A stretch of 62,810 nucleotides of DNA. Source: Flavobacteriales bacterium. Lineage in GTDB: Bacteria; Bacteroidota; Bacteroidia; Flavobacteriales; UBA1820. The stretch is taken from NCBI GenBank assembly GCA_017620815.1, contig JAGAUI010000039.1, positions 1 through 62,810 of the forward strand, written 5' to 3'. Position 1 is the first letter of the stretch. Every line of letters starts with the position of its first letter. Position numbers and translations under genes: made by a program. Positions 1-62,810 of this stretch are shown piece after piece. Under the pieces are notes generated by a model. The model ran no database searches, was not told the origin of the DNA, and was given only the letters and a program-made list of their open reading frames with translations.

Positions 1-340
1 AATTCACCTCCGTTGTTTTTCTATTTCCTCTGAAATTGCCAAAAAATTGGGAGCCTCGAAAACCAGCTTTGCTGTGCAAAGCAAAGTCTCGGCTCTTTTT
101 CCAATTTTTTACCAAATTCTTCGGGAAAAACAAAGGGGACATTTTTTCCTCTCGAGGAGAATATTTAAAACCACCCGTTGTGGCTACTCCACAAAAAGGC
201 TCGCCTACAGCGAGCCTTTTATTTTAAAACTGCCCGCAGGTGCTACCTGCCAGCGGGGCTTCCCCGCGGCGAGCCTTTTTTTTTACTCCTCTTTTCTTTG
301 CCGTTTCAAAGGCAGGTGCTACCTGCCATTGGGATTGTAT
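1..340. other. Hairpin-rich non-coding region
   Basis: No convincing gene is seen here; the short open frames are low-complexity and overlap one another. The DNA holds a run of inverted repeats: 41-55 with 91-110, GCTTTGC/GCAAAGC (66-72/76-82), TCCTC/GAGGA (about 148-160), TGTGG/CCACA (about 180-193), GGCTCGC/GCGAGCC (198-204/210-216), GCAGGT/ACCTGC (236-241/245-250), GCGGGG/CCCCGC (about 253-268), GGCAGGT/ACCTGCC (311-317/321-327). Several are followed by T-tracts and look like stacked terminators for a gene left of the window. Their function is inferred only. Confidence 0.6.
198..225. terminator. Probable intrinsic terminator
   Basis: Perfect 7-bp stem GGCTCGC/GCGAGCC with loop CTACA, preceded by A5 and followed by TTTTATTTT, so it could work in both directions. 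It would end a transcript entering from the left edge. Confidence 0.6.
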
Positions 341-452
341 GTGAAGAATGTGTAATAATTGCGATATTTTTAATGTATTTGTTTTGTTTTTGAGAAAAAA
401 TATGGCTGTAAAATGTTTTTAATAGAAAAATGATGCGATTTTGAGTCTGTGG

Positions 453-483
453 TTTGGAAAATGAAAATAAAGATGTATTTTTG
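453..483 (+). promoter_or_regulatory. Bacteroidetes-type promoter of the thr leader
   Basis: TTTG at 453-456, 19 bases, then TATTTTTG at 476-483, which fits the TTTG-N19-TAnnTTTG consensus of the Bacteroidetes primary sigma factor. The start point would be near 488-490, only 2-4 bases before the leader ATG at 492. Confidence 0.75.
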
Positions 484-491
484 CCCCTGTT

Positions 492-599
492 ATGAATAAA
501 ATTATAGGCAGACATATTACTCTTACTTCTACACCTGCTATCACGCTAGGTGGTCTGCTTATATGCACTACTACCCACACTATTACCCCTTGGGGGTAG
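492..599 (+). CDS. Thr/Ile-rich leader peptide (attenuator peptide)
   Basis: A 35-codon frame starting at ATG 492 and ending at TAG 597. It encodes 9 threonines and 6 isoleucines; the last third contains TTTHTITP. This is the composition of thr operon leader peptides (E. coli ThrL is likewise rich in Thr and Ile), and it lies directly before thrB-thrC, so a role in translation-dependent attenuation by threonine (and perhaps isoleucine) is a strong inference. There is no in-frame ATG upstream before a stop at 468, and a good promoter ends only 8 bases before the ATG, so the mRNA would be nearly leaderless. Function rests on composition and position; no homology search was possible. Confidence 0.75.
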   Translation: MNKIIGRHITLTSTPAITLGGLLICTTTHTITPWG

Positions 600-663
600 G
601 GCGTGTATTTTTTCCATTTTTCTACATGTAGTATTGTAGTGTTCTCACAAAGGTCTTTGTGGG
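571..663 (+). promoter_or_regulatory. Candidate attenuator hairpins of the thr operon
   Basis: Three foldable segments follow the threonine codons. First, TTACCCC (583-589) pairs with GGGGTAG (593-599), extended by ACAC/GTGT (577-580/603-606), and is followed by ATTTTTT (607-613), a terminator shape that overlaps the leader stop codon. A competing pairing is CTACCC (571-576) with GGGTAG (594-599). Second, palindrome CTACATGTAG (622-631). Third, CTCACAAA/TTTGTGGG (644-651/656-663) without a T-tract. Which is terminator and which antiterminator cannot be settled by eye. Confidence 0.55.
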
Positions 664-719
664 GTGGATATAAGGGTGTTTAAAATCAATAGTAATTCTG
701 AATAATCTTAAAAAACGAT

Positions 720-1649
720 ATGAAAAGTAAATCTGTAAAAGTGTTTGCTCCTGCCAGCGTAGCCAATATGGGTGCAGGATTTGATGTGATGGGCATGGCT
801 CTAGATGGTGTGGGAGATATTCTGGAGATGAGCAAGGAAGATGGTGATGGACTGGTGATAGAAAACGAAAGCGGAGTGGACCTCCCCGAAGACATAGAGA
901 AAAATGTCATTACCCCAGTGGTGCGTTCTTTTATGAAGGAATTGGGACAAAAAGCAATGATACGTATAAAGGTACTTAAAAAGATACTGCCGGGTAGTGG
1001 TATAGGGTCTAGTGCGGCTTCGTCATCGGCAGCAGCGTGGGGTATGAACGAACTTTTTGAACGTCCATTTGAAGGAGAAAAACTGGTGGAGTTTGCCATG
1101 GAAGGAGAAGCCCTGCTAAGCGGAACACGTCATGCAGACAATGTCGCCCCTGCTCTTCTAGGTGGAGTGGTGTTCATGCGTGGATACGAACCTCTGGATA
1201 TGGTGCGTCTGCCAGTGCCAGATAATTTCTGGTGTAGCGTGGTACATCCTCATATAACAGTGAAAACAGCCGAAGCTCGTGCCGTCCTCCCAACAGAAAT
1301 ACCATTGCGTACAGCAGTAAAACAATGGGGTAATGTAGGTGGACTGGTGGCAGGATTTGCATTGAAAGATATGGGACTTATATCACGTTCTATGGTGGAT
1401 GTGGTTGTAGAGCCTCACCGCAAATGTTTTATCCCCTCATATGACTCACTTAAAGAAAAATTATCGGCAGCAGGAGCTCTAGCATCCAATATATCGGGTA
1501 GTGGGCCATCGGTGTTTGCTGTGAGTGATAACCGCGAGAGGGCAGAAATACTATCCAAAGTAATGAAAGAACATTTTGATGCTCTAGGCATAGAAAATGA
1601 TGTGTATGTGTCTCATGTATTGCCTATAGGAGCTAGAACACTGGAATAA
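720..1649 (+). CDS. thrB: Homoserine kinase
   Basis: A 309-residue GHMP-family kinase that phosphorylates homoserine with ATP, the step before threonine synthase; cytoplasmic. The glycine/serine-rich ATP loop PGSGIGSSAASSSAA lies at residues 91-105 and the family's C-terminal GSGP motif is near residue 262 (SNISGSGPS). The N-terminus VFAPASVANMGAGFD is typical of ThrB, which fixes the start. It lies 120 bases after the leader peptide and 22 bases before thrC. No thrA (aspartokinase/homoserine dehydrogenase) precedes it, so the leader would control only the last two steps here. Length is normal for the family. Confidence 0.97.
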   Translation: MKSKSVKVFAPASVANMGAGFDVMGMALDGVGDILEMSKEDGDGLVIENESGVDLPEDIEKNVITPVVRSFMKELGQKAMIRIKVLKKILPGSGIGSSAASSSAAAWGMNELFERPFEGEKLVEFAMEGEALLSGTRHADNVAPALLGGVVFMRGYEPLDMVRLPVPDNFWCSVVHPHITVKTAEARAVLPTEIPLRTAVKQWGNVGGLVAGFALKDMGLISRSMVDVVVEPHRKCFIPSYDSLKEKLSAAGALASNISGSGPSVFAVSDNRERAEILSKVMKEHFDALGIENDVYVSHVLPIGARTLE

Positions 1650-1671
1650 TCACAAAAAAAGACGGAATGAT

Positions 1672-2964
1672 ATGAGATATTATAGTACTCGTGATAGAGA
1701 AAAGAAACGTTTTTATAGTCTGCGTGAGGCAGCATTTATGGGACTCGCTCCAGATGGCGGACTCTTTATGCCAGAGTCTATCCCACAGGTAGATGTGGAA
1801 AAATTATTGGCTCTCTCGTGCGGAGGATTTGTTCCTGTAGCACAACATGTGGCAGAACTGTTCTTTGGAGATGATGTAGAAAGTGAAAAACTTAACAAAG
1901 CGGTAGAAGATGCTCTTAATTTTCCTGTGCCACTAGTAGAGGTAGGAAAAGATATATACACACTAGAACTCTTTCACGGCCCTACATTTGCATTTAAGGA
2001 TGTGGGGGCTCGTTTTATGGGACGAATGATGAGTCTTTTGCGTGAAGATGATGAAAGACTGACTATCCTTACAGCTACATCGGGTGATACGGGTAGTGCC
2101 GTAGCAGGAGGATTTTATGGCGTGGAAGGAATAGATGTGGTAGTGCTTTATCCCGAAGGAAAAGTGAGCGACCTTCAAGAGCGACAAATGACTACGCTGG
2201 GAGGGAACGTGCATCCATTGAGGGTGAGAGGTGATTTTGATGATTGCCAAAGGGTAGTCAAGGAGATATTTGCACATGAAGAGTTCCGTGGGTCATATAA
2301 TGTTACATCGGCCAATTCTATAAATATATTACGCTGGATACCACAGTCGTTTTATTATTTCTATGCTTGGTGCATGTGGCATAGAGGGGTGGATAAAGCC
2401 TCTCCAATGGTGGTTACACCTAGCGGGAACTATGGAAATATAGCATCGGGTATGTTGGCACGTAAGATGGGATTGCCTATAAGCGGATTTGTCGCTGCAT
2501 CAAATGCCAATGATATCATACCACACTATCTCTCTACAGGAGAATACTTGCCTCGTCATTCTACACAGACCATAGCCAATGCCATGGATGTGGGCTCTCC
2601 TAGTAACTATGAAAGGATACTGGATTTATATGACTATGATGAGAAACGTTTGAGAGAAGATGTGAAAGGTTATAGTTGTGATGATAGCCAGATAAAAGAA
2701 GCCATACGTGAGATATATGAGAAATACTCATATGTGAGCGACCCTCATAGTGCGGTGGGTTACCTAGCTGCCAAAAAATATAACGTAAAAGGTTTTTATC
2801 TCTCTACCGCCCACTGTGCCAAATTTTCCGATGTTATAAAAGACGCCATGGATTATGATGTGGAACTACCAGCAGGACTGGCCAAATTCCTCAAAAAAGA
2901 AAAGGTCTTTACACCCATAGATGCTACGCGTGATGCGGTGGAGGATTTTGTTAAAGGACTTTAG
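1672..2964 (+). CDS. thrC: Threonine synthase
   Basis: A 430-residue PLP enzyme converting O-phosphohomoserine to threonine. The N-terminus YYSTRDREKKRFYSLREA is typical of the family; the PLP-binding lysine is K109 in FAFKDVG, and the phosphate-binding loop TSGDTGSA follows near residue 137. Length matches bacterial ThrC of this class. It is transcribed with thrB (22-base gap) and ends at a long palindromic terminator shared with the convergent frr. Confidence 0.97.
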   Translation: MRYYSTRDREKKRFYSLREAAFMGLAPDGGLFMPESIPQVDVEKLLALSCGGFVPVAQHVAELFFGDDVESEKLNKAVEDALNFPVPLVEVGKDIYTLELFHGPTFAFKDVGARFMGRMMSLLREDDERLTILTATSGDTGSAVAGGFYGVEGIDVVVLYPEGKVSDLQERQMTTLGGNVHPLRVRGDFDDCQRVVKEIFAHEEFRGSYNVTSANSINILRWIPQSFYYFYAWCMWHRGVDKASPMVVTPSGNYGNIASGMLARKMGLPISGFVAASNANDIIPHYLSTGEYLPRHSTQTIANAMDVGSPSNYERILDLYDYDEKRLREDVKGYSCDDSQIKEAIREIYEKYSYVSDPHSAVGYLAAKKYNVKGFYLSTAHCAKFSDVIKDAMDYDVELPAGLAKFLKKEKVFTPIDATRDAVEDFVKGL

Positions 2965-2980
2965 ATTTAAAAAATACGTC

Positions 2981-3019
2981 CAATAAAAAGCGGCCGCCAC
3001 AGGCGGCCGCTTTTTATTG
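2981..3019. terminator. Bidirectional terminator thrC/frr
   Basis: Perfect 18-bp inverted repeat (2981-2998 and 3002-3019) with a 3-base ACA loop. A5 and T5 tracts lie inside the arms, so it can end thrC rightward and frr leftward. Confidence 0.9.
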
Positions 3020-3030
3020 AGTGCTTAAAA

Positions 3031-3591
3031 CTAAGCTACTGTCATTATATCTTTTTCTTTTTCTGCCATTATGGCTTCGGCACGGGCAACGTATTTGTCT
3101 GTGAGGGATTGTACTTGTTCTTCGTATTGTTTCATAAGGTCCTCGCTAGCGTCTTCGGTGCGGCGAATAGCATTATTGGCATCTTTACGTATGTTGCGAA
3201 TGTTGATTTTGGCAGTTTCCAGTTCGGCTTTTGCCATCTTGGCCAATTCGCGACGACGGTCTTCGGTAACGGGAGGAATGTTGATGATAAGCATTTCACC
3301 GTTATTGGCAGGAGTGAAGCCTAGGTTTGAGATAAGGATAGCCTTGTCTATGACATTAAGTAGGCTTTTCTCCCAAGGTTTTACTGTGATAGTGCGAGCA
3401 TCTGGACACATAACATTGGCTACTTTGTCAAGTGCTGTAGGAGTACCGTAGTATTCCACCATTACTCCATCCAACATCATAGGCGAAGCCTTGCCGGCAC
3501 GTATCTTGGTAAGAGCTTTTTCAAAGTGAGCGATGGAGCTATCCATGCGTTCGCCTGCGTCTTCCAGTATCAATTCTAATTCTTCGTTCAT
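3031..3591 (-). CDS. frr: Ribosome recycling factor
   Basis: 186 residues, the usual size. It splits post-termination ribosomes together with EF-G. The family signature region (KIRAGKASPMMLDGVMVEYYG near residues 30-50, then the central VMCPDARTITVKPW segment) and the long helical C-terminal arm are visible. It follows pyrH by 19 bases on the minus strand, the pyrH-frr order widespread in bacteria, and should share its transcript. No anomalies. Confidence 0.97.
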   Translation of the reverse strand: MNEELELILEDAGERMDSSIAHFEKALTKIRAGKASPMMLDGVMVEYYGTPTALDKVANVMCPDARTITVKPWEKSLLNVIDKAILISNLGFTPANNGEMLIINIPPVTEDRRRELAKMAKAELETAKINIRNIRKDANNAIRRTEDASEDLMKQYEEQVQSLTDKYVARAEAIMAEKEKDIMTVA

Positions 3592-3610
3592 CTTTATCTA
3601 TGGTTTTATT

Positions 3611-4326
3611 TTATTTCTTTTCTACAACTAGTGTTCCTACATCGGGATTGCCCATACATACTTCATAGAGGTTACCCTGTTTATTCATATCAAATACCAC
3701 GATAGGCATTTTGTTGTCCTGTGATAGGGCGTAGGCTGTCTTGTCCATGATTTTAAGACCGCGTGTGTATAGCTCATCATAGGTGATGGTAGGGAATTTG
3801 ACGGCCGTAGGGTCTTTTTCTGGGTCGGCGGTATAGATACCATCTACACGAGTGCCTTTAAGGATAGCATCGGCCTCTATCTCTATGGCACGCAATGTGG
3901 CAGCTGTATCGGTAGTGAAGAATGGGTTTCCTGTCCTGCCGAAAATATAACTATGCGACCTTTTTCCAGATGGCGTATTGCCTTGCGTTTGATATAAGGT
4001 TCGGCAATGCGTATCATATCTACGGCTGTCTGTAGGCGAGTTTCCATGCCTTCGGTTTCTAGGGCTCCTTGTATGGCTAGACCGTTAATTACCGTAGCGA
4101 GCATACCCATATAGTCGCCTTGTACTCTGTCCATTCCTTGCGATGCCCCCTGCATACCGCGGAAGATATTACCTCCTCCTATGACGATACCTATCTGCAC
4201 ACCTTGTGAGGCTACTTTTTTAATTTCCTGTGCGTATTCTTTAAGACGTACAGGGTCTATGCCATAGTTCTGGCTACCCATAAGGGCTTCGCCGCTCAAT
4301 TTAAGTAGTATTCTTTTGTATTTCAT
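3611..4326 (-). pseudogene. pyrH: UMP kinase, split by a one-base frameshift
   Basis: PyrH phosphorylates UMP to UDP in pyrimidine synthesis. The first frame (start 4326) gives the typical N-terminus [14 protein letters not shown], then [11 protein letters not shown] and GRIVIFSAG, but after FSAG it runs into unrelated residues and stops at 3883. The expected continuation ([16 protein letters not shown], then [19 protein letters not shown]) is in the next frame and runs to 3611. One base is missing near 3933-3937, where GCAGG-ACAGG should read GCAGGnACAGG. Joined, the protein would be about 237 residues, the normal length. PyrH is usually essential and the rest is intact, so a sequencing or assembly error is most likely; a true mutation is possible. 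Confidence 0.85.
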
Positions 4327-4361
4327 CGTGTATGTGTTTTTCTGATGGTAAATAATCGTTA

Positions 4362-4369
4362 CAAAAATA
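4362..4369 (-). promoter_or_regulatory. -7 box for pyrH-frr
   Basis: Reads TATTTTTG on the minus strand, 35 bases before the pyrH start. No clear -33 element is seen. Confidence 0.5.
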
Positions 4370-4431
4370 GTAAAAAGATAGAAATAATGAATAAAATAGA
4401 GAAAATAAGGATGGTATAAAATAATAATCCT

Positions 4432-4439
4432 TACATTTG
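4432..4439 (+). promoter_or_regulatory. -7 box for structured RNA A
   Basis: TACATTTG, a perfect TAnnTTTG box, 5 bases before the first hairpin of RNA A. The same box and the following AGGGTA recur before RNA B at 31525. No TTTG is seen at the -33 position. Confidence 0.6.
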
Positions 4440-4444
4440 TAGGG

Positions 4445-4680
4445 TAGATAGCGAGAGCTATCTATAAGACATAGAGATTATAAAAGAAGCGTTATGCTCA
4501 TCTTGTAGTTGAGAACGTAGGAAATTTTCAAACTATATACAAAGATGACATGGTGCATCTCACGTGATATGCGTGGGCTGTTTTGTCATATCTGTATATA
4601 GGGTTTCCTACGACCTTCAACTAAGTGTGGCATGCAGTTCCACGCTTCTTATTTTAAACTTAAATTCCTGTGGAGCTGAG
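4445..4680 (+). ncRNA. Long structured RNA A (6S-like candidate or leader RNA)
   Basis: A 236-base non-coding stretch that folds almost end to end. A perfect 8-bp stem with a GAGA tetraloop (4445-4464) is followed by nested pairs: AAGAAGCGT/ACGCTTCTT (4484-4492/4642-4650), an asymmetric bubble, GTAGTTGA/TTCAACTA (4505-4512/4616-4623), CGTAGGAAA/TTTCCTACG (4516-4524/4604-4612), ACTATATACA/TGTATATAG (4532-4541/4593-4601) and GATGACA/TGTCATATC (4544-4550/4584-4592). A rod of about 170 bases with a bubble above the closing stem is the 6S RNA plan. CAGTTCCAC (4635-4643) can instead pair with GTGGAGCTG (4670-4678), overlapping the closing stem, which would suit a switching leader RNA. The family is not proven. 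Confidence 0.55.
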
Positions 4681-4697
4681 GGAGTGTGGTTTTAAAT

Positions 4698-5240
4698 ATG
4701 AATATGTATGAGCAGGAGGTAGAACATCTTATTTTTAAAGGTATTCCTATAGATGGTCCCCTTGATGAATTTGTTGAGAAATTGAAGGGTTATGGTTATC
4801 AGTATTTGTATGAGGAGAATGGTGATGCTTTAATGGAAGGTGCATTTGCTGGAATAGGTGGATGTTGTATAGCTATTTCTTCTATTAAAGGGAAAAATAT
4901 CGTGTATATAGTTGGGGTGCTATTCCCGGCGTGTGAGGATTGGAGTACCCTAGAAAAAGATTATATATTTTTAAAAACTAAGCTTATAGAGAAATATGGA
5001 GAACCATCAACGGTTATAGAGAGATTTACTGGGTGTGTTCAGCCAGAAGACAATATTGAAAAACTTCATGAATTATATATGGATAGATGTGTGTGGGGAA
5101 CGTTGTTTAAAATAAAAAACGGGGATATTCTGTTGGTGTTGCGTAAAAGTATAAATGGAAGAGGTTGTTATGTCGTGTTAAAATATTTTGATAAAATAAA
5201 TACGGCTCTTGTTGATTCGTTAGTTATAGATGATTTGTGA
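4698..5240 (+). CDS. Hypothetical protein
   Basis: About 180 residues, cytoplasmic (no signal or membrane segment). I do not recognise a named domain; the pattern LIFKGIPIDGPLDEFVEKL near the start, W...L...Y..LK..L..KYGEP in the middle and an alternating beta-rich C-terminus resembles small uncharacterised proteins common in Bacteroides genomes. A GTG at 4686 is in frame, but ATG 4698 (or 4704) is more likely. It begins 18 bases after RNA A on the same strand, so RNA A could be its 5' leader. It ends at a palindromic terminator shared with the convergent response regulator. Confidence 0.7.
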   Translation: MNMYEQEVEHLIFKGIPIDGPLDEFVEKLKGYGYQYLYEENGDALMEGAFAGIGGCCIAISSIKGKNIVYIVGVLFPACEDWSTLEKDYIFLKTKLIEKYGEPSTVIERFTGCVQPEDNIEKLHELYMDRCVWGTLFKIKNGDILLVLRKSINGRGCYVVLKYFDKINTALVDSLVIDDL

Positions 5241-5259
5241 TGCTAAGATGAATAAAAAC

Positions 5260-5284
5260 CCGGCCGCCCACAGGGCGGCCGGGT
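5260..5284. terminator. Bidirectional terminator
   Basis: Perfect 11-bp stem CCCGGCCGCCC/GGGCGGCCGGG (5260-5270/5274-5284) around ACA. AAAAA on the left gives a T-tract for leftward transcripts; rightward only a short TCGTTTA follows, so it mainly ends the response regulator gene. Confidence 0.75.
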
Positions 5285-5312
5285 CGTTTATAAAGTAATG
5301 TTATTTGACAGA

Positions 5313-5969
5313 TTATTGGAACATTTTTTCTGCTAGCTCCATGTTCTTGGAGTGGTTGATAAGTTCTACAAGATTGTTTACATTAAGCTTGCGTAATAGA
5401 CGTGCTTTATATGTAGAAACAGTCTTTTCGTTTATTCCCAACTCTTCGGCTACAGCTTTGTTGCGTTTACCTGCTGTAAGAAGACGTAGAACTTCTATCT
5501 CACGTATGGATAGACGTTTATATAGACGACGTTGTGCGGCATTTGGACTTACGCGTCGTTGAAGTGCCATACGTTCGTTCAGTTTGTCTGAAATATAGAT
5601 GCCACCTTCGCTTACACGGCGTATAGCTTCTAGGATAGTTTCGGTAGGTTGTGATTTGCATACATAACCCATAGCACCAGTTTTAAGGCAGTTTACAGCA
5701 TATATTTCTTCTGGGTGCATAGACATGATAAGCACACGAATGTTTGGAAATTCTGCACGGGCATTACGCAATATGGTAAGTCCGTTGGTCTGTGGCATTT
5801 CAAGGTCAAGGACTAGTACGTCTGTGTGATGGTTTTGGTTAAGTAGTTCTATAGTACCTTCCATGGTGTCTGTAGCACCTATTAGGTTGATGTCCTCTGT
5901 CTGTTTGAAGATAAGTTCCAGACCTTTTCTTACTATATCGTGGTCATCTACTAGTATAACGTTTATCAT
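5313..5969 (-). CDS. NarL/FixJ-type response regulator
   Basis: 218 residues: an N-terminal receiver domain (residues 1-120; acidic D8-D9, phosphoacceptor D55 in LVLDLEMP, conserved K105) and a C-terminal LuxR-type helix-turn-helix (LSIREIEVLRLL...KAVAEELGINEKTVSTY, about 152-205). It would bind DNA after phosphorylation by a histidine kinase. No kinase lies in the window, so it is an orphan and its signal is unknown. It is divergent from rho across about 320 bases. An inverted repeat sits in its promoter (6003-6040). Confidence 0.93.
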   Translation of the reverse strand: MINVILVDDHDIVRKGLELIFKQTEDINLIGATDTMEGTIELLNQNHHTDVLVLDLEMPQTNGLTILRNARAEFPNIRVLIMSMHPEEIYAVNCLKTGAMGYVCKSQPTETILEAIRRVSEGGIYISDKLNERMALQRRVSPNAAQRRLYKRLSIREIEVLRLLTAGKRNKAVAEELGINEKTVSTYKARLLRKLNVNNLVELINHSKNMELAEKMFQ

Positions 5970-6002
5970 GATAATGTTAATTGTGGTTAATAATTTTCAA
6001 AA

Positions 6003-6040
6003 ATATATTTGTAGGCGTAAAACCTACACTTGCAAATATA
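6003..6040 (-). promoter_or_regulatory. Promoter/operator-like inverted repeat of the response regulator gene
   Basis: TATATTTG on the minus strand (6033-6040) is a perfect -7 box for the response regulator. It forms one arm of an inverted repeat whose other arm has TATATTTG on the plus strand (6004-6011) with TGTAGG/CCTACA (6010-6015/6023-6028) inside. This could be an operator, possibly for autoregulation, or an mRNA hairpin. Confidence 0.45.
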
Positions 6041-6153
6041 TGTATAAAAAATTATTTGTACGTAAAAATTTCATTAGCAAATGTTAATTAACTTTTCTCG
6101 TGTAAAAATTTACATAAAATCGTCCTTGGCGTTTATGATTAAGAAAAAATACA

Positions 6154-6161
6154 TATATTTG
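6154..6161 (+). promoter_or_regulatory. -7 box for rho
   Basis: TATATTTG, a perfect box, 128 bases before the rho ATG. It would leave a 5' untranslated region of roughly 120 bases, enough for the autogenous attenuation known for rho genes elsewhere; that role is inferred. The DNA between 5970 and 6289 holds only these promoter elements. Confidence 0.55.
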
Positions 6162-6289
6162 TCGAGTCAAAGCCCATTTGATGATGCAGGATAAATTTTT
6201 ATTCATATCTCCTGTATTTACTTCCCCTGTTTATAAAGTCAAAAAATAAAGCGGTACTCGCTATAATAATCAATTATTTTACGTCCATT

Positions 6290-7972
6290 ATGTTCAGTAT
6301 AGACGAGATTTCACAAATGAAATTGCCCGAATTACAGGAAATGGCAGCAACACTCTCCATTCCTAAATACCGAGCAATGAAAAAAAACGAATTAAGGGAT
6401 TTACTTATAAAGACATTGGCTCCTGAAGGCGAAAAGAAAGAAGGGTTGGAAAAGGAGGAACCTGCTTCCCCAATGAAAGACCCCGATGTTCCTAAACCTA
6501 GACGTGGCCGTCCTCCCAAAGTCAAAGTAAGTGATGAGGAGGTAGAAAATCCTGCTACTAAGACAGAAAAAAAGGTAGATGTATCTCCTGAAGTCAAAGA
6601 GGGCCTCCCCAAGGAACAGGTAGAGACCCCACGTCCTATGTCGGAAGGACAGATGAGGGCGTTAAGAGCCCAGCAGGAGATAGCTCGTCGCCGTGCCGAA
6701 ATGCAACAACAGCAACAGCAGGGTGCTATGATAGCCCCTCAACCTCGTACACAAAACAATCAAAATGGTATAAAACCACAGCAGAATGTGCCATTGCAGA
6801 AACCTCAAGTGCCAGCTCCACAACCCAAACCACAATATATGTCTCCAGACTATGAGTTTGAAGGGCTTATAGAGTGTGAAGGAGTGGTGGAAATAGGCAG
6901 CGAAGGCTATGGTTTCTTGCGTTCGTCAGACTATAACTATCTCTCTTCGCCAGATGATATCTATATTTCACAGAGTCAGATACGTCTTTTTGGACTCAAG
7001 ACGGGAGATACCATGAGAGGTATAGTACGTCCACCCAAAGAAGGTGAGAAATTCTTCCCTCTGGTGAAAGTGAGTCGTATCAATGGTCGTGACCCAGCAT
7101 TTGTGCGAGACCGTATAGCATTTGAACACCTCACTCCGCTTTTTGCCGATGAGAAATTCAAATTGGCTGGTAAAAACGCTACAACCTCTACTCGTATCAT
7201 AGACCTATTTGCTCCTATAGGAAAAGGTCAGAGAGCCATGATAGTAGCCCAGCCAAAGACCGGTAAGACTATCCTACTTAAAGATATAGCCAATGCCATA
7301 GCCGCCAACCATCCCGAAGTGTATCAAATAATGCTTCTGATAGATGAACGCCCAGAAGAAGTAACCGATATGCAACGTGGTGTAAAAGCCGAAGTGATAT
7401 CATCTACATTTGACGAACCAGCAGAACGCCATGTACGCGTAGCCAATATAGTGCTGGAGAAAGCCAAACGTATGGTGGAGAGCGGTCATGATGTGGTGAT
7501 ATTGCTGGATAGTATTACGCGTCTGGCACGAGCATATAATACAGTGTCTCCTGCTAGTGGTAAGGTGCTTTCGGGAGGTATAGATGCCAATGCTCTTCAT
7601 AAACCCAAACGTTTCTTTGGTGCGGCACGTAACATAGAAAATGGAGGGTCGCTCACTATCATAGCCACGGCTCTTATAGATACAGGTTCCAAGATGGACG
7701 AAGTCATATTTGAAGAGTTCAAGGGTACAGGTAATATGGAATTGCAGCTGGATAGAAAAATAGCCAATCGCCGTATATTCCCAGCCATAGACCTAGTCTC
7801 ATCTGGTACACGCCGTGATGACCTGCTATTGCCAAAAGATGTGCTTAATCGTATGTGGATATTGCGTAAAATGCTGGCAGATATGAATTCGCTGGAGGCA
7901 ATGGAATTCATAAAAGACCGTCTGGAGGCTACTCTGAACAACGAAGAGTTCCTTATATCTATGAATGGATAA
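6290..7972 (+). CDS. rho: Transcription termination factor Rho
   Basis: 560 residues, longer than the roughly 420 of E. coli Rho. Order: N-terminal helix bundle (residues 1-45, [18 protein letters not shown]), a low-complexity Lys/Glu/Pro/Gln-rich insert (about 46-190, with QQQQQQ), an RNA-binding cold-shock-like domain (about 195-265), and the RecA-like ATPase. Walker A is QPKTGKT at 321-327, DERPEEV and the Q- and R-loops ([22 protein letters not shown]) follow. Rho terminates transcripts using ATP-driven RNA translocation. Disordered inserts of this kind are known for Bacteroides Rho and have been linked there to phase separation. The ATPase core looks intact. Confidence 0.97.
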
Positions 7973-8000
7973 AATTTAATGTTAAAAAAGACTATTTGTC

Positions 8001-8031
8001 TTGTATGACTCAATTATTTGTTCTAATTTTG
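8001..8031 (+). promoter_or_regulatory. Promoter of lipoprotein gene 8077
   Basis: TTG at 8001-8003, 20 bases, then TAATTTTG at 8024-8031. The start of the lipoprotein gene is 45 bases downstream. Confidence 0.6.
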
Positions 8032-8076
8032 TCGTGCTAAGTAATTTATAGAAGAACAAAATAAAATAGAGTAAAC

Positions 8077-8598
8077 ATGAAAACAAAACTTTCTTTATTG
8101 AAATCAGTTCTTCTGGTCGCTCTTGGAATGTTTGCCTTGACTTCTTGCGAGAAAAGCGCAGAAGCTATGAGCTATGATTTCAAGGACCTACCAGGAACAT
8201 TTGTTGACGGATCACTTGTGATACGTGTTGCTGGTACGGCTTTGTCTCCTTTCGGCGGAACTAACAGTACTTACACCAACCAGACATTCGTTGTAGAAGA
8301 TGCTTCTAACGGTGGTGCTCAGGCTCTACGTTTCATCTCTACTGGTGCAAACCACGATGTAGATGTAGTAGGTACATATGCTGGAAAAGAAGATATGATG
8401 GTTTTCAAGGCTGAAAACGTGACATACACCCACAAAGGTGTAACACAGGTAGGTAACCTTGTTGCTCACTGCAAGCCAAATGGATTCCGTATCCACATTG
8501 CAAATGAAGATTTGTCATCTCCTAACGTTGGTCAAGCTCTACGTTATAGCTCTCGTGACCGCCAGGAACCAGAACCACCAGTTGTTCCTGCTCCTTAA
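8077..8598 (+). CDS. Hypothetical lipoprotein
   Basis: 173 residues. The N-terminus is a lipoprotein signal peptide with lipobox LTSC (Cys 25), so the mature protein should be anchored in a membrane, probably the outer one. The rest looks beta-rich without a domain I recognise and ends in a proline-rich tail (EPEPPVVPAP). Its codon use is richer in CTT/GTT/GCT than its neighbours, which may reflect high expression. It is a single-gene unit with its own promoter and terminator. Confidence 0.85.
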   Translation: MKTKLSLLKSVLLVALGMFALTSCEKSAEAMSYDFKDLPGTFVDGSLVIRVAGTALSPFGGTNSTYTNQTFVVEDASNGGAQALRFISTGANHDVDVVGTYAGKEDMMVFKAENVTYTHKGVTQVGNLVAHCKPNGFRIHIANEDLSSPNVGQALRYSSRDRQEPEPPVVPAP

Positions 8599-8625
8599 GA
8601 GAAAAACAATCTTCTGATATAGGAC

Positions 8626-8658
8626 ACAAAGCCCGCCTTTTAGGCGGGCTTTGTTATT
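8626..8658 (+). terminator. Intrinsic terminator
   Basis: 12-bp stem ACAAAGCCCGCC/GGCGGGCTTTGT (8626-8637/8643-8654) with a TTTTA loop, followed by TATTTT. It ends the lipoprotein gene at 8077. Confidence 0.9.
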
Positions 8659-8668
8659 TTAAAAAAAT

Positions 8669-8699
8669 TTTGTGGGGAAATAAAAAAAACGTACATTTG
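8669..8699 (+). promoter_or_regulatory. Promoter of membrane protein gene 8780
   Basis: TTTG (8669-8672), 19 bases, TACATTTG (8692-8699): an exact match to the phylum consensus. The gene starts 80 bases later. Confidence 0.75.
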
Positions 8700-8779
8700 G
8701 ATACTCCATAGATGATAAATCACATATCGTGCTGTGGAAGATAAAAAACGTATATAGATAACTTAAAAATCACATAAAG

Positions 8780-9199
8780 ATGGAACTGCTGAAGTTAATA
8801 GTACTCATAGGATTGGCAGTGTATTTTGTAGCCGATGCTGTGTTGCTCCTGAAAAACCGCCAATTTACTGTAAAACGTTCTCGTACATGGGCTATAATCA
8901 TAGCTCTACTGCTCATAGGACTGCTGCTATGGGGTAGATTTACGGGTAATCCAGTAGGTGGAGAGGAAAGCTATGGACTAGACGGTAGAGAGTATTTTAT
9001 ACTAGGACTTATATCTCTAGCTACTGTATATGCATTTGTGGATTTTATACGCTCACTTATGAAAAAGGATTCATTCCAGAAAGAAGCTACCAATCCCGAT
9101 GCTAAATGCACGACTTGGGGAGGATTTGTACGTAGAAAATTGACATTCTTCCTTTTCCTAGTGACAGTCTTTATTTTCTATGTGATACTTAAACTGTAA
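8780..9199 (+). CDS. Hypothetical membrane protein
   Basis: 139 residues with about four hydrophobic segments (residues 4-24, 36-53, 72-90 and 119-138), so an inner-membrane protein. No family is recognised. A soluble loop with several Lys and a Cys (DAKCTTWGG) precedes the last helix. It is monocistronic, with a consensus promoter and a shared bidirectional terminator. Confidence 0.75.
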   Translation: MELLKLIVLIGLAVYFVADAVLLLKNRQFTVKRSRTWAIIIALLLIGLLLWGRFTGNPVGGEESYGLDGREYFILGLISLATVYAFVDFIRSLMKKDSFQKEATNPDAKCTTWGGFVRRKLTFFLFLVTVFIFYVILKL

Positions 9200-9216
9200 G
9201 GAACTGGAAATGTATA

Positions 9217-9259
9217 TGCACAAAAAAGCGGCACCCGTAGGGTGCCGCTTTTTTGTGCA
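9217..9259. terminator. Bidirectional terminator
   Basis: Perfect 20-bp inverted repeat (9217-9236 and 9240-9259) with loop GTA. The core GCGGCACCC/GGGTGCCGC is nearly the same as in the terminator at 26339. It serves two convergent genes. Confidence 0.92.
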
Positions 9260-9266
9260 TCACTGC

Positions 9267-9701
9267 CTAGCGGTCTATCTCCACCACGCGGTACGATTTG
9301 TCAAATTCTATGTCTAGTCCGTTTGATAGTTCTATCTCTATGCCACGGCGGTCTTGAGATATTTTTTCTATCACACAGGAAGGATAGTTCTTTTTAACAT
9401 ATTGGGAGATGGGTGTGGGTACTATGGCACTAGGGACAGAAGAGCGACATTCCACTTCTTTCCATTTGCCATTGCTATCAAATTCTATTTTTGTTCCGTC
9501 ATTGAGATATACGGTATAGTCTTTATCCATCACGTCATCGTCTATGTATGCTCGATTTATGGTAGAGGATTGAAAATGTTTCTTGATAAACTGCGTTGCA
9601 GCAGAAGGTAGAGCGTCGGGATTGATAGGGCGGTCGTCATCGGCATAGGCAGATGTTGTCAATCCGATGATACTCATGATGAGAAAAAATAATCTTTTCA
9701 T
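9267..9701 (-). CDS. PepSY-like secreted protein
   Basis: 144 residues with a Sec signal peptide (residues 1-20, cut after SAYA). The mature part contains two related repeats, each with P..a..YvKK.yP or IKKHF followed by a beta segment ending in E(I/L)..SNG or DG.KIEFD, the pattern of the PepSY-like (DUF2874) family of Bacteroidetes periplasmic proteins. The role of the family is unclear; inhibitor or binding functions are guesses. It is monocistronic. Confidence 0.8.
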   Translation of the reverse strand: MKRLFFLIMSIIGLTTSAYADDDRPINPDALPSAATQFIKKHFQSSTINRAYIDDDVMDKDYTVYLNDGTKIEFDSNGKWKEVECRSSVPSAIVPTPISQYVKKNYPSCVIEKISQDRRGIEIELSNGLDIEFDKSYRVVEIDR

Positions 9702-9811
9702 AATGGTAGGGTTTAATGGGTTTACAATAAATTAAAATTTTCCAAGATAAAGATATGTAATGTGCAGATACATAGTTGTTAAGAATGTCATAAAGTTTGT
9801 TTATGTGGGAA

Positions 9812-9847
9812 AAAAAGCCCCGCCACACTGTGTGTGGCGGGGCTATA
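9812..9847 (-). terminator. Terminator of aspA
   Basis: 12-bp stem AGCCCCGCCACA/TGTGGCGGGGCT around CTGTG, with A-rich DNA on the left that reads as a T-tract (T6) for leftward transcription, 20 bases after the aspA stop. Confidence 0.85.
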
Positions 9848-9866
9848 TCATCGTCTAGACTTATGA

Positions 9867-11270
9867 TTATTTCTCAAATGGGTGAGGAGCAATCATGTTT
9901 TCTGGGTCTAGGATTTCGTCTAGTTTTGCTTTGTCTAGGACGTTGTGTTCTAGTACCAGTTCATAAACGCCTTTACCTGTAGCAAGAGCTTCTTTGGCTA
10001 TCATGGCAGAATTCTTATAGCCTATGTATGGGTTAAGAGCTGTAACTAGACCTATTGAGTTCATAACCATGTTGCGGCATACATCTACATTGGCAGTGAT
10101 GCCATCTACGCATTTCTGTGCCAATGTGTCCATAGCACGGCATAGGTATGTGATAGATTCTAGTATAGCTTCGGCTATGACTGGTTCCATGGCATTAAGC
10201 TGCAACTGACCTGCTTCGGCAGCAAATGTAACAGTAAGGTCGTTACCTATTACCTTGTAACATACCTCGCTCACCATTTCAGGAACTACAGGGTTTACTT
10301 TACCTGGCATGATAGAAGAGCCGGGCTGAAGAGAAGGTAGGTTGATTTCGTTGAAACCGCAACGAGGTCCAGAAGAAAGCAGACGAAGGTCGTTGCTTAT
10401 CTTGGAAAGTTTTACAGCCAGACGTTTAAGAGCAGAAGAGTAGATAACGTATGAGCCAGTATCTGGAGTAGCTTCTATAAGGTTTGAAGCCTTGATAAAT
10501 GTCATACCCATTATCTCTGAAAGTTTTGAAGTAACTAGTTCTGCATATCCAGGAGTAGAGTTGATACCAGTACCTATGGCGGTAGCACCCATATTTATCT
10601 CTTGGAATAGTTTTGCGTTCTGGTTAAGACGGTCAACTTCTTCAGAAAGAGTAGCAGCAAATGCCTCAAATTCCTGACCAACAGTCATAGGCACAGCGTC
10701 CTGCATTTCTGTACGTCCCATTTTAAGGATAGAAGCAAATTCTTTTCCTTTGGCACGGAAAGAAGCGATAAGAGCTTCTAGGTGTTTTATAAGTTCTATG
10801 TTTGAATAGATGAACGCTACTTTAAGAGAAGTAGGGTATGCGTCATTGGTACTTTGAGAAAGGTTTGCGTGGTCGTTAGGAGAGATAGTCTTGTAGTCGC
10901 CACGTTCTTTACCCATAGATTCCAGAGCTATATTTGCTATAACTTCATTGGCGTTCATATTGGTAGAAGTACCAGCACCGCCTTGGATAAGGTCAACAGG
11001 GAATTCCTTGTCAAATTCACCGTCAATGATTCTCTGGCAAGCACCTTCCATAGCTTGGAATATGTCTTTTGGAAGTAGTCCTAGAGCGTAGTTGGCACGA
11101 GCAGCAGCTAGTTTAACTATACCTAGAGCTTTTACTAGTTCGCGGTAGTCGCTCACTTTGATACGGGAGATGTCAAAGTTCTCTATCGCACGTTGTGTCT
11201 GAACTCCGTAATACGCCGCAGCGGGTACTTTTACCTCGCCCAACGAGTCGCTTTCTATTCTGTATTTCAT
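9867..11270 (-). CDS. aspA: Aspartate ammonia-lyase
   Basis: 467 residues. Converts aspartate to fumarate and ammonia in the cytoplasm; in anaerobic Bacteroidales this feeds the fumarate-to-succinate route. It belongs to the aspartase/fumarase superfamily: TST.MN.NEVIAN near 101-112, NDHANLSQSTND at 132-143, and the signature GSSIMPGKVNP at 317-327 with the catalytic Ser in the SS loop. The pattern KMGRTEMQDAVPMT and the sequence overall match AspA better than class II fumarase, but fumarase remains the alternative. It has 209 bases of AT-rich DNA upstream in which I see no consensus promoter. Confidence 0.9.
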   Translation of the reverse strand: MKYRIESDSLGEVKVPAAAYYGVQTQRAIENFDISRIKVSDYRELVKALGIVKLAAARANYALGLLPKDIFQAMEGACQRIIDGEFDKEFPVDLIQGGAGTSTNMNANEVIANIALESMGKERGDYKTISPNDHANLSQSTNDAYPTSLKVAFIYSNIELIKHLEALIASFRAKGKEFASILKMGRTEMQDAVPMTVGQEFEAFAATLSEEVDRLNQNAKLFQEINMGATAIGTGINSTPGYAELVTSKLSEIMGMTFIKASNLIEATPDTGSYVIYSSALKRLAVKLSKISNDLRLLSSGPRCGFNEINLPSLQPGSSIMPGKVNPVVPEMVSEVCYKVIGNDLTVTFAAEAGQLQLNAMEPVIAEAILESITYLCRAMDTLAQKCVDGITANVDVCRNMVMNSIGLVTALNPYIGYKNSAMIAKEALATGKGVYELVLEHNVLDKAKLDEILDPENMIAPHPFEK

Positions 11271-11479
11271 CTTTTTGAGAATGTTTGGTTTTTAATATGT
11301 TATTTAATCGTTTATGGGTGCTAATTTAGAAAAGATTTTTCACCTTGCCATAGCTTATCAAATAAATACTCCTAACACATTTTTTGGCGGTTTTTATTGT
11401 GAAAAAATCAAATATGTGGTGTAAATGATACACTTTTAGTTGAAAAGTAGAGAAGAGATTGATTTTTTAATACATGTGT

Positions 11480-12166
11480 TTATTCTCCCATCCCTTCCAA
11501 CATATCTGGACGACGTTCACGAGTGCGGCGTAGAGCCTCTTCTGCTCGCCATTTTTCTATCGCACTGTGATTCCCGCTCATAAGTACATCTGGGACTTTG
11601 AGACCTCGGTACTCTACAGGACGGGTATAGATGGGTGGAGATAGCAGGCCGTCTTGGTGGCTATCTGAAAGAGCACTCTGTTCATCACCTAGTACACCAG
11701 GGATAAGGCGTACTATGCTATCGGCAACTATTGCAGCAGCTAGTTCACCGCCCGATATCACATAGTCTCCTATGGATATCTCGTGAGTGATATGTAATTC
11801 TCTCACGCGTTCGTCAACGCCCTTGTAGTGGCCGCATAGTATGATGATGTTTTCATACATGGAAAACGTATTGGCCATAGACTGTGTCCATTGTTGCCCG
11901 TCTGGAGTCATGTAGATAACACAGTCATAGTTCCTTTCAGACTTGAGTTTTTCTATGCACTTGTCTATAGGTTCTATCATCATAACCATACCCGCTCCTC
12001 CCCCAAACTGATAATCGTCCACTTGGCGGTATTTGTTTTTGGAGTAGTCGTGTAGGTTGTGTACATGTATTTCCAGAAAGCCTTTATCCTGTGCACGTTT
12101 CATGATAGAATGTGCAAACGGACTATCGAGCAATGCTGGTACTGCTGTTATTATATCTATTCTCAT
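11480..12166 (-). CDS. trmD: tRNA (guanine-N1-)-methyltransferase
   Basis: 228 residues. Methylates G37 of tRNAs reading CNN codons, using S-adenosylmethionine. The trefoil-knot motifs are visible: GGGAGMVM near 57, [12 protein letters not shown] near 113 and [11 protein letters not shown] near 132. The length matches the family. It is the last gene of a three-gene minus-strand unit (SUI1 protein, phosphorylase, trmD), with only 3 bases between it and the phosphorylase gene. Confidence 0.97.
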
Positions 12167-12169
12167 GTT

Positions 12170-13054
12170 TTATTGTATTGACATTTCAGATAGTTTATCT
12201 AGTGTATATTTTATCATATTGTCTATGGAGTCTTGTGGATGGGAGGAGAATGTCCCTGCTGCACGATTGGCTATGATGCAGTTTATAGAGCAGGCTCTGT
12301 GTCCCAGTAGAGAGGAGAGCCCATAGATGGCAGATGTCTCCATCTCATAGTTGGTAATGCGTAAGCCTTTATATGAGAAATCCTCTATCTTTTTGTTCAT
12401 GTCCTCTTGTGATAATGCCAATCTCAATACCCTGCCTTGAGGCCCATAGAACCCTATGGCAGTAGCGGTAAAGCCAGAGTGTGTTTTCTCGCTACATAGT
12501 GCATTGTACAGGTCTTTGTCGCTGGATACTACATAGGGACGGGCGGCGTCTTTATTCCAATTGGTTTGTTCTATAAAAGCGTCTTCCAGTTCTATGTCTC
12601 TCACACTATGGCTGTCATAGAAATGAAGGACTCCGTCTAGTCCCAGCCCATATCTGGAAACCACATAACTATCCACAGGTATATCCTCCTGTAATGACCC
12701 CGATGTCCCTATGCGAACTATACGCATAGAGCTGTGGTGGGGCTTAATGCAGCGAGTTTTAAGGTCTATGTTTTTAAGTGCGTCAAGTTCGTTGATGACT
12801 ATGTCTATGTTGTCTGGCCCTATACCAGAAGAAAGGACAGTCATTCTAGTGCCTTTATATGTGCCTGTATGAACTACTATTTCGCGGTGTGAGCTACGGT
12901 GTTCTATGCTGTCAAAATGACGAGATACACGTTCTACACGGGCGGGGTCCCCTACCAGAATAACCGTATCGGCACATTCTTCTGGGCGTAATCCTATGTG
13001 GTATATCTGTCCTTGTGGAGTGATAAAAAGTTCAGATTCTTTTATAGTATTCAT
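12170..13054 (-). CDS. Nucleoside phosphorylase (uridine phosphorylase-like)
   Basis: 294 residues of the PNP/UDP family, which cleaves nucleosides with phosphate to base and ribose-1-phosphate. Seen: VILVGDPARVERVSRHFD near residue 30, the phosphate-contacting G.GPDN.. loop, RIGTSGSLQEDIPVDSYVV near 110 and NYEMETSAIYGLS near 233. It resembles Bacteroidetes uridine phosphorylase homologues; the base specificity is not settled. It is co-transcribed with trmD (3-base gap). Confidence 0.88.
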   Translation of the reverse strand: MNTIKESELFITPQGQIYHIGLRPEECADTVILVGDPARVERVSRHFDSIEHRSSHREIVVHTGTYKGTRMTVLSSGIGPDNIDIVINELDALKNIDLKTRCIKPHHSSMRIVRIGTSGSLQEDIPVDSYVVSRYGLGLDGVLHFYDSHSVRDIELEDAFIEQTNWNKDAARPYVVSSDKDLYNALCSEKTHSGFTATAIGFYGPQGRVLRLALSQEDMNKKIEDFSYKGLRITNYEMETSAIYGLSSLLGHRACSINCIIANRAAGTFSSHPQDSIDNMIKYTLDKLSEMSIQ

Positions 13055-13064
13055 AGATAGTATT

Positions 13065-13409
13065 TTATTTGGTGCGGGTATAGCCTTGGGAGATAAGATA
13101 TGAGCGTACCTTTTCTGTAAGGTCGCCTTGGATTATTATCTGGGAGTCTTTAACGCTGCCACCTACCCCGCAATGTTTTTTCACTTTACGCCCTAGTTCT
13201 TCTATGTCTTCTTCTTTCCCTTGATACCCATCGATGATGGTAACGACTTTTCCTTTGCGTCCACTGGTGTCGCGTTTTACCTTGAGACGTTGAGATTCGG
13301 GAGAGAGGGTTTCTATTTCTTCCTCCACGGGTGATAAGTCCACGTCGCTATTGGTAGAGAATACTAGTCCTCCTAGCCCTTCAAATGAATGTGATATGTT
13401 TTTGGCCAT
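13065..13409 (-). CDS. SUI1/YciH-type translation factor
   Basis: About 114 residues of the eIF1/SUI1 family. C-terminal features: RKGKVVTIIDGYQG, then the basic LGRKVKKHCGVGGSVKD and IIIQGDLTEKVRSYLISQGY. Bacterial YciH homologues act on start-site fidelity or stress translation. ATG 13409 (MAKNISHSF) is the start: the longer frame to 13436 would run into the -7 box at 13434-13441. First gene of the unit leading to trmD. Confidence 0.9.
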   Translation of the reverse strand: MAKNISHSFEGLGGLVFSTNSDVDLSPVEEEIETLSPESQRLKVKRDTSGRKGKVVTIIDGYQGKEEDIEELGRKVKKHCGVGGSVKDSQIIIQGDLTEKVRSYLISQGYTRTK

Positions 13410-13433
13410 ATATATGTATATGATATGATGAGT

Positions 13434-13441
13434 CAAATATA
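13434..13441 (-). promoter_or_regulatory. -7 box for the SUI1-phosphorylase-trmD unit
   Basis: TATATTTG on the minus strand, 25 bases before the chosen start at 13409; it rules out the upstream in-frame ATG. Confidence 0.6.
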
Positions 13442-13469
13442 CTAATTATTGGACTATATTGTATGGAGA

Positions 13470-13847
13470 TTATTTGAAAAATTTGAGATATCGCAATAGC
13501 ATTTGTGATAGGCGTGGGGATTGAGAGGCTAGGTTTATAAGTGTGAGACGGTATGCTGTCTCGCTCATCTCCCACACGCGTGTAGTGCCACGTGAATCAC
13601 TTATCCATATATTCTGAAGATGGGATGAGGTAGGTATCTCGTTGTTAAGTAGTATGCGTATGGCGTGTTCTATGGCGTGTTCTATGACAGAAGGGTCATC
13701 TATGCCATAGATATGGATTTCACTGGACAGGCGTGAAAACCTTCCTGTACTGTCCCTGTGGGAATTACGTCTTTTAAATGGTAGGTTTTTCATGTAAGAT
13801 GGAAGGAAATAGCGTTTGGGTGTGGGTGTGTTCATGGTGTGTGTCAT
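13470..13847 (-). CDS. Hypothetical protein
   Basis: About 125 residues if ATG 13847 is used (ATG 13835 is also possible; the longer frame to 13913 has an atypical N-terminus). Basic N-terminal part (YFLPSYMKNLPFKRRNSHR), then a segment SSEIHIYGIDDPSVIEHAIEHAIRIL and a Ser/Leu-rich end. No domain is recognised and there is no signal peptide. It lies between the SUI1 unit and the divergent nusB. Confidence 0.5.
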   Translation of the reverse strand: MTHTMNTPTPKRYFLPSYMKNLPFKRRNSHRDSTGRFSRLSSEIHIYGIDDPSVIEHAIEHAIRILLNNEIPTSSHLQNIWISDSRGTTRVWEMSETAYRLTLINLASQSPRLSQMLLRYLKFFK

Positions 13848-13943
13848 GTAGAGGGTTATAAAAAAGCCCTGAAATCTGCTTATTTCTTTATAAATGTACA
13901 AAGTAAAAAGCAAATATCATGTGAAAAGAAAAAAATAATGTAT

Positions 13944-13951
13944 TACCTTTG
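13944..13951 (+). promoter_or_regulatory. -7 box for nusB
   Basis: TACCTTTG, 42 bases before the nusB ATG. No good -33 element. Confidence 0.5.
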
Positions 13952-13993
13952 CACGGTACGCCAATGTGGCGTTTTTAATATAGAATATATACT

Positions 13994-14938
13994 ATGCTTA
14001 CACGTCGTCATATAAGAGCCAAAGTAATGCAGGCTGTCTATGCCTACCGTCAAGGCGGAACGCAGGATATGGTAACTTGTCGTAAAAATCTAATACACGG
14101 TCTGGAAAAAATAGAGGAACTTTATAGCTATCAAATGTCTCTACTGCTATCTGTAAAAGATATGGCAGCTGCACGTATAGAAGCTCGTAGAGCTAAACGT
14201 CTGGCTACTCCAGAAGACCTCAATCCAAATATGCGTTTTGTGGAGAATCCTGTATTTGCTATGATAGAGGAAAACACAGCCCTTAAAAAACTAATGGAGC
14301 GTTATGGTTCTCCGTGGGCAGACCGCAGTGAATATGTGGAATTGTGTTATAACGCATTGCTCTCTTCCAGCGAATATGAAGAGTATATGAATGGGGAAAC
14401 CGCTACATATGCCATGCATAAAAAGATGGTCGTATTCCTCTTTAAAAAAGTGATAGCACCTATGGAAGAACTGGCAGAATACTATGAGGATTGTCAGATG
14501 GATTGGGTGGGAGATCTTCAAGTAGCCAATAGTATGGCTCTTAAAACCATAACAGACCTCTATGAAGACTGTAATGCCAGTGAAATGGAAATACCTACAC
14601 TCTTTAAGGATATATTGGACCGTGATTTTGCTATGAAACTTATGGATAAAACCATAGAGTATGGGGAAGGATTCCATGGAGTGATAGAGGAAAAACTCAA
14701 GAATTGGGATTCTGAACGTGTAGCTATGGTGGATTTTATCCTCATGGAGATGGCTGTGGTGGAATTTGTACATTTCCCTTCTATCCCTACCAAGGTTACA
14801 CTCAACGAATACATAGAAATATCCAAAGAATACTCTACTGTTAAAAGTAATACGTTTGTAAACGGAGTGCTGGATAGAGTCCTAGTAGAACTCACAGCAG
14901 AAGGCAAGATAGTCAAAACAGGTCGTGGACTTATGTAG
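13994..14938 (+). CDS. nusB: Transcription antitermination factor NusB (long form)
   Basis: 314 residues, about twice E. coli NusB, as usual in Bacteroidetes. The N-terminus LTRRHIRAKVMQAVYAYRQGG carries the NusB start motif (arginine-rich helix that contacts boxA RNA); an insert of about 150 residues follows; the C-terminal half returns to the NusB fold with FILMEMAVVEFVHFPSIPTKVTLNEYIEISKEYS near 253-285. It helps NusE load onto rRNA transcripts. It heads the nusB-DUF1573-yajC group. Confidence 0.93.
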   Translation: MLTRRHIRAKVMQAVYAYRQGGTQDMVTCRKNLIHGLEKIEELYSYQMSLLLSVKDMAAARIEARRAKRLATPEDLNPNMRFVENPVFAMIEENTALKKLMERYGSPWADRSEYVELCYNALLSSSEYEEYMNGETATYAMHKKMVVFLFKKVIAPMEELAEYYEDCQMDWVGDLQVANSMALKTITDLYEDCNASEMEIPTLFKDILDRDFAMKLMDKTIEYGEGFHGVIEEKLKNWDSERVAMVDFILMEMAVVEFVHFPSIPTKVTLNEYIEISKEYSTVKSNTFVNGVLDRVLVELTAEGKIVKTGRGLM

Positions 14939-14988
14939 AAATAATGTAAAATTTTGTATTTTTACAGCCTCACCCATATAAACTTAAA

Positions 14989-15432
14989 ATGATGAAAAAG
15001 ATATTTTTGGCAATAGCCATAGTAGGTCTATCGGTAAGTATGTGTGCTTATACTCCAGAAAAAAAGGAGGATAAGAAATCTCAACAATCTACCGAAATCA
15101 AAAAGGAAAAACGCCCCATCATGGCGTGGGAACGCAATGCCCGTAAGTGGGATTTTGGTAATGTGGAGAGAGGTAAAAAGGTTTCCCATGTATTTAAATT
15201 TAAAAATACAGGAAATGCTCCGCTGGTAATAGCCAATGTGGCTACATCGTGTGGATGTACTATGCCTGAATATCCTCGTGAGCCTATAATGCCTGGTGAA
15301 GAATCACAGGTAAAGGTAACATTCAACGGCGAAGGCTGGGACCGTTTTACCAAGTCTGTAACCCTTACGGTAAACACCCGCGAAGGTCGTGAGATACTAT
15401 ATATTACAGGAAATATCATCGACCCTAAATAA
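14989..15432 (+). CDS. DUF1573 exported protein
   Basis: 147 residues: a signal peptide (1-20), a Lys/Glu-rich linker, then a DUF1573 beta-sandwich. The hallmark is the segment WDFGNVERGKKVSHVFKFKN followed by ATSCGCTMPEYP with the conserved CGC. ASPM-SPD-2-Hydin-like folds of this type are common in exported Bacteroidetes proteins, but function is unknown. The gene sits between nusB and yajC, an arrangement often seen in the phylum. Confidence 0.9.
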   Translation: MMKKIFLAIAIVGLSVSMCAYTPEKKEDKKSQQSTEIKKEKRPIMAWERNARKWDFGNVERGKKVSHVFKFKNTGNAPLVIANVATSCGCTMPEYPREPIMPGEESQVKVTFNGEGWDRFTKSVTLTVNTREGREILYITGNIIDPK

Positions 15433-15464
15433 CACAGAAATCATAAACTTAATCCTTAAATAAA

Positions 15465-15782
15465 ATGAGTCAAATTATCCTTCAAGCAGCCGCAGGTGGC
15501 GGTGGAATGAGCATGATTATCATGCTAGTAGCGTTTATAGCTATCATGTATTTCCTTATGATACGTCCTCAACAGAAACGTCAGAAACAGGAAAAGAAAT
15601 TCAGAGAAGAACTACAGAAAGGTCAGTGGGTGGTAACCATAGGTGGTATTCATGGTCGCCTAGTAGAGGTAAATGAAAATATAGCTGTCATAGATACCAA
15701 AGCAGGACATATAACATTTGAACTTTCTGCTATCTCTCGTGACCTTACTTTGGCACGTTACGGTAATAAAGAGGCTAAATAA
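15465..15782 (+). CDS. yajC: Preprotein translocase subunit YajC
   Basis: 105 residues: one membrane helix (about 14-34, with IAIMYFLMIRPQQKRQ directly after it) and a small cytoplasmic domain (ELQKGQWVVTIGGIHGRLVEV). YajC associates with SecDF and the Sec channel. The size and the RPQQKRQK motif are diagnostic. It is the last gene of its unit and is followed by a terminator. Confidence 0.97.
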   Translation: MSQIILQAAAGGGGMSMIIMLVAFIAIMYFLMIRPQQKRQKQEKKFREELQKGQWVVTIGGIHGRLVEVNENIAVIDTKAGHITFELSAISRDLTLARYGNKEAK

Positions 15783-15802
15783 TAGCATAAAAGAGTAAAA
15801 GT

Positions 15803-15831
15803 AAGAGCCTGCATTTTAAGCAGGCTCTTTT
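15803..15831 (+). terminator. Terminator of yajC
   Basis: 10-bp stem AAGAGCCTGC/GCAGGCTCTT (15803-15812/15820-15829) and a T4 tract. It ends 10-16 bases before mazG starts. Confidence 0.85.
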
Positions 15832-15840
15832 GGGATATAT

Positions 15841-16626
15841 ATGTATATGGAGGAGAAAAAGAAAGCACAGGAGGCATTTTCTAGACTGTATGATATAGTA
15901 GAGGAATTGCGGGAGAAGTGTCCGTGGGATAGAAAACAGACATTTGATACTTTGCGTACCAATACCATAGAAGAGGTATATGAACTAGCCGATGCTATCA
16001 TAGATAAAAATATGGAAGAGATACGCAAGGAATGTGGTGATGTAATGCTACATGTCATATTCTATGCTATCATGGGACGTGAATGTGGAGCTTTTACTAT
16101 GAGCGAGATACTCAACGGGGAGTGTGAAAAGCTCATACGTCGCCATCCCCATGTCTATGGAGATGTGTGTGCTGAAGATAGCGAGACCGTAAAACAGAAT
16201 TGGGAAAAAATAAAACTCACCGAGGGACGTAAGTCTGTCTTATCTGGTGTGCCTCGTAGTCTTCCTGCTATGATTAAAGCCCAACGTATAAAGGAAAAAG
16301 CACAGGGTGTAGGATTTGATTGGGAGAATGCCAGTGGAGTGTGGGATAAAGTGTGTGAAGAGATGGAAGAACTGCATGATGAGGTGGAGCGTGGAGATAA
16401 GGAGGCTATGAAAAAGGAACTTGGAGATGTGTTCTTCTCTCTTATCAACTATGCTGAACATTTAGGCATCAATGCCGAAGATGCTCTGGAGACTACCAAT
16501 AAAAAATTTATCTCACGTTTTATGACTATGGAGCGTCTTATAGAAAGTGCGGGAGGTAACATATCACAGATGAGTGTTGATGATATGGAGGTATTCTGGC
16601 AAGAAGCCAAAAAATATGACAAATAA
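15841..16626 (+). CDS. mazG: Nucleoside triphosphate pyrophosphohydrolase MazG
   Basis: 261 residues, the two-domain length of E. coli MazG. The first MazG domain has REKCPWDRKQTFDTLRTN and EEVYELADAI (Mg-binding acidic helices EE..E and E..D), the second has EEMEELHDEV and KKELGDVFFSLINYA. It hydrolyses non-canonical or damaged NTPs to NMP and PPi. ATG 15841 or 15847 could be the start. It lies right after the yajC terminator and converges on the CWC gene. Confidence 0.95.
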   Translation: MYMEEKKKAQEAFSRLYDIVEELREKCPWDRKQTFDTLRTNTIEEVYELADAIIDKNMEEIRKECGDVMLHVIFYAIMGRECGAFTMSEILNGECEKLIRRHPHVYGDVCAEDSETVKQNWEKIKLTEGRKSVLSGVPRSLPAMIKAQRIKEKAQGVGFDWENASGVWDKVCEEMEELHDEVERGDKEAMKKELGDVFFSLINYAEHLGINAEDALETTNKKFISRFMTMERLIESAGGNISQMSVDDMEVFWQEAKKYDK

Positions 16627-16636
16627 TACTGGTGAA

Positions 16637-16683
16637 AACTCCATAAAAAACGGCAGCCGTAGGCTGCCGTTTTTTATGGAGTT
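16637..16683. terminator. Bidirectional terminator
   Basis: Perfect 22-bp inverted repeat (16637-16658 and 16662-16683) with loop GTA; A6 and T6 lie within the arms. Shared by mazG and the convergent small Cys-rich gene; the right arm nearly touches the latter's stop codon. Confidence 0.93.
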
Positions 16684-16685
16684 GA

Positions 16686-16889
16686 TTATTTTTTCTTTTC
16701 CAGAGGTAATTTAAGTCTAGCACGACGGTTGAGTTCTTCTAGACATTCTTTACATAGACAACCTGTATATTCTCCCGATATATAGGCTATCACGTCTGGA
16801 TGGATTTCTGTGGACATACACCAGCAGTTTTCTATGTCTTCGTGTAGGCAAGTAAATGTCTTGCCACATCTTGGGCAGGTTTTTTCCAT
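16686..16889 (-). CDS. Small cysteine-rich CWC protein
   Basis: 67 residues with Cys pairs CPRCGK, CWC and CLCKEC, which fit the Cys_rich_CWC family, a probable zinc-binding cytoplasmic protein of unknown role. No signal peptide. It lies 13 bases after rluB on the same strand and is probably co-transcribed with it. Confidence 0.85.
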   Translation of the reverse strand: MEKTCPRCGKTFTCLHEDIENCWCMSTEIHPDVIAYISGEYTGCLCKECLEELNRRARLKLPLEKKK

Positions 16890-16902
16890 TTTTTATATAG
16901 TT

Positions 16903-18048
16903 TTATTCTAGTCCAAATGATGAATCGTCGTATTCTGCTGTTGCTTTTCCGTTTGAAAGCATTTTGAGCATATTTATCTCGCTTTGAGTAAGGAAACGCC
17001 ACATGCCTCTACTTAAATTCTTTTTGGTAAGAGGGCCTAGTTGTACGCGGTCTAGTTTTACTACTTGGTATCCTAGATGTTCAAATATACGACGTACTAT
17101 ACGGTTACGGCCTGAATGTAGTTCTACACCCAATTCGTTATGGCGAGCATCTGGCAGGTATGATATGTTGTCCACCTGTATGATGCCGTCTTCTAGCTCT
17201 ATACCTGCACGTATGTTACCCATGTCTTGGGCGGTGAGGTTGCGGTCAAGTGTTACCTGATATGTTTTTTTGATGTTGCTAGAAGGGTGCATTATGCCTT
17301 TGGCCATTTCACCATCGTTGGTAAATAGTAGAAGTCCCATGGTAGAACGGTCTAGACGTCCCACAGGATATATCCTCTCGCGTGTAGCATTTTTTATAAG
17401 GTCCATTACCGTACGACGTTTTTCGGGGTCATCGGTAGTGGTGATATAGTTTTTGGGTTTGTTAAGCAGTACATATACTTTCTTTTCTGCTTTGAGCTCT
17501 ACTCCGTCAAAACATACGCGGTCTGTAGCTTGTACTTTATATCCCATTTCGGTAACCACGGCTCCGTTTACCATCACATTCCCGCTGCGAATGTACATGT
17601 CGGCATCACGACGTGAGCATACACCAGCATGAGCTATGAATTTGTTAAGACGCATACCTCCTTCATCTTTACCACGGCGAGAAGAAAGGGCGCTGGTGGC
17701 ACGTGTGGATGGACGAGGAGATTTGGGTGTGGAATGAGAAAGGCGTTCTTTGGAAAGGACAGCAGCCGAACGTACGCGGTCTTCGCGGCGTTTTTCTGGG
17801 TTGTCGTGGCGATTATCTGCACGAGCGGTGCGAGCACGTTCTGCCTCGCGTGCCATTTCTGCTCGTTTTTCTGGGGAGATATATACGCTTTTGCGGTTGC
17901 CGGTCTTTATGTTTTCTATTCCGCTTGTTCCTCTAGGGATACGATTGCGTTTATTTTCAAGTGTGTTTCTTTCTCGGCGAGAAGGGTTCTCGCCTCTAGG
18001 ACGAGATGATGATGTAGAAGATGTGTTACGACCTTTGCGTTGTATCAT
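16903..18048 (-). CDS. rluB: 23S rRNA pseudouridine synthase (RluB/RsuA family)
   Basis: 381 residues. A long, basic, Arg/Ser-rich N-terminal extension (about 1-125) precedes an S4 RNA-binding domain (MRLNKFIAHAGVCSRRDAD at about 131-149) and the RsuA-type catalytic domain with the active-site Asp in YPVGRLDRSTMGLL. RluB modifies U2605 of 23S rRNA. The family is certain; RluB versus RluE/F-like specificity is inferred. Such disordered basic extensions are common in Bacteroidetes members. Confidence 0.92.
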   Translation of the reverse strand: MIQRKGRNTSSTSSSRPRGENPSRRERNTLENKRNRIPRGTSGIENIKTGNRKSVYISPEKRAEMAREAERARTARADNRHDNPEKRREDRVRSAAVLSKERLSHSTPKSPRPSTRATSALSSRRGKDEGGMRLNKFIAHAGVCSRRDADMYIRSGNVMVNGAVVTEMGYKVQATDRVCFDGVELKAEKKVYVLLNKPKNYITTTDDPEKRRTVMDLIKNATRERIYPVGRLDRSTMGLLLFTNDGEMAKGIMHPSSNIKKTYQVTLDRNLTAQDMGNIRAGIELEDGIIQVDNISYLPDARHNELGVELHSGRNRIVRRIFEHLGYQVVKLDRVQLGPLTKKNLSRGMWRFLTQSEINMLKMLSNGKATAEYDDSSFGLE

Positions 18049-18130
18049 ATAAATGTTTTTTAAGTTGCTGTCATCCAGACAGTAATATCTATGTGGGACT
18101 ATGAGATTATATGCCCCATTATCAATGCTG

Positions 18131-18138
18131 CAAAGATA
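18131..18138 (-). promoter_or_regulatory. -7 box for rluB
   Basis: TATCTTTG on the minus strand, 83 bases before the rluB start. The leader between contains a small hairpin CTGTC/GACAG. Confidence 0.5.
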
Positions 18139-18225
18139 GGCTTTTCATTTGGGATTTTATCTATATGATAGAGATGTATGTATAAATTTTTTTTCACCAG
18201 ATGAGATGTTTCATGTATTTTTCAC

Positions 18226-18233
18226 TACATTTG
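18226..18233 (+). promoter_or_regulatory. -7 box for the AddB-like gene
   Basis: TACATTTG, 20 bases before ATG 18254, giving a short 5' untranslated region of about 14 bases. Confidence 0.55.
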
Positions 18234-18253
18234 ATACATAATACACAAACGAT

Positions 18254-21076
18254 ATGCACACTTTCATTTCCCATTTATGTGATAGCATAATGGCTATAAA
18301 ACGACCTCTGCATGAGGTAAATATAGTAGTCCCAGCACGGCGTGCAGCACTTTTTATAAAAAAAGAACTGGCAACTAGATATTCGGTTCCTTTTATAGCC
18401 CCACATATATGTACTATAGAGGATTTGGCACAGGATATATCCCATCTTACGCGTGCTACGATGACTACCTTGCTATTTGAGTTTTATGCTACTTATAGGC
18501 AGTACACTGGTGGTGATAAATGTGATACGTTTGATGTGTTTATAAGATGGGCTCCTACCCTGCTTTCAGACTATAACGAGATAGACCGTTATATGCTATC
18601 TCCCGATGCTGTATTTGCTACTTTAAAAGATGTAGAACGTATAGAAGGTTGGAATCTGGAAATGCCACTTTCGCCGCTTATGCAGACGCATAAAGAGTTC
18701 TGGCAGATGGGTGAGGAACTTTATCACGCTTTCAAGGAAAGACTCCTATCTCAAGGCATAGGGTATTCGGGAATGATATTCCGCCGTGCAGCCGAAAACG
18801 CCGCACGAAGTGCGGCGTTTATAAACGATGACAAGTCTTGGATATTTGCAGGGCTTAATGCTATGAGCCGTTCTGAAGAGAGTATTATCTCCTGTTATGT
18901 AAAAGAAAAAAATGCTCGCCTTCTCTACCAATGCGATGACTACTATATGAACGAATGTCATAGTGCGGGATTGTTTTTAAGACGACTTAAAAATAACGCT
19001 GTACTAGGACGTGATTTCATGTGGCAGATGAGTGAGATGTGTGAAAGAAAAAATCTTGAAATAATATCGGTTACTCGTACGGTATCACAGAGCAGAGCTG
19101 TAGCGAGTGTGATAGAAAATCTCATAGACAGGAAAGAAGGACTGGAGGATACAGCAGTGGTATTGGCCGATGAGAAACAACTAGTGCCTATGCTTTCCTC
19201 ATTGCCCTCTAGTGTAGATTCGGTAAATGTAACTATGGGATATCCTCTCTCTATGTTGCCAGCGGCAGGTTGGGCAGAATCTATGATGGATATGTACACT
19301 ACTGCGGTAAGACTTCGTCTTAAGGGTTATTACCACAAGGACATTTCACGCTTGTTGTCTCATAGTCTGGTGGCAAAATGGCTCAAAAAAGACGGTAGAG
19401 ATTATTCCTCCATAGTGCAATCATACATCATAGAGGCCAATGCGGTGGATTTTACATTGGATGGGTTCTATAATTGGTACTCTTCCAAATATAAAAAATC
19501 CCCCATCCCAGAACCTATTATCCTGCGTATGAATCTCCTGATGGAGAAAATAGAGCCAATCCCACAGTTGTGCTGCAAAAGAATGATAGATATACTATCG
19601 TCTATGAGAAACATAAGTGAGCTTTATGATGATATGAGTATGGAATACATATATCATACTCACGAGATATTTTCTATGCTTTCTGGTTATATGGAGCGTT
19701 ATAATTATGTAGAAAATGTTTCCACATTGCGAATGCTGTATCATCAGTTGGGAGGGGGACATACGGTGGATTTTTATGGAGAACCATTGAAAGGATTGCA
19801 GGTGATGGGTCTGCTGGAAACGCGATTGCTTAACTTTAAGAACGTCATCATAAGCGGAGTGAACGAAGGTGTACTCCCAGCTACCCGTGGGGACAATTCC
19901 TTTATTCCTCACGATGTGAAACGATATTACGGACTGCCTACCAATAGTGAAAAAGATGCTATCTATTCATATCATTTCTTCCGCCTATTGCAGGGAGCAG
20001 AAAATATCACACTTATCTATGATGCCGATGAAAGTACGATGGGTGTCATGGAGCCTTCTAGATATGTGCAGCAGTTAAAACATGATATGGCTTCTATGTG
20101 GGATATAAAAGAGGTGGTGATGAATTCTACGGCTGGTAAGCTGCCAGAAAGAAATGTGAGAAAAGATAAGACTTCCTATGCGGTGAGTCGTACTAGGACT
20201 ATACTGGAAAGGGGGCTATCGGCATCGGCTATATGCAGTTATATGTCGTGTCCTATGGATTTCTATTATCGTCGTGTGCTGGAGATGGGAGATGTGGAAA
20301 CGGTAGATGAGTCTGCGGCAGCCAATACGATGGGCTCTATAGTACATCGCGTACTCCAATCTTTATATACTCCTTTTATATCGTGCTATATAGATGCAGA
20401 AAGTATAGAAAAAATGAAACTATGGGCAGAAAAGGAAATAAAAAATGCTTTTGATGAGCTGCTGGTGGGGCGTACATATAGCACGGGAAGTAATTATCTA
20501 GCATACCAAGCAGTAAGACGTCTGGTTTATAATTATCTTGACGTTCAAAAGAAAGAAATAGAAGATGGAGCAAAGGTCTATGTCGTGGCTCTGGAAGAAA
20601 AACTGGAGACCACATTGGATGTAGATGGAGTAAAGGTGAGACTCTATGGTATAGCCGACCGTATAGATATGTATGATGGAGTATTGAGGGTTATAGACTA
20701 TAAGACAGGTAGAGTAGAAAAAAAGGATATGAATATGGATGATATGGAACTGTTGAGGTCTTCATATATAGATGAAGGTGGCGTAGAGCATCTTTTCTCT
20801 CAAGGCAAATCCATGCAGCTACTTTTCTATGCTTATATCTACATGCAAATGATGAAAGAAAAAGGTGAGAATATAGATAGTGTAAGGGTGGGCATAGAGT
20901 CATTGCGTAAACCGGGTGAAGGTACTATGATGCTCACTCTAGATGGCAGAGAGGATATATCTCTAGATGATATGGAAAAATATGAAGAACGTATCAAGGG
21001 TGTGATACGGGAGATGATGGATAAAGATGTGCCTTACCTAGAACTGGGGACTATTTATTATGATATTTTATCTTAG
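18254..21076 (+). CDS. AddB-like PD-(D/E)XK exonuclease/helicase-like protein
   Basis: 940 residues. The N-terminal half resembles the inactivated helicase of AddB proteins (VNIVVPARRAALFIKKEL at about 23-40; later VIISGVNEGVLPA). The C-terminal part has the AddB-type entry motif SAICSYMSCPMDFYYRR (about 659-675) and a nuclease core with VIDYKTG at 813-819 (D815, K817). With AddA it would process DNA double-strand breaks; no addA gene is in the window. A perfect 11-bp palindrome lies inside the gene at 18796-18820. The 3' end overlaps the convergent methyltransferase gene by 26 bases. Confidence 0.85.
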   Translation: MHTFISHLCDSIMAIKRPLHEVNIVVPARRAALFIKKELATRYSVPFIAPHICTIEDLAQDISHLTRATMTTLLFEFYATYRQYTGGDKCDTFDVFIRWAPTLLSDYNEIDRYMLSPDAVFATLKDVERIEGWNLEMPLSPLMQTHKEFWQMGEELYHAFKERLLSQGIGYSGMIFRRAAENAARSAAFINDDKSWIFAGLNAMSRSEESIISCYVKEKNARLLYQCDDYYMNECHSAGLFLRRLKNNAVLGRDFMWQMSEMCERKNLEIISVTRTVSQSRAVASVIENLIDRKEGLEDTAVVLADEKQLVPMLSSLPSSVDSVNVTMGYPLSMLPAAGWAESMMDMYTTAVRLRLKGYYHKDISRLLSHSLVAKWLKKDGRDYSSIVQSYIIEANAVDFTLDGFYNWYSSKYKKSPIPEPIILRMNLLMEKIEPIPQLCCKRMIDILSSMRNISELYDDMSMEYIYHTHEIFSMLSGYMERYNYVENVSTLRMLYHQLGGGHTVDFYGEPLKGLQVMGLLETRLLNFKNVIISGVNEGVLPATRGDNSFIPHDVKRYYGLPTNSEKDAIYSYHFFRLLQGAENITLIYDADESTMGVMEPSRYVQQLKHDMASMWDIKEVVMNSTAGKLPERNVRKDKTSYAVSRTRTILERGLSASAICSYMSCPMDFYYRRVLEMGDVETVDESAAANTMGSIVHRVLQSLYTPFISCYIDAESIEKMKLWAEKEIKNAFDELLVGRTYSTGSNYLAYQAVRRLVYNYLDVQKKEIEDGAKVYVVALEEKLETTLDVDGVKVRLYGIADRIDMYDGVLRVIDYKTGRVEKKDMNMDDMELLRSSYIDEGGVEHLFSQGKSMQLLFYAYIYMQMMKEKGENIDSVRVGIESLRKPGEGTMMLTLDGREDISLDDMEKYEERIKGVIREMMDKDVPYLELGTIYYDILS

Positions 21077-21590
21077 CATACAGGTCCCATAGTACTACAC
21101 CTGCACATACGGCTATATTAAGCGAATGTTTGGTGCCTTCTTGTGGGACTTCTAGAACCATATCACACATATCTACCACTTCCTGTTCTACTCCAAATAC
21201 TTCGTTACCAAAGACCAATGCGTATTCTGTGTCCTTGGCAGGGGAGAATGTTTCTAAAGATATGCTGTCTTTTACTTGTTCTACTGCTATGATTTTGACA
21301 CCTTCTTTTTTAAGGCTGTCTATAGCGTGGGCAGTGGTAGGGTAGTGTTCCCATAAGACAGATTCTGTAGCACCTAATGCCGTACGATTGATGTCCTTAT
21401 GTGGCGGAGTGGCTGTAATTCCACACAGTAGTAATTTCTTTATAGCAAAAGCATCACATGTACGGAATACCGAACCTATGTTATTAAGACTGCGGACATT
21501 GTCTAGGATTACATAGATAGGGGTTTTAGGAGCTTTTTTAAAGTCTTCTACCGTAAGACGGGAGAGTTCTTGGCTGGTGAGTTTTTGCAT
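21051..21590 (-). CDS. TrmH/SpoU family RNA methyltransferase
   Basis: 179 residues. SPOUT motifs are clear: LDNVRSLNNIGSVFRTCDAF (about 29-48), LVFGNEVFGVEQEVVD (motif 2) and VPQEGTKHSLNIAVCAGVVLWD (motif 3). It would 2'-O-methylate rRNA or tRNA with S-adenosylmethionine; the target cannot be told. It is a compact form without an extra RNA-binding domain. Its 3' end overlaps the AddB-like gene and no terminator is visible. Confidence 0.92.
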   Translation of the reverse strand: MQKLTSQELSRLTVEDFKKAPKTPIYVILDNVRSLNNIGSVFRTCDAFAIKKLLLCGITATPPHKDINRTALGATESVLWEHYPTTAHAIDSLKKEGVKIIAVEQVKDSISLETFSPAKDTEYALVFGNEVFGVEQEVVDMCDMVLEVPQEGTKHSLNIAVCAGVVLWDLYAKIKYHNK

Positions 21591-21615
21591 AGAAATGATA
21601 AATTTTAATTTTTTG

Positions 21616-21623
21616 CAAAAATA
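21616..21623 (-). promoter_or_regulatory. -7 box for the SpoU methylase gene
   Basis: TATTTTTG on the minus strand, 26 bases before the start codon. Confidence 0.5.
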
Positions 21624-21685
21624 GTGATAAGAAATGATGAAATTGGCTTAAATTAGCAAATTGTAACAAACATAAAATGTAGAAC

Positions 21686-22363
21686 ATGAAAAAACTTATT
21701 ATTTTGTCGTTTTATGCATTTATTACTGTCCTATCGGTAAATGCTCAACCTTATCCATATATGGACGTTAGTGGCTATGCGTCTATAAAAGTAACTCCAG
21801 ACATAATAAATGTATCTGTTAGTTTTGGAGAGAATAAGGAATTCTTTGGGAAACAGAATATAGAAGACCTGGAACAGAAAGTCATCAAAGTATTGAAGGA
21901 GAACGGTCTTGATATAAAGAAAGATGTTTCTGTACAAGAAAGTTCGTCACAAGGCGAAGGAGGACGTGTATATATCCGAAAAACTATAAGTTTTACGTTG
22001 GATAATTATAAAAAATACTATGACATAGTTCGTGAACTGGATTTCAAAGGAATACAAAGCGTTCGTATAAATTCTACAAAATACTCCAAAGAAGATGAAG
22101 TGAAACTAGCACTGCTGCCCGAAGCTATGAAAAACGCTCGAGCTATGGCCGAAGCTATACTTAAAGATAGCGAAGCCGAAGTAGGGAAACTACTATATGT
22201 CAATGCCCAGAATGTGCGTATGTCATATGCTCAAAATAAGGCTGTTATAGTGGGGTATGGGACTAGAAAAGATGCAAAAGAATATGTTGATAAACCAGTA
22301 GATATAACATTGAGTGTAGATATGTCGGTGTGTTTTTCTATTTCATATCCCAAGTCTGAATAA
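21686..22363 (+). CDS. SIMPL-domain (DUF541) exported protein
   Basis: 225 residues: signal peptide (1-20, cut near VNAQ) and a SIMPL/DUF541 domain, recognised from VSGYASIKVTPDIINVSVSF at the start and the later AMAEAILKDSEAEVGKLLYV. The family is periplasmic and poorly characterised. It lies just before the TolC-HlyD pair on the same strand (38-base gap) and may be co-transcribed. Confidence 0.85.
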   Translation: MKKLIILSFYAFITVLSVNAQPYPYMDVSGYASIKVTPDIINVSVSFGENKEFFGKQNIEDLEQKVIKVLKENGLDIKKDVSVQESSSQGEGGRVYIRKTISFTLDNYKKYYDIVRELDFKGIQSVRINSTKYSKEDEVKLALLPEAMKNARAMAEAILKDSEAEVGKLLYVNAQNVRMSYAQNKAVIVGYGTRKDAKEYVDKPVDITLSVDMSVCFSISYPKSE

Positions 22364-22401
22364 TGTTTTTGTGAAAAGATAATAAACATATCATTGTAAA
22401 A

Positions 22402-23763
22402 GTGTCATATAAAAATATATTTGTACCGATATTTATACTGTGTGTGAGTGGATTGGCTGCTCAGACAACTCCCGAGAAACTCCCCGTCCCCGCTACGCTG
22501 GAGGAGTGTGTGGACTATGCGGTGAGAAATAATATATCGGTAGCTCGTGCCATAATAAGCGAATCCTCCTCAAAACTTGATTACAGGGACGCATGGGGTG
22601 CATTCCTGCCTACGGTGAGTGCATCGGGAGGGTACAACCATAACCAAGGCTTCAGTTTTGACTCCAATACCAACCAACGCACCACTTCTACACAGCAGTC
22701 TGTGAGTGTGAGTGCTGGTATGAACATAAACCTCTTTAATGGTTTTAAGGATTTAAACGCATACCGCCGTTCACAACTCTCTATGGCGGCTACCCGTTAC
22801 CAGAGTAAACAGCTGCTCAATGATATAACACTTAATGTGGTTTCGGCATATCTTTCTATACTTTCGGCCATAGAATATGAAAAAGTAACCCAAAACCAGT
22901 GTGAACTATCCCGTATGCAGGTAGAACGTATGAAAAGAATGATAGCAGTGGGTAAAAATGCACAAGGAGACCTCTATGAAGTGGAGGCTACATTGGCACG
23001 GGATGAACAGGCACGGGTAGATGCCAGTAACCAAAAGACACTATCATATATAGCTTTGCGACAGCTGCTAGCTATGGATATGGATGCTCCGCTGGAGGTG
23101 GTGGCAGAAGGTTATGAAAAATTGGCTCGCCCTACGGTGCTGGATTCAAACCCTATGGAAATATATATGAGTGCCGTAGAGGGACTGCCAGAAATAAACA
23201 AAGCTCGTAAAAATATAGAGATAGCCCATAAAAATATAGCTATAGCCAAAGGTCAGTTCTCTCCTAGTCTTAACGCTGGTTATGGTTGGTCAAATAGTTT
23301 TATACTAGACTATCACAACCCTGTAACGGGAGAACCTATAACCATAAAAGACCAGTGGAAGAACAACTCCCACCAGTATTTTCAGGTGAGTCTGTCTATC
23401 CCTATATTTAATAGACTATCCACGGTAAATAATTTGAGGAGGAGTCGCCTTAACCTTCAGGAAGCACAATATGCTCTCACCGAAGCTCAACAGTCTCTCC
23501 AGCAGAAGATAAGCCAAGCCTATGCCGATGCTAGTTCATCTCTGCAGAGTTTCCGTGCCGCCGAAAAAGCAGCCAAAGCCTCGCAGGAGGCATTGCGTTA
23601 TGCTACAGCAAAATTTGAACAGAGTAAGCTTTCGGCATATGAATATGAAACAGCCAAAAACCAACTTATGCGTAGTCAGACAGATGTACTCCGTACCAAA
23701 TACGACTATATCTTCAAGACGTTTTTACTGGATTATTATCGCTCACAGAATATAAGATTTTAA
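22402..23763 (+). CDS. TolC-family outer-membrane efflux protein
   Basis: 453 residues: signal peptide (cut near LAAQ, about 20), then two OEP repeats with long helices (LEECVDYAVRNNISVARA near 33; second half KNIEIAHKNIAIAKGQFSPSLNAGYGW near 270). It forms the outer-membrane duct of a tripartite exporter. The start codon is GTG; no in-frame ATG gives a better signal peptide. A partner HlyD gene follows after 21 bases, but no inner-membrane pump gene is nearby. Confidence 0.92.
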   Translation: MSYKNIFVPIFILCVSGLAAQTTPEKLPVPATLEECVDYAVRNNISVARAIISESSSKLDYRDAWGAFLPTVSASGGYNHNQGFSFDSNTNQRTTSTQQSVSVSAGMNINLFNGFKDLNAYRRSQLSMAATRYQSKQLLNDITLNVVSAYLSILSAIEYEKVTQNQCELSRMQVERMKRMIAVGKNAQGDLYEVEATLARDEQARVDASNQKTLSYIALRQLLAMDMDAPLEVVAEGYEKLARPTVLDSNPMEIYMSAVEGLPEINKARKNIEIAHKNIAIAKGQFSPSLNAGYGWSNSFILDYHNPVTGEPITIKDQWKNNSHQYFQVSLSIPIFNRLSTVNNLRRSRLNLQEAQYALTEAQQSLQQKISQAYADASSSLQSFRAAEKAAKASQEALRYATAKFEQSKLSAYEYETAKNQLMRSQTDVLRTKYDYIFKTFLLDYYRSQNIRF

Positions 23764-23784
23764 CAATATATAGTTACTTTTGCT

Positions 23785-25032
23785 ATGATGAAAGGAAAAT
23801 TAAATCTCAAATATGTAATCACAGCCGCAGTGGTGTTTGTGATAATTATACTGGCAGTTCTTAAAAGTAAGGGGTTCATAGCTGCAGACGATATGTCTAT
23901 GGAGGTGTCGATAGGAGAGGTGCAGAAGACGTCCATAGTACAGAGGGTAAATGCATCGGGTAAGATACAGCCCAAAACCGAAGTCAAAATAGCTCCAGAA
24001 GTATCGGGAGAGATAATAGAACTCACCGTCAAGGAAGGCGATGAGGTAAGACAAGGCTCGCTGCTGGTGCAGATAAAACCAGATATTTATCTATCATCGG
24101 TCAATCGTGCCAATGCTGCTGTAAAACAATCTGTGGCTTCGTTGGAACAGTCGGCGGCTAGACTTAAAGAGGCTCAAAATGAATACCAGCGTTCCAAATC
24201 TCTTTTTGAGAGTGGAACTATTTCGCGTAGTGATTGGGAGGCGACAGAAACATCATATAAAGTAGCTGTGCTTAACCATGAGGCAGCCGAATCCCAAGTA
24301 GAGAGTGCCAAAGCCTCTCTCACCGAAGCCGAAGATAACCTCACTCGTACACGTATCTATGCTCCGCTTACAGGAACCATATCTCGCCTTAATGTGGAAA
24401 AAGGTGAACGAGTGGTAGGAACAGCTACTATGGCTGGTACCGAAGTATTACGCGTGGCAGACCTCGATGTGATGGAGGTAGATGTTACAGTAAGTGAAAC
24501 AGATATAGTAAAACTAGCAGTAGGAAACCCTGTGGTGGTGGAAGTGGATGCATACTGGGGACGTAAATTTGCAGGGGTGGTAGAGGAGATAGCTTCTTCG
24601 TCTTCAGACGCTTCTGCATCGGTGGACCAAGTGACCAATTTTGCAGTGAAGATACTCCTGCTGGAGGACTCATATAAAGGATTGGTAGAAGAAAAGAAAT
24701 TGCGTCATACTCCATTTAAGCCGGGTATGACAGCATCGGTAGAGATAGAGACTTCTCGTAAGGATAACGTGCTTTCTGTTCCAGTAAAATGTGTTACTAC
24801 ACGTTCTGTAAAAGACTCTACTGATGTGTCTGATATACGTCAAGTAGTATATGTCTTCCAGAAGGGTAAGGCGGTAGAAAGAGTGGTAGAGACAGGAATA
24901 CAGGATGATGAAAATATAGAAATACTATCGGGACTTTCTGAAAATGAGCAGGTAATAACAGGCCCATATACAGCTATTTCCAAAACTCTATCTGATGGAG
25001 TGCAAGTAAAATCTAGCAAAGAGGGAAAATAA
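23785..25032 (+). CDS. HlyD-family periplasmic adaptor
   Basis: 415 residues: one N-terminal membrane anchor (about 10-27), the biotinyl-lipoyl half motifs (VSGEIIELTVKEGDEVRQG and APLTGTISRLNVEKGERV), a central coiled coil (about 105-190, rich in Glu/Ala/Ser) and a beta-barrel C-terminus. It links an inner-membrane pump (MacB-type ABC or RND) to TolC. The pump is missing from the neighbourhood: aroK starts 4 bases after this gene. Confidence 0.92.
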   Translation: MMKGKLNLKYVITAAVVFVIIILAVLKSKGFIAADDMSMEVSIGEVQKTSIVQRVNASGKIQPKTEVKIAPEVSGEIIELTVKEGDEVRQGSLLVQIKPDIYLSSVNRANAAVKQSVASLEQSAARLKEAQNEYQRSKSLFESGTISRSDWEATETSYKVAVLNHEAAESQVESAKASLTEAEDNLTRTRIYAPLTGTISRLNVEKGERVVGTATMAGTEVLRVADLDVMEVDVTVSETDIVKLAVGNPVVVEVDAYWGRKFAGVVEEIASSSSDASASVDQVTNFAVKILLLEDSYKGLVEEKKLRHTPFKPGMTASVEIETSRKDNVLSVPVKCVTTRSVKDSTDVSDIRQVVYVFQKGKAVERVVETGIQDDENIEILSGLSENEQVITGPYTAISKTLSDGVQVKSSKEGK

Positions 25033-25036
25033 AACG

Positions 25037-25573
25037 ATGAAGATAGCTCTGGTGGGGTATATGGCTAGTGGCAAGAGTGCTATGGGACGTTCTGTAAGCA
25101 GAACGTTGGGCATAAGACATATAGACCTAGATAGCTATATAGAGGAAAGAGAAGGTCGCTCTATCCCAGAGATATTTGCTAGTGGAGGGGAGAAAACTTT
25201 CCGTGAGATAGAGAGCAGGTCTTTGAGCGAAGTGTTAGAAGGAGAGGAAGATGTGATACTATCGTTTGGAGGAGGAACACCCACATGGAGGGATAATATG
25301 GATTATATAACACAGAGGTGTGAGACGATATATCTGAGTGCATCGGTCATGACACTGGTAGATAGACTCTCTCGTAGTCGCAATCCACGTCCGCTTGTGA
25401 TGGGCAAGAGTCGTGAAGAACTTATAGACTATGTGAGAGAAAACATAGAAAAAAGAGAACCATACTATAAAAAAGCTCATTACACTGTAAGTGTGGATAC
25501 TCTGTCCATAGAAGATAGTGCCAGCCGCGTGCTAGAACTTATAAATGAAAAAATATTAACAGTAAATAAATAA
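25037..25573 (+). CDS. aroK: Shikimate kinase
   Basis: 178 residues. Phosphorylates shikimate on the chorismate pathway. Walker A is GYMASGKSAMG (residues 7-17), DLDSYIE (shikimate-binding Asp) follows near 31, and FGGGTP (near 77) and RNPRPL (near 115, lid arginines) are family hallmarks. It is packed between the efflux adaptor and fabG without gaps that would hold promoters, so it is probably read from the upstream transcript. Confidence 0.95.
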   Translation: MKIALVGYMASGKSAMGRSVSRTLGIRHIDLDSYIEEREGRSIPEIFASGGEKTFREIESRSLSEVLEGEEDVILSFGGGTPTWRDNMDYITQRCETIYLSASVMTLVDRLSRSRNPRPLVMGKSREELIDYVRENIEKREPYYKKAHYTVSVDTLSIEDSASRVLELINEKILTVNK

Positions 25574-25582
25574 TATATAAAA

Positions 25583-26329
25583 ATGAAGCTTTTAGAAGGA
25601 AAAGTGGCTCTTATAACAGGAGCATCTAGAGGTATAGGTCGTGGCATTGCCGAAGTTTTTGCGGCTCATGGTGCCAATGTAGCCTTTACTTATCTATCAT
25701 CGGTAGAAAAGGGACAGGCTCTGGAGGCCGAACTAGCAGCCTATGGTATCACCGCAAAAGGTTATCGTAGTGATGCTTCTGACTATGAACAGGCTCATGC
25801 ACTGGCCGATGCAGTAGTAAAAGATTTTGGACGTCTAGACATATTGGTAAACAATGCAGGTATCACCCGTGATGGACTGCTCATGCGTATGAACAAAGAC
25901 CAGTGGGACGCTGTAATCAAGACCAATCTGGATTCTGTATTTAACCTTACACATGCTGTACAGCGTACTATGTTGCGTCAGAGAAGTGGTTCTATCATAA
26001 ATATGTCATCGGTGGTAGGTATAAAAGGTAATGCAGGACAAGCCAACTATGCTGCATCCAAGGCAGGTATCATAGGTTTTACAAAATCGGTAGCACTAGA
26101 GTTGGGTTCTCGTGGAATACGTTGCAATGCCATAGCTCCCGGATTTATAGAAACCGAAATGACTGGAGCCCTAGACGCCAAAGTGGTAGAAGGTTGGGTA
26201 GAGTCTATACCTCTTAAACGTGCTGGAACAGTGGAAGACATAGCAAATGCTTGTCTATATCTGGGAAGCGACCTATCTACTTATGTTACGGGACAGGTTC
26301 TTTCTGTAAATGGAGGTATGCTTACATAG
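25583..26329 (+). CDS. fabG: 3-oxoacyl-[acyl-carrier-protein] reductase
   Basis: 248 residues, a short-chain dehydrogenase. Seen: NADPH loop TGASRGIG (12-19), NNAG near 90, catalytic Ser in NMSSVVG and YAASK (Tyr/Lys), and the C-terminal GQVLSVNGGM typical of FabG. It reduces 3-oxoacyl-ACP in fatty-acid elongation. It ends its unit at a very long palindromic terminator. Confidence 0.93.
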   Translation: MKLLEGKVALITGASRGIGRGIAEVFAAHGANVAFTYLSSVEKGQALEAELAAYGITAKGYRSDASDYEQAHALADAVVKDFGRLDILVNNAGITRDGLLMRMNKDQWDAVIKTNLDSVFNLTHAVQRTMLRQRSGSIINMSSVVGIKGNAGQANYAASKAGIIGFTKSVALELGSRGIRCNAIAPGFIETEMTGALDAKVVEGWVESIPLKRAGTVEDIANACLYLGSDLSTYVTGQVLSVNGGMLT

Positions 26330-26338
26330 AAAGATGTC

Positions 26339-26391
26339 GTCGGTGATAAAAAGAGCGGCACCCGCAGGGTGCCGCTCTTTTTATCACCGAC
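26339..26391. terminator. Bidirectional terminator with 25-bp perfect arms
   Basis: Arms 26339-26363 and 26367-26391 are perfectly complementary around loop GCA. The core AGCGGCACCC/GGGTGCCGCT resembles the terminator at 9217. Pairing continues about nine bases beyond the A/T tracts. Serves fabG and the convergent gene at 26398. Confidence 0.93.
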
Positions 26392-26397
26392 TAATCA

Positions 26398-26820
26398 TCA
26401 TTTGGAAGGTTTCATAGAGTAGGCAGGGAAGTTTACAGGAAGAATGAAAACAAAAGGTACTTTTCTATCCCCGCTGGTAGCTGCAAGTAGCCAGGGTTTC
26501 ATCTTCTGAAAGGCGTTCCATACGGCTAGGCTATAATCGTGGTGTGTTGTTTTTAATATCTCTATTTCAAACGTTCCGTCCACATTTACTAGAATCTTTA
26601 CCAGTACTCTTCCCCCGTTGATGCTGTTAACCAGCCCTTCGGGATAGACTATGTTTTTGGTGAGGTCTTTATAGATTTGTTTATTGTTGCAGTTATGTAG
26701 TTTGGAGGGGTCATTTACATACCTTAGGCAGGATTTGTTATACACTGGAGGGTATGTAACCTGTGCGTTGAGTGTGGTGAAAAATAGGGCAAATGCTACT
26801 AAGGATAAAAACTTTTTCAT
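26398..26820 (-). CDS. Secreted stand-alone TonB C-terminal-like domain
   Basis: 140 residues: signal peptide (1-19, cut after LNAQ), then a region parallel to the end of the neighbouring TonB: a Cys-containing stretch (SCLRYVNDPSKLHNC), KDLTKNIVYPEGL, GGRVLVKILVNVDGTFEIEILK and a final P(F/W)..PV.F segment. It lacks the membrane anchor and proline spacer of TonB. It may bind TonB boxes or compete with TonB; this is inferred. Own promoter at 26862; transcribed in the same direction as tonB. Confidence 0.8.
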   Translation of the reverse strand: MKKFLSLVAFALFFTTLNAQVTYPPVYNKSCLRYVNDPSKLHNCNNKQIYKDLTKNIVYPEGLVNSINGGRVLVKILVNVDGTFEIEILKTTHHDYSLAVWNAFQKMKPWLLAATSGDRKVPFVFILPVNFPAYSMKPSK

Positions 26821-26861
26821 AATGTTTATTTATAATGTGACTATTTCCTGTGTAAGTGCTA

Positions 26862-26869
26862 CAAATGTA
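26862..26869 (-). promoter_or_regulatory. -7 box for gene 26398
   Basis: TACATTTG on the minus strand. It abuts the T-tract of the tonB terminator (26875-26898), so a terminator and a promoter are back to back. Confidence 0.6.
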
Positions 26870-26874
26870 AAAAA

Positions 26875-26898
26875 ATCCCCGATGTTCTCATCGGGGAT
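26875..26898 (-). terminator. Terminator of tonB
   Basis: 10-bp stem ATCCCCGATG/CATCGGGGAT with a TTCT loop; the A-run at 26869-26875 reads as a T-tract on the minus strand. Confidence 0.85.
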
Positions 26899-26921
26899 AA
26901 TATATATTTTAAGAAAAAGTA

Positions 26922-27647
26922 TTAGCGACCTTGTGACTGTGTAAATGTTACAGGAAGCATATAAGATACTTCTACTGGTTTACCACGCTGTTTACCAGGA
27001 GTGAAAGGTTTGATTTTTGAAACCACACGCAATGCTTCTGCGTCTAGGTTTTTATCAACACCACGAGCTAGTTCTCCTTTAACAGTACCGTCTTTTTTGA
27101 TGGTAAGTTTAATGTACACACGACCACTTATACCCATTTCAAGACATATCTGTGGATATACGATGTTCTTTGAAAGGACTTCGTTAAGTTTTTTACTAGT
27201 ACATTCTAGAAGTTTTGCGTCTTTACCTTTGAAACGTTCACAACCAGGGTAGATAGGTTTGTCCTCGATAATGGTGAAAGGCACTACTTCTTCCACTTCT
27301 TCTTCTACGGCTACAACTTCTACTACTTCAATTACTTCGGCAGAAGATGTTTCAGCAGACTGTATTACCATTTCCTCGATTTCTTCCTCGTCTTCGGCTA
27401 TGATGATTTGTTCAGGAGCCGCTGGTGGTGGAGGTGGAGGAGGAGGAGTGTCCAGTGGACGTTCAGTAATCATAACCTCTTCATCATCTAGATTAAGAGA
27501 TACCTTACCTAGGTCGATGTCTGTGTTGTCATAAGACTTCCATTCAAATGCGATCCAAGTTATAAAAAGTGTAGCTATAAGACCTATTTGAAGGAACAGA
27601 CCCTTACGACGTTCTAGGTCGGCTTTGGGGGTTTTCTTTGGTTCCAT
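26922..27647 (-). CDS. tonB: Energy transducer TonB
   Basis: 241 residues: a short cytoplasmic Lys/Arg part, one membrane helix (about 19-37), an acidic and proline-rich periplasmic spacer (TPPPPPPPPAAPEQ near 67-80 followed by a Glu/Val-rich stretch) and a C-terminal TonB domain (KNIVYPQICLEMGISGRVYIKL...DGTVK...L..EALRVVSKIKPFTPGKQRGKPV). It passes proton-motive force from ExbB/ExbD to outer-membrane receptors. ExbB/D genes lie 28 kb away in this window. Confidence 0.93.
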   Translation of the reverse strand: MEPKKTPKADLERRKGLFLQIGLIATLFITWIAFEWKSYDNTDIDLGKVSLNLDDEEVMITERPLDTPPPPPPPPAAPEQIIIAEDEEEIEEMVIQSAETSSAEVIEVVEVVAVEEEVEEVVPFTIIEDKPIYPGCERFKGKDAKLLECTSKKLNEVLSKNIVYPQICLEMGISGRVYIKLTIKKDGTVKGELARGVDKNLDAEALRVVSKIKPFTPGKQRGKPVEVSYMLPVTFTQSQGR

Positions 27648-27688
27648 TGAGATAATGTTTTTATAGATTATTAAATATTATTCGCCTG

Positions 27689-27716
27689 CAAATATACATA
27701 CAAAAACTGTGCCAAA
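27689..27716 (-). promoter_or_regulatory. Promoter of tonB
   Basis: Minus-strand TATATTTG (27689-27696) with TTTG (27713-27716) 16 bases upstream, slightly short of the usual spacing. Confidence 0.5.
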
Positions 27717-27744
27717 GTGTAGTCCATATAGAAATATTTTTTCA

Positions 27745-27752
27745 TAATTTTG
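27745..27752 (+). promoter_or_regulatory. -7 box for tatD
   Basis: TAATTTTG ends 5 bases before ATG 27758. The expected start point falls on or next to the ATG, which suggests a leaderless mRNA. No -33 match is seen. Confidence 0.5.
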
Positions 27753-27757
27753 TGTCT

Positions 27758-28540
27758 ATGGAAAAAAAAGGACTTTTATATGTAGATACACACTCTCATC
27801 TATATGATGAGGCATTTGATAATGACCGTAAAGAGACTATAGAGAGAGCTGTAGAAAGCGGAGTAAAGAAAATCATTCTACCATCGGTAGATAGCAGTAC
27901 TATGGATAGAATGATGTGTATGGTAAAAGAATATCCATCTGTATGTAAGATGATGATAGGTGTTCATCCTACATCTATCACATCTGAAAACATAAAAAGA
28001 GAACTGAAGGTGGTAGAGGAGAACTATCCTCTCTATGATTGGGTGGGGATAGGAGAGATAGGTCTGGATTTTTATTGGGATACTACATATAAAAAAGAGC
28101 AAGAAGAAGCATTTGAGTGGCAATTGGATTTGGCGATAAAGCAGAATGCTCCTGTGTCTGTCCATAGCCGTGAGGCTATGGACAGGACTCTGGATATGAT
28201 GTCTAGATATGACGTGAGAGGGGTGATGCATTGTTTTTCGGGGACTTATTCTCAGGCTTGTCGTGTACTGGACAGAGGTCTTAAGATAGGTGTGGGAGGT
28301 ACGGTGACATATAAAAATAATCCTATGAGAGAGATAATACGTGCTGTGGGATATGAACATATTGTCTATGAAACCGATGCTCCTTACCTGCCACCTGTGC
28401 CTCATCGTGGAAAACGCAACGAAAGTTCATATATCCCTCTCGTGGTGGCATATCTTTCAGAATGCCTAGATGTGTCTATGGAGAAACTATCTGCTGCGGC
28501 ACAGAAAAACGTGGAAGAAGTTTTTGGTCTTACTCTTTAA
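27758..28540 (+). CDS. tatD: TatD-family metal-dependent DNase
   Basis: About 260 residues. Metal-binding motifs: DTHSHLYDEAF near the start, GEIGLDFYWD near 93, VHSREAMD, MHCFSGT and the C-terminal ETDAPYLPPVPHRGKRNE. TatD proteins are cytoplasmic exonucleases of the amidohydrolase fold. ATG 27758 is preferred over the in-frame GTG at 27752, which overlaps the promoter box. A perfect 12-bp hairpin with a GTGA loop lies in the coding sequence at 28158-28185. Confidence 0.93.
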   Translation: MEKKGLLYVDTHSHLYDEAFDNDRKETIERAVESGVKKIILPSVDSSTMDRMMCMVKEYPSVCKMMIGVHPTSITSENIKRELKVVEENYPLYDWVGIGEIGLDFYWDTTYKKEQEEAFEWQLDLAIKQNAPVSVHSREAMDRTLDMMSRYDVRGVMHCFSGTYSQACRVLDRGLKIGVGGTVTYKNNPMREIIRAVGYEHIVYETDAPYLPPVPHRGKRNESSYIPLVVAYLSECLDVSMEKLSAAAQKNVEEVFGLTL

Positions 28541-28576
28541 GATAACATTTACTATATTGGGGTAAAATTCTCTGAC

Positions 28577-29410
28577 GTGTGTAGATTTTGCCTGTGTGTT
28601 ATTTTTTTTGCCTCCACTCTCTCCCTGTGGGGGAAACATCCTCCTTATAATCTTAAGTATCACATAAAAGATGTGTGGGGGTATGTGGATAGCGTAAAAG
28701 CCGATGCCAATCCTTTATGTGATGCAAGCCTAGACTATAAACAAAATATGCTGGCTCCTGCCTCCACTACTGATACTCTTACTTCGCTACTTGATGTCTT
28801 GCATCGTTGTGTGGGAAGAGGTGTAGATGATGAGATGGTGTATATGGAGCTATCGCGTGTGTATATGGCGATGGGACGTTATGATGAGGCATTTGGGGTT
28901 ATATCTCCATGTGTGAAACCATCTCATGCAGCCTTGTGGTATGCAGCTGTGTCTATGTGTGAGGGGCAGTACTTGCGAGCATTGTACTTTAAAAAGATGG
29001 TGGATAGAAATTGGGCAAAAGAAAATTATCCCGATGTGTTGGAAGGACTGGATACTATGTGTGTGGAGAGTGTTGAAAATAAGGATAGAGTGGTTGTGTC
29101 TGGCGAAAAAGAAAATATGATGGTAGATACATCACAGGTCGTTTTTTATGATAAAAAGTATAGTGAGGTGTATGATGTTTATGCTACTCATAACTACTTG
29201 CAAGCCGAAAGCATGATAGAAGATATCATGAAGGATGATAAACTGCCCATATCTCGCAAAGCAAAATTTCATCTGCTCTTGTCTATATGCAGGGGTAAAC
29301 TATATGGTACTGGCTCAATGATACGTTCTATGCGTGCTGTCGAGCAGTTATATAAAGATACTCCCCAGTCAAGTTTTGCCAGTAGGGTGCTTAAAGTGTA
29401 TGGTAAGTAG
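28577..29410 (+). CDS. Hypothetical exported protein, TPR-like
   Basis: About 277 residues from a GTG start; no in-frame ATG exists near the start. A hydrophobic Cys-rich N-terminus (FCLCVIFFASTLSLWGK) looks like a signal peptide. The rest is helical: VYMELSRVYMAMGRYDEAFGVI and ALWYAAVSMCEGQYLRALYF resemble tetratricopeptide units. No specific family is recognised. It follows tatD after 36 bases and is probably in the same transcript. Confidence 0.7.
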   Translation: MCRFCLCVIFFASTLSLWGKHPPYNLKYHIKDVWGYVDSVKADANPLCDASLDYKQNMLAPASTTDTLTSLLDVLHRCVGRGVDDEMVYMELSRVYMAMGRYDEAFGVISPCVKPSHAALWYAAVSMCEGQYLRALYFKKMVDRNWAKENYPDVLEGLDTMCVESVENKDRVVVSGEKENMMVDTSQVVFYDKKYSEVYDVYATHNYLQAESMIEDIMKDDKLPISRKAKFHLLLSICRGKLYGTGSMIRSMRAVEQLYKDTPQSSFASRVLKVYGK

Positions 29411-29415
29411 TGATT

Positions 29416-29447
29416 TTTGATGCAATGAGAGAAAATTTATATATTTG
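29416..29447 (+). promoter_or_regulatory. Promoter of the LemA-TPM operon
   Basis: TTTG (29416-29419), 20 bases, TATATTTG (29440-29447): close match to consensus, 56 bases before the lemA start. Confidence 0.7.
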
Positions 29448-29502
29448 TGGTTTGGAAATATGAACAATAAATCAATATCAACACTTAAAAGTAAGTAATA
29501 AA

Positions 29503-30117
29503 ATGAAAAACAAAGGTTGTGTAATAGCCGCCATAGTAGCGGCAGGACTATTGCTAATAGTTATATCTATAGTTTCTTGGGGTATAGGAAAGTATAACAC
29601 TATGGTGGAGTTGCGTAGCGGAGAGATGGGTTATGAAAAGACGTTGGCCGATGTGGAAAGTCAGTACCAACGTCGTAGTGACCTTATCCCAAACCTAGTT
29701 GCAACGGTTAAAGGTTATGCTACTCACGAGGAAAAAACTCTTACCGAAGTAGTTGAAGCACGTGCAGCTGCCACTCAAATGACCATAGACCCATCACAGC
29801 TTACACCTGCTGCTCTTGAAAAATTCCAAGCCTCACAGGGACAGCTATCACAAGCATTGGGACGTCTTATGGTGGTTGCCGAACGTTATCCAGACCTTAA
29901 AGCCAATGAGAACTTCCGTGAGCTATCTTCACAGCTAGAAGGTACAGAAAACCGCATACAGGTAGCGCGTCAGCGTTATAACGAGGCTGCTTCCAAATAC
30001 AATGCTTACATAATGAAATTCCCTGGAAATATCATAGCAGGCATAACAGGATTTGATAAGGCGGCTCTATTTAAGGCCGATGCAGCAGCTGCCACTGCTC
30101 CCAAAGTGGAGTTTTAG
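29503..30117 (+). CDS. LemA family protein
   Basis: 204 residues: N-terminal membrane helix (about 6-26), then the helical LemA domain (YQRRSDLIPNLVATVKGYATHEEKTL near 55-80; ENFRELSSQLEGTENRIQVARQRYNEAASKYN near 146-177). LemA proteins are membrane-anchored and of unclear function but commonly pair with TPM-domain proteins, as here. First gene of a three-gene operon. Confidence 0.93.
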   Translation: MKNKGCVIAAIVAAGLLLIVISIVSWGIGKYNTMVELRSGEMGYEKTLADVESQYQRRSDLIPNLVATVKGYATHEEKTLTEVVEARAAATQMTIDPSQLTPAALEKFQASQGQLSQALGRLMVVAERYPDLKANENFRELSSQLEGTENRIQVARQRYNEAASKYNAYIMKFPGNIIAGITGFDKAALFKADAAAATAPKVEF

Positions 30118-30151
30118 TGGGGATACGGCACATAAATAAATATAGATAAAT

Positions 30152-30601
30152 ATGAGCGATATAGTAAGAGATTTCCTTTCTCCAGAGGGGGAACGTAGTG
30201 TCATAGACGCCATTCGCTGTGCCGAAAAAAATACTTCGGGGGAGATACGTGTGCATATAGAGGCGGGAGATGGATTGTTGCCTCCATTGGTACGTGCTTC
30301 GCGGGTGTTTGAGATTTTGGGTATGCACCATACAGAAAAGGGAAATGGAGTGCTACTTTACATAGACGTAGCACATCACGGATTTGCTATATGGGGAGGT
30401 CGCGGTATAGATGAGGTAGTCCCCGAAGGCTTTTGGAACGGAATATACATACTTGTGCGTGATAATTTCCGCAGTGGCAAAATTACCCAGGGTCTTGTAG
30501 AGGCTATAACACAAGTAGGAACCCTTCTCAAAGAGTTCTTCCCTTACCAGAGTGATGATGTAAATGAATTACCAGACGAAATATCCCGAGGCAATGTATA
30601 G
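30152..30601 (+). CDS. TPM-domain protein (small)
   Basis: 149 residues with the TPM (TLP18.3/Psb32/MOLO-1) fold and no signal peptide. Features: FLSPEGERSVIDAIRCAEKNTSGEIRVHIE, GNGVLLYIDVAHHGFAIWGGRGIDEVVPEGFW, then KITQGLVEAI. It overlaps the start of the next TPM gene by 8 bases, showing tight coupling. Confidence 0.88.
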   Translation: MSDIVRDFLSPEGERSVIDAIRCAEKNTSGEIRVHIEAGDGLLPPLVRASRVFEILGMHHTEKGNGVLLYIDVAHHGFAIWGGRGIDEVVPEGFWNGIYILVRDNFRSGKITQGLVEAITQVGTLLKEFFPYQSDDVNELPDEISRGNV

Positions 30602-31412
30602 ATATATATATGTAATAGTATGTGTGTTGTTTTCCATCCCTATGTGGGGTAAGAGTGATTGCATACCAGAAAAGCCATCTTTGCAGACATCGGTATATGA
30701 TTATTCTGCTTTGCTTACAGGGGAGCAGAAAACGGCATTGGAAAGAAAACTTATTGCCTATTCAGACAGTACATCTACACAGATAGTAGTAGCCATAAAA
30801 AATGACTTGTGTGGTGAGGATATATCTATGTTGGCTATAAACTGGGCACACGAGTGGGGCATAGGACAGGAAAAGGAAGACAACGGAGTCTTTATCCTGC
30901 TTTCTCCATCATCACGTAAGATATTTATAGCTACTGGTTATGGAGTAGAAGGCTCTCTTACCGATGCTATGACTCGCCGCATAATAGAAGAAAGGATTAT
31001 TCCATACTTCCGCAATGGAGATTATTACGGGGGTCTGATGGCAGGGGTTGACGCTATATTTGAGACTCTTACTGGACAGTTCAAGTCAACGCCATCTACA
31101 ACAGGTGATGATGATATGAGTCCTCTAGTGGCATTACTTCCTATCGTTATTTTCATAGCTATAGTCATAGCTGTGAGTGATTCCTCCAGCAAGAAAAAAG
31201 GAGGTAGTGGTAGTGGTGGCACTGGCGGAGGTATGTCCACAGGCGAGGCTATACTGCTGGGAATGTTACTAGGAGGTTCGGGGCGTTCTAGTGGTGGATA
31301 TTCTTCGGGGGGATATGACGGTGGAGACTTTGGCGGCGGTTTCTCTGGAGGCTTCGGTGGAGGTTTTGGCGGCGGAGGCTTCGGCGGAGGCGGTGCCGGT
31401 GGTAGTTGGTAA
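30594..31412 (+). CDS. TPM-domain protein with glycine-rich tail
   Basis: About 272 residues from ATG 30594, chosen because it gives a clean signal peptide (MYRYIYVIVCVLFS, cut near MWGK). A TPM domain follows (VYDYSALLTGEQKTALERKL; QIVVAIKNDL; EDNGVFILLSPSSRKIFIATGYGVEG; MTRRIIEERIIPYFR), then a membrane helix near 184-204 and a tail very rich in Gly/Ser ending in GGGGAGGSW. This is the usual layout of YgcG-like proteins that work with LemA in the envelope. Confidence 0.9.
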   Translation: MYRYIYVIVCVLFSIPMWGKSDCIPEKPSLQTSVYDYSALLTGEQKTALERKLIAYSDSTSTQIVVAIKNDLCGEDISMLAINWAHEWGIGQEKEDNGVFILLSPSSRKIFIATGYGVEGSLTDAMTRRIIEERIIPYFRNGDYYGGLMAGVDAIFETLTGQFKSTPSTTGDDDMSPLVALLPIVIFIAIVIAVSDSSSKKKGGSGSGGTGGGMSTGEAILLGMLLGGSGRSSGGYSSGGYDGGDFGGGFSGGFGGGFGGGGFGGGGAGGSW

Positions 31413-31428
31413 AAAGATATGAATATAG

Positions 31429-31470
31429 ATGAAAAAATAGGCAGCCCTTGAGGGCTGCCTATTTTTTCAT
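31429..31470 (+). terminator. Terminator of the LemA-TPM operon
   Basis: Perfect 19-bp inverted repeat (31429-31447/31452-31470) with loop TTGA and a T6 tract within the right arm. Confidence 0.92.
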
Positions 31471-31524
31471 GAGTTATTTTAAAAATAATACATACAAAAA
31501 GTGTGGTAAAGAGCAAATAATAAC

Positions 31525-31532
31525 TACATTTG
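31525..31532 (+). promoter_or_regulatory. -7 box for structured RNA B
   Basis: TACATTTG, identical to the box before RNA A, again followed by AGGGTA and a short hairpin. Confidence 0.6.
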
Positions 31533-31536
31533 CAGG

Positions 31537-31760
31537 GTACAAACCGTACAAAAAGTGTCTGACTGATTCTCTCAAAAGAAATCTGGTAAATTTTTTTAGG
31601 AAGAGGAAATAGCAGACAGGTTATCCCACATCATATCGCGAGATACTGGTGTGGGTGTCTGTGCTTGTCTTCTTCCGCGGTTTACCAGAGCCCTTTTGAG
31701 GGGCAAGCCACAGCTCCCACACTTTTATATATAAAAGTTAAATTCTTCTATGGGAGCTGA
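31537..31760 (+). ncRNA. Long structured RNA B, counterpart of RNA A
   Basis: A 224-base non-coding stretch with GTAC/GTAC (31537-31540/31546-31549), then one rod: TCTCTCAAAAG with CTTTTGAGGG(G) (31568-31578/31693-31703), TCTGGTAAA/TTTACCAGA (31582-31590/31681-31689), GGAAGA/TCTTCC (31599-31604/31671-31676), AGCAGACA/TGTCTGTGCT (31611-31618/31656-31665), CCCACA/TGTGGG (31625-31630/31650-31655) and TATC-GCGA-GATA (31634-31645). A second hairpin CAGCTCCCA/TGGGAGCTG (31711-31719/31751-31759) encloses ACTTTTATATATAAAAGT. It shares with RNA A the promoter, the start AGGGTA and the 3' motif TTAAATTC...GGAGCTGAG (G at one variable place). Sequence elsewhere differs while pairing is kept. Family unproven. 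Confidence 0.55.
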
Positions 31761-31780
31761 GAAGAACAATAGTTTTTCTC

Positions 31781-32962
31781 ATGAAACCATTAAAATTTAT
31801 CGCAGCAATTATGGCCATAGCACTGGCTGTGGCTTGTAGCAAGGGCATTACAGACTCTCCCGAACCCACTCCTCCTTCCCGTCCTCAACCACCTGTAACA
31901 TCTACCGATAGTATAGTTACCGTGTCTTTCACCACGGGCGGTGAGGTTGTTTTAAGTGAAGAACCTCTCACCAAATCCATAGCCACCTCACCCGATGACC
32001 TATGGGGTTTTCAAGTCTATCAATATCCAGACTCTGTAGCTGGGGAGAATGCGACGTTTAGTGGAATAGAATATATGTGTGGTTACTATGATTGCCTTGA
32101 CTCTATAAAGATGCCGTTGGTAAAAGGTAAATGGTATGGTTTTACCCTTACCTATATTCCTAATGGTAAAAATATTATAGCTATTAATGAGGGAATATAC
32201 GGTAGCCCATTTAATAGATATGTGTCAAGTGGTAAAAAACTTAATATATTGTATTATGGTGAAAAAATATCCAATTTATATTATGGTGAAGTATCTTTAG
32301 GTGTTGGTAATTACGGTGCTTTTGAAAATTTTTATTTTTCATCTGTAGAACGATATCAAGGTGTAAAATGGAATGTGTATGCTACCGATAGTACTACTAC
32401 TATCGCTATAAACCTATACCGTATGATGACTGGTGTGAAAATAGTGGCAGAAGATTTTACTTCTGGTACTATTTTAGTAAAAGGAGCAGATAGTGGTGGA
32501 AATCTTTCTTATAGTGTAGATCACGTGTTTATCCCAGCTATGGATACCATAGTTGCTACTCGTGATACTATAATGCCAGATAGCACTGTGGTGACATTAA
32601 GTGATACTATTATACAGGTAGCCAAAGAATCTATATTGGATATTACTGTACAAACTCCTTGTATGCCTATGGTAAATGCAAACTATTCCCATTCATTGGC
32701 TGTCCGTGGTGATTTTCGAAAAAAGATAATGGAGGAACAGCCTTTTGTTGATGAACAGGAGGGGGCTCTACAGGTGGTGTATAAAGATACTACAGGTGTG
32801 GAAGTATCTCTTTATTCAAACAACAAGTTTGAATTTAAACGTCTTACAAAACACGTTATAAAACTTAACGTGGCAGACATACTTAATAAAGAGGCAGGAT
32901 TTGAACCAGATATAAAAGATGATCCATCTACTCCTATGGAAGAAGAAGATGTTAATTTGTAG
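31781..32962 (+). CDS. Hypothetical lipoprotein
   Basis: 393 residues with a lipoprotein signal (lipobox AVAC, Cys 19) followed by a proline-rich linker (SPEPTPPSRPQPP). The body is beta-rich, with many Thr/Tyr/Gly, and has short internal repeats (LYYGEKISN / LYYGEVSLG). The layout resembles surface lipoproteins or fimbrillin-like proteins of Bacteroidales, but I cannot assign a family. It begins 21 bases after RNA B, which may be its leader. Confidence 0.8.
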   Translation: MKPLKFIAAIMAIALAVACSKGITDSPEPTPPSRPQPPVTSTDSIVTVSFTTGGEVVLSEEPLTKSIATSPDDLWGFQVYQYPDSVAGENATFSGIEYMCGYYDCLDSIKMPLVKGKWYGFTLTYIPNGKNIIAINEGIYGSPFNRYVSSGKKLNILYYGEKISNLYYGEVSLGVGNYGAFENFYFSSVERYQGVKWNVYATDSTTTIAINLYRMMTGVKIVAEDFTSGTILVKGADSGGNLSYSVDHVFIPAMDTIVATRDTIMPDSTVVTLSDTIIQVAKESILDITVQTPCMPMVNANYSHSLAVRGDFRKKIMEEQPFVDEQEGALQVVYKDTTGVEVSLYSNNKFEFKRLTKHVIKLNVADILNKEAGFEPDIKDDPSTPMEEEDVNL

Positions 32963-32992
32963 TATTGGGAGTAAAAATGAGAATTGTGGTGA

Positions 32993-33022
32993 AGTGGCAG
33001 CCCTGGGCTGCCGCTTTTTTTT
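32993..33022 (+). terminator. Terminator
   Basis: Stem GGCAGCC/GGCTGCC around a 3-base CTG loop (outer bases AGT..GCT also nearly pair) and a T8 tract, 30 bases after the lipoprotein stop. Confidence 0.88.
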
Positions 33023-33067
33023 GGATAAAAATTCATCGCTTAAAGAGTGTAAAAGGAAAATAAACAC

Positions 33068-33075
33068 TAAATTTG
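33068..33075 (+). promoter_or_regulatory. -7 box for the SGNH hydrolase gene
   Basis: TAAATTTG, 31 bases before the ATG. Confidence 0.5.
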
Positions 33076-33106
33076 CTATCGTTAATAAAAAATAAACATT
33101 AGTAGT

Positions 33107-33808
33107 ATGAAAAAACATCAGAACATTTTGCTGGCACTGCTGGTAGTGGTATGTATGTGTATCACAGCTCCTGTTGCACAGGCACAGAAAAGTAAAGATT
33201 TTGCAGGACTTGCACGTTTTGCAGAAAAAAATGCAGCATTGGCACCAGTAGCCAAAGGTGAAAAACGTGTCGTTTTTCTGGGTAACTCCATCACAGAAGG
33301 TTGGATGAAACACCACAAGGCTTTCTTTGAAGAGAACAAAAACTATGTAAACCGAGGCATTAGCGGGCAGACATCGGAACAGTTCCTCTTGCGTTTCCGC
33401 AGTGACGTGATAAACCTACGCCCTTACAAAGTCATCATCAACGTAGGTACCAACGACATAGCCGAAAATACCCGCCCATATAACGAAGACTATACGTTTG
33501 GTAATATAGTGTCTATGGTAGAACTCGCTCGTGCCAATAAGATAAAGGTCGTGTTGAGTTCTGTTCTTCCTGCCGCTGGATTCTCTTGGCGTAAGGACAT
33601 GAAAGACGCTCCGGTGAAAATAGAAGCTCTCAACGCCCGCATCAAGGCCTACGCACAGAAAGAAAAGCTGCCATACATAGATTACTACACTCCTATGGTA
33701 TATGGTGAGAAACGCGAACTTAACCCTGCATATACTTATGATGGTGTCCACCCTACCGCTGCTGGATATGAGGTGATGGAAAAACTGGTGCAAGAAGTAC
33801 TTAAATAG
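33107..33808 (+). CDS. Secreted SGNH/GDSL hydrolase
   Basis: 233 residues: signal peptide (about 1-26, cut after VAQA), then an SGNH esterase domain. Block I GNSITEGW (catalytic Ser), block II NRGISGQT (Gly), block III GTNDIAE (Asn) and block V DGVHPTAAGY (Asp and His) are all present. It probably removes acetyl or acyl groups from glycans in the periplasm, as related Bacteroidetes enzymes do; the substrate is not shown by the sequence. Confidence 0.92.
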   Translation: MKKHQNILLALLVVVCMCITAPVAQAQKSKDFAGLARFAEKNAALAPVAKGEKRVVFLGNSITEGWMKHHKAFFEENKNYVNRGISGQTSEQFLLRFRSDVINLRPYKVIINVGTNDIAENTRPYNEDYTFGNIVSMVELARANKIKVVLSSVLPAAGFSWRKDMKDAPVKIEALNARIKAYAQKEKLPYIDYYTPMVYGEKRELNPAYTYDGVHPTAAGYEVMEKLVQEVLK

Positions 33809-33826
33809 TAAAAAGCATAATAGGTA

Positions 33827-33861
33827 ATAAAATACGCCGCCCGTGGGGCGGCGTATTTTAT
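33827..33861. terminator. Bidirectional terminator
   Basis: Perfect 16-bp arms (33827-33842/33846-33861) around GTG, shared by the SGNH gene and the convergent DUF2461 gene. Confidence 0.92.
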
Positions 33862-33871
33862 CAATGATAGT

Positions 33872-34567
33872 CTATAGGTAATTGTTTATGCTGCGGATAT
33901 TTGGCAGAGTCTCGTCTATCGTGTAGTTGAGAAAACGGTTCATAGGCATCATAGCAGCAAATGCACGTCGTGTTTCTTCTATAAGACGATTTTCATCACA
34001 TAATACGTCATCGGTTATGGGACGATACATATCATAGTGTTTCATCTTGAGGAACTCCCCGTGAGGGAAATCGCGAGGAAAACCAGCAGGGATTTTTTTA
34101 AGGCTGTCTTCGCGAGAAAGCACAAAACCACTTTTTTCCAGCGAGTTATTTAAAACTAAAAATTCGTCAATGTTGTCATAGATATCCATGCGTACAGCAC
34201 GTAAAGTGTCGGCATCGGGGCAGTAAAGACCTCCTCCCCACAGCGAACCGTGTGTAGGGTCTAGATGAATGTAATAACCCGCATAAGGACTCTTTTTGCC
34301 TCGGCGGTTGATGTAGGCTCCCATATGTGTCTTGTAGGGGCGTTTGTCTGGAGAAAAGCGTATGTCGCGGTATATGCGGTATGTGCAGTCCTTGACTTCT
34401 AGATGTCCTACCGCAGGGTCTATCTCTAGGACGATGGGTATGAGTTTTTCTACCAAATGTTCAAATGTATCTTTGGCTTCCAAATAATCGTTACGGTGAG
34501 CAGCAAACCATTCGCGGTTGTTGTTTTCTGCCAATGCCTTTAAGAAATCCAGAATTTTTTGTATCAT
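33872..34567 (-). CDS. DUF2461 family protein
   Basis: About 231 residues from ATG 34567; the frame reaches upstream to 34594, inside the promoter box, so the later ATG is chosen. Typical family blocks: FLKALAENNNREWFAAHRNDY at the start, CTYRIYRDIRFSPDKRPYKTHMGAYI near 67-92, GYYIHLDP and GGGLYCPDADTL. Cytoplasmic, function unknown. Confidence 0.92.
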   Translation of the reverse strand: MIQKILDFLKALAENNNREWFAAHRNDYLEAKDTFEHLVEKLIPIVLEIDPAVGHLEVKDCTYRIYRDIRFSPDKRPYKTHMGAYINRRGKKSPYAGYYIHLDPTHGSLWGGGLYCPDADTLRAVRMDIYDNIDEFLVLNNSLEKSGFVLSREDSLKKIPAGFPRDFPHGEFLKMKHYDMYRPITDDVLCDENRLIEETRRAFAAMMPMNRFLNYTIDETLPNIRSINNYL

Positions 34568-34591
34568 ATTTTTATGTCTATTTTTCTGTTT

Positions 34592-34599
34592 CAAAAGTA
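34592..34599 (-). promoter_or_regulatory. -7 box for the DUF2461 gene
   Basis: TACTTTTG on the minus strand, 25 bases before ATG 34567; supports that start. Confidence 0.5.
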
Positions 34600-34632
34600 C
34601 ACACTTAATAGAAAAAAATAAATAAAAATTGC

Positions 34633-34640
34633 TATTTTTG
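34633..34640 (+). promoter_or_regulatory. -7 box for bactofilin-atpZ
   Basis: TATTTTTG, 37 bases before the bactofilin ATG. Confidence 0.55.
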
Positions 34641-34676
34641 TATTCTGACCTATGGTCATTATAAATGATATAAACT

Positions 34677-35045
34677 ATGAGTCAAAAAAAACAAGAACAA
34701 CTATCTACGGGGGTACTTACAGGGTTGAGTAGAATATCTCGTGGGACTACTTTTACAGGAGATGTAACATCTGATGGGGACTTCCGCATAGATGGCACGA
34801 TGAATGGAAATATCACTACTACGGGGCGTATAGTGGTAGGCAGCGGAGCAGAAGTCTATGGTGATGTGAAGTGTTTGGCGGCCGAAATAGAGGGCGTGGT
34901 AGAAGGTAAATTGGATGTGGAAGATGTCTTATCGGTAAAGAGTACAGGGGTGATAAGGGGAGAACTCGCTACCTCCCGTATAGCAGTGGAGTTGGGAGCT
35001 GTTCTAGATGTACAATCATGTAAAATGAAAAAAGAAAACAAGTAA
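34677..35045 (+). CDS. Bactofilin
   Basis: 122 residues. A polymer-forming cytoskeletal protein made of short beta-helix turns: TFTGDVTSDGDFRIDGTMNGNI, then TTGRIVVGSGAEVYGDVKC and GVVEGKLDVEDVLSVKSTGVIRGEL. Bactofilins assemble into filaments at the membrane without nucleotide. It lies 5 bases before atpZ; bactofilin next to the ATP synthase genes is a known Bacteroidetes arrangement, though the reason is unclear. Confidence 0.93.
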   Translation: MSQKKQEQLSTGVLTGLSRISRGTTFTGDVTSDGDFRIDGTMNGNITTTGRIVVGSGAEVYGDVKCLAAEIEGVVEGKLDVEDVLSVKSTGVIRGELATSRIAVELGAVLDVQSCKMKKENK

Positions 35046-35050
35046 AGCAT

Positions 35051-35365
35051 ATGGAGAAACGTAAAAAATTCAGTGAGCTGTCATCTGAAGAAAAACGTCG
35101 CCGTACACAGGAATATGTCCAAGCGTATGCACGTTATTCTGGAATAGCCATTCAAATGATAATCCTAATAGGAGGAGGGGCATACCTAGGAGTATATCTA
35201 GATGGTAAATACGATACTTCGCCAGTGTGGACGGTGGTTTTCTCGCTGCTAGGAGTTGTGCTTTCTCTGCTCATGCTGTTTAAGTCCCTAGTGGCTATGC
35301 AGAACTTTAATAAACGAATGGAGGCAGAACGTCGCCGCAGAGAGGAGGGAAAAAATGATAAATAG
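35051..35365 (+). CDS. atpZ: AtpZ/AtpI-family protein
   Basis: 104 residues: charged N-terminus, two membrane helices (about 27-50 and 59-80) and a basic C-terminus (NKRMEAERRRREEGKNDK). The segment YSGIAIQMIILIGGGAYLGVYLDGKY is typical of AtpZ-like F0F1 accessory proteins, which help assemble or supply Mg to the synthase. It overlaps the next gene by 11 bases. Confidence 0.88.
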   Translation: MEKRKKFSELSSEEKRRRTQEYVQAYARYSGIAIQMIILIGGGAYLGVYLDGKYDTSPVWTVVFSLLGVVLSLLMLFKSLVAMQNFNKRMEAERRRREEGKNDK

Positions 35366-35732
35366 CAATAAAAAATTATACCTCATCTATACCATAGTAA
35401 TGGCTCTGGTGGCGGTGGCAGGAGAGCTTTGGATGCCAGAAGACTGGAAGATATATTATAATCCATGGTTGCTGTGCGTGGTGCTATGGGCGGTTTTTAT
35501 GCTGTCTTTCCGTATAGGGGTAACGCTAGATGCTAGTGACCCTTACCGTATGCTTTTCTCATATGTGGGAGGAGCCGCAGTGCGAATGGTGGGTGTGATA
35601 ACAGTCATTTTTTATCCTGTTGTAATGGGAGAAAAGGGTAGTTTTGATGGTATGAATCTCATATTTTGTGTGATGGGTATCTATGCTGTCTCTATGATTT
35701 TATATCTTTTGAGGATAAAAAATAAGGCTTGA
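35355..35732 (+). CDS. AtpI-like membrane protein
   Basis: 125 residues with about four membrane helices. No sequence hallmark is recognised, but its size, topology and place between atpZ and atpB match AtpI-type assembly factors. Translation is coupled to atpZ by the overlap. Confidence 0.7.
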   Translation: MINSNKKLYLIYTIVMALVAVAGELWMPEDWKIYYNPWLLCVVLWAVFMLSFRIGVTLDASDPYRMLFSYVGGAAVRMVGVITVIFYPVVMGEKGSFDGMNLIFCVMGIYAVSMILYLLRIKNKA

Positions 35733-35776
35733 TAACCTTTCTAATGTTAATAGATGAGTAAATGAATAAAAAGTCA

Positions 35777-35806
35777 TTGGCATATCGTTAAAAAATCATA
35801 CCTTTG
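35777..35806 (+). promoter_or_regulatory. Promoter of atpBEFHA
   Basis: TTG (35777-35779), 19 bases, TACCTTTG (35799-35806), 55 bases before atpB. The core synthase genes can therefore be read independently of bactofilin-atpZ. Confidence 0.7.
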
Positions 35807-35861
35807 GCAAATTGAATTAACATACTGAAAATACACTCTGAATAAGGTAATACATACATAT

Positions 35862-36965
35862 ATGGCACAAAAATTACTGCTCGTATTATTTTTTACATTA
35901 GGATTTTATAATCTTTACGCATCTGATGCAGTATCAGAAGAAGGAAAAATAGACCAAACAGCATTTATAATGGGGCATATACGAGACTCTCATAGTTTTC
36001 ATATATGTGATATAGATGGTCATGCTGTGGGAGTATCACTGCCAGTGATATTGTGGTCTGAAGGTAAATTGGTAACCTTTATGTCGGGAGAGTTCCATCA
36101 CGACACAGAAGGTCATCATGTGGTAGAAAAAGACGGCCAACGATTTGTCTTGTATTTTGACGGGTTCAATGAAAAGGTCTATAAAGCTACAGATGAAGCC
36201 CAAGAAGATGGTAGCTATCTATTGCGTGATGAAAACGGAAAGGTTATTTCAGAGACTCCGCTGGATTTTTCTATCACCAAAAACGTGGTAACACTTATAA
36301 TGGTGGTTGTGGCAATGCTTGCTATATTTGTGACGATGGGTGCTTTCTACCGCAAGAAATCAAACGTTGCGAAGGCTCCTCGTGGCATAGCTTCGCTATT
36401 TGAGCCGCTGGTGATTTACATAAGAGATGAAATAGCGCTTCCAAACATAGGCGAGAAACATTATAAGAAATACACTCCTTATCTACTTACATTGTTTTTC
36501 TTTGTAATGTTTACCAACCTCTTTGGTCTTATACCATTCTTCCCATTCGGAGCCAATATATCGGGTAATACATCATACTCCATGGCTCTGGCATTGCTTA
36601 CATTTATCATAGTTCAGTTCAGTGGAACCAAAGCATACTGGAAGGAAATAGTGTCTATGCCCGGTGTGCCAAAACCAGTTATGTTGATATTGGCGCCAGT
36701 AGAGTTTTTGGGATTGTTTACTAAACCATTTGCCCTTACTATCCGTCTATTTGCGGCCATAATGGGTGGACACATCATCATATTGAGTCTTTTGCTGCTC
36801 ATCTTTATGTTCAAGATGTGGGTGGTAGTTCCAGCTTCTGGTATCTTTATAAGCTTTATGTACCTTATAGAAATACTGGTTGCCGTTATCCAAGCATATA
36901 TCTTCACTCTGCTTACAGCTCTATACATAGGTATGGCCAAAGTAGAAGAACACGAACATCATTAA
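35862..36965 (+). CDS. atpB: ATP synthase F0 subunit a
   Basis: 367 residues. An N-terminal signal-like helix and an extra periplasmic part (about 20-140, acidic and His-rich) precede the usual membrane domain; this extension is a Bacteroidetes trait. The essential half-channel arginine is in FALTIRLFAAIMGGH (near 290), and the last helices (LIEILVAVIQAYIFTLLTALYIGMA) are conserved. Subunit a forms the proton half channels against the c ring. Confidence 0.96.
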   Translation: MAQKLLLVLFFTLGFYNLYASDAVSEEGKIDQTAFIMGHIRDSHSFHICDIDGHAVGVSLPVILWSEGKLVTFMSGEFHHDTEGHHVVEKDGQRFVLYFDGFNEKVYKATDEAQEDGSYLLRDENGKVISETPLDFSITKNVVTLIMVVVAMLAIFVTMGAFYRKKSNVAKAPRGIASLFEPLVIYIRDEIALPNIGEKHYKKYTPYLLTLFFFVMFTNLFGLIPFFPFGANISGNTSYSMALALLTFIIVQFSGTKAYWKEIVSMPGVPKPVMLILAPVEFLGLFTKPFALTIRLFAAIMGGHIIILSLLLLIFMFKMWVVVPASGIFISFMYLIEILVAVIQAYIFTLLTALYIGMAKVEEHEHH

Positions 36966-37003
36966 TCTGAAATAAAAGAAACACATATTTTTTAACTCAT
37001 TAA

Positions 37004-37234
<231 letters not shown>

Positions 37235-37242
37235 TAAAAAGA

Positions 37243-37289
37243 AAAAGCATTCATAAGGGGCGAAGGGTTGCTTCTCCCCGAATGCTTTT
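37243..37289 (+). promoter_or_regulatory. Intercistronic hairpin between atpE and atpF
   Basis: AAAAGCATTC (37243-37252) pairs with GAATGCTTTT (37280-37289); GGGG-GAAG inside pairs with CTTC-CCCC. It starts 8 bases after the atpE stop. It could stabilise the upstream mRNA or partly terminate, raising subunit c over the downstream subunits. Confidence 0.65.
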
Positions 37290-37329
37290 CCATTAAAGTT
37301 TATGTGAAATAAAATAAAAAACTATCTAT

Positions 37330-37821
37330 ATGGACTTATTATTACCCGGATTAGGAACATTGGTGTGGAATACGTTGTTTTTCCTGCTTACTGTAGCCGT
37401 TCTTACAAAACTGGCATGGAAGCCTATCCTGTCAATGCTAGACGCTAGAGATAAAAGCATAGAAGAGGCTCTTTCAGATGCACAGAAAGCTCGTAATGAA
37501 CTCCAAGGCGTAAAACAAGAAAGCCAGAATATCCTGCGTGAGGCTCGTGGAGAACGCGATACTATATTGCGTGAGGCCAAAGAAGAAGGTGCTCGCATAA
37601 TAGAGGTAGCTCGTGGCGAAGCTTCTATTCAGGCAGCAGGTATCATTAAAGATGCCAATGCAGTGATAGAACGTGAAAAACGTATGGCAAAAGAAGACCT
37701 TAAAAAGGAATTGGCAGAAATATCTGTTGGTTTGGCAGAAAAGGTACTAGGAGAAGAACTTGAAGATTCCAAAAAACAACAGGAATCCCTCGAGAAATCT
37801 ATCAAAGAAATGCAACTATAA
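37330..37821 (+). CDS. atpF: ATP synthase F0 subunit b
   Basis: 163 residues: one N-terminal membrane helix (about 8-27) and a long charged coiled coil (about 35-160, Glu/Lys/Ala/Arg-rich). This is the peripheral stalk. Size and GTLVWNTLFFLLTVAVLTKLAWKPI region are typical. Only one b-type gene is present. Confidence 0.96.
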   Translation: MDLLLPGLGTLVWNTLFFLLTVAVLTKLAWKPILSMLDARDKSIEEALSDAQKARNELQGVKQESQNILREARGERDTILREAKEEGARIIEVARGEASIQAAGIIKDANAVIEREKRMAKEDLKKELAEISVGLAEKVLGEELEDSKKQQESLEKSIKEMQL

Positions 37822-37850
37822 TATCCCACCCTTTTACACAGACGTAAGGA

Positions 37851-38381
37851 ATGAAAAATATATCATTGTGTACACGTTATGCCAAAGCCTATGTTGATTT
37901 GGCGATAGAAAAGGGAGAACTGGACGAAGCTGTCGCCCAAGCAAAGGATTTGGCTGCATATCTAGATAAGAATCCTCAGGTGGCAGAAGTGGTGCTCTCA
38001 CCGCTTGTAAGCCGTGAGGAAAAGATAGAAGCTCTATCTAGTGCTGTGAAAGGTAAAAAGGCGGTAGAAAACTATGTGAGCCTTATCATTGGTAAAGGCC
38101 GTGCCGAATACCTCACAGATATACTCGCTGCGGTGGATACCCTCAATGACTCTATAAAAAATATATGCCACGTGGCTGTGGAAACTGCTGTGGAACTTAC
38201 AGCTAAACAAATGTCAGACATAGAAAAACGTATGATGACAGCCACAGGAGCTTCACAGGTGGTTCTACATACTACGGTGGATAAAAATCTGCTAGGTGGT
38301 ATGAAAATTACGATAGATGATAGAGTATGGGACGGTAGCATACGCGGACGACTAGATGAAATCAAAAAGAAATTCCAGTAG
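37851..38381 (+). CDS. atpH: ATP synthase F1 subunit delta
   Basis: 176 residues. The N-terminal helical domain starts with CTRYAKAYVDLAIEKGELDEA, and the C-terminal VDKNLLGGMKITIDDRVWDGSIRGRLDEIKKKF is the OSCP/delta signature. It joins the peripheral stalk to the alpha-beta head. Confidence 0.96.
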   Translation: MKNISLCTRYAKAYVDLAIEKGELDEAVAQAKDLAAYLDKNPQVAEVVLSPLVSREEKIEALSSAVKGKKAVENYVSLIIGKGRAEYLTDILAAVDTLNDSIKNICHVAVETAVELTAKQMSDIEKRMMTATGASQVVLHTTVDKNLLGGMKITIDDRVWDGSIRGRLDEIKKKFQ

Positions 38382-38422
38382 TCCTTTATCTTCAATAGAA
38401 AATAGAAAAAAATAAATAAGAT

Positions 38423-40000
38423 ATGGCAAATATAAATCCAGCAGAAGTATCTGCTATCCTTAAAGAAGAGCTATCTGCGGTAGGTTCATCATCTCCTGTA
38501 TCACAGGAAGTGGGAACTGTGCTAGTGGTGGGTGACGGTATTGCCCAGCTCTACGGATTGAGTGAAACTCGTTTGGGTGAAATCATCCGCTTTGAAAATG
38601 GTACCGAAGCCATAGCCTTGAACTTGGATGAATCAAGTATAGGCGTGGTGTTTATGGGACCTTATGGTGATATAACCGAAGGTTCAAAAGCTTATCGTAC
38701 AGGTCGTGTGTCATCTATTATGGTGGGCGAAGGTATGTTGGGACGTGTTATCAACACACTAGGTTACCCTATAGATGGTAAAGGTGATATAGCAGGACAG
38801 ACATATGAAATGCCTATAGAGCGTAAAGCTCCTGGTGTTATCTATCGTCAGCCAGTGAACCAACCATTGCAGACAGGTATCAAGGCTATTGACTCTATGA
38901 TTCCTATAGGACGTGGACAGCGTGAGCTTATCATCGGTGACCGTCAGACAGGTAAATCAACTATCGCGATAGACACTATCATCAACCAGAAACAGAACTA
39001 TGAGGCTGGTTCTCCTGTTTACTGTATATATGTAGCAGTAGGACAGAAAGCATCTACTGTGGCTCAGCTGTATAAAACACTGGAAGACGCAGGTGCTATG
39101 CCTTACACTATCATCGTAGCTGCCAACTCTTCAGACCCAGCAGCGATGCAGTACCTAGCTCCTATGGCTGGTGCAGCGATAGGTGAGTTCTTCCGTGATA
39201 GCGGACGTGATGCTCTTATCATCTATGATGACCTTTCAAAACAGGCTGTAGCATATCGTGAGGTATCACTTCTATTGCGTCGTCCACCTGGACGTGAGGC
39301 TTATCCTGGTGATATCTTCTACCTACACTCTCGTCTTTTGGAACGTGCTGCCAAGATAGTAAAAGACGACGTTATCGCTGCACAGATGAATGACCTTCCT
39401 CCTTCTATGAAGGCTATGGTCAAAGGTGGTGGTTCGCTTACAGCTCTTCCTATCATCGAGACTCAGGCAGGTGACGTTTCTGCTTATATCCCAACGAACG
39501 TTATCTCTATTACAGACGGACAGATATTCCTAGAAAGCGAATTGTTTAACAGTGGTGTACGCCCTGCTATCAACGCTGGTATATCGGTGTCTCGTGTGGG
39601 TGGTAACGCACAGGTTAAAGCGATGAAAAAAGTGGCTGGTCCATTGCGTACAGACCAGGCCGAATATAAAGACTTGGAAGCATTTGCCAAATTTGGTAGC
39701 GACCTTGACCCAGCTACACAGAACGTGATAGATAAGGGTCGTCGTAACGTAGAGCTATTGAAACAGGGTAAAAATACTCCTCTTTCGGTAGAGGAAGAGA
39801 TAGCTGTGATATATGCAGGCACTCAGAACCTTCTACGTACCGTACCAGTGCAGAAAGTAAAAGAGTGGGAAGAAAAATATCTCACAGAACTTACTACTTC
39901 ACATAAAGCTGTGATGGCAGACCTTCACAAAGGTGTTCTTAATCCAGAGATAGAGGATACGCTTAAGAAAGTAGCTGCACAAGTATCGGCAGATATGTAA
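38423..40000 (+). CDS. atpA: ATP synthase F1 subunit alpha
   Basis: 525 residues. The Walker A loop GDRQTGKST is at 172-180, the family signature [14 protein letters not shown] near 385, and DELSE-like [28 protein letters not shown] in the middle. It is the non-catalytic nucleotide-binding subunit of F1. Unlike usual atp operons, the next atp gene is not adjacent: a terminator and four unrelated genes follow before atpG. Subunits beta and epsilon (atpD, atpC) are not in the window. Confidence 0.97.
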
Positions 40001-40024
40001 TATATTGAAATATAGATATTTAAC

Positions 40025-40057
40025 GGGGAGGGGTAGATACTACTTCCCCTTTTTTTA
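40025..40057 (+). terminator. Terminator after atpA
   Basis: GGGGA/TCCCC outer and GTAG/CTAC inner pairs around ATA (40025-40049, imperfect), followed by an 8-T tract. It separates the atp core from the inserted cassette. Confidence 0.75.
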
Positions 40058-40191
40058 TATGGATTAGAAAAAGTGAAAAAAAACTGTAACCTTTGCAGGG
40101 AAGCCCTGCCGCTGGTTTTAAAAACGCTCATGGGGACTATATCACTTTAATGTAAATAACAGATAAAAAGATAATAGGTAAAACATAAAAT

Positions 40192-41250
40192 ATGAAAAAT
40201 GTATTTCTAATGCTGGTGGCAGGATTGCTACTGGTTTCCTGTGGAGAAAAAAAAGAAGGCGTAGCACCAGATTTTGCTACTGCCGATGTGGTCTATCCTG
40301 CCGATAGCATTGCGATAGATGAGATATTGATGCCTGTGTATTGGAATAGGGTGGGAGAGGATAAAATTGTTTTGTTTTCTGAAGGGACAGATACGGTGGC
40401 CTACACCTATACTTTTCCAGATTTTGACTTCCTGTATAAATGGGGAGTGCAGGGTGAAGGACCCGAAGATTTCCAAGGTACGGCTTATGGCATTGGTCTT
40501 TCTGGGGAGGGAGATGATACGTTGCGTGTTCCGATGCGTAACAAGATGAGAAAATATGTCATGGGAGATAGCACGGCAGTGTGTGTAGATGTCAAACCTT
40601 ATGATATCCGTTATATAGATGAAATATCAAAAGGCCCTATAAGGGTGGTTGATGGAACTTTCTATGCCTTCCCAAATGTCGCTATAGATATGTCTGGCAA
40701 AGGTCGCAGACAGCAGTTGGTTATATATGATGATGTGAAAAATGAAAAAGTAGATTCTATATATCTGGATGTGGTAAATGTTGTAAAACAACACTCGTGG
40801 GGAGTGCAGGGTAGTATCTATAACGTTCCATCTATTGTGGTGAGGGGAGATACTCTGATGGTAGTATATTCAGACCTGCATAGAGTGGAGGCTTATACTA
40901 TTTCATCATCTGGAAAACTGAGCAAAATATATGCAGTGGGAGATACCCGTGGAGTGGAAGAAATATCGGCACTTGATTGGGATAATATGCCTATGAGGAT
41001 AGAGATAGCAGAATCCTGTGTAGATAAAGATGAGGTGTATGTCTTTTATTTTGTAGGTAGCAGTGAGGCGATAGATGAGGAAGACCTTGATAATATCAAG
41101 TCTTACGCTGTGGTGTATGATATGCAGGGGAAAGTCAAAAGAGTAAAAGCATTTGACCGTCTGCTTACCAATTTTATATGCCACTATGGAAAAGTCTATG
41201 CGTTTAATTTTGATGCAGATTTTGAAAATGTGTATATTTACACCATGTAA
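40192..41250 (+). CDS. BF3164-like lipoprotein, predicted beta-propeller (copy 1)
   Basis: 352 residues with a lipobox (LVSC, Cys 17). Shared marks with the two later copies: DSIAIDEILMP near 40, a GEGPEDF motif near 92, and a C-terminal YAFNFDADFENVYIYT. The pattern fits the BF3164-like lipoproteins with a TolB-like six-bladed propeller, known from Bacteroides; their role is unclear. It is the first gene of a cassette between atpA and atpG, behind an atpA terminator and with a possible promoter-like TAACCTTTG plus hairpin GCAGGG/CCCTGC near 40093-40110. Confidence 0.8.
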   Translation: MKNVFLMLVAGLLLVSCGEKKEGVAPDFATADVVYPADSIAIDEILMPVYWNRVGEDKIVLFSEGTDTVAYTYTFPDFDFLYKWGVQGEGPEDFQGTAYGIGLSGEGDDTLRVPMRNKMRKYVMGDSTAVCVDVKPYDIRYIDEISKGPIRVVDGTFYAFPNVAIDMSGKGRRQQLVIYDDVKNEKVDSIYLDVVNVVKQHSWGVQGSIYNVPSIVVRGDTLMVVYSDLHRVEAYTISSSGKLSKIYAVGDTRGVEEISALDWDNMPMRIEIAESCVDKDEVYVFYFVGSSEAIDEEDLDNIKSYAVVYDMQGKVKRVKAFDRLLTNFICHYGKVYAFNFDADFENVYIYTM

Positions 41251-41284
41251 ATAGATATTCATTTGTAATAAACATTGTGTAGAT

Positions 41285-42358
41285 ATGAAAAGTAGATTTT
41301 TATGTGCTGTAGTATTACTATTTTCTTGTGTGCTACTGCATGCACAACATCGTGCCGACCGTCAAAACCTAACCGATGAAAATGCGTTCACCATGATACT
41401 TATGGGTGACCCACAAGGCTATGTAAAGTATGACATCAATCAACCTCTGCTGGAGTTGTGTACGGCATGGATAGCCGATAACGTGGACCATCTCAATATA
41501 CGTGCGGTGCTGTGTACGGGGGATTTGGTGGAGCAGAATGAGAATATCACTATGAATCGCAATATGCTCAACCAGACCAGTAGAGAGATGTGGGAGTCGG
41601 TATCGCGTTCGTTTGCTCGTATGGATGACAAAGTGCCTTATATAGTATCCTGTGGTAATCATGATTATGGTTATCGTTCGGCAGAAAACGGCAGGACTAT
41701 GTTCCCAAAGTATTTCCCATTTGAGAGGAACAGCACATGGAGGGATTGTCTTGTGGCCGATTTTCCAAATCGCAACGGGGATATCTCTATGGAGAATGCT
41801 GCATTTCTCTTTCAGGATAAAAACTGGGGTAAGATATTGGTTATCACCAGCGAATTTGCTCCACGAGACGAAGTGTTGCAGTGGGCCAAAGGTGTGATAA
41901 ATAAAAAGGAATATGCCGATGCAAAAGTGATATTTATGACACATTCCTTCCTCAAATATCGTACAGCTGCCCGTACGTCAAATGAAAAATATAAACTCAC
42001 TCCTCGTAACTGGGGACAGGACGTATGGGATAAACTTATAAATGTCGCAAGAGTAGATATGGTCATATGTGGTCATACGGGTAAACCAGGTGCATTTGAA
42101 GATGCGGTGGCATATCGTAAGGATATAAACGAGATAGGTCACGAGGTTCACCAGATGATGTTCAACGTTCAGATATTGGGCGGGGGCTGGGAAGGCAACG
42201 GCGGTGATGGTTGGGTGAGAATACTGGAATTCATGCCAGACGGTAAGACTATCAAGGTGCGTACTTATTCTCCGCTGTTTGGTATTTCGCCTTCTACCAA
42301 ACATTTGGCACATCGTACAGGAGAGTGTGACCAGTTTGATATAAAAATAAAAAATTAG
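41285..42358 (+). CDS. Exported calcineurin-like metallophosphoesterase
   Basis: 357 residues: signal peptide (about 1-20, cut near LLHAQ) and a metallophosphoesterase domain with the expected metal ligands: MGDPQG, CTGDLVEQN, CGNHDYGY, MTHSFLKY and CGHTGKPG. It would hydrolyse phosphoesters in the periplasm; the substrate is unknown. It is the second gene of the cassette inside the atp cluster, between propeller lipoprotein copies 1 and 2. Confidence 0.9.
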   Translation: MKSRFLCAVVLLFSCVLLHAQHRADRQNLTDENAFTMILMGDPQGYVKYDINQPLLELCTAWIADNVDHLNIRAVLCTGDLVEQNENITMNRNMLNQTSREMWESVSRSFARMDDKVPYIVSCGNHDYGYRSAENGRTMFPKYFPFERNSTWRDCLVADFPNRNGDISMENAAFLFQDKNWGKILVITSEFAPRDEVLQWAKGVINKKEYADAKVIFMTHSFLKYRTAARTSNEKYKLTPRNWGQDVWDKLINVARVDMVICGHTGKPGAFEDAVAYRKDINEIGHEVHQMMFNVQILGGGWEGNGGDGWVRILEFMPDGKTIKVRTYSPLFGISPSTKHLAHRTGECDQFDIKIKN

Positions 42359-42365
42359 TGTAGAT

Positions 42366-43469
42366 ATGAAAAAAGCGATTTTATGTATAGCCATAGCAGC
42401 CATTATGTATGCCTGTGGTGGTAGTGATGGGAAAAAGAGTTCTTTTCCGCAGTATGAATACTGCCAAGCCGATAGTGTGGCGATAAATGAAATACTTGCT
42501 CCACGAGAGGCAGATGTCTTTATGAACGAATTCTATGTCGTGTTCCTCTCGCCCAAAACAGATAAAGTGTTCTATCGTTATTCTATCCCAGATTTCACCT
42601 TTATGGATACTACATTTACCCGTGGTGAAGGCCCAGATGACGTGGGGTATCCATATCTGTGGAAGAATAACCTACCGGGAAGTGATTTCTGGTTCTTTGA
42701 CGGGAATAAACGCGAGATTAAAAAATGTAGTATAGGCCCCGAGGAAATAGCTGTATCCAAAGTCATAGGTAAAGACGAAATGGTTAATCGTGCCTCTCCT
42801 TTCCGCTCTACTGTGGTAAATGATAAATATGTGGTTTATGACCCCATCAGTTGGACAGAAAGTCGTTCTCATATAGTGGTGGCTTCGCTTTCGGACAGTA
42901 TGCGTGTGCTGGATTCTATACCTACACTGGCCTTTGTGGAAGTTAAAGAGCTAGGAGGAGGGCGTGCCGCTATAAGTACCAATACCCCTAATGTCGCCAT
43001 CTATGGCTCACGTATGATGTGTGTTTATCCTATGCTGGGGACAAGCATTCGCTATGATATAAAAAATGATGGAAGTATAGAGTATGTAACTACTTATGGT
43101 AAGGAGTACACGTATGATGATGTGAAAAATATAGATTGGAAGACCAGAAACCAGAGTGCCGAATTTAGCACTCAAGTAAAAGCTTGTACGGCCGACTATA
43201 TCTTTATGAGTAAGGGAAATTATGAACGTGTAGAAGAGATAGACCCCGAAACAGGAGAGAGTGAACAAGTTATAAAATGGACAGGAGTGTCCATAGAGGT
43301 ATATGACTGGGAGATGAACCCTGTCAAGGAAATAGAACTCAATAAAAAAGAAGCCAATATGGTTCTGGTGGACGTATATCGTAACAAAGTCTATGCTTGG
43401 GATAGTAAAAAGGATTTTGAAAAGGTATATATCTATGACTTTAAGCTAGATGCTCCATCTGCCGAATAA
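42366..43469 (+). CDS. BF3164-like lipoprotein, predicted beta-propeller (copy 2)
   Basis: 367 residues; lipobox (MYAC, Cys 17). Shares DSVAINEILAP, TRGEGPDDVGYP and the C-terminal VYAWDSKKDFEKVYIYDF with copies 1 and 3; it is closer to copy 3. It starts 7 bases after the phosphoesterase and ends 2 bases before copy 3, so all are one transcript. Function is not known; sensing or binding at the cell surface is a guess. Confidence 0.82.
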   Translation: MKKAILCIAIAAIMYACGGSDGKKSSFPQYEYCQADSVAINEILAPREADVFMNEFYVVFLSPKTDKVFYRYSIPDFTFMDTTFTRGEGPDDVGYPYLWKNNLPGSDFWFFDGNKREIKKCSIGPEEIAVSKVIGKDEMVNRASPFRSTVVNDKYVVYDPISWTESRSHIVVASLSDSMRVLDSIPTLAFVEVKELGGGRAAISTNTPNVAIYGSRMMCVYPMLGTSIRYDIKNDGSIEYVTTYGKEYTYDDVKNIDWKTRNQSAEFSTQVKACTADYIFMSKGNYERVEEIDPETGESEQVIKWTGVSIEVYDWEMNPVKEIELNKKEANMVLVDVYRNKVYAWDSKKDFEKVYIYDFKLDAPSAE

Positions 43470-43471
43470 CG

Positions 43472-44587
43472 ATGCGTGATATTATGAGAAAATTTTTAAT
43501 CTTTATCATGCCGCTGCTACTGGTAGCCTGTGGTGGAGTGGATAATGAGGGTGGTAAAGATGCAGAATTTAAGTCCATCTCTCTATGTGCCGATAGTGTT
43601 GCGATAAACGAAGTGTTGGCTCCTTATTCTTGTAAAGTGGTGGACGGGAGTGTTCTGCTGGTGAGTGAAAATACATCTAAGGCTCTCTTTCATTATCGTC
43701 TGCCAGACTGGACGTTTTTGGATACGATGTTTGCACGCGGTGAAGGTCCCGAAGATGTGGGATTCCCCATATTTATGGATACAGACGAGCATTCTGTATG
43801 GCTTACAGACATTATGCGTGGTAATACATCTAGATTATCTATCAAGGAAGGGCGTGTAAATGTAGATACTGTTTATTCACAGAACATAACAGGCGTGAGG
43901 ATAATGGTAGATGCTGCTATGATGGGTGACAGATATACGTTGGAGCGTCGTAGTAGCGGAGGTGATTGGAATAATATAGATAAAATTTACCCAGATTATC
44001 TATATGTTACAGATGTTACCGATGGCAGCATCAAGGATAGTATGACTGTATATTCTTATAATGAAATAGAATCCTCTACCAATGAGAATGGTCAGACTTC
44101 TCTGCTGGCTAGGATAAGAAACGCACCTGCTACGGCTATATGTGGAAACAAGGTATTGTTATACTATCCTTGGATGGATTTTGTGCAGACATTCACGGTA
44201 AATGATGGACATATAGAGGATTATAGAGAGATAGGGCAGCATCGTACCTTTGAAGAGGTGCTGGCTATGGATTGGAAAGAAATATATGAAAATCGCCGTA
44301 AATATTGTGATATAATAGCCTGTGATGATAAGTATATCTATCTGCGGGTAAGTGAATATGAAATAGAATCCTCTACCAATGAAGAGGGAGAGAAAACGAT
44401 AAATGAAATCCCCCATAGACTGTATGTAGATGTGTGTGATTGGGAATTGAAACCCATCGTGAGATATGATTTGGATAAGGTTTCTGCACGGGAATGTGTG
44501 GTAGATATTTATAATAATAAAATATATGCATGGAATAGTGATTTAGATTTTGAAAATGTGTATATTTACAGCTATAATTTGAAATAG
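43472..44587 (+). CDS. BF3164-like lipoprotein, predicted beta-propeller (copy 3)
   Basis: 371 residues; ATG 43484 (MRKFLIFIM) may be the real start. Lipobox LVAC. Same marks as its paralogues: DSVAINEVLAP, ARGEGPEDVGFP and IYAWNSDLDFENVYIYSY. It contains an exact 25-base in-frame repeat (44061-44085 and 44358-44382), giving EIESSTNE twice, 99 codons apart. It is the last gene before atpG, with 42 bases and no terminator between them. Confidence 0.82.
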   Translation: MRDIMRKFLIFIMPLLLVACGGVDNEGGKDAEFKSISLCADSVAINEVLAPYSCKVVDGSVLLVSENTSKALFHYRLPDWTFLDTMFARGEGPEDVGFPIFMDTDEHSVWLTDIMRGNTSRLSIKEGRVNVDTVYSQNITGVRIMVDAAMMGDRYTLERRSSGGDWNNIDKIYPDYLYVTDVTDGSIKDSMTVYSYNEIESSTNENGQTSLLARIRNAPATAICGNKVLLYYPWMDFVQTFTVNDGHIEDYREIGQHRTFEEVLAMDWKEIYENRRKYCDIIACDDKYIYLRVSEYEIESSTNEEGEKTINEIPHRLYVDVCDWELKPIVRYDLDKVSARECVVDIYNNKIYAWNSDLDFENVYIYSYNLK

Positions 44588-44629
44588 TGTGCATATAGCA
44601 TAACAGTCTGTAAATAAGTATTTTAAAAT

Positions 44630-45499
44630 ATGGCAAATCTTAAAGAAATACGTACTCGTATAGCATCGGTAGGTGCAAATATGAAAATAACGCAGGCCAT
44701 GAAGATGGTTTCTGCCTCAAAATTCAAAAAAGCATCTGATGCTATAACACATATGCGTCCATATTCAGATGGGCTTTCACAGATATTGGCACAAGTGAGT
44801 GCTACTATGTCATCTGACGAAAGCATAGAGAGCCCATATACTGTGGTAAGAGATGTTAAACGAGTGCTAGTGGTAGTTGTTACTTCCAATAAAGGTCTTT
44901 GCGGAGCGTTCAACTCAAACGTTGTCAAGAACGTAAAAGAGATGCTAGCAAATGCTCTTGCAGACTGTGAAGTAGATATCATCACAGTAGGTAACAAAGG
45001 TCGCGACCTACTATCCAAAGTCCATGCCATAGAGGCAGACTACTCATACCTGTATGATGATATGACATTTGCAGCGGTGAGTGAGATGACTACTCGTGTG
45101 ATGGATGACTATGCCAGTGAAAAATATGACAGCGTATGGGTGGTGTATAACCGCTTTAAAAATGCAGCTACACAGATAGTTACATGCGAACAATTCCTGC
45201 CTCTTGAGATAAAGGCGTCTTCTTCATCGGCAGCTGCTACAGGAGATTTTATCCTAGAACCAGACAGCAAGGCCATAGTTGAAGGTCTTCTTCCACAGAG
45301 TTTGAGATTGCAGATGTTCCGCGTGATGCGTGATAGCGTGGCTTCGGAACACGGAGCACGTATGACTGCTATGCACAAGGCATCAGACAACGCCAAAGAA
45401 CTTAAAGACCGTCTTACTCTTGAATATAACAATGCTCGTCAGGCAGCCATCACCAACCAAATCATTGAAATAGTGAGCGGTGCCGAAGCTCTAGGATAA
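44630..45499 (+). CDS. atpG: ATP synthase F1 subunit gamma
   Basis: 289 residues. The N-terminus KEIRTRIASVGANMKITQAMKMVSASK and the C-terminal RMTAMHKASDNAKELKDRLTL...ARQAAITNQIIEIVSGAEAL are the two long rotor helices; TSNKGLCGAFNSNV is the family core. It turns inside the alpha-beta head. Here it is cut off from atpA by 4.6 kb and would be transcribed from the lipoprotein cassette or from an unrecognised promoter in the 42 bases before it. Confidence 0.97.
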   Translation: MANLKEIRTRIASVGANMKITQAMKMVSASKFKKASDAITHMRPYSDGLSQILAQVSATMSSDESIESPYTVVRDVKRVLVVVVTSNKGLCGAFNSNVVKNVKEMLANALADCEVDIITVGNKGRDLLSKVHAIEADYSYLYDDMTFAAVSEMTTRVMDDYASEKYDSVWVVYNRFKNAATQIVTCEQFLPLEIKASSSSAAATGDFILEPDSKAIVEGLLPQSLRLQMFRVMRDSVASEHGARMTAMHKASDNAKELKDRLTLEYNNARQAAITNQIIEIVSGAEALG

Positions 45500-45541
45500 A
45501 AAGATATGATAATAACCCCAGAGGGGAAAGCAGAAGAGAAA

Positions 45542-46225
45542 ATGACAAAGATATTATGCATAGAGACAGCTACGATAAATTGTTCCGTGGCTGTTTTTAT
45601 AGATGGAGAGCTTATCTCTATAAGAGAAAGCAACACAGGAGGATATTCCCATAGCGAAAACTTACACGTCTATATAAAAGAGGTGTTGGCAGAATCACAT
45701 CTAGAGATGAAGGATATAGATGCTGCGGCGGTAAGTCGTGGCCCGGGGTCATATACTGGACTTAGGATAGGGGTATCGGCAGCCAAAGGATTGGCATATG
45801 CAGTGGGGGTGCCTCTTATAGCGGTAGATACATTGCGACTGATAGCTCTTGCGGGACGTGATAAAATGGACGCTTCCCTGTATGTGCCTATGATAGACGC
45901 TCGTAGAATGGAGGTCTATACCGCTGTCTATGATAGTGATATGTGTGGAGTGAAAGAAATAACGGCCAGCATAGTGGATGAGATGACATATGACTTTCTA
46001 CCCGATGATAAAACAGTATGTTTCCTAGGAGATGGAATGAAGAAATGTCGCGAAGTGATAAAACATCCTCATGCTGTGTGGTGTGAGGATATATATCCAT
46101 CGGCTAGATATATGTGGCAGGAGGCTTTTCATAGGTATGAAAATGCTATGTATGAAGATGTAGCGTATTTTGAACCGTTTTATCTCAAGGATTTTGTGGG
46201 TGGCAGTCCTTCTAGAAAAAAATAG
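45542..46225 (+). CDS. tsaB: tRNA threonylcarbamoyladenosine biosynthesis protein TsaB
   Basis: About 227 residues from ATG 45542 (MTKILCIETATINCSVAV), the family's usual start; an in-frame ATG at 45506 adds 12 atypical residues. ASKHA fold with SRGPGSYTGLRIGVSAAKGLAYA near 70-92. TsaB is the partner of TsaD in making t6A37 in tRNAs that read ANN codons. It follows atpG and ends at a palindromic terminator. Confidence 0.95.
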   Translation: MTKILCIETATINCSVAVFIDGELISIRESNTGGYSHSENLHVYIKEVLAESHLEMKDIDAAAVSRGPGSYTGLRIGVSAAKGLAYAVGVPLIAVDTLRLIALAGRDKMDASLYVPMIDARRMEVYTAVYDSDMCGVKEITASIVDEMTYDFLPDDKTVCFLGDGMKKCREVIKHPHAVWCEDIYPSARYMWQEAFHRYENAMYEDVAYFEPFYLKDFVGGSPSRKK

Positions 46226-46229
46226 GAAT

Positions 46230-46273
46230 GATACAAAAAATGCCCGACCACGAGGTCGGGCATTTTTTGTATC
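46230..46273. terminator. Bidirectional terminator tsaB/rpmH
   Basis: Perfect 20-bp arms (46230-46249/46254-46273) around ACGA, with A6/T6 in the arms. Confidence 0.93.
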
Positions 46274-46298
46274 GTTACCAGTTACCTAGTCCAGCATA

Positions 46299-46454
46299 TT
46301 ATTTGCCGTGGCGTTCGCTAGATACTGTAAGTTTTGCACGTCCTTTTGCTCTGCGAGCAGCCAATACTTTACGTCCGTTGGCTGTGGACATACGTTCACG
46401 AAATCCGTGTTTGTTTACACGTTTGCGATTGTGAGGTTGGAATGTTCTTTTCAT
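46299..46454 (-). CDS. rpmH: Ribosomal protein L34
   Basis: 51 residues: [18 protein letters not shown], then [19 protein letters not shown] and a short tail ending RHGK. This is a full-length bacterial L34 (normal 44-52 residues), basic and part of the 50S subunit. It is easily missed because of its size. It has its own promoter (46532-46561). Neither rnpA nor dnaA is next to it. Confidence 0.97.
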
Positions 46455-46531
46455 ATCTATTTTATTTACTTTTCGCAGGCAGAACTGATGTCTCCCGACA
46501 TTTAACTATGTGTTGCTATTTAATTCGGGTG

Positions 46532-46561
46532 CAAATATACAACTTTTTCTTCAGTTTCAAA
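46532..46561 (-). promoter_or_regulatory. Promoter of rpmH
   Basis: Minus strand TTTG (46558-46561), 18 bases, TATATTTG (46532-46539); the 5' untranslated region would be about 70 bases. Confidence 0.65.
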
Positions 46562-46634
46562 CTCTTTATTATTTTTTCCTCAAAACTTTTTTAAATAATA
46601 ATCTGTATGCTTCCAGCTCCTGCTCTAGGGATGG

Positions 46635-49022
46635 TTATAATCTGTTTCTCTGTTCCTCATCGCCGCTTTCTACTGTCTTGGTTCGGGATTTTTTACCGTT
46701 TATGAAGTTCCAGCGTACCCCTAGAGATACATATCTTGACTCCCAACGTGATATGGTTTTCTTTTTAAAATTATCGCCGTGAGAGTAGATGACGTTATGC
46801 TGGGTATTAAAAATATCTCCTGCATTAAAGGAAAATACCAGACGGTTATCCAGACACTTTTTAACCACGCTTATATCCATACCCCACATAGGGTCAACCA
46901 CCATATTGGCTTGTTTCTGACGGCTTACTCCCCACGCAGATATTATAGCACTCCAACCTTTTTTCCATGTGAAATTATTCTGGATGTAGGCATTGATGGC
47001 AGTGTTATAAGATGTCTGGTCATCATAACCTTGCTCCATATAGTATGATACGGCATTGATGTTTACCCCATACCACGAGGTAACTTTAACAGGAGCATAG
47101 AGCGAGAGCAGGTATTGTGAGGAGCGTCCCATATTGACGTGTTGGTATATGGTTTTGTTTACGTTTTGGGGGTCGCTCATTACCATCTGTGCTACATCTC
47201 CGCGTGAACTATTGTACATGAGAGAAAGACTGTATTTCCCGCTCAATACTCCTGTGAGCGAATAACGGTTTATATATGAAGGACGAATGTCTGGGTTTCC
47301 TACTATGGAAGAAAATTCGGTGATGGGCATGATGTATGGGTTGTAAATGCTGTATGAAGGGCGGGACAGACGGCGTGTGTAATTAAAAGACAGACTATGG
47401 TTTTTCTTCTCTCCAAATGATTTCATAATAGATACTTGAGGAAAGATATCTGTAAAATCTTGGCTGTCTTGCTCGTCTGTGGTAAGCGAATATGTGTCTA
47501 GGCGTGTGTGTTCTATACGTACACCCAGTGTGGCGTTCCAGTTATGGGGTAGGCTGGCATTTATCTTTCCATATCCAGCTAGGACTTTTTCTTTATAAGA
47601 GAAGACATTATCACGAGGGTCATCATCTATCCAATTATTGTTTTCATACCTGCGGTAGTCAGCCTCAGATGATATATCGCTTATGCTGTATTTCCCACCT
47701 ATGCTCCACGAAATTTTACCACGAGTCTTTTTGTCATAGTCTGCACGTATGGAGTATAGGTCTATGTATGTAGGAGAGTCATAGTCATAGATATTTGAAT
47801 ATATGGAGTTTCCTCCCTGTAAGTATTCGGCTTGTGAATGTACATAGCTGGCTCTATCTCTAGAAGTGTAGTCTGCCATTACTTTAAGACTTGAACCCAA
47901 AGTGTCAACCTTGATACGGTAGTATGCTGTGAGGTTTACCATATCATAGGGTGTGTGGTCTGTGAAATAGTTGGGTATGGACATGGTGTTGCTGCTATCT
48001 TCTTGTGTGGTGTTGCCTGTGGTTTCTGTATCGCTATGATATGTATTGTATTCTACGGCCATTCCTATCTCGCTACGCGAAGTAAGGTCATATACAGCAT
48101 CTATGGTAGCATAGTGAGATAAACTTTTATCTTTTCCACTAGTAGAAGATGTGTGGTGTGTACCTGTAAGCATATAATCTGTCCATTCTTCTACAGTATT
48201 GAAACTATGGTTGAAGTTGTAGTTGTATCTACCATTTATACTCAATCTATCCTTTCTCCAAGACATCTTAAACCAAGGAGATAGTGCGGGGTATTTCCCT
48301 TGACTGTAGTTCATGCCTAGTGAAGCATTAACACCTTCTAGAGCATTCTTTTTAAGGGTGATATGTATAACACCACCAGCACTATCGGCTTCGTATTCGG
48401 CACCTGCCATAGGTATTATCTCTATCTTGAGTATGTCGCTGGCGTTTATGCTTTCCAGATAGGTGAGCAGTTCATCTCCGCTCATCTTCACATCGCGGTC
48501 GTTTATCATCACGCGTACGTTCCTCTGCCCGTTTATACTTATACTCCCCTGATGGTCCATATATACTCCGGGGGTGTAGTTGAGGATGTCGCGTGTGTTT
48601 TTGCCTTCTACCAATGGGCTGGAGGCAAGGTTTACTACCAGACGGTCGCCATGACGGGTGGTGAGGTTTTGAGAGATTACCACATCTGATAGCATGGTGG
48701 CGTCCCTGCCTAGTGATATCACTCCACATTCTACGTCTTTGTCCAGTGTTATATCATCACAATGATTTTTATAGCCTATAAAACTTATGCACAATGTGTA
48801 TCTCCCTCTGGGAGCAGAGATGGAGAATCGTCCGTTTTCATCGCTTATTCCTCCCGTTACCAGTGAGTCGTGGTCTAGAAGTGCTACATTGGCAAATGCG
48901 ACAGCCTCGCTTGATGTGGAGTCTATAATACTGCCGCTTATCTTATGTGTGCTTACATTTTGAGCGTGAAGAATTATACACGCTATGAGTGATATGAGAG
49001 TGAAAAGTGTTTTTCTATTCAT
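46635..49022 (-). CDS. TonB-dependent-receptor-like outer-membrane beta-barrel (OMP_b-brl_3 type)
   Basis: About 795 residues from ATG 49022 (MNRKTLFTLISL), which gives a clean signal peptide cut near LHAQ; the frame continues to 49061. Order: carboxypeptidase-regulatory-like domain (HKISGSIIDSTSSEAVAFANV, about 25-110), a plug-like domain (NTRDILNYTPGVYMDHQGSISINGQRNVRVMI-type region; GAEYEADSAGGVIHITLKK), then a long barrel rich in aromatic strands. It fits the outer-membrane protein family 3 common in Bacteroidetes. No SusD partner gene is adjacent, so the substrate is unknown. Confidence 0.88.
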   Translation of the reverse strand: MNRKTLFTLISLIACIILHAQNVSTHKISGSIIDSTSSEAVAFANVALLDHDSLVTGGISDENGRFSISAPRGRYTLCISFIGYKNHCDDITLDKDVECGVISLGRDATMLSDVVISQNLTTRHGDRLVVNLASSPLVEGKNTRDILNYTPGVYMDHQGSISINGQRNVRVMINDRDVKMSGDELLTYLESINASDILKIEIIPMAGAEYEADSAGGVIHITLKKNALEGVNASLGMNYSQGKYPALSPWFKMSWRKDRLSINGRYNYNFNHSFNTVEEWTDYMLTGTHHTSSTSGKDKSLSHYATIDAVYDLTSRSEIGMAVEYNTYHSDTETTGNTTQEDSSNTMSIPNYFTDHTPYDMVNLTAYYRIKVDTLGSSLKVMADYTSRDRASYVHSQAEYLQGGNSIYSNIYDYDSPTYIDLYSIRADYDKKTRGKISWSIGGKYSISDISSEADYRRYENNNWIDDDPRDNVFSYKEKVLAGYGKINASLPHNWNATLGVRIEHTRLDTYSLTTDEQDSQDFTDIFPQVSIMKSFGEKKNHSLSFNYTRRLSRPSYSIYNPYIMPITEFSSIVGNPDIRPSYINRYSLTGVLSGKYSLSLMYNSSRGDVAQMVMSDPQNVNKTIYQHVNMGRSSQYLLSLYAPVKVTSWYGVNINAVSYYMEQGYDDQTSYNTAINAYIQNNFTWKKGWSAIISAWGVSRQKQANMVVDPMWGMDISVVKKCLDNRLVFSFNAGDIFNTQHNVIYSHGDNFKKKTISRWESRYVSLGVRWNFINGKKSRTKTVESGDEEQRNRL

Positions 49023-49395
49023 TTTATACATTGTTTTTATGTGTGGGGAAGATACCCCCATACTCCTATTTTAATGTTTGTGTTTATAGGCAGGAATTCC
49101 CTGCGGTGTTTTCTGAACGTTCTACTGCATTAGACGAGAAGAGAGGTTAAAAAGTTACAGAAGGACTCTAAATTTTTTTATATTGAGGCACTATGTGATT
49201 GTGTGGTAGTTGTTTGATTGAAAAAAATTAACACAATGAAAAGCTCATATGCGTATTTTATATGTGAAAAATGCTATTACACCTTTTGAAAAGATAAAAA
49301 TAAAGGTAAAATGAGCTGTATAAGAGAAAAATATCTAAATTTGCCCTCTCATAATAATAACACAATCACACAAATAATTTTCAAATATATATAAA
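49023..49395. other. Intergenic region between divergent genes
   Basis: 373 bases without a gene. Seen: a hairpin GGGG-AAGATA-CCCC near 49046, a near-palindrome GCAGGAATTCCCTGC near 49091-49105, and the M13 gene promoter box. No promoter consensus is seen for the receptor gene on the minus strand. Confidence 0.5.
49336..49343 (+). promoter_or_regulatory. -7 box for the M13 peptidase gene
   Basis: TAAATTTG, 52 bases before the ATG. Confidence 0.55.
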
Positions 49396-51435
49396 ATGAA
49401 AAAAGCTTTTATTATGCCTCTATCATTGGCTATGATGGCTATGTGCTCATGTGCGGGCGATGGTCAGAAAAAAGCAGCAGGTCTGGATATGACAGACATG
49501 GACACTACGGTGGCTGCTCAACAAGATTTTTATAAGTATGCTTGTGGAGGTTGGATTAAGAACAACCCTCTTACAGCAGAATACGCGCGTTTTGGTTCGT
49601 TTGACCAGTTGCGTCTGGATACACAGGAACAACTACGCGACCTAGTAGAAGGTATCGCCGCCCAAGAAAATGAAAAGGGTAGTGTTGCTCAGAAAATAGC
49701 CGATGTCTATTCTATGAAGATGGATAGCACTCGTCGTAATGAGCTAGGTGCTGCTCCTATCCAAGCCGATTTGGCTGCCATAGACGCTATCTCTACCCGC
49801 GAAGACCTTACACGTACTATAGCTACTATGCGTAAAAACGGTGTGGGAACATTCTTTGGTATATACATAGGTGCCGATGCCAAAAATAGCTCTATGAATA
49901 TCCTAGACATCTATCAGGGTGGTACCAATATGGGTGACCGTGACTACTACCTATCTGATGATGAAAATACACAGAAAATCCAGCAGGCATACCGTGAGTA
50001 TATCCACAAACTATTTATTCTAGCTGGTTATGATGAAGCTCGTGCAAAACGTGCGGTAGAGTCTGTGATGAAGATAGAAACAGCTCTGGCTCGTGTACAG
50101 TTCTCTCGTGAAGAACAGCGTGACCCACAGAAGAACTATAACAAGATGACAGTAGAAGAGTTTAAGGCTCTTACAAGTGCATTTGACTGGGATGTGTTCT
50201 TTACAGAAATGGGTTATGATGGCGAGAAAGAATTGGTAGTTGACCAGTTGCCATTTATCAAGGGTATGGATAAAGCTATCAAAGATGCTTCTATGGAAGA
50301 GATAAAAGACTATCTAGCATTTAACCTCCTAGATGCATCTACTAGTGTTCTTTCAGATGATTTTGAAGTAGCTTCGTTTGAATTCTATGGAAAGACTCTT
50401 TCTGGTACTGAAGTTCAGCAGCCACGTTGGAAACGAGCTCTAGGTACTGTAAACGGCGTGCTTTCAGAGGCTGTAGGACAGATATATGTAGAGAAATACT
50501 TCCCTGCTTCTTCCAAAGAGCGTATGACACAGCTAGTTAAAAACTTGCAGGTAGCACTAGGTAAACACATAGACGCTCTAGAATGGATGGGCGACTCTAC
50601 CAAGGCTAAAGCACAAGAAAAACTATCTACATTCCACGTTAAAATAGGTTATCCAGACAAATGGGAAGACTATTCTGCTCTAGAAATCAATCCAGAACTA
50701 TCCCTATATGATAACATGAAAGCTGTTTCTGCTTTCTTCTATCAGAAAAATCTAGATGAAAAACTAGGCAAACCAGTAGATAAAGACGAATGGCTTATGT
50801 CCCCACAGACAGTAAACGCATATTACAATCCTACTACCAACGAAATATGCTTCCCCGCAGCTATTCTTCAGCCTCCATTCTTCTATCCAGAAGGAGATGA
50901 CGCTATCAACTATGGTGCGATAGGTGTTGTGATAGGTCACGAGATGACACACGGATTTGATGACCAAGGTCGTCAGTTTGACAAGGACGGTAACCTTAAC
51001 GAATGGTGGACAGCCGATGACGCAGCACAATTCACTGTGCGTGCCGATAAACTCGCCGACCAATACTCTGCTATCATAGTCCTAGATACAGTTCACGCCA
51101 ACGGACGTTTCACTCTAGGTGAAAACATCGCCGACCAAGGTGGACTACGTGTAGCTTACACAGCATTCAAAGCTGCCGAAGAAGCCGCTCCATATACAGA
51201 AAATATAGATGGATTTACTCCAGACCAGCGTTTCTATCTGGCATATGCTCGTCTATGGGCACAGAACATACGCGATGCCGAAATCCTCCGCCTTACCAAG
51301 GTTGACCCACACTCTCTAGGTGTAAACCGTGTAAATGCGGCAGTTAAGAACTTGCCTACTTTCTATGAGGCATTTGATGTGAAAGAAGGTGATGCTATGT
51401 ACATGGCTCCAGAAGAAAGAGTTATCATATGGTAA
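49396..51435 (+). CDS. M13-family (neprilysin/PepO-like) metallopeptidase lipoprotein
   Basis: 679 residues with a lipoprotein signal (lipobox CSC, Cys 19 or 17). The N-terminal M13 domain starts QDFYKYACGGWIKNNPL; the catalytic part has HEMTH at 515-519 (zinc ligands and catalytic Glu) and GENIADQGGL about 60 residues later (third ligand Glu and Asp). The substrate-binding NAYYNP motif precedes it. It cleaves peptides in the envelope. Full length, no defects. Confidence 0.95.
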   Translation: MKKAFIMPLSLAMMAMCSCAGDGQKKAAGLDMTDMDTTVAAQQDFYKYACGGWIKNNPLTAEYARFGSFDQLRLDTQEQLRDLVEGIAAQENEKGSVAQKIADVYSMKMDSTRRNELGAAPIQADLAAIDAISTREDLTRTIATMRKNGVGTFFGIYIGADAKNSSMNILDIYQGGTNMGDRDYYLSDDENTQKIQQAYREYIHKLFILAGYDEARAKRAVESVMKIETALARVQFSREEQRDPQKNYNKMTVEEFKALTSAFDWDVFFTEMGYDGEKELVVDQLPFIKGMDKAIKDASMEEIKDYLAFNLLDASTSVLSDDFEVASFEFYGKTLSGTEVQQPRWKRALGTVNGVLSEAVGQIYVEKYFPASSKERMTQLVKNLQVALGKHIDALEWMGDSTKAKAQEKLSTFHVKIGYPDKWEDYSALEINPELSLYDNMKAVSAFFYQKNLDEKLGKPVDKDEWLMSPQTVNAYYNPTTNEICFPAAILQPPFFYPEGDDAINYGAIGVVIGHEMTHGFDDQGRQFDKDGNLNEWWTADDAAQFTVRADKLADQYSAIIVLDTVHANGRFTLGENIADQGGLRVAYTAFKAAEEAAPYTENIDGFTPDQRFYLAYARLWAQNIRDAEILRLTKVDPHSLGVNRVNAAVKNLPTFYEAFDVKEGDAMYMAPEERVIIW

Positions 51436-51451
51436 TCCATATATAGGTGTA

Positions 51452-51488
51452 TAAAAAAGGGCTGCCCACCCAGGGCAGCCCTTTTTTT
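51452..51488. terminator. Bidirectional terminator
   Basis: Stem GGGCTGCCC/GGGCAGCCC around ACCCA with A6 on the left and T7 on the right; serves the M13 gene and the convergent lipid kinase gene. Confidence 0.9.
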
Positions 51489-51504
51489 ATGACAATGAAT
51501 GATT

Positions 51505-52395
51505 TTATCTGTGTGATTGAGGGGCACGGCACATGAGAACGGGGACTTTTTCGTCTTGCATCTTTACGGTAAGAGAGTCAAAACGCCCGCCTATCTCTCC
51601 ATCTACTTGCAATGTGGTAACGCGAGATATGCTTATCTGTGCGTTACGACCAGAGACCTTAAATGTGTCGGTGTTTTTCATCTGGTCATAAAAAGAAGCC
51701 CAACCCATTCTCACTATAAGGTTAAGGTTGATACGGTCTATCACTATTATGTCAAACACATCATCAAAAGGGCTGCCTTTGGGGTTAAAAGATATGCCTG
51801 TTCCGTAACATGTTCCATTGGCTATGGCGAGCATACAGCCTTTGCGGTGGTATTTGGCTCCATCTATCGTTATGTCAAAACGGTAACGCTCCTGTGCTCT
51901 TACTGCACCGAATAGATATTTGGCATAGGTGAGGATGCCGCGTCCTTTGTCTTGGTCATATGCTTTTACCAACTGGGCGTTTACACCTACGTCTGCCACG
52001 TGTGTGCAGTCTATGCCATTTATGTCTATGATGTCCATAGGACGTGTGTAGTAGGTACTCATGAGCATTTCAAAACACTCCCAAGGCCCATCACCTGCTG
52101 GCATATCACGTCCCATGCCATTGGCACTGCCTATGGGGATATAACCTACGGGTATGCCCATGCCCTTGACTGCCGAACATATCACGCGAAATGTACCATC
52201 TCCTCCTATGGAAAAAATACGGTCTGGACGGTAATCTATCGCCTTTTGACGTATAAGAGGAACGTCATCTCCCCCAGTGGTGTAAAAAAAATCATATTCT
52301 ATACCGTAAGTATAGCAATAATCATGAATGTTATTTACAAAATATACTTTATCTTTACCACCAGAAATGGGGTTTACTATATAAAGGACTTTCAT
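51505..52395 (-). CDS. Diacylglycerol kinase-family lipid kinase
   Basis: About 296 residues from ATG 52395 (MKVLYIVNPISGGK), the standard start of this family; the longer frame to 52518 overlaps the divergent gene. Seen: NPISGG, SIGGDGTFR (nucleotide loop) and YIPIGSANGMGRDM, the DAGK catalytic pattern (usually GTANDFAR, here SANGMGRD). It phosphorylates diacylglycerol or a related lipid. Divergent from the App1 gene, with 39 bases between starts. Confidence 0.92.
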   Translation of the reverse strand: MKVLYIVNPISGGKDKVYFVNNIHDYCYTYGIEYDFFYTTGGDDVPLIRQKAIDYRPDRIFSIGGDGTFRVICSAVKGMGIPVGYIPIGSANGMGRDMPAGDGPWECFEMLMSTYYTRPMDIIDINGIDCTHVADVGVNAQLVKAYDQDKGRGILTYAKYLFGAVRAQERYRFDITIDGAKYHRKGCMLAIANGTCYGTGISFNPKGSPFDDVFDIIVIDRINLNLIVRMGWASFYDQMKNTDTFKVSGRNAQISISRVTTLQVDGEIGGRFDSLTVKMQDEKVPVLMCRAPQSHR

Positions 52396-52434
52396 TGCTT
52401 TACTCAATGTACATTTAATTAGACATTTGCACCA

Positions 52435-53400
52435 GTGAATAGACACATACCTATACTCTCGTACTTCAACTATCTGTCTTTGGGACGTCAGATACGCTTT
52501 GCGGGAACCATCCTTCAAGCACCAGCCGAAATGCTATGCGTTGGCAGTGAAGACACTGTTTTTCAGCATGTTAAAAATCTTTATAAACTCTATACACCAC
52601 ATTTTTATAAGAACGTGATGTTGGAAGTCAAATATAAAGGTTTTTTTACACTTTGCAACATAGATTATAAAGGGAATTTTGTGGCAATGTTACCCGAGGA
52701 CGGTGAGGAGTTTCTCATCGATGACGTGCGTATGCGTCTTATGATAAAAAATCACGGTCATTCGGTCTATGTACCCAATGTATATCACGAGAGAATATCC
52801 ATACGCGGGTATAAATATGGACTTATTTCAGATATAGACGATACCATACTGCACACTGGTGCAACCACGTTGTTCCCCCGTATAAAACGCATCATCTTTA
52901 CGCGTTCCTACCAACGTAAGTGTATAGAGAGTATGCCCGAAGTCTTCCGTCTGCTTACCCAGTATGGAGCCAAAACATTCTATGTGTCCAATAGTGAAGC
53001 CAATCTCTTCCCTGTTATAGAGACCTTCCTGCGTAAACATAAGTTCCCACAGGGAGCATGTTTCTTGCGTAAGAATAAGCTCCTATCCCATTTCCTTAAA
53101 CGTAAAAAGAAAACAGTGCGTAGTAAGACTTCCCATAAATTACGTACTATATCGCTCATATTGCGTACACAGAAAGACAAGAAATTTATCCTAGTGGGAG
53201 ATAATGGACAGTGGGACCCACATATTTACCGTACTATCATAAGGAATTTCCCGGGACGTATATTATATGTGTTCTTGAGAGATATACACGATAAGATAAG
53301 TTTACGCCGTAAGTGTTGGGATGGGGTGCCGGTAATATATTTCAGTGCTATAAATGATATCAAGTCTTTCATAGCCCCACGTCTGGATTCCAATTTCTAG
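52435..53400 (+). CDS. App1-family phosphatase domain protein (DUF2183-like)
   Basis: 321 residues from a GTG start. An N-terminal beta-rich part (about 15-125) precedes a HAD-like catalytic part with SDIDDTILHT (about 132-141), FYVSNSEANLFPVIETFL and LVGDNGQWDPHIY, which match the App1/DUF2183 phosphatidate phosphatase family. Phosphatidate hydrolysis would make diacylglycerol, the substrate of the kinase read divergently, so the two may form a lipid cycle (inference). The C-terminus is very basic. Confidence 0.88.
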   Translation: MNRHIPILSYFNYLSLGRQIRFAGTILQAPAEMLCVGSEDTVFQHVKNLYKLYTPHFYKNVMLEVKYKGFFTLCNIDYKGNFVAMLPEDGEEFLIDDVRMRLMIKNHGHSVYVPNVYHERISIRGYKYGLISDIDDTILHTGATTLFPRIKRIIFTRSYQRKCIESMPEVFRLLTQYGAKTFYVSNSEANLFPVIETFLRKHKFPQGACFLRKNKLLSHFLKRKKKTVRSKTSHKLRTISLILRTQKDKKFILVGDNGQWDPHIYRTIIRNFPGRILYVFLRDIHDKISLRRKCWDGVPVIYFSAINDIKSFIAPRLDSNF

Positions 53401-53431
53401 GAAATAGACGATTTATCTCAAAATATATCAC

Positions 53432-53439
53432 TACATTTG
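53432..53439 (+). promoter_or_regulatory. -7 box for the acyltransferase-ansA unit
   Basis: TACATTTG, 21 bases before the ATG. Confidence 0.55.
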
Positions 53440-53460
53440 TAAATATAAAATATATATAAA

Positions 53461-54588
53461 ATGCCACAGGAAGATATATACAAAGCGATGCGTCCTTTTT
53501 CTGCTGCAGAATATGAGATGCTTAAATCACATCTGGCAGAAAAAGACTATGTAAAACTAGTGATGAAGTATGGGACTCCTACCCTTACAGATGATGATAT
53601 AAAAAGAATCCTCACAGAATGCCATTCTACCGATGATTTTGTGGTAAAGGTGGCATATCCCGTGGTACAACAGATATTGCGTGATACATCGGCGGGACTA
53701 TCGGGTAGCGGATTTGAAAAATTGAATAAAGATAAACGCTATGTCTTTTTTTCAAACCATCGCGATATAGTGATGGACCCTATCCTGCTCAATCTCTCTA
53801 CATATGAAAATGGTATAGGACTTGCACAGACGGCAACAGGAGATAACCTTACTCCAGATGAAATGACTCGTACGGTTTCAAAATTGCTTAAAAACTTTGT
53901 GGTGTTCCGTAGTCTTTCCCCAAAAGAAATGCTCAAGTCTTCTATGCTGATGTCTGGTTATATCCACCACGTTCTTCACGATGAAAACGATAACGTGTGG
54001 ATAGCTCAACGCGAAGGCCGTAGCAAGGATGGTAATGACCGTAGCGATGCGGCTGTAATCAAGATGATGTGTCTATCTCGTAAGGGAGATGTGGCAGAAT
54101 ATCTGGATAGTCTGCATCTGGTGCCTATGGCTATATCATATCAGTGGGACCCAAATGATGTTCTTAAACTGCCAGCATTGCTCGCTGCTCGTAGAGGAGA
54201 GAAATATATCAAGGCTCCGGGAGAAGATTTTGAGTCTATAATGACAGGAGTGAGAGGATATAAAGGAGCTATACATATAGCAGTGGGAGAAAGACTAGAC
54301 CTTTCACATATCACAGAAAAATCCAATGCCAATGCTATGTTTAAGGAAGTGGCAAGATATATGGATAAAGAGATACACCGCATGTACTTCCTGCACGATA
54401 CCAACTATGTAGCATATGATATTCTCAATGATGGTGAGGCTCATAAAGAACATTACACTCCACAACTCAAATCCCAATTCATAGCCCGTATGGAAGCGGC
54501 GTGTGGAGATGATAATGAAAAACGAGAGCTCTTCCTCGCTATGTATGCCAATCCCGTTATAAATAGATATAAATATGAGCAAGAATAA
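53461..54588 (+). CDS. Acyltransferase (PlsC/PlsB-like)
   Basis: 375 residues. The glycerolphosphate acyltransferase motif is FFSNHRDIVMDP (H-x4-D, near 96-107), with later blocks FVVFRSL and IAQREGRSKDGNDRSD (motif III EGxS-like). It is longer than PlsC (about 240) and lacks obvious membrane helices. Likely role: acyl transfer in phospholipid synthesis, fitting the nearby lipid kinase and phosphatase genes. It overlaps ansA by 14 bases. Confidence 0.9.
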   Translation: MPQEDIYKAMRPFSAAEYEMLKSHLAEKDYVKLVMKYGTPTLTDDDIKRILTECHSTDDFVVKVAYPVVQQILRDTSAGLSGSGFEKLNKDKRYVFFSNHRDIVMDPILLNLSTYENGIGLAQTATGDNLTPDEMTRTVSKLLKNFVVFRSLSPKEMLKSSMLMSGYIHHVLHDENDNVWIAQREGRSKDGNDRSDAAVIKMMCLSRKGDVAEYLDSLHLVPMAISYQWDPNDVLKLPALLAARRGEKYIKAPGEDFESIMTGVRGYKGAIHIAVGERLDLSHITEKSNANAMFKEVARYMDKEIHRMYFLHDTNYVAYDILNDGEAHKEHYTPQLKSQFIARMEAACGDDNEKRELFLAMYANPVINRYKYEQE

Positions 54589-55621
54589 GAAACCTCGCAT
54601 ATTACTGGTCTATACGGGCGGTACTATAGGTATGGTAAAAGGAGCCGATGGGGCATTGCAACCATTTGATTTTGAGAATATAATATCTCATATTCCAGAA
54701 ATCAACATGATAGACTGTCATTTGAGTAGTTATTCTTTCCCGGTGCTGCTTGACTCTTCCAATATCAATCCTTCTTCATGGATAGAGATAGCTCGTGTGA
54801 TAGAAGATAACTATTATTCTTATGACGGATTTGTAGTGTTGCACGGTACAGATACTATGGCATATACTACATCGGCACTCAGTTTTATGTTTTCGGGATT
54901 GGAAAAACCAGTGATATTTACTGGTTCGCAATTACCCATAGGACACTTGCGTACCGATGCCAAAGAAAACCTTATAACCGCTATAGAACTCTCTTCGCTT
55001 ACAGATGATGAGGGTATGCCTCTCATTCGCGAGGTGTGCTTGTATTTTCAACACGAACTCTATCGCGGTAACCGTTCCACCAAAATCAATGCCGAACAGT
55101 TTAATGCTTTTGCCTCTCCCAACTGTCCTCCACTAGCACATTCGGGAGTGCATCTGAGTGTTAATCATCAGCTCTTACGTAAGCCGTCTATGAGCGAATT
55201 TGGTGTAACAACGGTGCTATCTACCCACATTTTACTGCTGCATATATATCCCGGTATGAGCATAGAGATGGTAAAACACTTGCTTTCATATGAAAAATTG
55301 GAGGGGGTTATATTGCTCACTTATGGTGCAGGAAACGCTCCTACCGATGAGGTTTTTCTTTCTGCACTAGAGGAAAAAATAGCCTCTGGAATCCCTGTTG
55401 TAAACGTTACGCAGTGTCTTAAAGGTTCTGTTTCACAGGGGGAATATGCCGTAAGTCAGACACTTAAGGAGATAGGTGTTATATCTGGAGTAGATATGAC
55501 CAAAGAAGCCGCTATAACCAAGATGATGTACCTCTTACCCCGTAAGAGAACCATGGAAGAATTCCGCAAATTGTATGTTAAAGATTTGCGAGGAGAAATA
55601 AATACAATAAAAGTCAAATAA
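54575..55621 (+). CDS. ansA: Type I L-asparaginase
   Basis: 348 residues. Hydrolyses asparagine to aspartate and ammonia. Active-site blocks: LLVYTGGTIGMVKG (first Thr) and VVLHGTDTMAYT (second Thr with Asp), then FTGSQLPIGHLRTDAKENL. No signal peptide, so cytoplasmic type I. Its aspartate product could feed AspA encoded 43 kb upstream. Confidence 0.95.
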   Translation: MSKNKKPRILLVYTGGTIGMVKGADGALQPFDFENIISHIPEINMIDCHLSSYSFPVLLDSSNINPSSWIEIARVIEDNYYSYDGFVVLHGTDTMAYTTSALSFMFSGLEKPVIFTGSQLPIGHLRTDAKENLITAIELSSLTDDEGMPLIREVCLYFQHELYRGNRSTKINAEQFNAFASPNCPPLAHSGVHLSVNHQLLRKPSMSEFGVTTVLSTHILLLHIYPGMSIEMVKHLLSYEKLEGVILLTYGAGNAPTDEVFLSALEEKIASGIPVVNVTQCLKGSVSQGEYAVSQTLKEIGVISGVDMTKEAAITKMMYLLPRKRTMEEFRKLYVKDLRGEINTIKVK

Positions 55622-55720
55622 ATTTTCTAATACGGAAAAAAATTCGTTACTTAGCACCCCGAAAGCGTGATGTATTTTGTACACAAAAAATGACCATATA
55701 TACATCGTGCGTGCTATTGA

Positions 55721-55807
55721 GGAGAGATGGCCGAGTGGTTTAAGGCGCACGCCTGGAAAGTGTGTATACGGGAAACTGTATCGGGGGTTCGAATCCCCCT
55801 TTCTCCG
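55721..55807 (+). tRNA. tRNA-Ser (anticodon GGA)
   Basis: 87 bases with a 7-bp acceptor stem GGAGAGA/TTTCTCC, D arm TGGCCGAGTGGTTTAAGGC, anticodon loop CTGGAAA (anticodon GGA, reads UCC/UCU), a long class II variable arm (ACGGGAAACTGT region) and T arm GGGGGTTCGAATCCCCC. Discriminator G is followed by CAT, so CCA is not encoded. Confidence 0.96.
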
Positions 55808-55884
55808 CATAGGAAAAACTAAGAAAGATAAATAAAACAACAAAAATTCAAATAATTATTAAAAATCATTTAATACAACTAAAA

Positions 55885-56697
55885 ATGAAGAAATTCTTTT
55901 TGATTCTGTCTATCGCTATGATGTTTACTCTAGGAGTAAACGCTCAAGAAGCTGAAACAGCAGCTGCTCAGACCGAGGAAGTTGCTCAAGATTCTGTTGC
56001 TGCTGAAGCTCCAGCTGAAGCACCAGCAGTAGTAGAAGAAGCTGTTGAAGAAGCACCAGAGGCTTCTTTCCATCAGGTTCTTAAACAAAAATTCATCGAA
56101 GGTGGTGCTGGATTTATGGCTACAGTATTGATCTGTTTGATAATGGGTCTTGCTATCGCTATAGAACGTATCATCTACCTTAACCTAGCTTCTACCAATA
56201 CTGAAAAACTTCTTGGAGCTATAGAAGAAGCTCTTAAGAAAGGTGACCTTAAAGCTGCTAAAGAAGTTGCACGTGCTACTCGTGGTCCTGTTGCATCTAT
56301 CTTCTATCAGGGTCTTGAACGTCTAGAAAAAGGTGAATCACTAGAACAAGTAGAAAAATCTGTTGTATCTTATGGTGGTGTAGAAATGGGACGTCTAGAG
56401 AAAAACATTTCTTGGATTTCTCTATTCATCGCACTTGCTCCTATGTTGGGATTCATGGGAACAGTGGTAGGTATGGTTGCTGCGTTTGACGCTATCGAAG
56501 CTGCCGGCGACATCCAGCCTTCTCTTGTAGCAGGTGGTATTAAAGTGGCTCTTTTGACTACTCTGTTTGGTCTTATCGTAGCTATCATCCTTCAGTTGTT
56601 CTACAACTACATTATCTCTATGGTAGATGACATCGTTAACAAAATGGAAGATGCATCTATCTCTCTAATGGACATGCTTGTTAAATACAATAAGTAA
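55885..56697 (+). CDS. exbB: ExbB/TolQ/MotA-type proton channel
   Basis: 270 residues: signal-like N-terminus (1-20), a Glu/Ala-rich stretch (about 21-62), then three membrane helices (about 72-93, 170-195, 212-238) with the conserved ISLFIALAPMLGFMGTVVGMV block. With ExbD it powers TonB. First gene of an exbB-membrane protein-exbD-exbD operon. The tail of the gene pairs with downstream DNA in a three-way-junction-like structure (56695-56794). Confidence 0.93.
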   Translation: MKKFFLILSIAMMFTLGVNAQEAETAAAQTEEVAQDSVAAEAPAEAPAVVEEAVEEAPEASFHQVLKQKFIEGGAGFMATVLICLIMGLAIAIERIIYLNLASTNTEKLLGAIEEALKKGDLKAAKEVARATRGPVASIFYQGLERLEKGESLEQVEKSVVSYGGVEMGRLEKNISWISLFIALAPMLGFMGTVVGMVAAFDAIEAAGDIQPSLVAGGIKVALLTTLFGLIVAIILQLFYNYIISMVDDIVNKMEDASISLMDMLVKYNK

Positions 56698-56794
56698 TCG
56701 ATTTTAATTTCGGTAACGACCACACCTATACATGTGGTGTGGATATTGTAAAACATTCTCCCCATAGATGTGGGAGAGCATAAAAAATCGATTA
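56695..56794 (+). promoter_or_regulatory. Three-way-junction-like RNA element after exbB
   Basis: TAATCGATTTT (56695-56705, which includes the exbB stop codon) pairs with AAAATCGATTA (56784-56794). Inside lie hairpins CCACACC/GGTGTGG (56720-56726/56736-56742) and TCTCCC/GGGAGA (56757-56762/56772-56777). There is no T-tract, so it looks like a stability or processing element rather than a terminator. Confidence 0.6.
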
Positions 56795-56817
56795 ACCAAA
56801 AGTAAATTTAAAAGCAA

Positions 56818-57267
56818 ATGAAAAAATTATCAAAAGTATTGACATGGATTGCCCTAGCTGTAGGAGTAGTTTCTCTTATACTAGTGGGTATGATGTGGGG
56901 ACAAGGAGATGATGCTATCGCTGCTAGCCAAGAGCTTCAGAGTTCTACTATAGCACCTTTGTTTGCTATAACATGGGCTCTATTTGGTATCGCTGCGGGA
57001 GCTATCGTGTTCTTTGTTTTGAGAACATGGGTTAAAAACCCTAAATCTCTCGTTGTAGCTTTACCTTACATCATAGGTTTCATAGTTGTGCTAGGTGTAG
57101 CATATCTGCTTACAGATAGCAATCCTACACTGCTCTCTAACGGAAAATACTCTACTGAATCAGACTCATTCATAGCAGATTTCGGTATCTGGGCTACTTA
57201 TATCCTAGGTGCTATCACTGTGCTTTGCGTGGTATTCGGTGGATTCCTTAAATCTTTGAAAAAATAA
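56818..57267 (+). CDS. Membrane protein of the exbB-exbD operon
   Basis: 149 residues with four hydrophobic segments (about 7-26, 47-68, 78-98 and 121-142). No recognised family, but a gene of this size and topology between exbB and exbD is common in Bacteroidetes operons. It ends 6 bases before exbD1. A role in assembling or tuning the ExbB/D motor is inferred from position only. Confidence 0.75.
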   Translation: MKKLSKVLTWIALAVGVVSLILVGMMWGQGDDAIAASQELQSSTIAPLFAITWALFGIAAGAIVFFVLRTWVKNPKSLVVALPYIIGFIVVLGVAYLLTDSNPTLLSNGKYSTESDSFIADFGIWATYILGAITVLCVVFGGFLKSLKK

Positions 57268-57273
57268 AAGAAT

Positions 57274-57876
57274 ATGGCAAAAAGAGATATACCGGAAATT
57301 AATGCAGGCTCTATGGCCGATATTTCTTTCCTACTCTTGATATTCTTTTTGGTAGCCACTACCATGGATGTGGATACAGGTCTGCAACGTCGTCTGCCAC
57401 AGATGCAGGACGAACCTCAACAGGAGGAACAGAAACTGTATAAACGTAACATATTCCAGATAGTGATAAATGGTTACGACCAATTGCTTATAGATGATGA
57501 TATAGCCGAAGTGGAACAAATCCGAGCCAAAGTGCTTGATTTCATAGATAACAACGGTGATGGCTCTTGTGCTCACTGCCGCGGTATGAAAAATCCAGCA
57601 TCATCGGACAACCCTAATAAAGCTGTTGTATCTATATCAAATGACCGTTCTACTTCTTACGGACTTTATGTCGCCGTACAGAACGAAGTAGTAGGTGCTT
57701 ACAACGAATTGCGTGACCGTTATGCCAAAGAACGTTTCGGCAAATCTTATGCAGATTTGCAGAGAGTAGGAGTAGAATCACCCGAAGATGAAGAAACAGC
57801 TGCTCGTCTGAAAGAGATTAAAGATGCTTATCCTCTTAACATCTCTGAAGCTGAACCGGTGGATTATAACAAATAA
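57274..57876 (+). CDS. exbD: ExbD/TolR-family protein (copy 1)
   Basis: 200 residues: one N-terminal membrane helix with the proton-carrying Asp (D16 in MADISFLLLIFFLVATTMDV), then a periplasmic domain with an insert that contains a CAHC motif (SCAHCRGM, near 98). The longer size and the Cys pair set it apart from copy 2. It works with ExbB and TonB. Confidence 0.92.
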   Translation: MAKRDIPEINAGSMADISFLLLIFFLVATTMDVDTGLQRRLPQMQDEPQQEEQKLYKRNIFQIVINGYDQLLIDDDIAEVEQIRAKVLDFIDNNGDGSCAHCRGMKNPASSDNPNKAVVSISNDRSTSYGLYVAVQNEVVGAYNELRDRYAKERFGKSYADLQRVGVESPEDEETAARLKEIKDAYPLNISEAEPVDYNK

Positions 57877-57894
57877 TATAAAGGAGAATAAATT

Positions 57895-58368
57895 ATGGCA
57901 AAATTTAAAAAGAAAAACGACAAAGGAGTCCCTGCCATCTCTACGGCATCACTTCCTGACGTAATCTTTATGCTTCTGTTCTTCTTTATGATTTCTACTG
58001 TGATGCGTGATACATCACTTAAAGTGGACCAGAAGATACCGGAAGCATCAGAAGTGCAGAAACTGGAACGTAAAAACTTGGTAAGTTACATTTACATAGG
58101 TAAACCTAAAAGAGAGTTTGCTGCTCAGTTTGGTACCGAGGACGCTCTTCAGCTTAATGACTCTTTTGAAAGTGTAGAAAAAATTAAAGACTTTGTCTAT
58201 GCTGAAAAAGAATCTCGCCGCCCAGAAGAACGTGACGCCCTTACTTTCTCTATAAAAGGAGATATGGAATCCAAAATGGGTATTGTAAATGACGTTAAAC
58301 AGGAATTGCGTAAAGCAAATGCTCTTAAAATTAACTATTCTGCCCGTCAACCCGGTAAAAAGAAATAA
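57895..58368 (+). CDS. exbD: ExbD/TolR-family protein (copy 2)
   Basis: 157 residues: basic cytoplasmic start (MAKFKKKNDKG), membrane helix with D22 (SLPDVIFMLLFFFMISTVM) and a periplasmic domain ending RQPGKKK. Two different ExbDs in one operon are usual in Bacteroidetes. It is separated from copy 1 by 18 bases and followed by a terminator. Confidence 0.93.
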   Translation: MAKFKKKNDKGVPAISTASLPDVIFMLLFFFMISTVMRDTSLKVDQKIPEASEVQKLERKNLVSYIYIGKPKREFAAQFGTEDALQLNDSFESVEKIKDFVYAEKESRRPEERDALTFSIKGDMESKMGIVNDVKQELRKANALKINYSARQPGKKK

Positions 58369-58392
58369 TTTCAAGAGTTTATAAATATCAAG

Positions 58393-58422
58393 GGCGACAC
58401 TGAAAAGTGTCGCCTTTTTTTT
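58393..58422 (+). terminator. Terminator of the exb operon
   Basis: 9-bp stem GGCGACACT/AGTGTCGCC with a GAAA tetraloop and a T8 tract (58415-58422). The end of the T-tract overlaps the -33 element of tyrS. Confidence 0.93.
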
Positions 58423-58451
58423 GCTCTTAAAGCTTATAAGTCGTATTTTTG
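58420..58451 (+). promoter_or_regulatory. Promoter of tyrS-hpt-adk
   Basis: TTTG (58420-58423), 20 bases, TATTTTTG (58444-58451), 67 bases before the tyrS ATG. Confidence 0.7.
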
Positions 58452-58517
58452 CCCTTATCATTAAGGCGGAGTAGTGTCTGCCTTTGTGCGTTCTATTTAG
58501 GAAAATTATATACAATA

Positions 58518-59816
58518 ATGGAAAATAAAAAGAATTTTATAGAAGAGATAAAGTGGCGTGGTATGCTTCATACTATGATGCCGGGTACAGAAGAACTATT
58601 TGAGAAGGGGATGGTTACAGCATATGTGGGAACAGACCCTACGGCAGATTCTTTACATATAGGACATCTGGTGTCTATTATGATGCTTAAACATTTGCAG
58701 AGCTGTGGACATAAACCTCTTATGTTGGTGGGTGGAGCTACAGGTATGATAGGCGACCCTAGTGGTAAGTCTGACGAACGTAACCTATTGAGCGAAGAAG
58801 TCCTACGTCATAACCAAGAAGCTATACGCCGTCAGTTATCACGTTTTCTGGATTTTGATTCAGACGCACCAAATGCTGCCGAGATGGTGAACAACTATGA
58901 CTGGATGAAGGATTTCTCATTTTTGGATTTTGCTCGTGAGGTGGGAAAACATATCACGGTGAACTATATGATGGCCAAAGATTCTGTTAAATCACGTCTT
59001 AACGGTACGGCAAATGACGGTCTTTCGTTCACGGAATTTACATATCAGTTGTTGCAGGGCTATGATTTCTTGCATCTGTATAAAGAGAAAGGTTGTCGCT
59101 TGCAGATGGGAGGCAGCGACCAATGGGGTAATATCACCACAGGTACAGAACTCATACGCCGTAAGGAGGCTGGTGAGGCATTTGGACTTACTTGTCCTCT
59201 TATAACCAAAGCCGATGGTAAGAAATTTGGTAAGACAGAAAAGGGAAACATATGGCTAGATGCTGAACGTACAAGTCCTTATGAGTTCTATCAATTCTGG
59301 TTAAATGTTTCAGATAGCGATGCAGAACGTTACATAAAGATATTTACTTCGCTTGATAAGGAAACGATAGATGCACTTATAGCTCGTCATGCAGAGGCTC
59401 CACATATGAGAGAACTACAGTCTGTATTGGCTCGTGAGATAACCATTATGGTACACAGCGAGGAAGATTACAATGCTGCGGTGGAGGCTTCACAGATACT
59501 GTTTGGTCGTGCGACAAAGGAAAACCTAGTAAACATATCTGAAAAGAACCTTCTAGCTGTATTTGATGGAGTACCACAGGGAGAAATATCTATGAGTGAG
59601 ATAGCAGCAGGTGTAGAGATAGAAAAGGCATTGGTGGCAGTAGGATTTATGCCTAGCCTTTCCGAGGCTCGCCGTGCGATGAAGGAAAATTCTATTTCCC
59701 TCAATAAGGAAAAAGTATCTGCGTCATATGTGGTAGGAGAAAAAGACCTTATAAAGGGACGTTACATAGTACTGCAACGTGGTAAGAAAAATTATTTCCT
59801 GCTTACTGTAAAATAA
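58518..59816 (+). CDS. tyrS: Tyrosyl-tRNA synthetase
   Basis: 432 residues from ATG 58518 ([17 protein letters not shown]); a frame to 58449 would start inside the promoter. Class I synthetase: HIGH motif in [11 protein letters not shown] near 50, KMSKS counterpart KFGKTEKGN near 235, and a C-terminal S4 domain ([21 protein letters not shown]). It attaches tyrosine to tRNA-Tyr. First gene of a tyrS-hpt-adk unit. Confidence 0.96.
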
Positions 59817-59822
59817 GTGATT

Positions 59823-60380
59823 ATGGAAAATATGGTGCCAGATATAAAGTTACTTGATAAAAAGTTCCGTCTGTATATACACGCTTCTCAAATAGAAGAA
59901 ACGGTAAAAAAAATGGTACAAAAAGTAGCCGATGACCTGGGTGAAGATGCTTGCCCGGTATTTGTAGGTGTGCTTAACGGGGTTTTTATGTTTATGAGTG
60001 ATTTTGTGCGTCACTATCCTTATGTGTGCCAAGTGTCTTTTCTTAAAATGTCTTCGTATGAGGGAACAGACTCTACGGGGAAAGTAAAGACATTGCTGGG
60101 TATAAACGAAGACTTGAAAGGTCGTACGGTGGTGGTCTTGGAAGACATAGTGGACACTGGAAATACTCTGGTTGAACTGCACTCTCTTTTTAAGGACAAG
60201 GGTATAAAGGACTTCCGTGTGGCTACGCTTTTCTTCAAACCAGAATCATACAGCAAAGACCTGCCGATAGAATACGTAGGTATGGATATAGACAACCGTT
60301 TTATAGTGGGTTATGGACTGGATTATAACGGTGTGGGACGTAATCTGCCACATATATATCAAAATATAGAAGACAAATAA
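59823..60380 (+). CDS. hpt: Hypoxanthine phosphoribosyltransferase
   Basis: 185 residues from ATG 59823 (an in-frame GTG at 59817 is next to the tyrS stop). Purine salvage: hypoxanthine or guanine with PRPP to IMP or GMP. PRPP-binding loop VVVLEDIVDTGNTL near 104-117, VFVGVLNGVFMFMSD near 45, and the C-terminal FIVGYGLDYNGVGRNLPHIY are typical. Confidence 0.95.
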   Translation: MENMVPDIKLLDKKFRLYIHASQIEETVKKMVQKVADDLGEDACPVFVGVLNGVFMFMSDFVRHYPYVCQVSFLKMSSYEGTDSTGKVKTLLGINEDLKGRTVVVLEDIVDTGNTLVELHSLFKDKGIKDFRVATLFFKPESYSKDLPIEYVGMDIDNRFIVGYGLDYNGVGRNLPHIYQNIEDK

Positions 60381-60397
60381 TTATAAACGATATTAAA

Positions 60398-60973
60398 ATG
60401 ATAAATCTAGTACTTTTTGGCCCTCCAGGGGCTGGTAAAGGAACTCAGGCCGAGTTCTTGGTAGAAAAATACTCATTGGTACACATATCTACTGGTGATG
60501 TGTTCCGTGCAAACATCAAAAACGGTACTCCACTGGGTAAAGAAGCCGAATCTTACATCAAGAAAGGTGCGCTGGTGCCAGACGAGATAACAATAGGTAT
60601 GCTAGAGGCTGTGGTAGAGGAAAATCTAGCTACTGCCAAAGGTTTTATATTTGACGGATTCCCTCGCACACAGGCACAGGGCGAAGCTCTAGACGCATTC
60701 CTAGAAAAGAAAGGACTTGCAGTGAGTGCTATGTTGGCATTGGAGGTAGAGGACGAAGTTCTAGTGGGTCGTCTTCTAGAGCGTGGTAAGACATCTGGAC
60801 GTGCAGATGATGCAGACGAGAGTGTTATCCGTGCTCGTATAGCCGAATACTACCAGAAGACCAATGTCCTTAAAGATTTCTATTCTGCACAGGGTAAATA
60901 CCACGGTGTAGATGGCGTAGGCTCTATCCCAGAGATAGCAGAACGTCTATCAATGATAGTAGATAAACTATAA
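60398..60973 (+). CDS. adk: Adenylate kinase
   Basis: 191 residues. Interconverts ATP+AMP and 2 ADP. P-loop GPPGAGKGT at 8-16, AMP site STGDVFR near 30, FDGFPRTQAQG near 86, and a short LID (GRLLERGKTSGRADDADE) as in the 190-residue class. It closes the tyrS-hpt-adk unit and is followed by a terminator. Confidence 0.97.
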   Translation: MINLVLFGPPGAGKGTQAEFLVEKYSLVHISTGDVFRANIKNGTPLGKEAESYIKKGALVPDEITIGMLEAVVEENLATAKGFIFDGFPRTQAQGEALDAFLEKKGLAVSAMLALEVEDEVLVGRLLERGKTSGRADDADESVIRARIAEYYQKTNVLKDFYSAQGKYHGVDGVGSIPEIAERLSMIVDKL

Positions 60974-60998
60974 TACAGCAGAGATGACCTGCAAAAAG

Positions 60999-61029
60999 AA
61001 AGGCAGCCCTTAAGGGCTGCCTTTTATTT
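60999..61029 (+). terminator. Terminator of adk
   Basis: 11-bp stem AAAGGCAGCCC/GGGCTGCCTTT around TTAA, followed by TATTTT. Confidence 0.9.
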
Positions 61030-61247
61030 TAAAAATTAAAACGATAATTGTATCATTGTATTGAAAAAATTCTTAATTTAGAGGGTAGAAATTTGGCATG
61101 ACAATATCACAATTGCCAATCATATTGTTGTTTAGAATTTCTTACCAAAAAGACATAAATATATTTAAAAATTAAAAGGTTTGCACTATTTTTATGCCGA
61201 GGATAATTCTTTAGTGTATTTAATCATCAACAAAAACCATTTACACC

Positions 61248-62810
61248 ATGAAAAAAACATATTTGAGTTTTTTTAATAATTATATGATTATGAAATCTTT
61301 TAGATATTTTTTTCTCACCACCATAATTATGCTATCTGGAGTTCTTACAGCTCAGGTATATAGCACTTATAAGGTAACAGGTTTGGTTATAGATACACGA
61401 GGTGAAGGAGTAGAAGGAGCTATCATAAAATCAAACAAGACAAAACTATCTGTCCCTACACAAAAAGGAGGAGTTTTCAATATAACCATAGCAGATAAAG
61501 ATACAGAATTAAGATTATATATAAATAAAAGCAAAATAATGACACTGCCTATAAGCAGTGAAATAGCCAAAAGACCTGTTGTTTTTGCCTTAGATGAAAG
61601 TAATGACCCCTTATTAATAGGTCGCAAGGAAGGTGATACCTATTACCCTGGTAGCAGAGATAAAGATTTAGCGACGACCATAGAGGATAATTTTCATGGT
61701 TGCAAGCTTTCTGTGGATATACTTATCCTGCCTGTATATAATTCCCGTAGTCATTCAAGTGTAGTATGTAATAAATACATTTTGGATGGAAAGGTGTATT
61801 CCCGTATGCCTGTGGTAGAGATATCTCAAGTGTATAGTATAACTATATCAAATCATAATAGAGAAATAAAAATCATTACCCGTGATGCACATGAAGCAGC
61901 GACTAATACTACTATAAGTGACCAATATTCTAGACTTAAGGGAGATGGAGATTCGTTGAGAGGAGTAGTTACCGATGGTTGGGGACGTAAAATACCAGGG
62001 CTTATGATACGTACTCCGTCTGGAGAGATTGCTATGAGTGACACGTTAGGTAATTATGCTATAAAAATCACCAAAAAAGATAAGTTCTTGTGTTGTGGGA
62101 TGGATTATACCGAAGGGACTAGCATCCGTATATCTAATGTCAATACCTCAAAGCCTGTAAATCTAGAGGTCATGCTACGTAAGAATGACTTACGAGGCTG
62201 GTTGTCAGATGATTTGAAAACATATTATGTAGGTGCTTCAGATACATGGGAGTATATATTTGCTGTATTTCAAGGCTTAAAGTATCATAAAGATTGCGGT
62301 AAGGTAATTTTTAATCGTTATAAGATAATTTCTCTTAGTACAGAAGACCCTTCATTTGCTCTCAATGTTTTGGATGGTGTAGCGATGGAGGAATTATCCC
62401 TAGAGGATATAGACCCATATTCTCTTTTTAGTATTAAGGTGGTAGAAGAAGGAGCTGTTCCTCTCTATGGTGCAGCAGCTCAATTTGGAGCGATAGTTCT
62501 CACTTCCAAAGCAAATGGAGTCAATCGTCCTGTAGAACTAGCAGATTTTGATGGGGAGAAAGCCAAACGTAAAGGCGGTGTAGAAGGCATGAAGGAATAC
62601 ATTGCTTTGCAGGGTAAAAACATTGAGTATCACGAGGATGGTTACATAATGATAGACGGTAAACGTTGTGGCCTCTATATCATCAACGACAGCGAATTTA
62701 CCCACATGAGAGGTGTAGAGGTAGATATGATAGACGAGATAATGATAGTCCGCAGTGGAGTGGAGGGTTCGTATGGTCCACGAGCCAAAAACGGTGTTGT
62801 TCTTATCTCT
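61248..62810 (+). CDS. Exported multi-plug protein, 3' end outside the window
   Basis: Open frame of 521 codons with no stop before the window ends. ATG 61290 (MKSFRYFFLTTIIMLSG, cut near LTAQ) gives the best signal peptide; 61248 and 61284 are alternatives. After it come a carboxypeptidase-regulatory-like unit (VTGLVIDTRGEGVEGAII), a degenerate plug-like unit (YILDGKVYSRMPVVEISQVYSI), a second regulatory-like unit (LRGVVTDGWGRKIPGLMI), a plug-like unit (NVLDGVAMEEL ... LYGAAAQFGAIVLTSK) and a third plug-like unit (MIDGKRCGLYI ... SYGPRAKNGVVLIS). Plug domains normally sit once at the front of a TonB-dependent receptor. No barrel is visible in the part seen. Confidence 0.75.
   Translation, partial: MKKTYLSFFNNYMIMKSFRYFFLTTIIMLSGVLTAQVYSTYKVTGLVIDTRGEGVEGAIIKSNKTKLSVPTQKGGVFNITIADKDTELRLYINKSKIMTLPISSEIAKRPVVFALDESNDPLLIGRKEGDTYYPGSRDKDLATTIEDNFHGCKLSVDILILPVYNSRSHSSVVCNKYILDGKVYSRMPVVEISQVYSITISNHNREIKIITRDAHEAATNTTISDQYSRLKGDGDSLRGVVTDGWGRKIPGLMIRTPSGEIAMSDTLGNYAIKITKKDKFLCCGMDYTEGTSIRISNVNTSKPVNLEVMLRKNDLRGWLSDDLKTYYVGASDTWEYIFAVFQGLKYHKDCGKVIFNRYKIISLSTEDPSFALNVLDGVAMEELSLEDIDPYSLFSIKVVEEGAVPLYGAAAQFGAIVLTSKANGVNRPVELADFDGEKAKRKGGVEGMKEYIALQGKNIEYHEDGYIMIDGKRCGLYIINDSEFTHMRGVEVDMIDEIMIVRSGVEGSYGPRAKNGVVLIS

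Follow-up and report, generated by a model that had tools for sequence, protein, structure and literature searches.

A threonine-rich leader frame upstream of thrB-thrC

The thrB-thrC operon of the window, that is, of the whole 62,810-nt stretch of DNA that was analysed, is preceded by a short threonine-rich reading frame whose last threonine codons form the 5' side of a predicted RNA hairpin (hairpin I) that also takes in the stop codon, and the same arrangement has been detected ahead of threonine genes in many other Bacteroidota. With somewhat better than even confidence we read this leader as a leader-peptide attenuator of thrB-thrC that senses threonine (and isoleucine) and would operate by ribosome occlusion of hairpin I and release at it.

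The leader frame (MNKIIGRHITLTSTPAITLGGLLICTTTHTITPWG, followed by the stop codon) occupies positions 492 to 599 of the forward strand, on which all the features described below are located. It has 35 codons, nine of them for Thr and six for Ile, and its stop (599) lies 120 nt before the start of thrB at 720, exactly as the original prediction had it. Nine is the largest number of Thr codons in any frame of 12 to 60 codons within 400-719, and none of 2000 dinucleotide shuffles of that region reached it (mean 2.3, maximum 7). Four of the Thr codons come early (codons 10, 12, 14 and 18), and a final cluster, ACT ACT ACC CAC ACT ATT ACC (567-587), runs into the 5' arm of hairpin I.

The frame is kept in both congeners that have thrB, while a fourth member of the genus, with an 81% complete genome, has no thrB. 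In G002, whose ThrB is 91% identical, the frame has the same length and no indels; 16 codons differ, eight of them synonymously, and the differences are biased to the third position (6, 3 and 12 at first, second and third positions, respectively). All the Thr codons but one are retained there, with synonymous changes at Thr codons. The more distant G001 (ThrB 76%) has a longer Thr/Ile-rich frame of 46 codons that ends in ITTTITPLG. The comparison of related loci that had been proposed as a check was thus carried out, and it rendered a Thr-rich frame in the two congeners and in 46 further loci of Bacteroidota (see below). The Thr-rich frame is real.

Transcription would start just ahead of the leader frame. 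A TTTG element (453-456) is found 19 nt before a box, TATTTTTG (476-483), that matches the consensus TAnnTTTG, and the two correspond to the -33 and -7 elements of the sigma-ABfr type promoter of Bacteroidota (TTTG / TAnnTTTG; PMC7366714). The pair is conserved in G002 and, as judged by eye, in G001, and in both the leader ATG follows the TAnnTTTG box by 8 nt. In Flavobacterium the box occupies positions -12 to -5 (PMC9723704), a register that would place the start near 488, with the leader AUG at about +5 and a 5' untranslated region of about 4 nt; all transcript starts given here are inferred from motifs rather than mapped. The box is 3-6 nt from the leader AUG in the Alistipes loci and 4-6 nt from it in most of those of Flavobacterium, and many other Flavobacteriaceae have a distance of 16-23 nt, so that in most loci the leader frame is predicted to begin at, or no more than 20 nt from, the transcript start. 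In four Lutibacter loci (L085, L091, L104 and L105) the AUG stands exactly 4 nt past the box, and their leader-peptide mRNAs are predicted to be truly leaderless.

Hairpin I and its conservation

Folding places hairpin I at 560-607. Its core pairs ACCCC (585-589) with GGGGG (592-596), and the leader stop codon, TAG (597-599), lies within its 3' side. Around the core two larger stems compete, one that joins 560-566 to 601-607 (-17 kcal/mol, z -2.1) and another that joins about 578-582 to 601-605. The energy of -17 kcal/mol applies to 560-625, and the region 492-640 as a whole is more stable than its shuffles (z -2.6). A terminator-like hairpin overlapping the end of the leader had been proposed at 577-613 with a run of seven T; the overlap stands, but the run is of six (608-613) and the stem can begin at 560. 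An early hairpin, GCAGAC (508-513) with GTCTGC (553-558), is kept in G002, and in G001 a hairpin of other sequence occupies the same place.

The core of hairpin I is present in all 49 Thr-rich leaders compared, as ACCC(C) or a near form, a loop of 3-6 nt, and GGG(G) where the stop codon is. Counted from the end of the core, the first base of this codon is found anywhere from 7 nt ahead to 5 nt beyond, and in six leaders the stop is inside the loop; the core thus overlaps or abuts it throughout, except in L047, where the frame read to its first stop runs past the hairpin. Core and Thr frame are in phase in 48 of the 49, and in 48 the Thr codon in the core is ACC, a codon that makes up only 21% of the Thr codons upstream. 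Moreover, counted from the core, the frequency of Thr is 39-100% at codons 0 to -6 and about 30% from -7 to -10, and it falls almost to the background level beyond about -12. The C-terminus of the peptide, on the other hand, varies (TPWG, TPFGV, TLWGC, TLRG, TPSRG, or TL followed by the stop) while the hairpin is constant, which indicates that it is the RNA hairpin that is kept. As judged from these alignments, the regulatory Thr codons are the 5' side of hairpin I. A peptide-level arrest of the TnaC type, considered for the conserved look of the C-terminus, was set aside, since hairpin nucleotides rather than residues are maintained.

The nucleotides just past hairpin I are 80% A/T. In the window the tail is TTTTTTCC (608-615), with a CC 17 nt past the core, and a CC is found 14-20 nt past the core in 39 of the 49 loci, for 7.1 expected. 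A fixed distance of this kind is to be expected if hairpin I acts on RNA polymerase, and its constancy suggests such an action, be it pausing or termination. In most species the stem is followed by a modest number of U (mean 3.8 of 9; the window, with 7 of 9, has the highest), so that hairpin I is not a canonical terminator everywhere. A loose terminator scan gave hits at the leader end in 14 of the 49 loci (2.5 expected) and between hairpin I and the gene in three (0.6 expected), with no recurrent intrinsic terminator downstream of hairpin I among the 49, and no separate U-tract terminator was found past the stop of the thr leader of this genome. By these scans no terminator candidate other than hairpin I recurs, and it has a canonical form in the window but a poor one in many relatives.

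A second hairpin, CACAAAGGTCTTTGTG (646-661), with a conserved A-G-G loop, lies between the leader and thrB. The search for covarying hairpins that the original prediction had called for found its stem to covary in 11 Bacteroidales-type loci including the window, with two-sided changes in all six pairs and a covariation score above those of all 500 shuffles and all slid controls, figures that related sequences can inflate and that come from the same alignment on which the helix was chosen.

Distribution in Bacteroidota

A survey of 80 named Bacteroidota thr loci, found with an alignment query, rendered 46 in which the first thr gene is preceded by a Thr-rich frame with this terminal hairpin, mainly from Bacteroidales, Flavobacteriaceae and Cytophagales; these, the window and the two congeners constitute the 49 leaders. 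The gene behind the leader is thrB in Rikenellaceae-like genomes, and thrA in Flavobacteriaceae, Cytophagales and Marinilabiliales. The distance from the leader stop to the gene varies from about 60 to 240 nt, and the adjacency of thrB and thrC is conserved in most loci. No Thr-rich leader was found in several Bacteroidaceae-like loci (e.g., L031, L034 and L048-L050), Hymenobacter or Olivibacter (for some of these no usable sequence upstream of the genes was available), and a class-wide sample of 396 genomes contained no nearer ThrB relatives.

In a tree of ThrB the genus of the window nests inside a Bacteroidales (Rikenellaceae-like) clade with support 100/100, and its leader resembles the Bacteroidales form. 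The genomes assigned by GTDB to the same order, which include Flavobacteriaceae-like and very small (0.3-0.6 Mb) ones, fall with Flavobacteriaceae. The lineage of the source genome is uncertain, and the tree would be compatible with a transfer of leader and thrBC or with an odd classification.

Ribosome position and the mode of control

The possible effects of a translating ribosome were modelled by folding the RNA left free downstream of it, with 12 nt covered from the first base of the A site. In the window and in G002 the outer stem of hairpin I is lost once the A site has arrived at codons 26-28 (ACT ACT ACC), and the core holds up to codon 29; in G001 the outer stem and then the core are lost likewise in the final Thr cluster of that leader. 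A ribosome on any of the last eight codons or on the stop would block hairpin I, while one stalled at Thr codons 10, 12, 14 or 18 leaves it free. Equilibrium folding is a weak test, which did not reproduce antitermination in the ilv leader of the same genome, and it bears on the geometry only; what is relied upon here is therefore the difference between leaders when a ribosome occupies the stop codon.

These results modify the original prediction in part. A ribosome stalled at 567-575 had been proposed to cover the left arm of the hairpin and thereby to allow read-through; in the folding model a ribosome at these codons (Thr codons 26-28) does remove the outer stem, but the core persists. Given that early-Thr stalls also leave the hairpin free, read-through does not follow simply. 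The reading of the region as a translation-controlled attenuator sensing Thr is, on the other hand, well supported by the conserved frame, the enrichment in Thr beside the hairpin and the promoter just upstream, and the suspicion that its logic may differ from that of the classical thr operon has been borne out, since the stop-overlapping layout is common across Bacteroidota.

The frame and its conservation, the promoter motifs, the hairpin, the placement of the Thr codons and the missing separate downstream terminator are observed, and constitute the basis of the attenuator reading. According to the mechanism that we favour, transcription would start about 4 nt ahead of the leader AUG, and the ribosome would trail RNA polymerase into the block of Thr/Ile codons that itself makes up the 5' arm of hairpin I. 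Near 608-615, in the A/U-rich tail that follows hairpin I, the polymerase would pause or terminate. When charged tRNA-Thr is scarce, the ribosome would linger in the Thr cluster and hold hairpin I open, so that the polymerase could escape into thrBC; when Thr is plentiful, it would reach the stop within the hairpin and be released, upon which hairpin I would close and transcription would stop.

The sign of the response is the delicate point. In Escherichia coli, terminators located a few bp from a stop codon are repressed by the following ribosomes, and slow translation raises termination (PMC4824070). A plain terminator at hairpin I would therefore be blocked by fast translation, when Thr is ample, and permitted by slow translation, which is the wrong sign for a biosynthetic operon. 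Two ways round this problem can be envisaged, namely a polymerase pause combined with ribosome release, to which we give a little over half of our belief, or a hairpin I that favours expression. The occlusion-release model would need a pause, hypothetical at present, long enough for the ribosome to be released. Extended to the phylum, it would define a class of threonine attenuators whose regulatory codons make up one arm of the sole decision hairpin, with the stop inside, and in which ribosome occupancy or release, not alternative helices, decides; we propose this class tentatively, our confidence in it falling somewhat short of even.

Alternative helices would be decisive in a classical three-helix attenuator, with a 1:2 pairing (508-513/553-558), a 2:3 antiterminator (GGTGGT at 549-554 with ACTACC at 570-575) and a 3:4 terminator (560-607 plus T6), in which a stall at an early Thr codon would free arm 2 for arm 3 and lead to read-through. 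All three pairings are possible in the window, early Thr codons are present (10, 12, 14 and 18), and in the folding model, with ribosomes at codons 3-16, the combination of 2:3 and the short core is preferred to the 560-607 stem. However, G002 and G001 have the 2:3 pairing weakly or not at all, and inspection by eye found no antiterminator conserved in other loci, nor a long-range pairing of the early leader with the segment past the stop (e.g., CGGAC/GTCCG in Arenibacter) shared across groups; furthermore, with a ribosome at the leader stop 3:4 is blocked, while the terminators of the his and ilv leaders in this genome stay formed. We regard this arrangement as unlikely, although the non-conserved GGTGGT/ACTACC pairing could contribute in the window itself.

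It is also improbable, to much the same degree, that the logic is inverse, with hairpin I as a pause or antitermination element that would form when the ribosome lags at low Thr and would favour expression, whereas fast ribosomes would prevent it and transcription would then end otherwise, for instance through Rho. The folding results fit the sign of such a response, since hairpin I forms with the ribosome upstream and is blocked at the last eight codons and the stop; the weak U tails of many species and the conserved distance from hairpin to CC, as in a hairpin-dependent pause, are in agreement with it too. The window, on the contrary, has T6 after the stem, and no recurrent downstream terminator appeared in the scans, which covered the intrinsic type. 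An action after transcription, on translation of thrB or decay of the mRNA via hairpin I and the conserved hairpin II rather than through termination, could account for the covariation of hairpin II in Bacteroidales-type loci; the variable distance from stop to gene argues against direct occlusion of the start region and the hairpin-CC spacing points to the polymerase, so that we consider it very improbable. That a functionless Thr-rich frame lies by chance beside an ordinary hairpin, for which only the short length of the frame would speak, is hardly credible in view of the shuffles and is refuted by the conservation in both congeners with thrB and in 46 further loci.

Comparison with known attenuators

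The thr leader shares with the E. coli thr operon attenuator (thrL; RF00506) a Thr/Ile-rich leader peptide before threonine genes and, presumably, the sensing of Thr and Ile and a hairpin decision before the first gene. They differ in that the thrL stop lies 24 nt before a strong T9 terminator, whereas in the window the stop is inside the hairpin, and in that thrA does not belong to the operon of the window. A search with Rfam at gathering and relaxed thresholds gave no leader family at the thr locus, RF00506 included; over eight genomes this model had only sub-threshold matches elsewhere, and the three inspected were ordinary terminator-like hairpins. The Bacteroid-trp RNA (RF01692) is likewise a leader-peptide element of Bacteroidota with a TAnnTTTG promoter near the frame, but its frame has Trp codons and its leader stop is followed, at a good distance, by a strong U-tract terminator (GC-rich in the elements of relatives), unlike in the thr leader, and its covariance model had no match at the thr locus.

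Leaders of the classical type are present in the same genome, a His-rich one before hisG (MKNILLHHTHHIYIIATTAK, ending at a stop; L157, contig C10) and a Leu/Ile/Val-rich one before ilvD (MNLIIDTLLITVLLLLVVPVVR, also ending at a stop; L167, contig C25). As in the thr leader, these are amino-acid-rich short frames before biosynthetic genes, but they have a GC-rich U-tract terminator about 30-45 nt past the stop, which the thr leader lacks, and in the ribosome model their terminators still form with a ribosome on the stop codon, in contrast to hairpin I. In amino-acid attenuators the terminator stands more than 20 bp beyond the leader stop, a spacing that spares it from repression by the ribosome completing the leader (PMC4824070). 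The thr leader departs from this rule, with the stop in the hairpin in the window and overlapping or abutting it in nearly all 49 loci. A closer parallel in this respect is the E. coli pyrBI attenuator, where a terminator-like hairpin lies within the leader frame and the position of the ribosome acts directly (PMC4824070); pyrBI, however, senses UTP through the speed of the polymerase, while in the thr leader the Thr codons form an arm of the hairpin. The thr leader is probably a threonine sensor that uses an unusual version of a known mechanism.

Attenuators of the leader-peptide type have reportedly been predicted in Bacteroidetes/Chlorobi by Vitreschak et al. in 2004. They have also been suggested in Flavobacterium psychrophilum (PMC9723704), and the Bacteroid-trp leader element has been described for the phylum (PMC2864571). 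Leader-peptide attenuation before amino-acid operons of Bacteroidota is thus already suspected, while the stop-overlapping thr hairpin is apparently undescribed: no account of it or of a thr element was found in the papers searched, and priority is uncertain.

In textbook attenuators the terminator is set apart from the leader stop, at a distance that prevents a ribosome completing the leader from blocking it. The thr leader has the opposite layout, conserved from Bacteroidales to Flavobacteriaceae and Cytophagales and present in a genome whose his and ilv leaders are of the textbook kind. Either a single hairpin suffices for attenuation by ribosome release, or hairpin I has a reverse role, and the answer bears on how closely ribosomes trail the polymerase in Bacteroidota. 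Moreover, the motif, which no curated RNA family matched, provides a ready signature to annotate threonine control in many gut and marine bacteria.

The operon and its genomic context

The source genome (G000) amounts to 1.73 Mb in 42 contigs, of which the window is contig C14. The operon consists of thrB (720-1649), named homoserine kinase by homology and conserved motifs, and thrC (1672-2964), named threonine synthase by homology. As had been noted from the letters of the window, thrA is absent from the operon; the only homoserine dehydrogenase of the genome is a fused ThrA encoded on another contig, C4 (L028:1655-5104). Control by the leader would accordingly touch homoserine kinase and threonine synthase only, which agrees with the scope first ascribed to it. 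The fused thrA gene is located directly behind a gene similar to those of homoserine O-acetyltransferases, and its placement suggests that this genome couples the shared aspartate branch to the synthesis of methionine and not to that of threonine. At 195-330, a short way before the promoter, the window contains tandem GC-rich inverted repeats with T runs (similar to GGCTCGCC..GGCGAGCC), which probably serve as terminators for a gene that lies upstream, outside the window.
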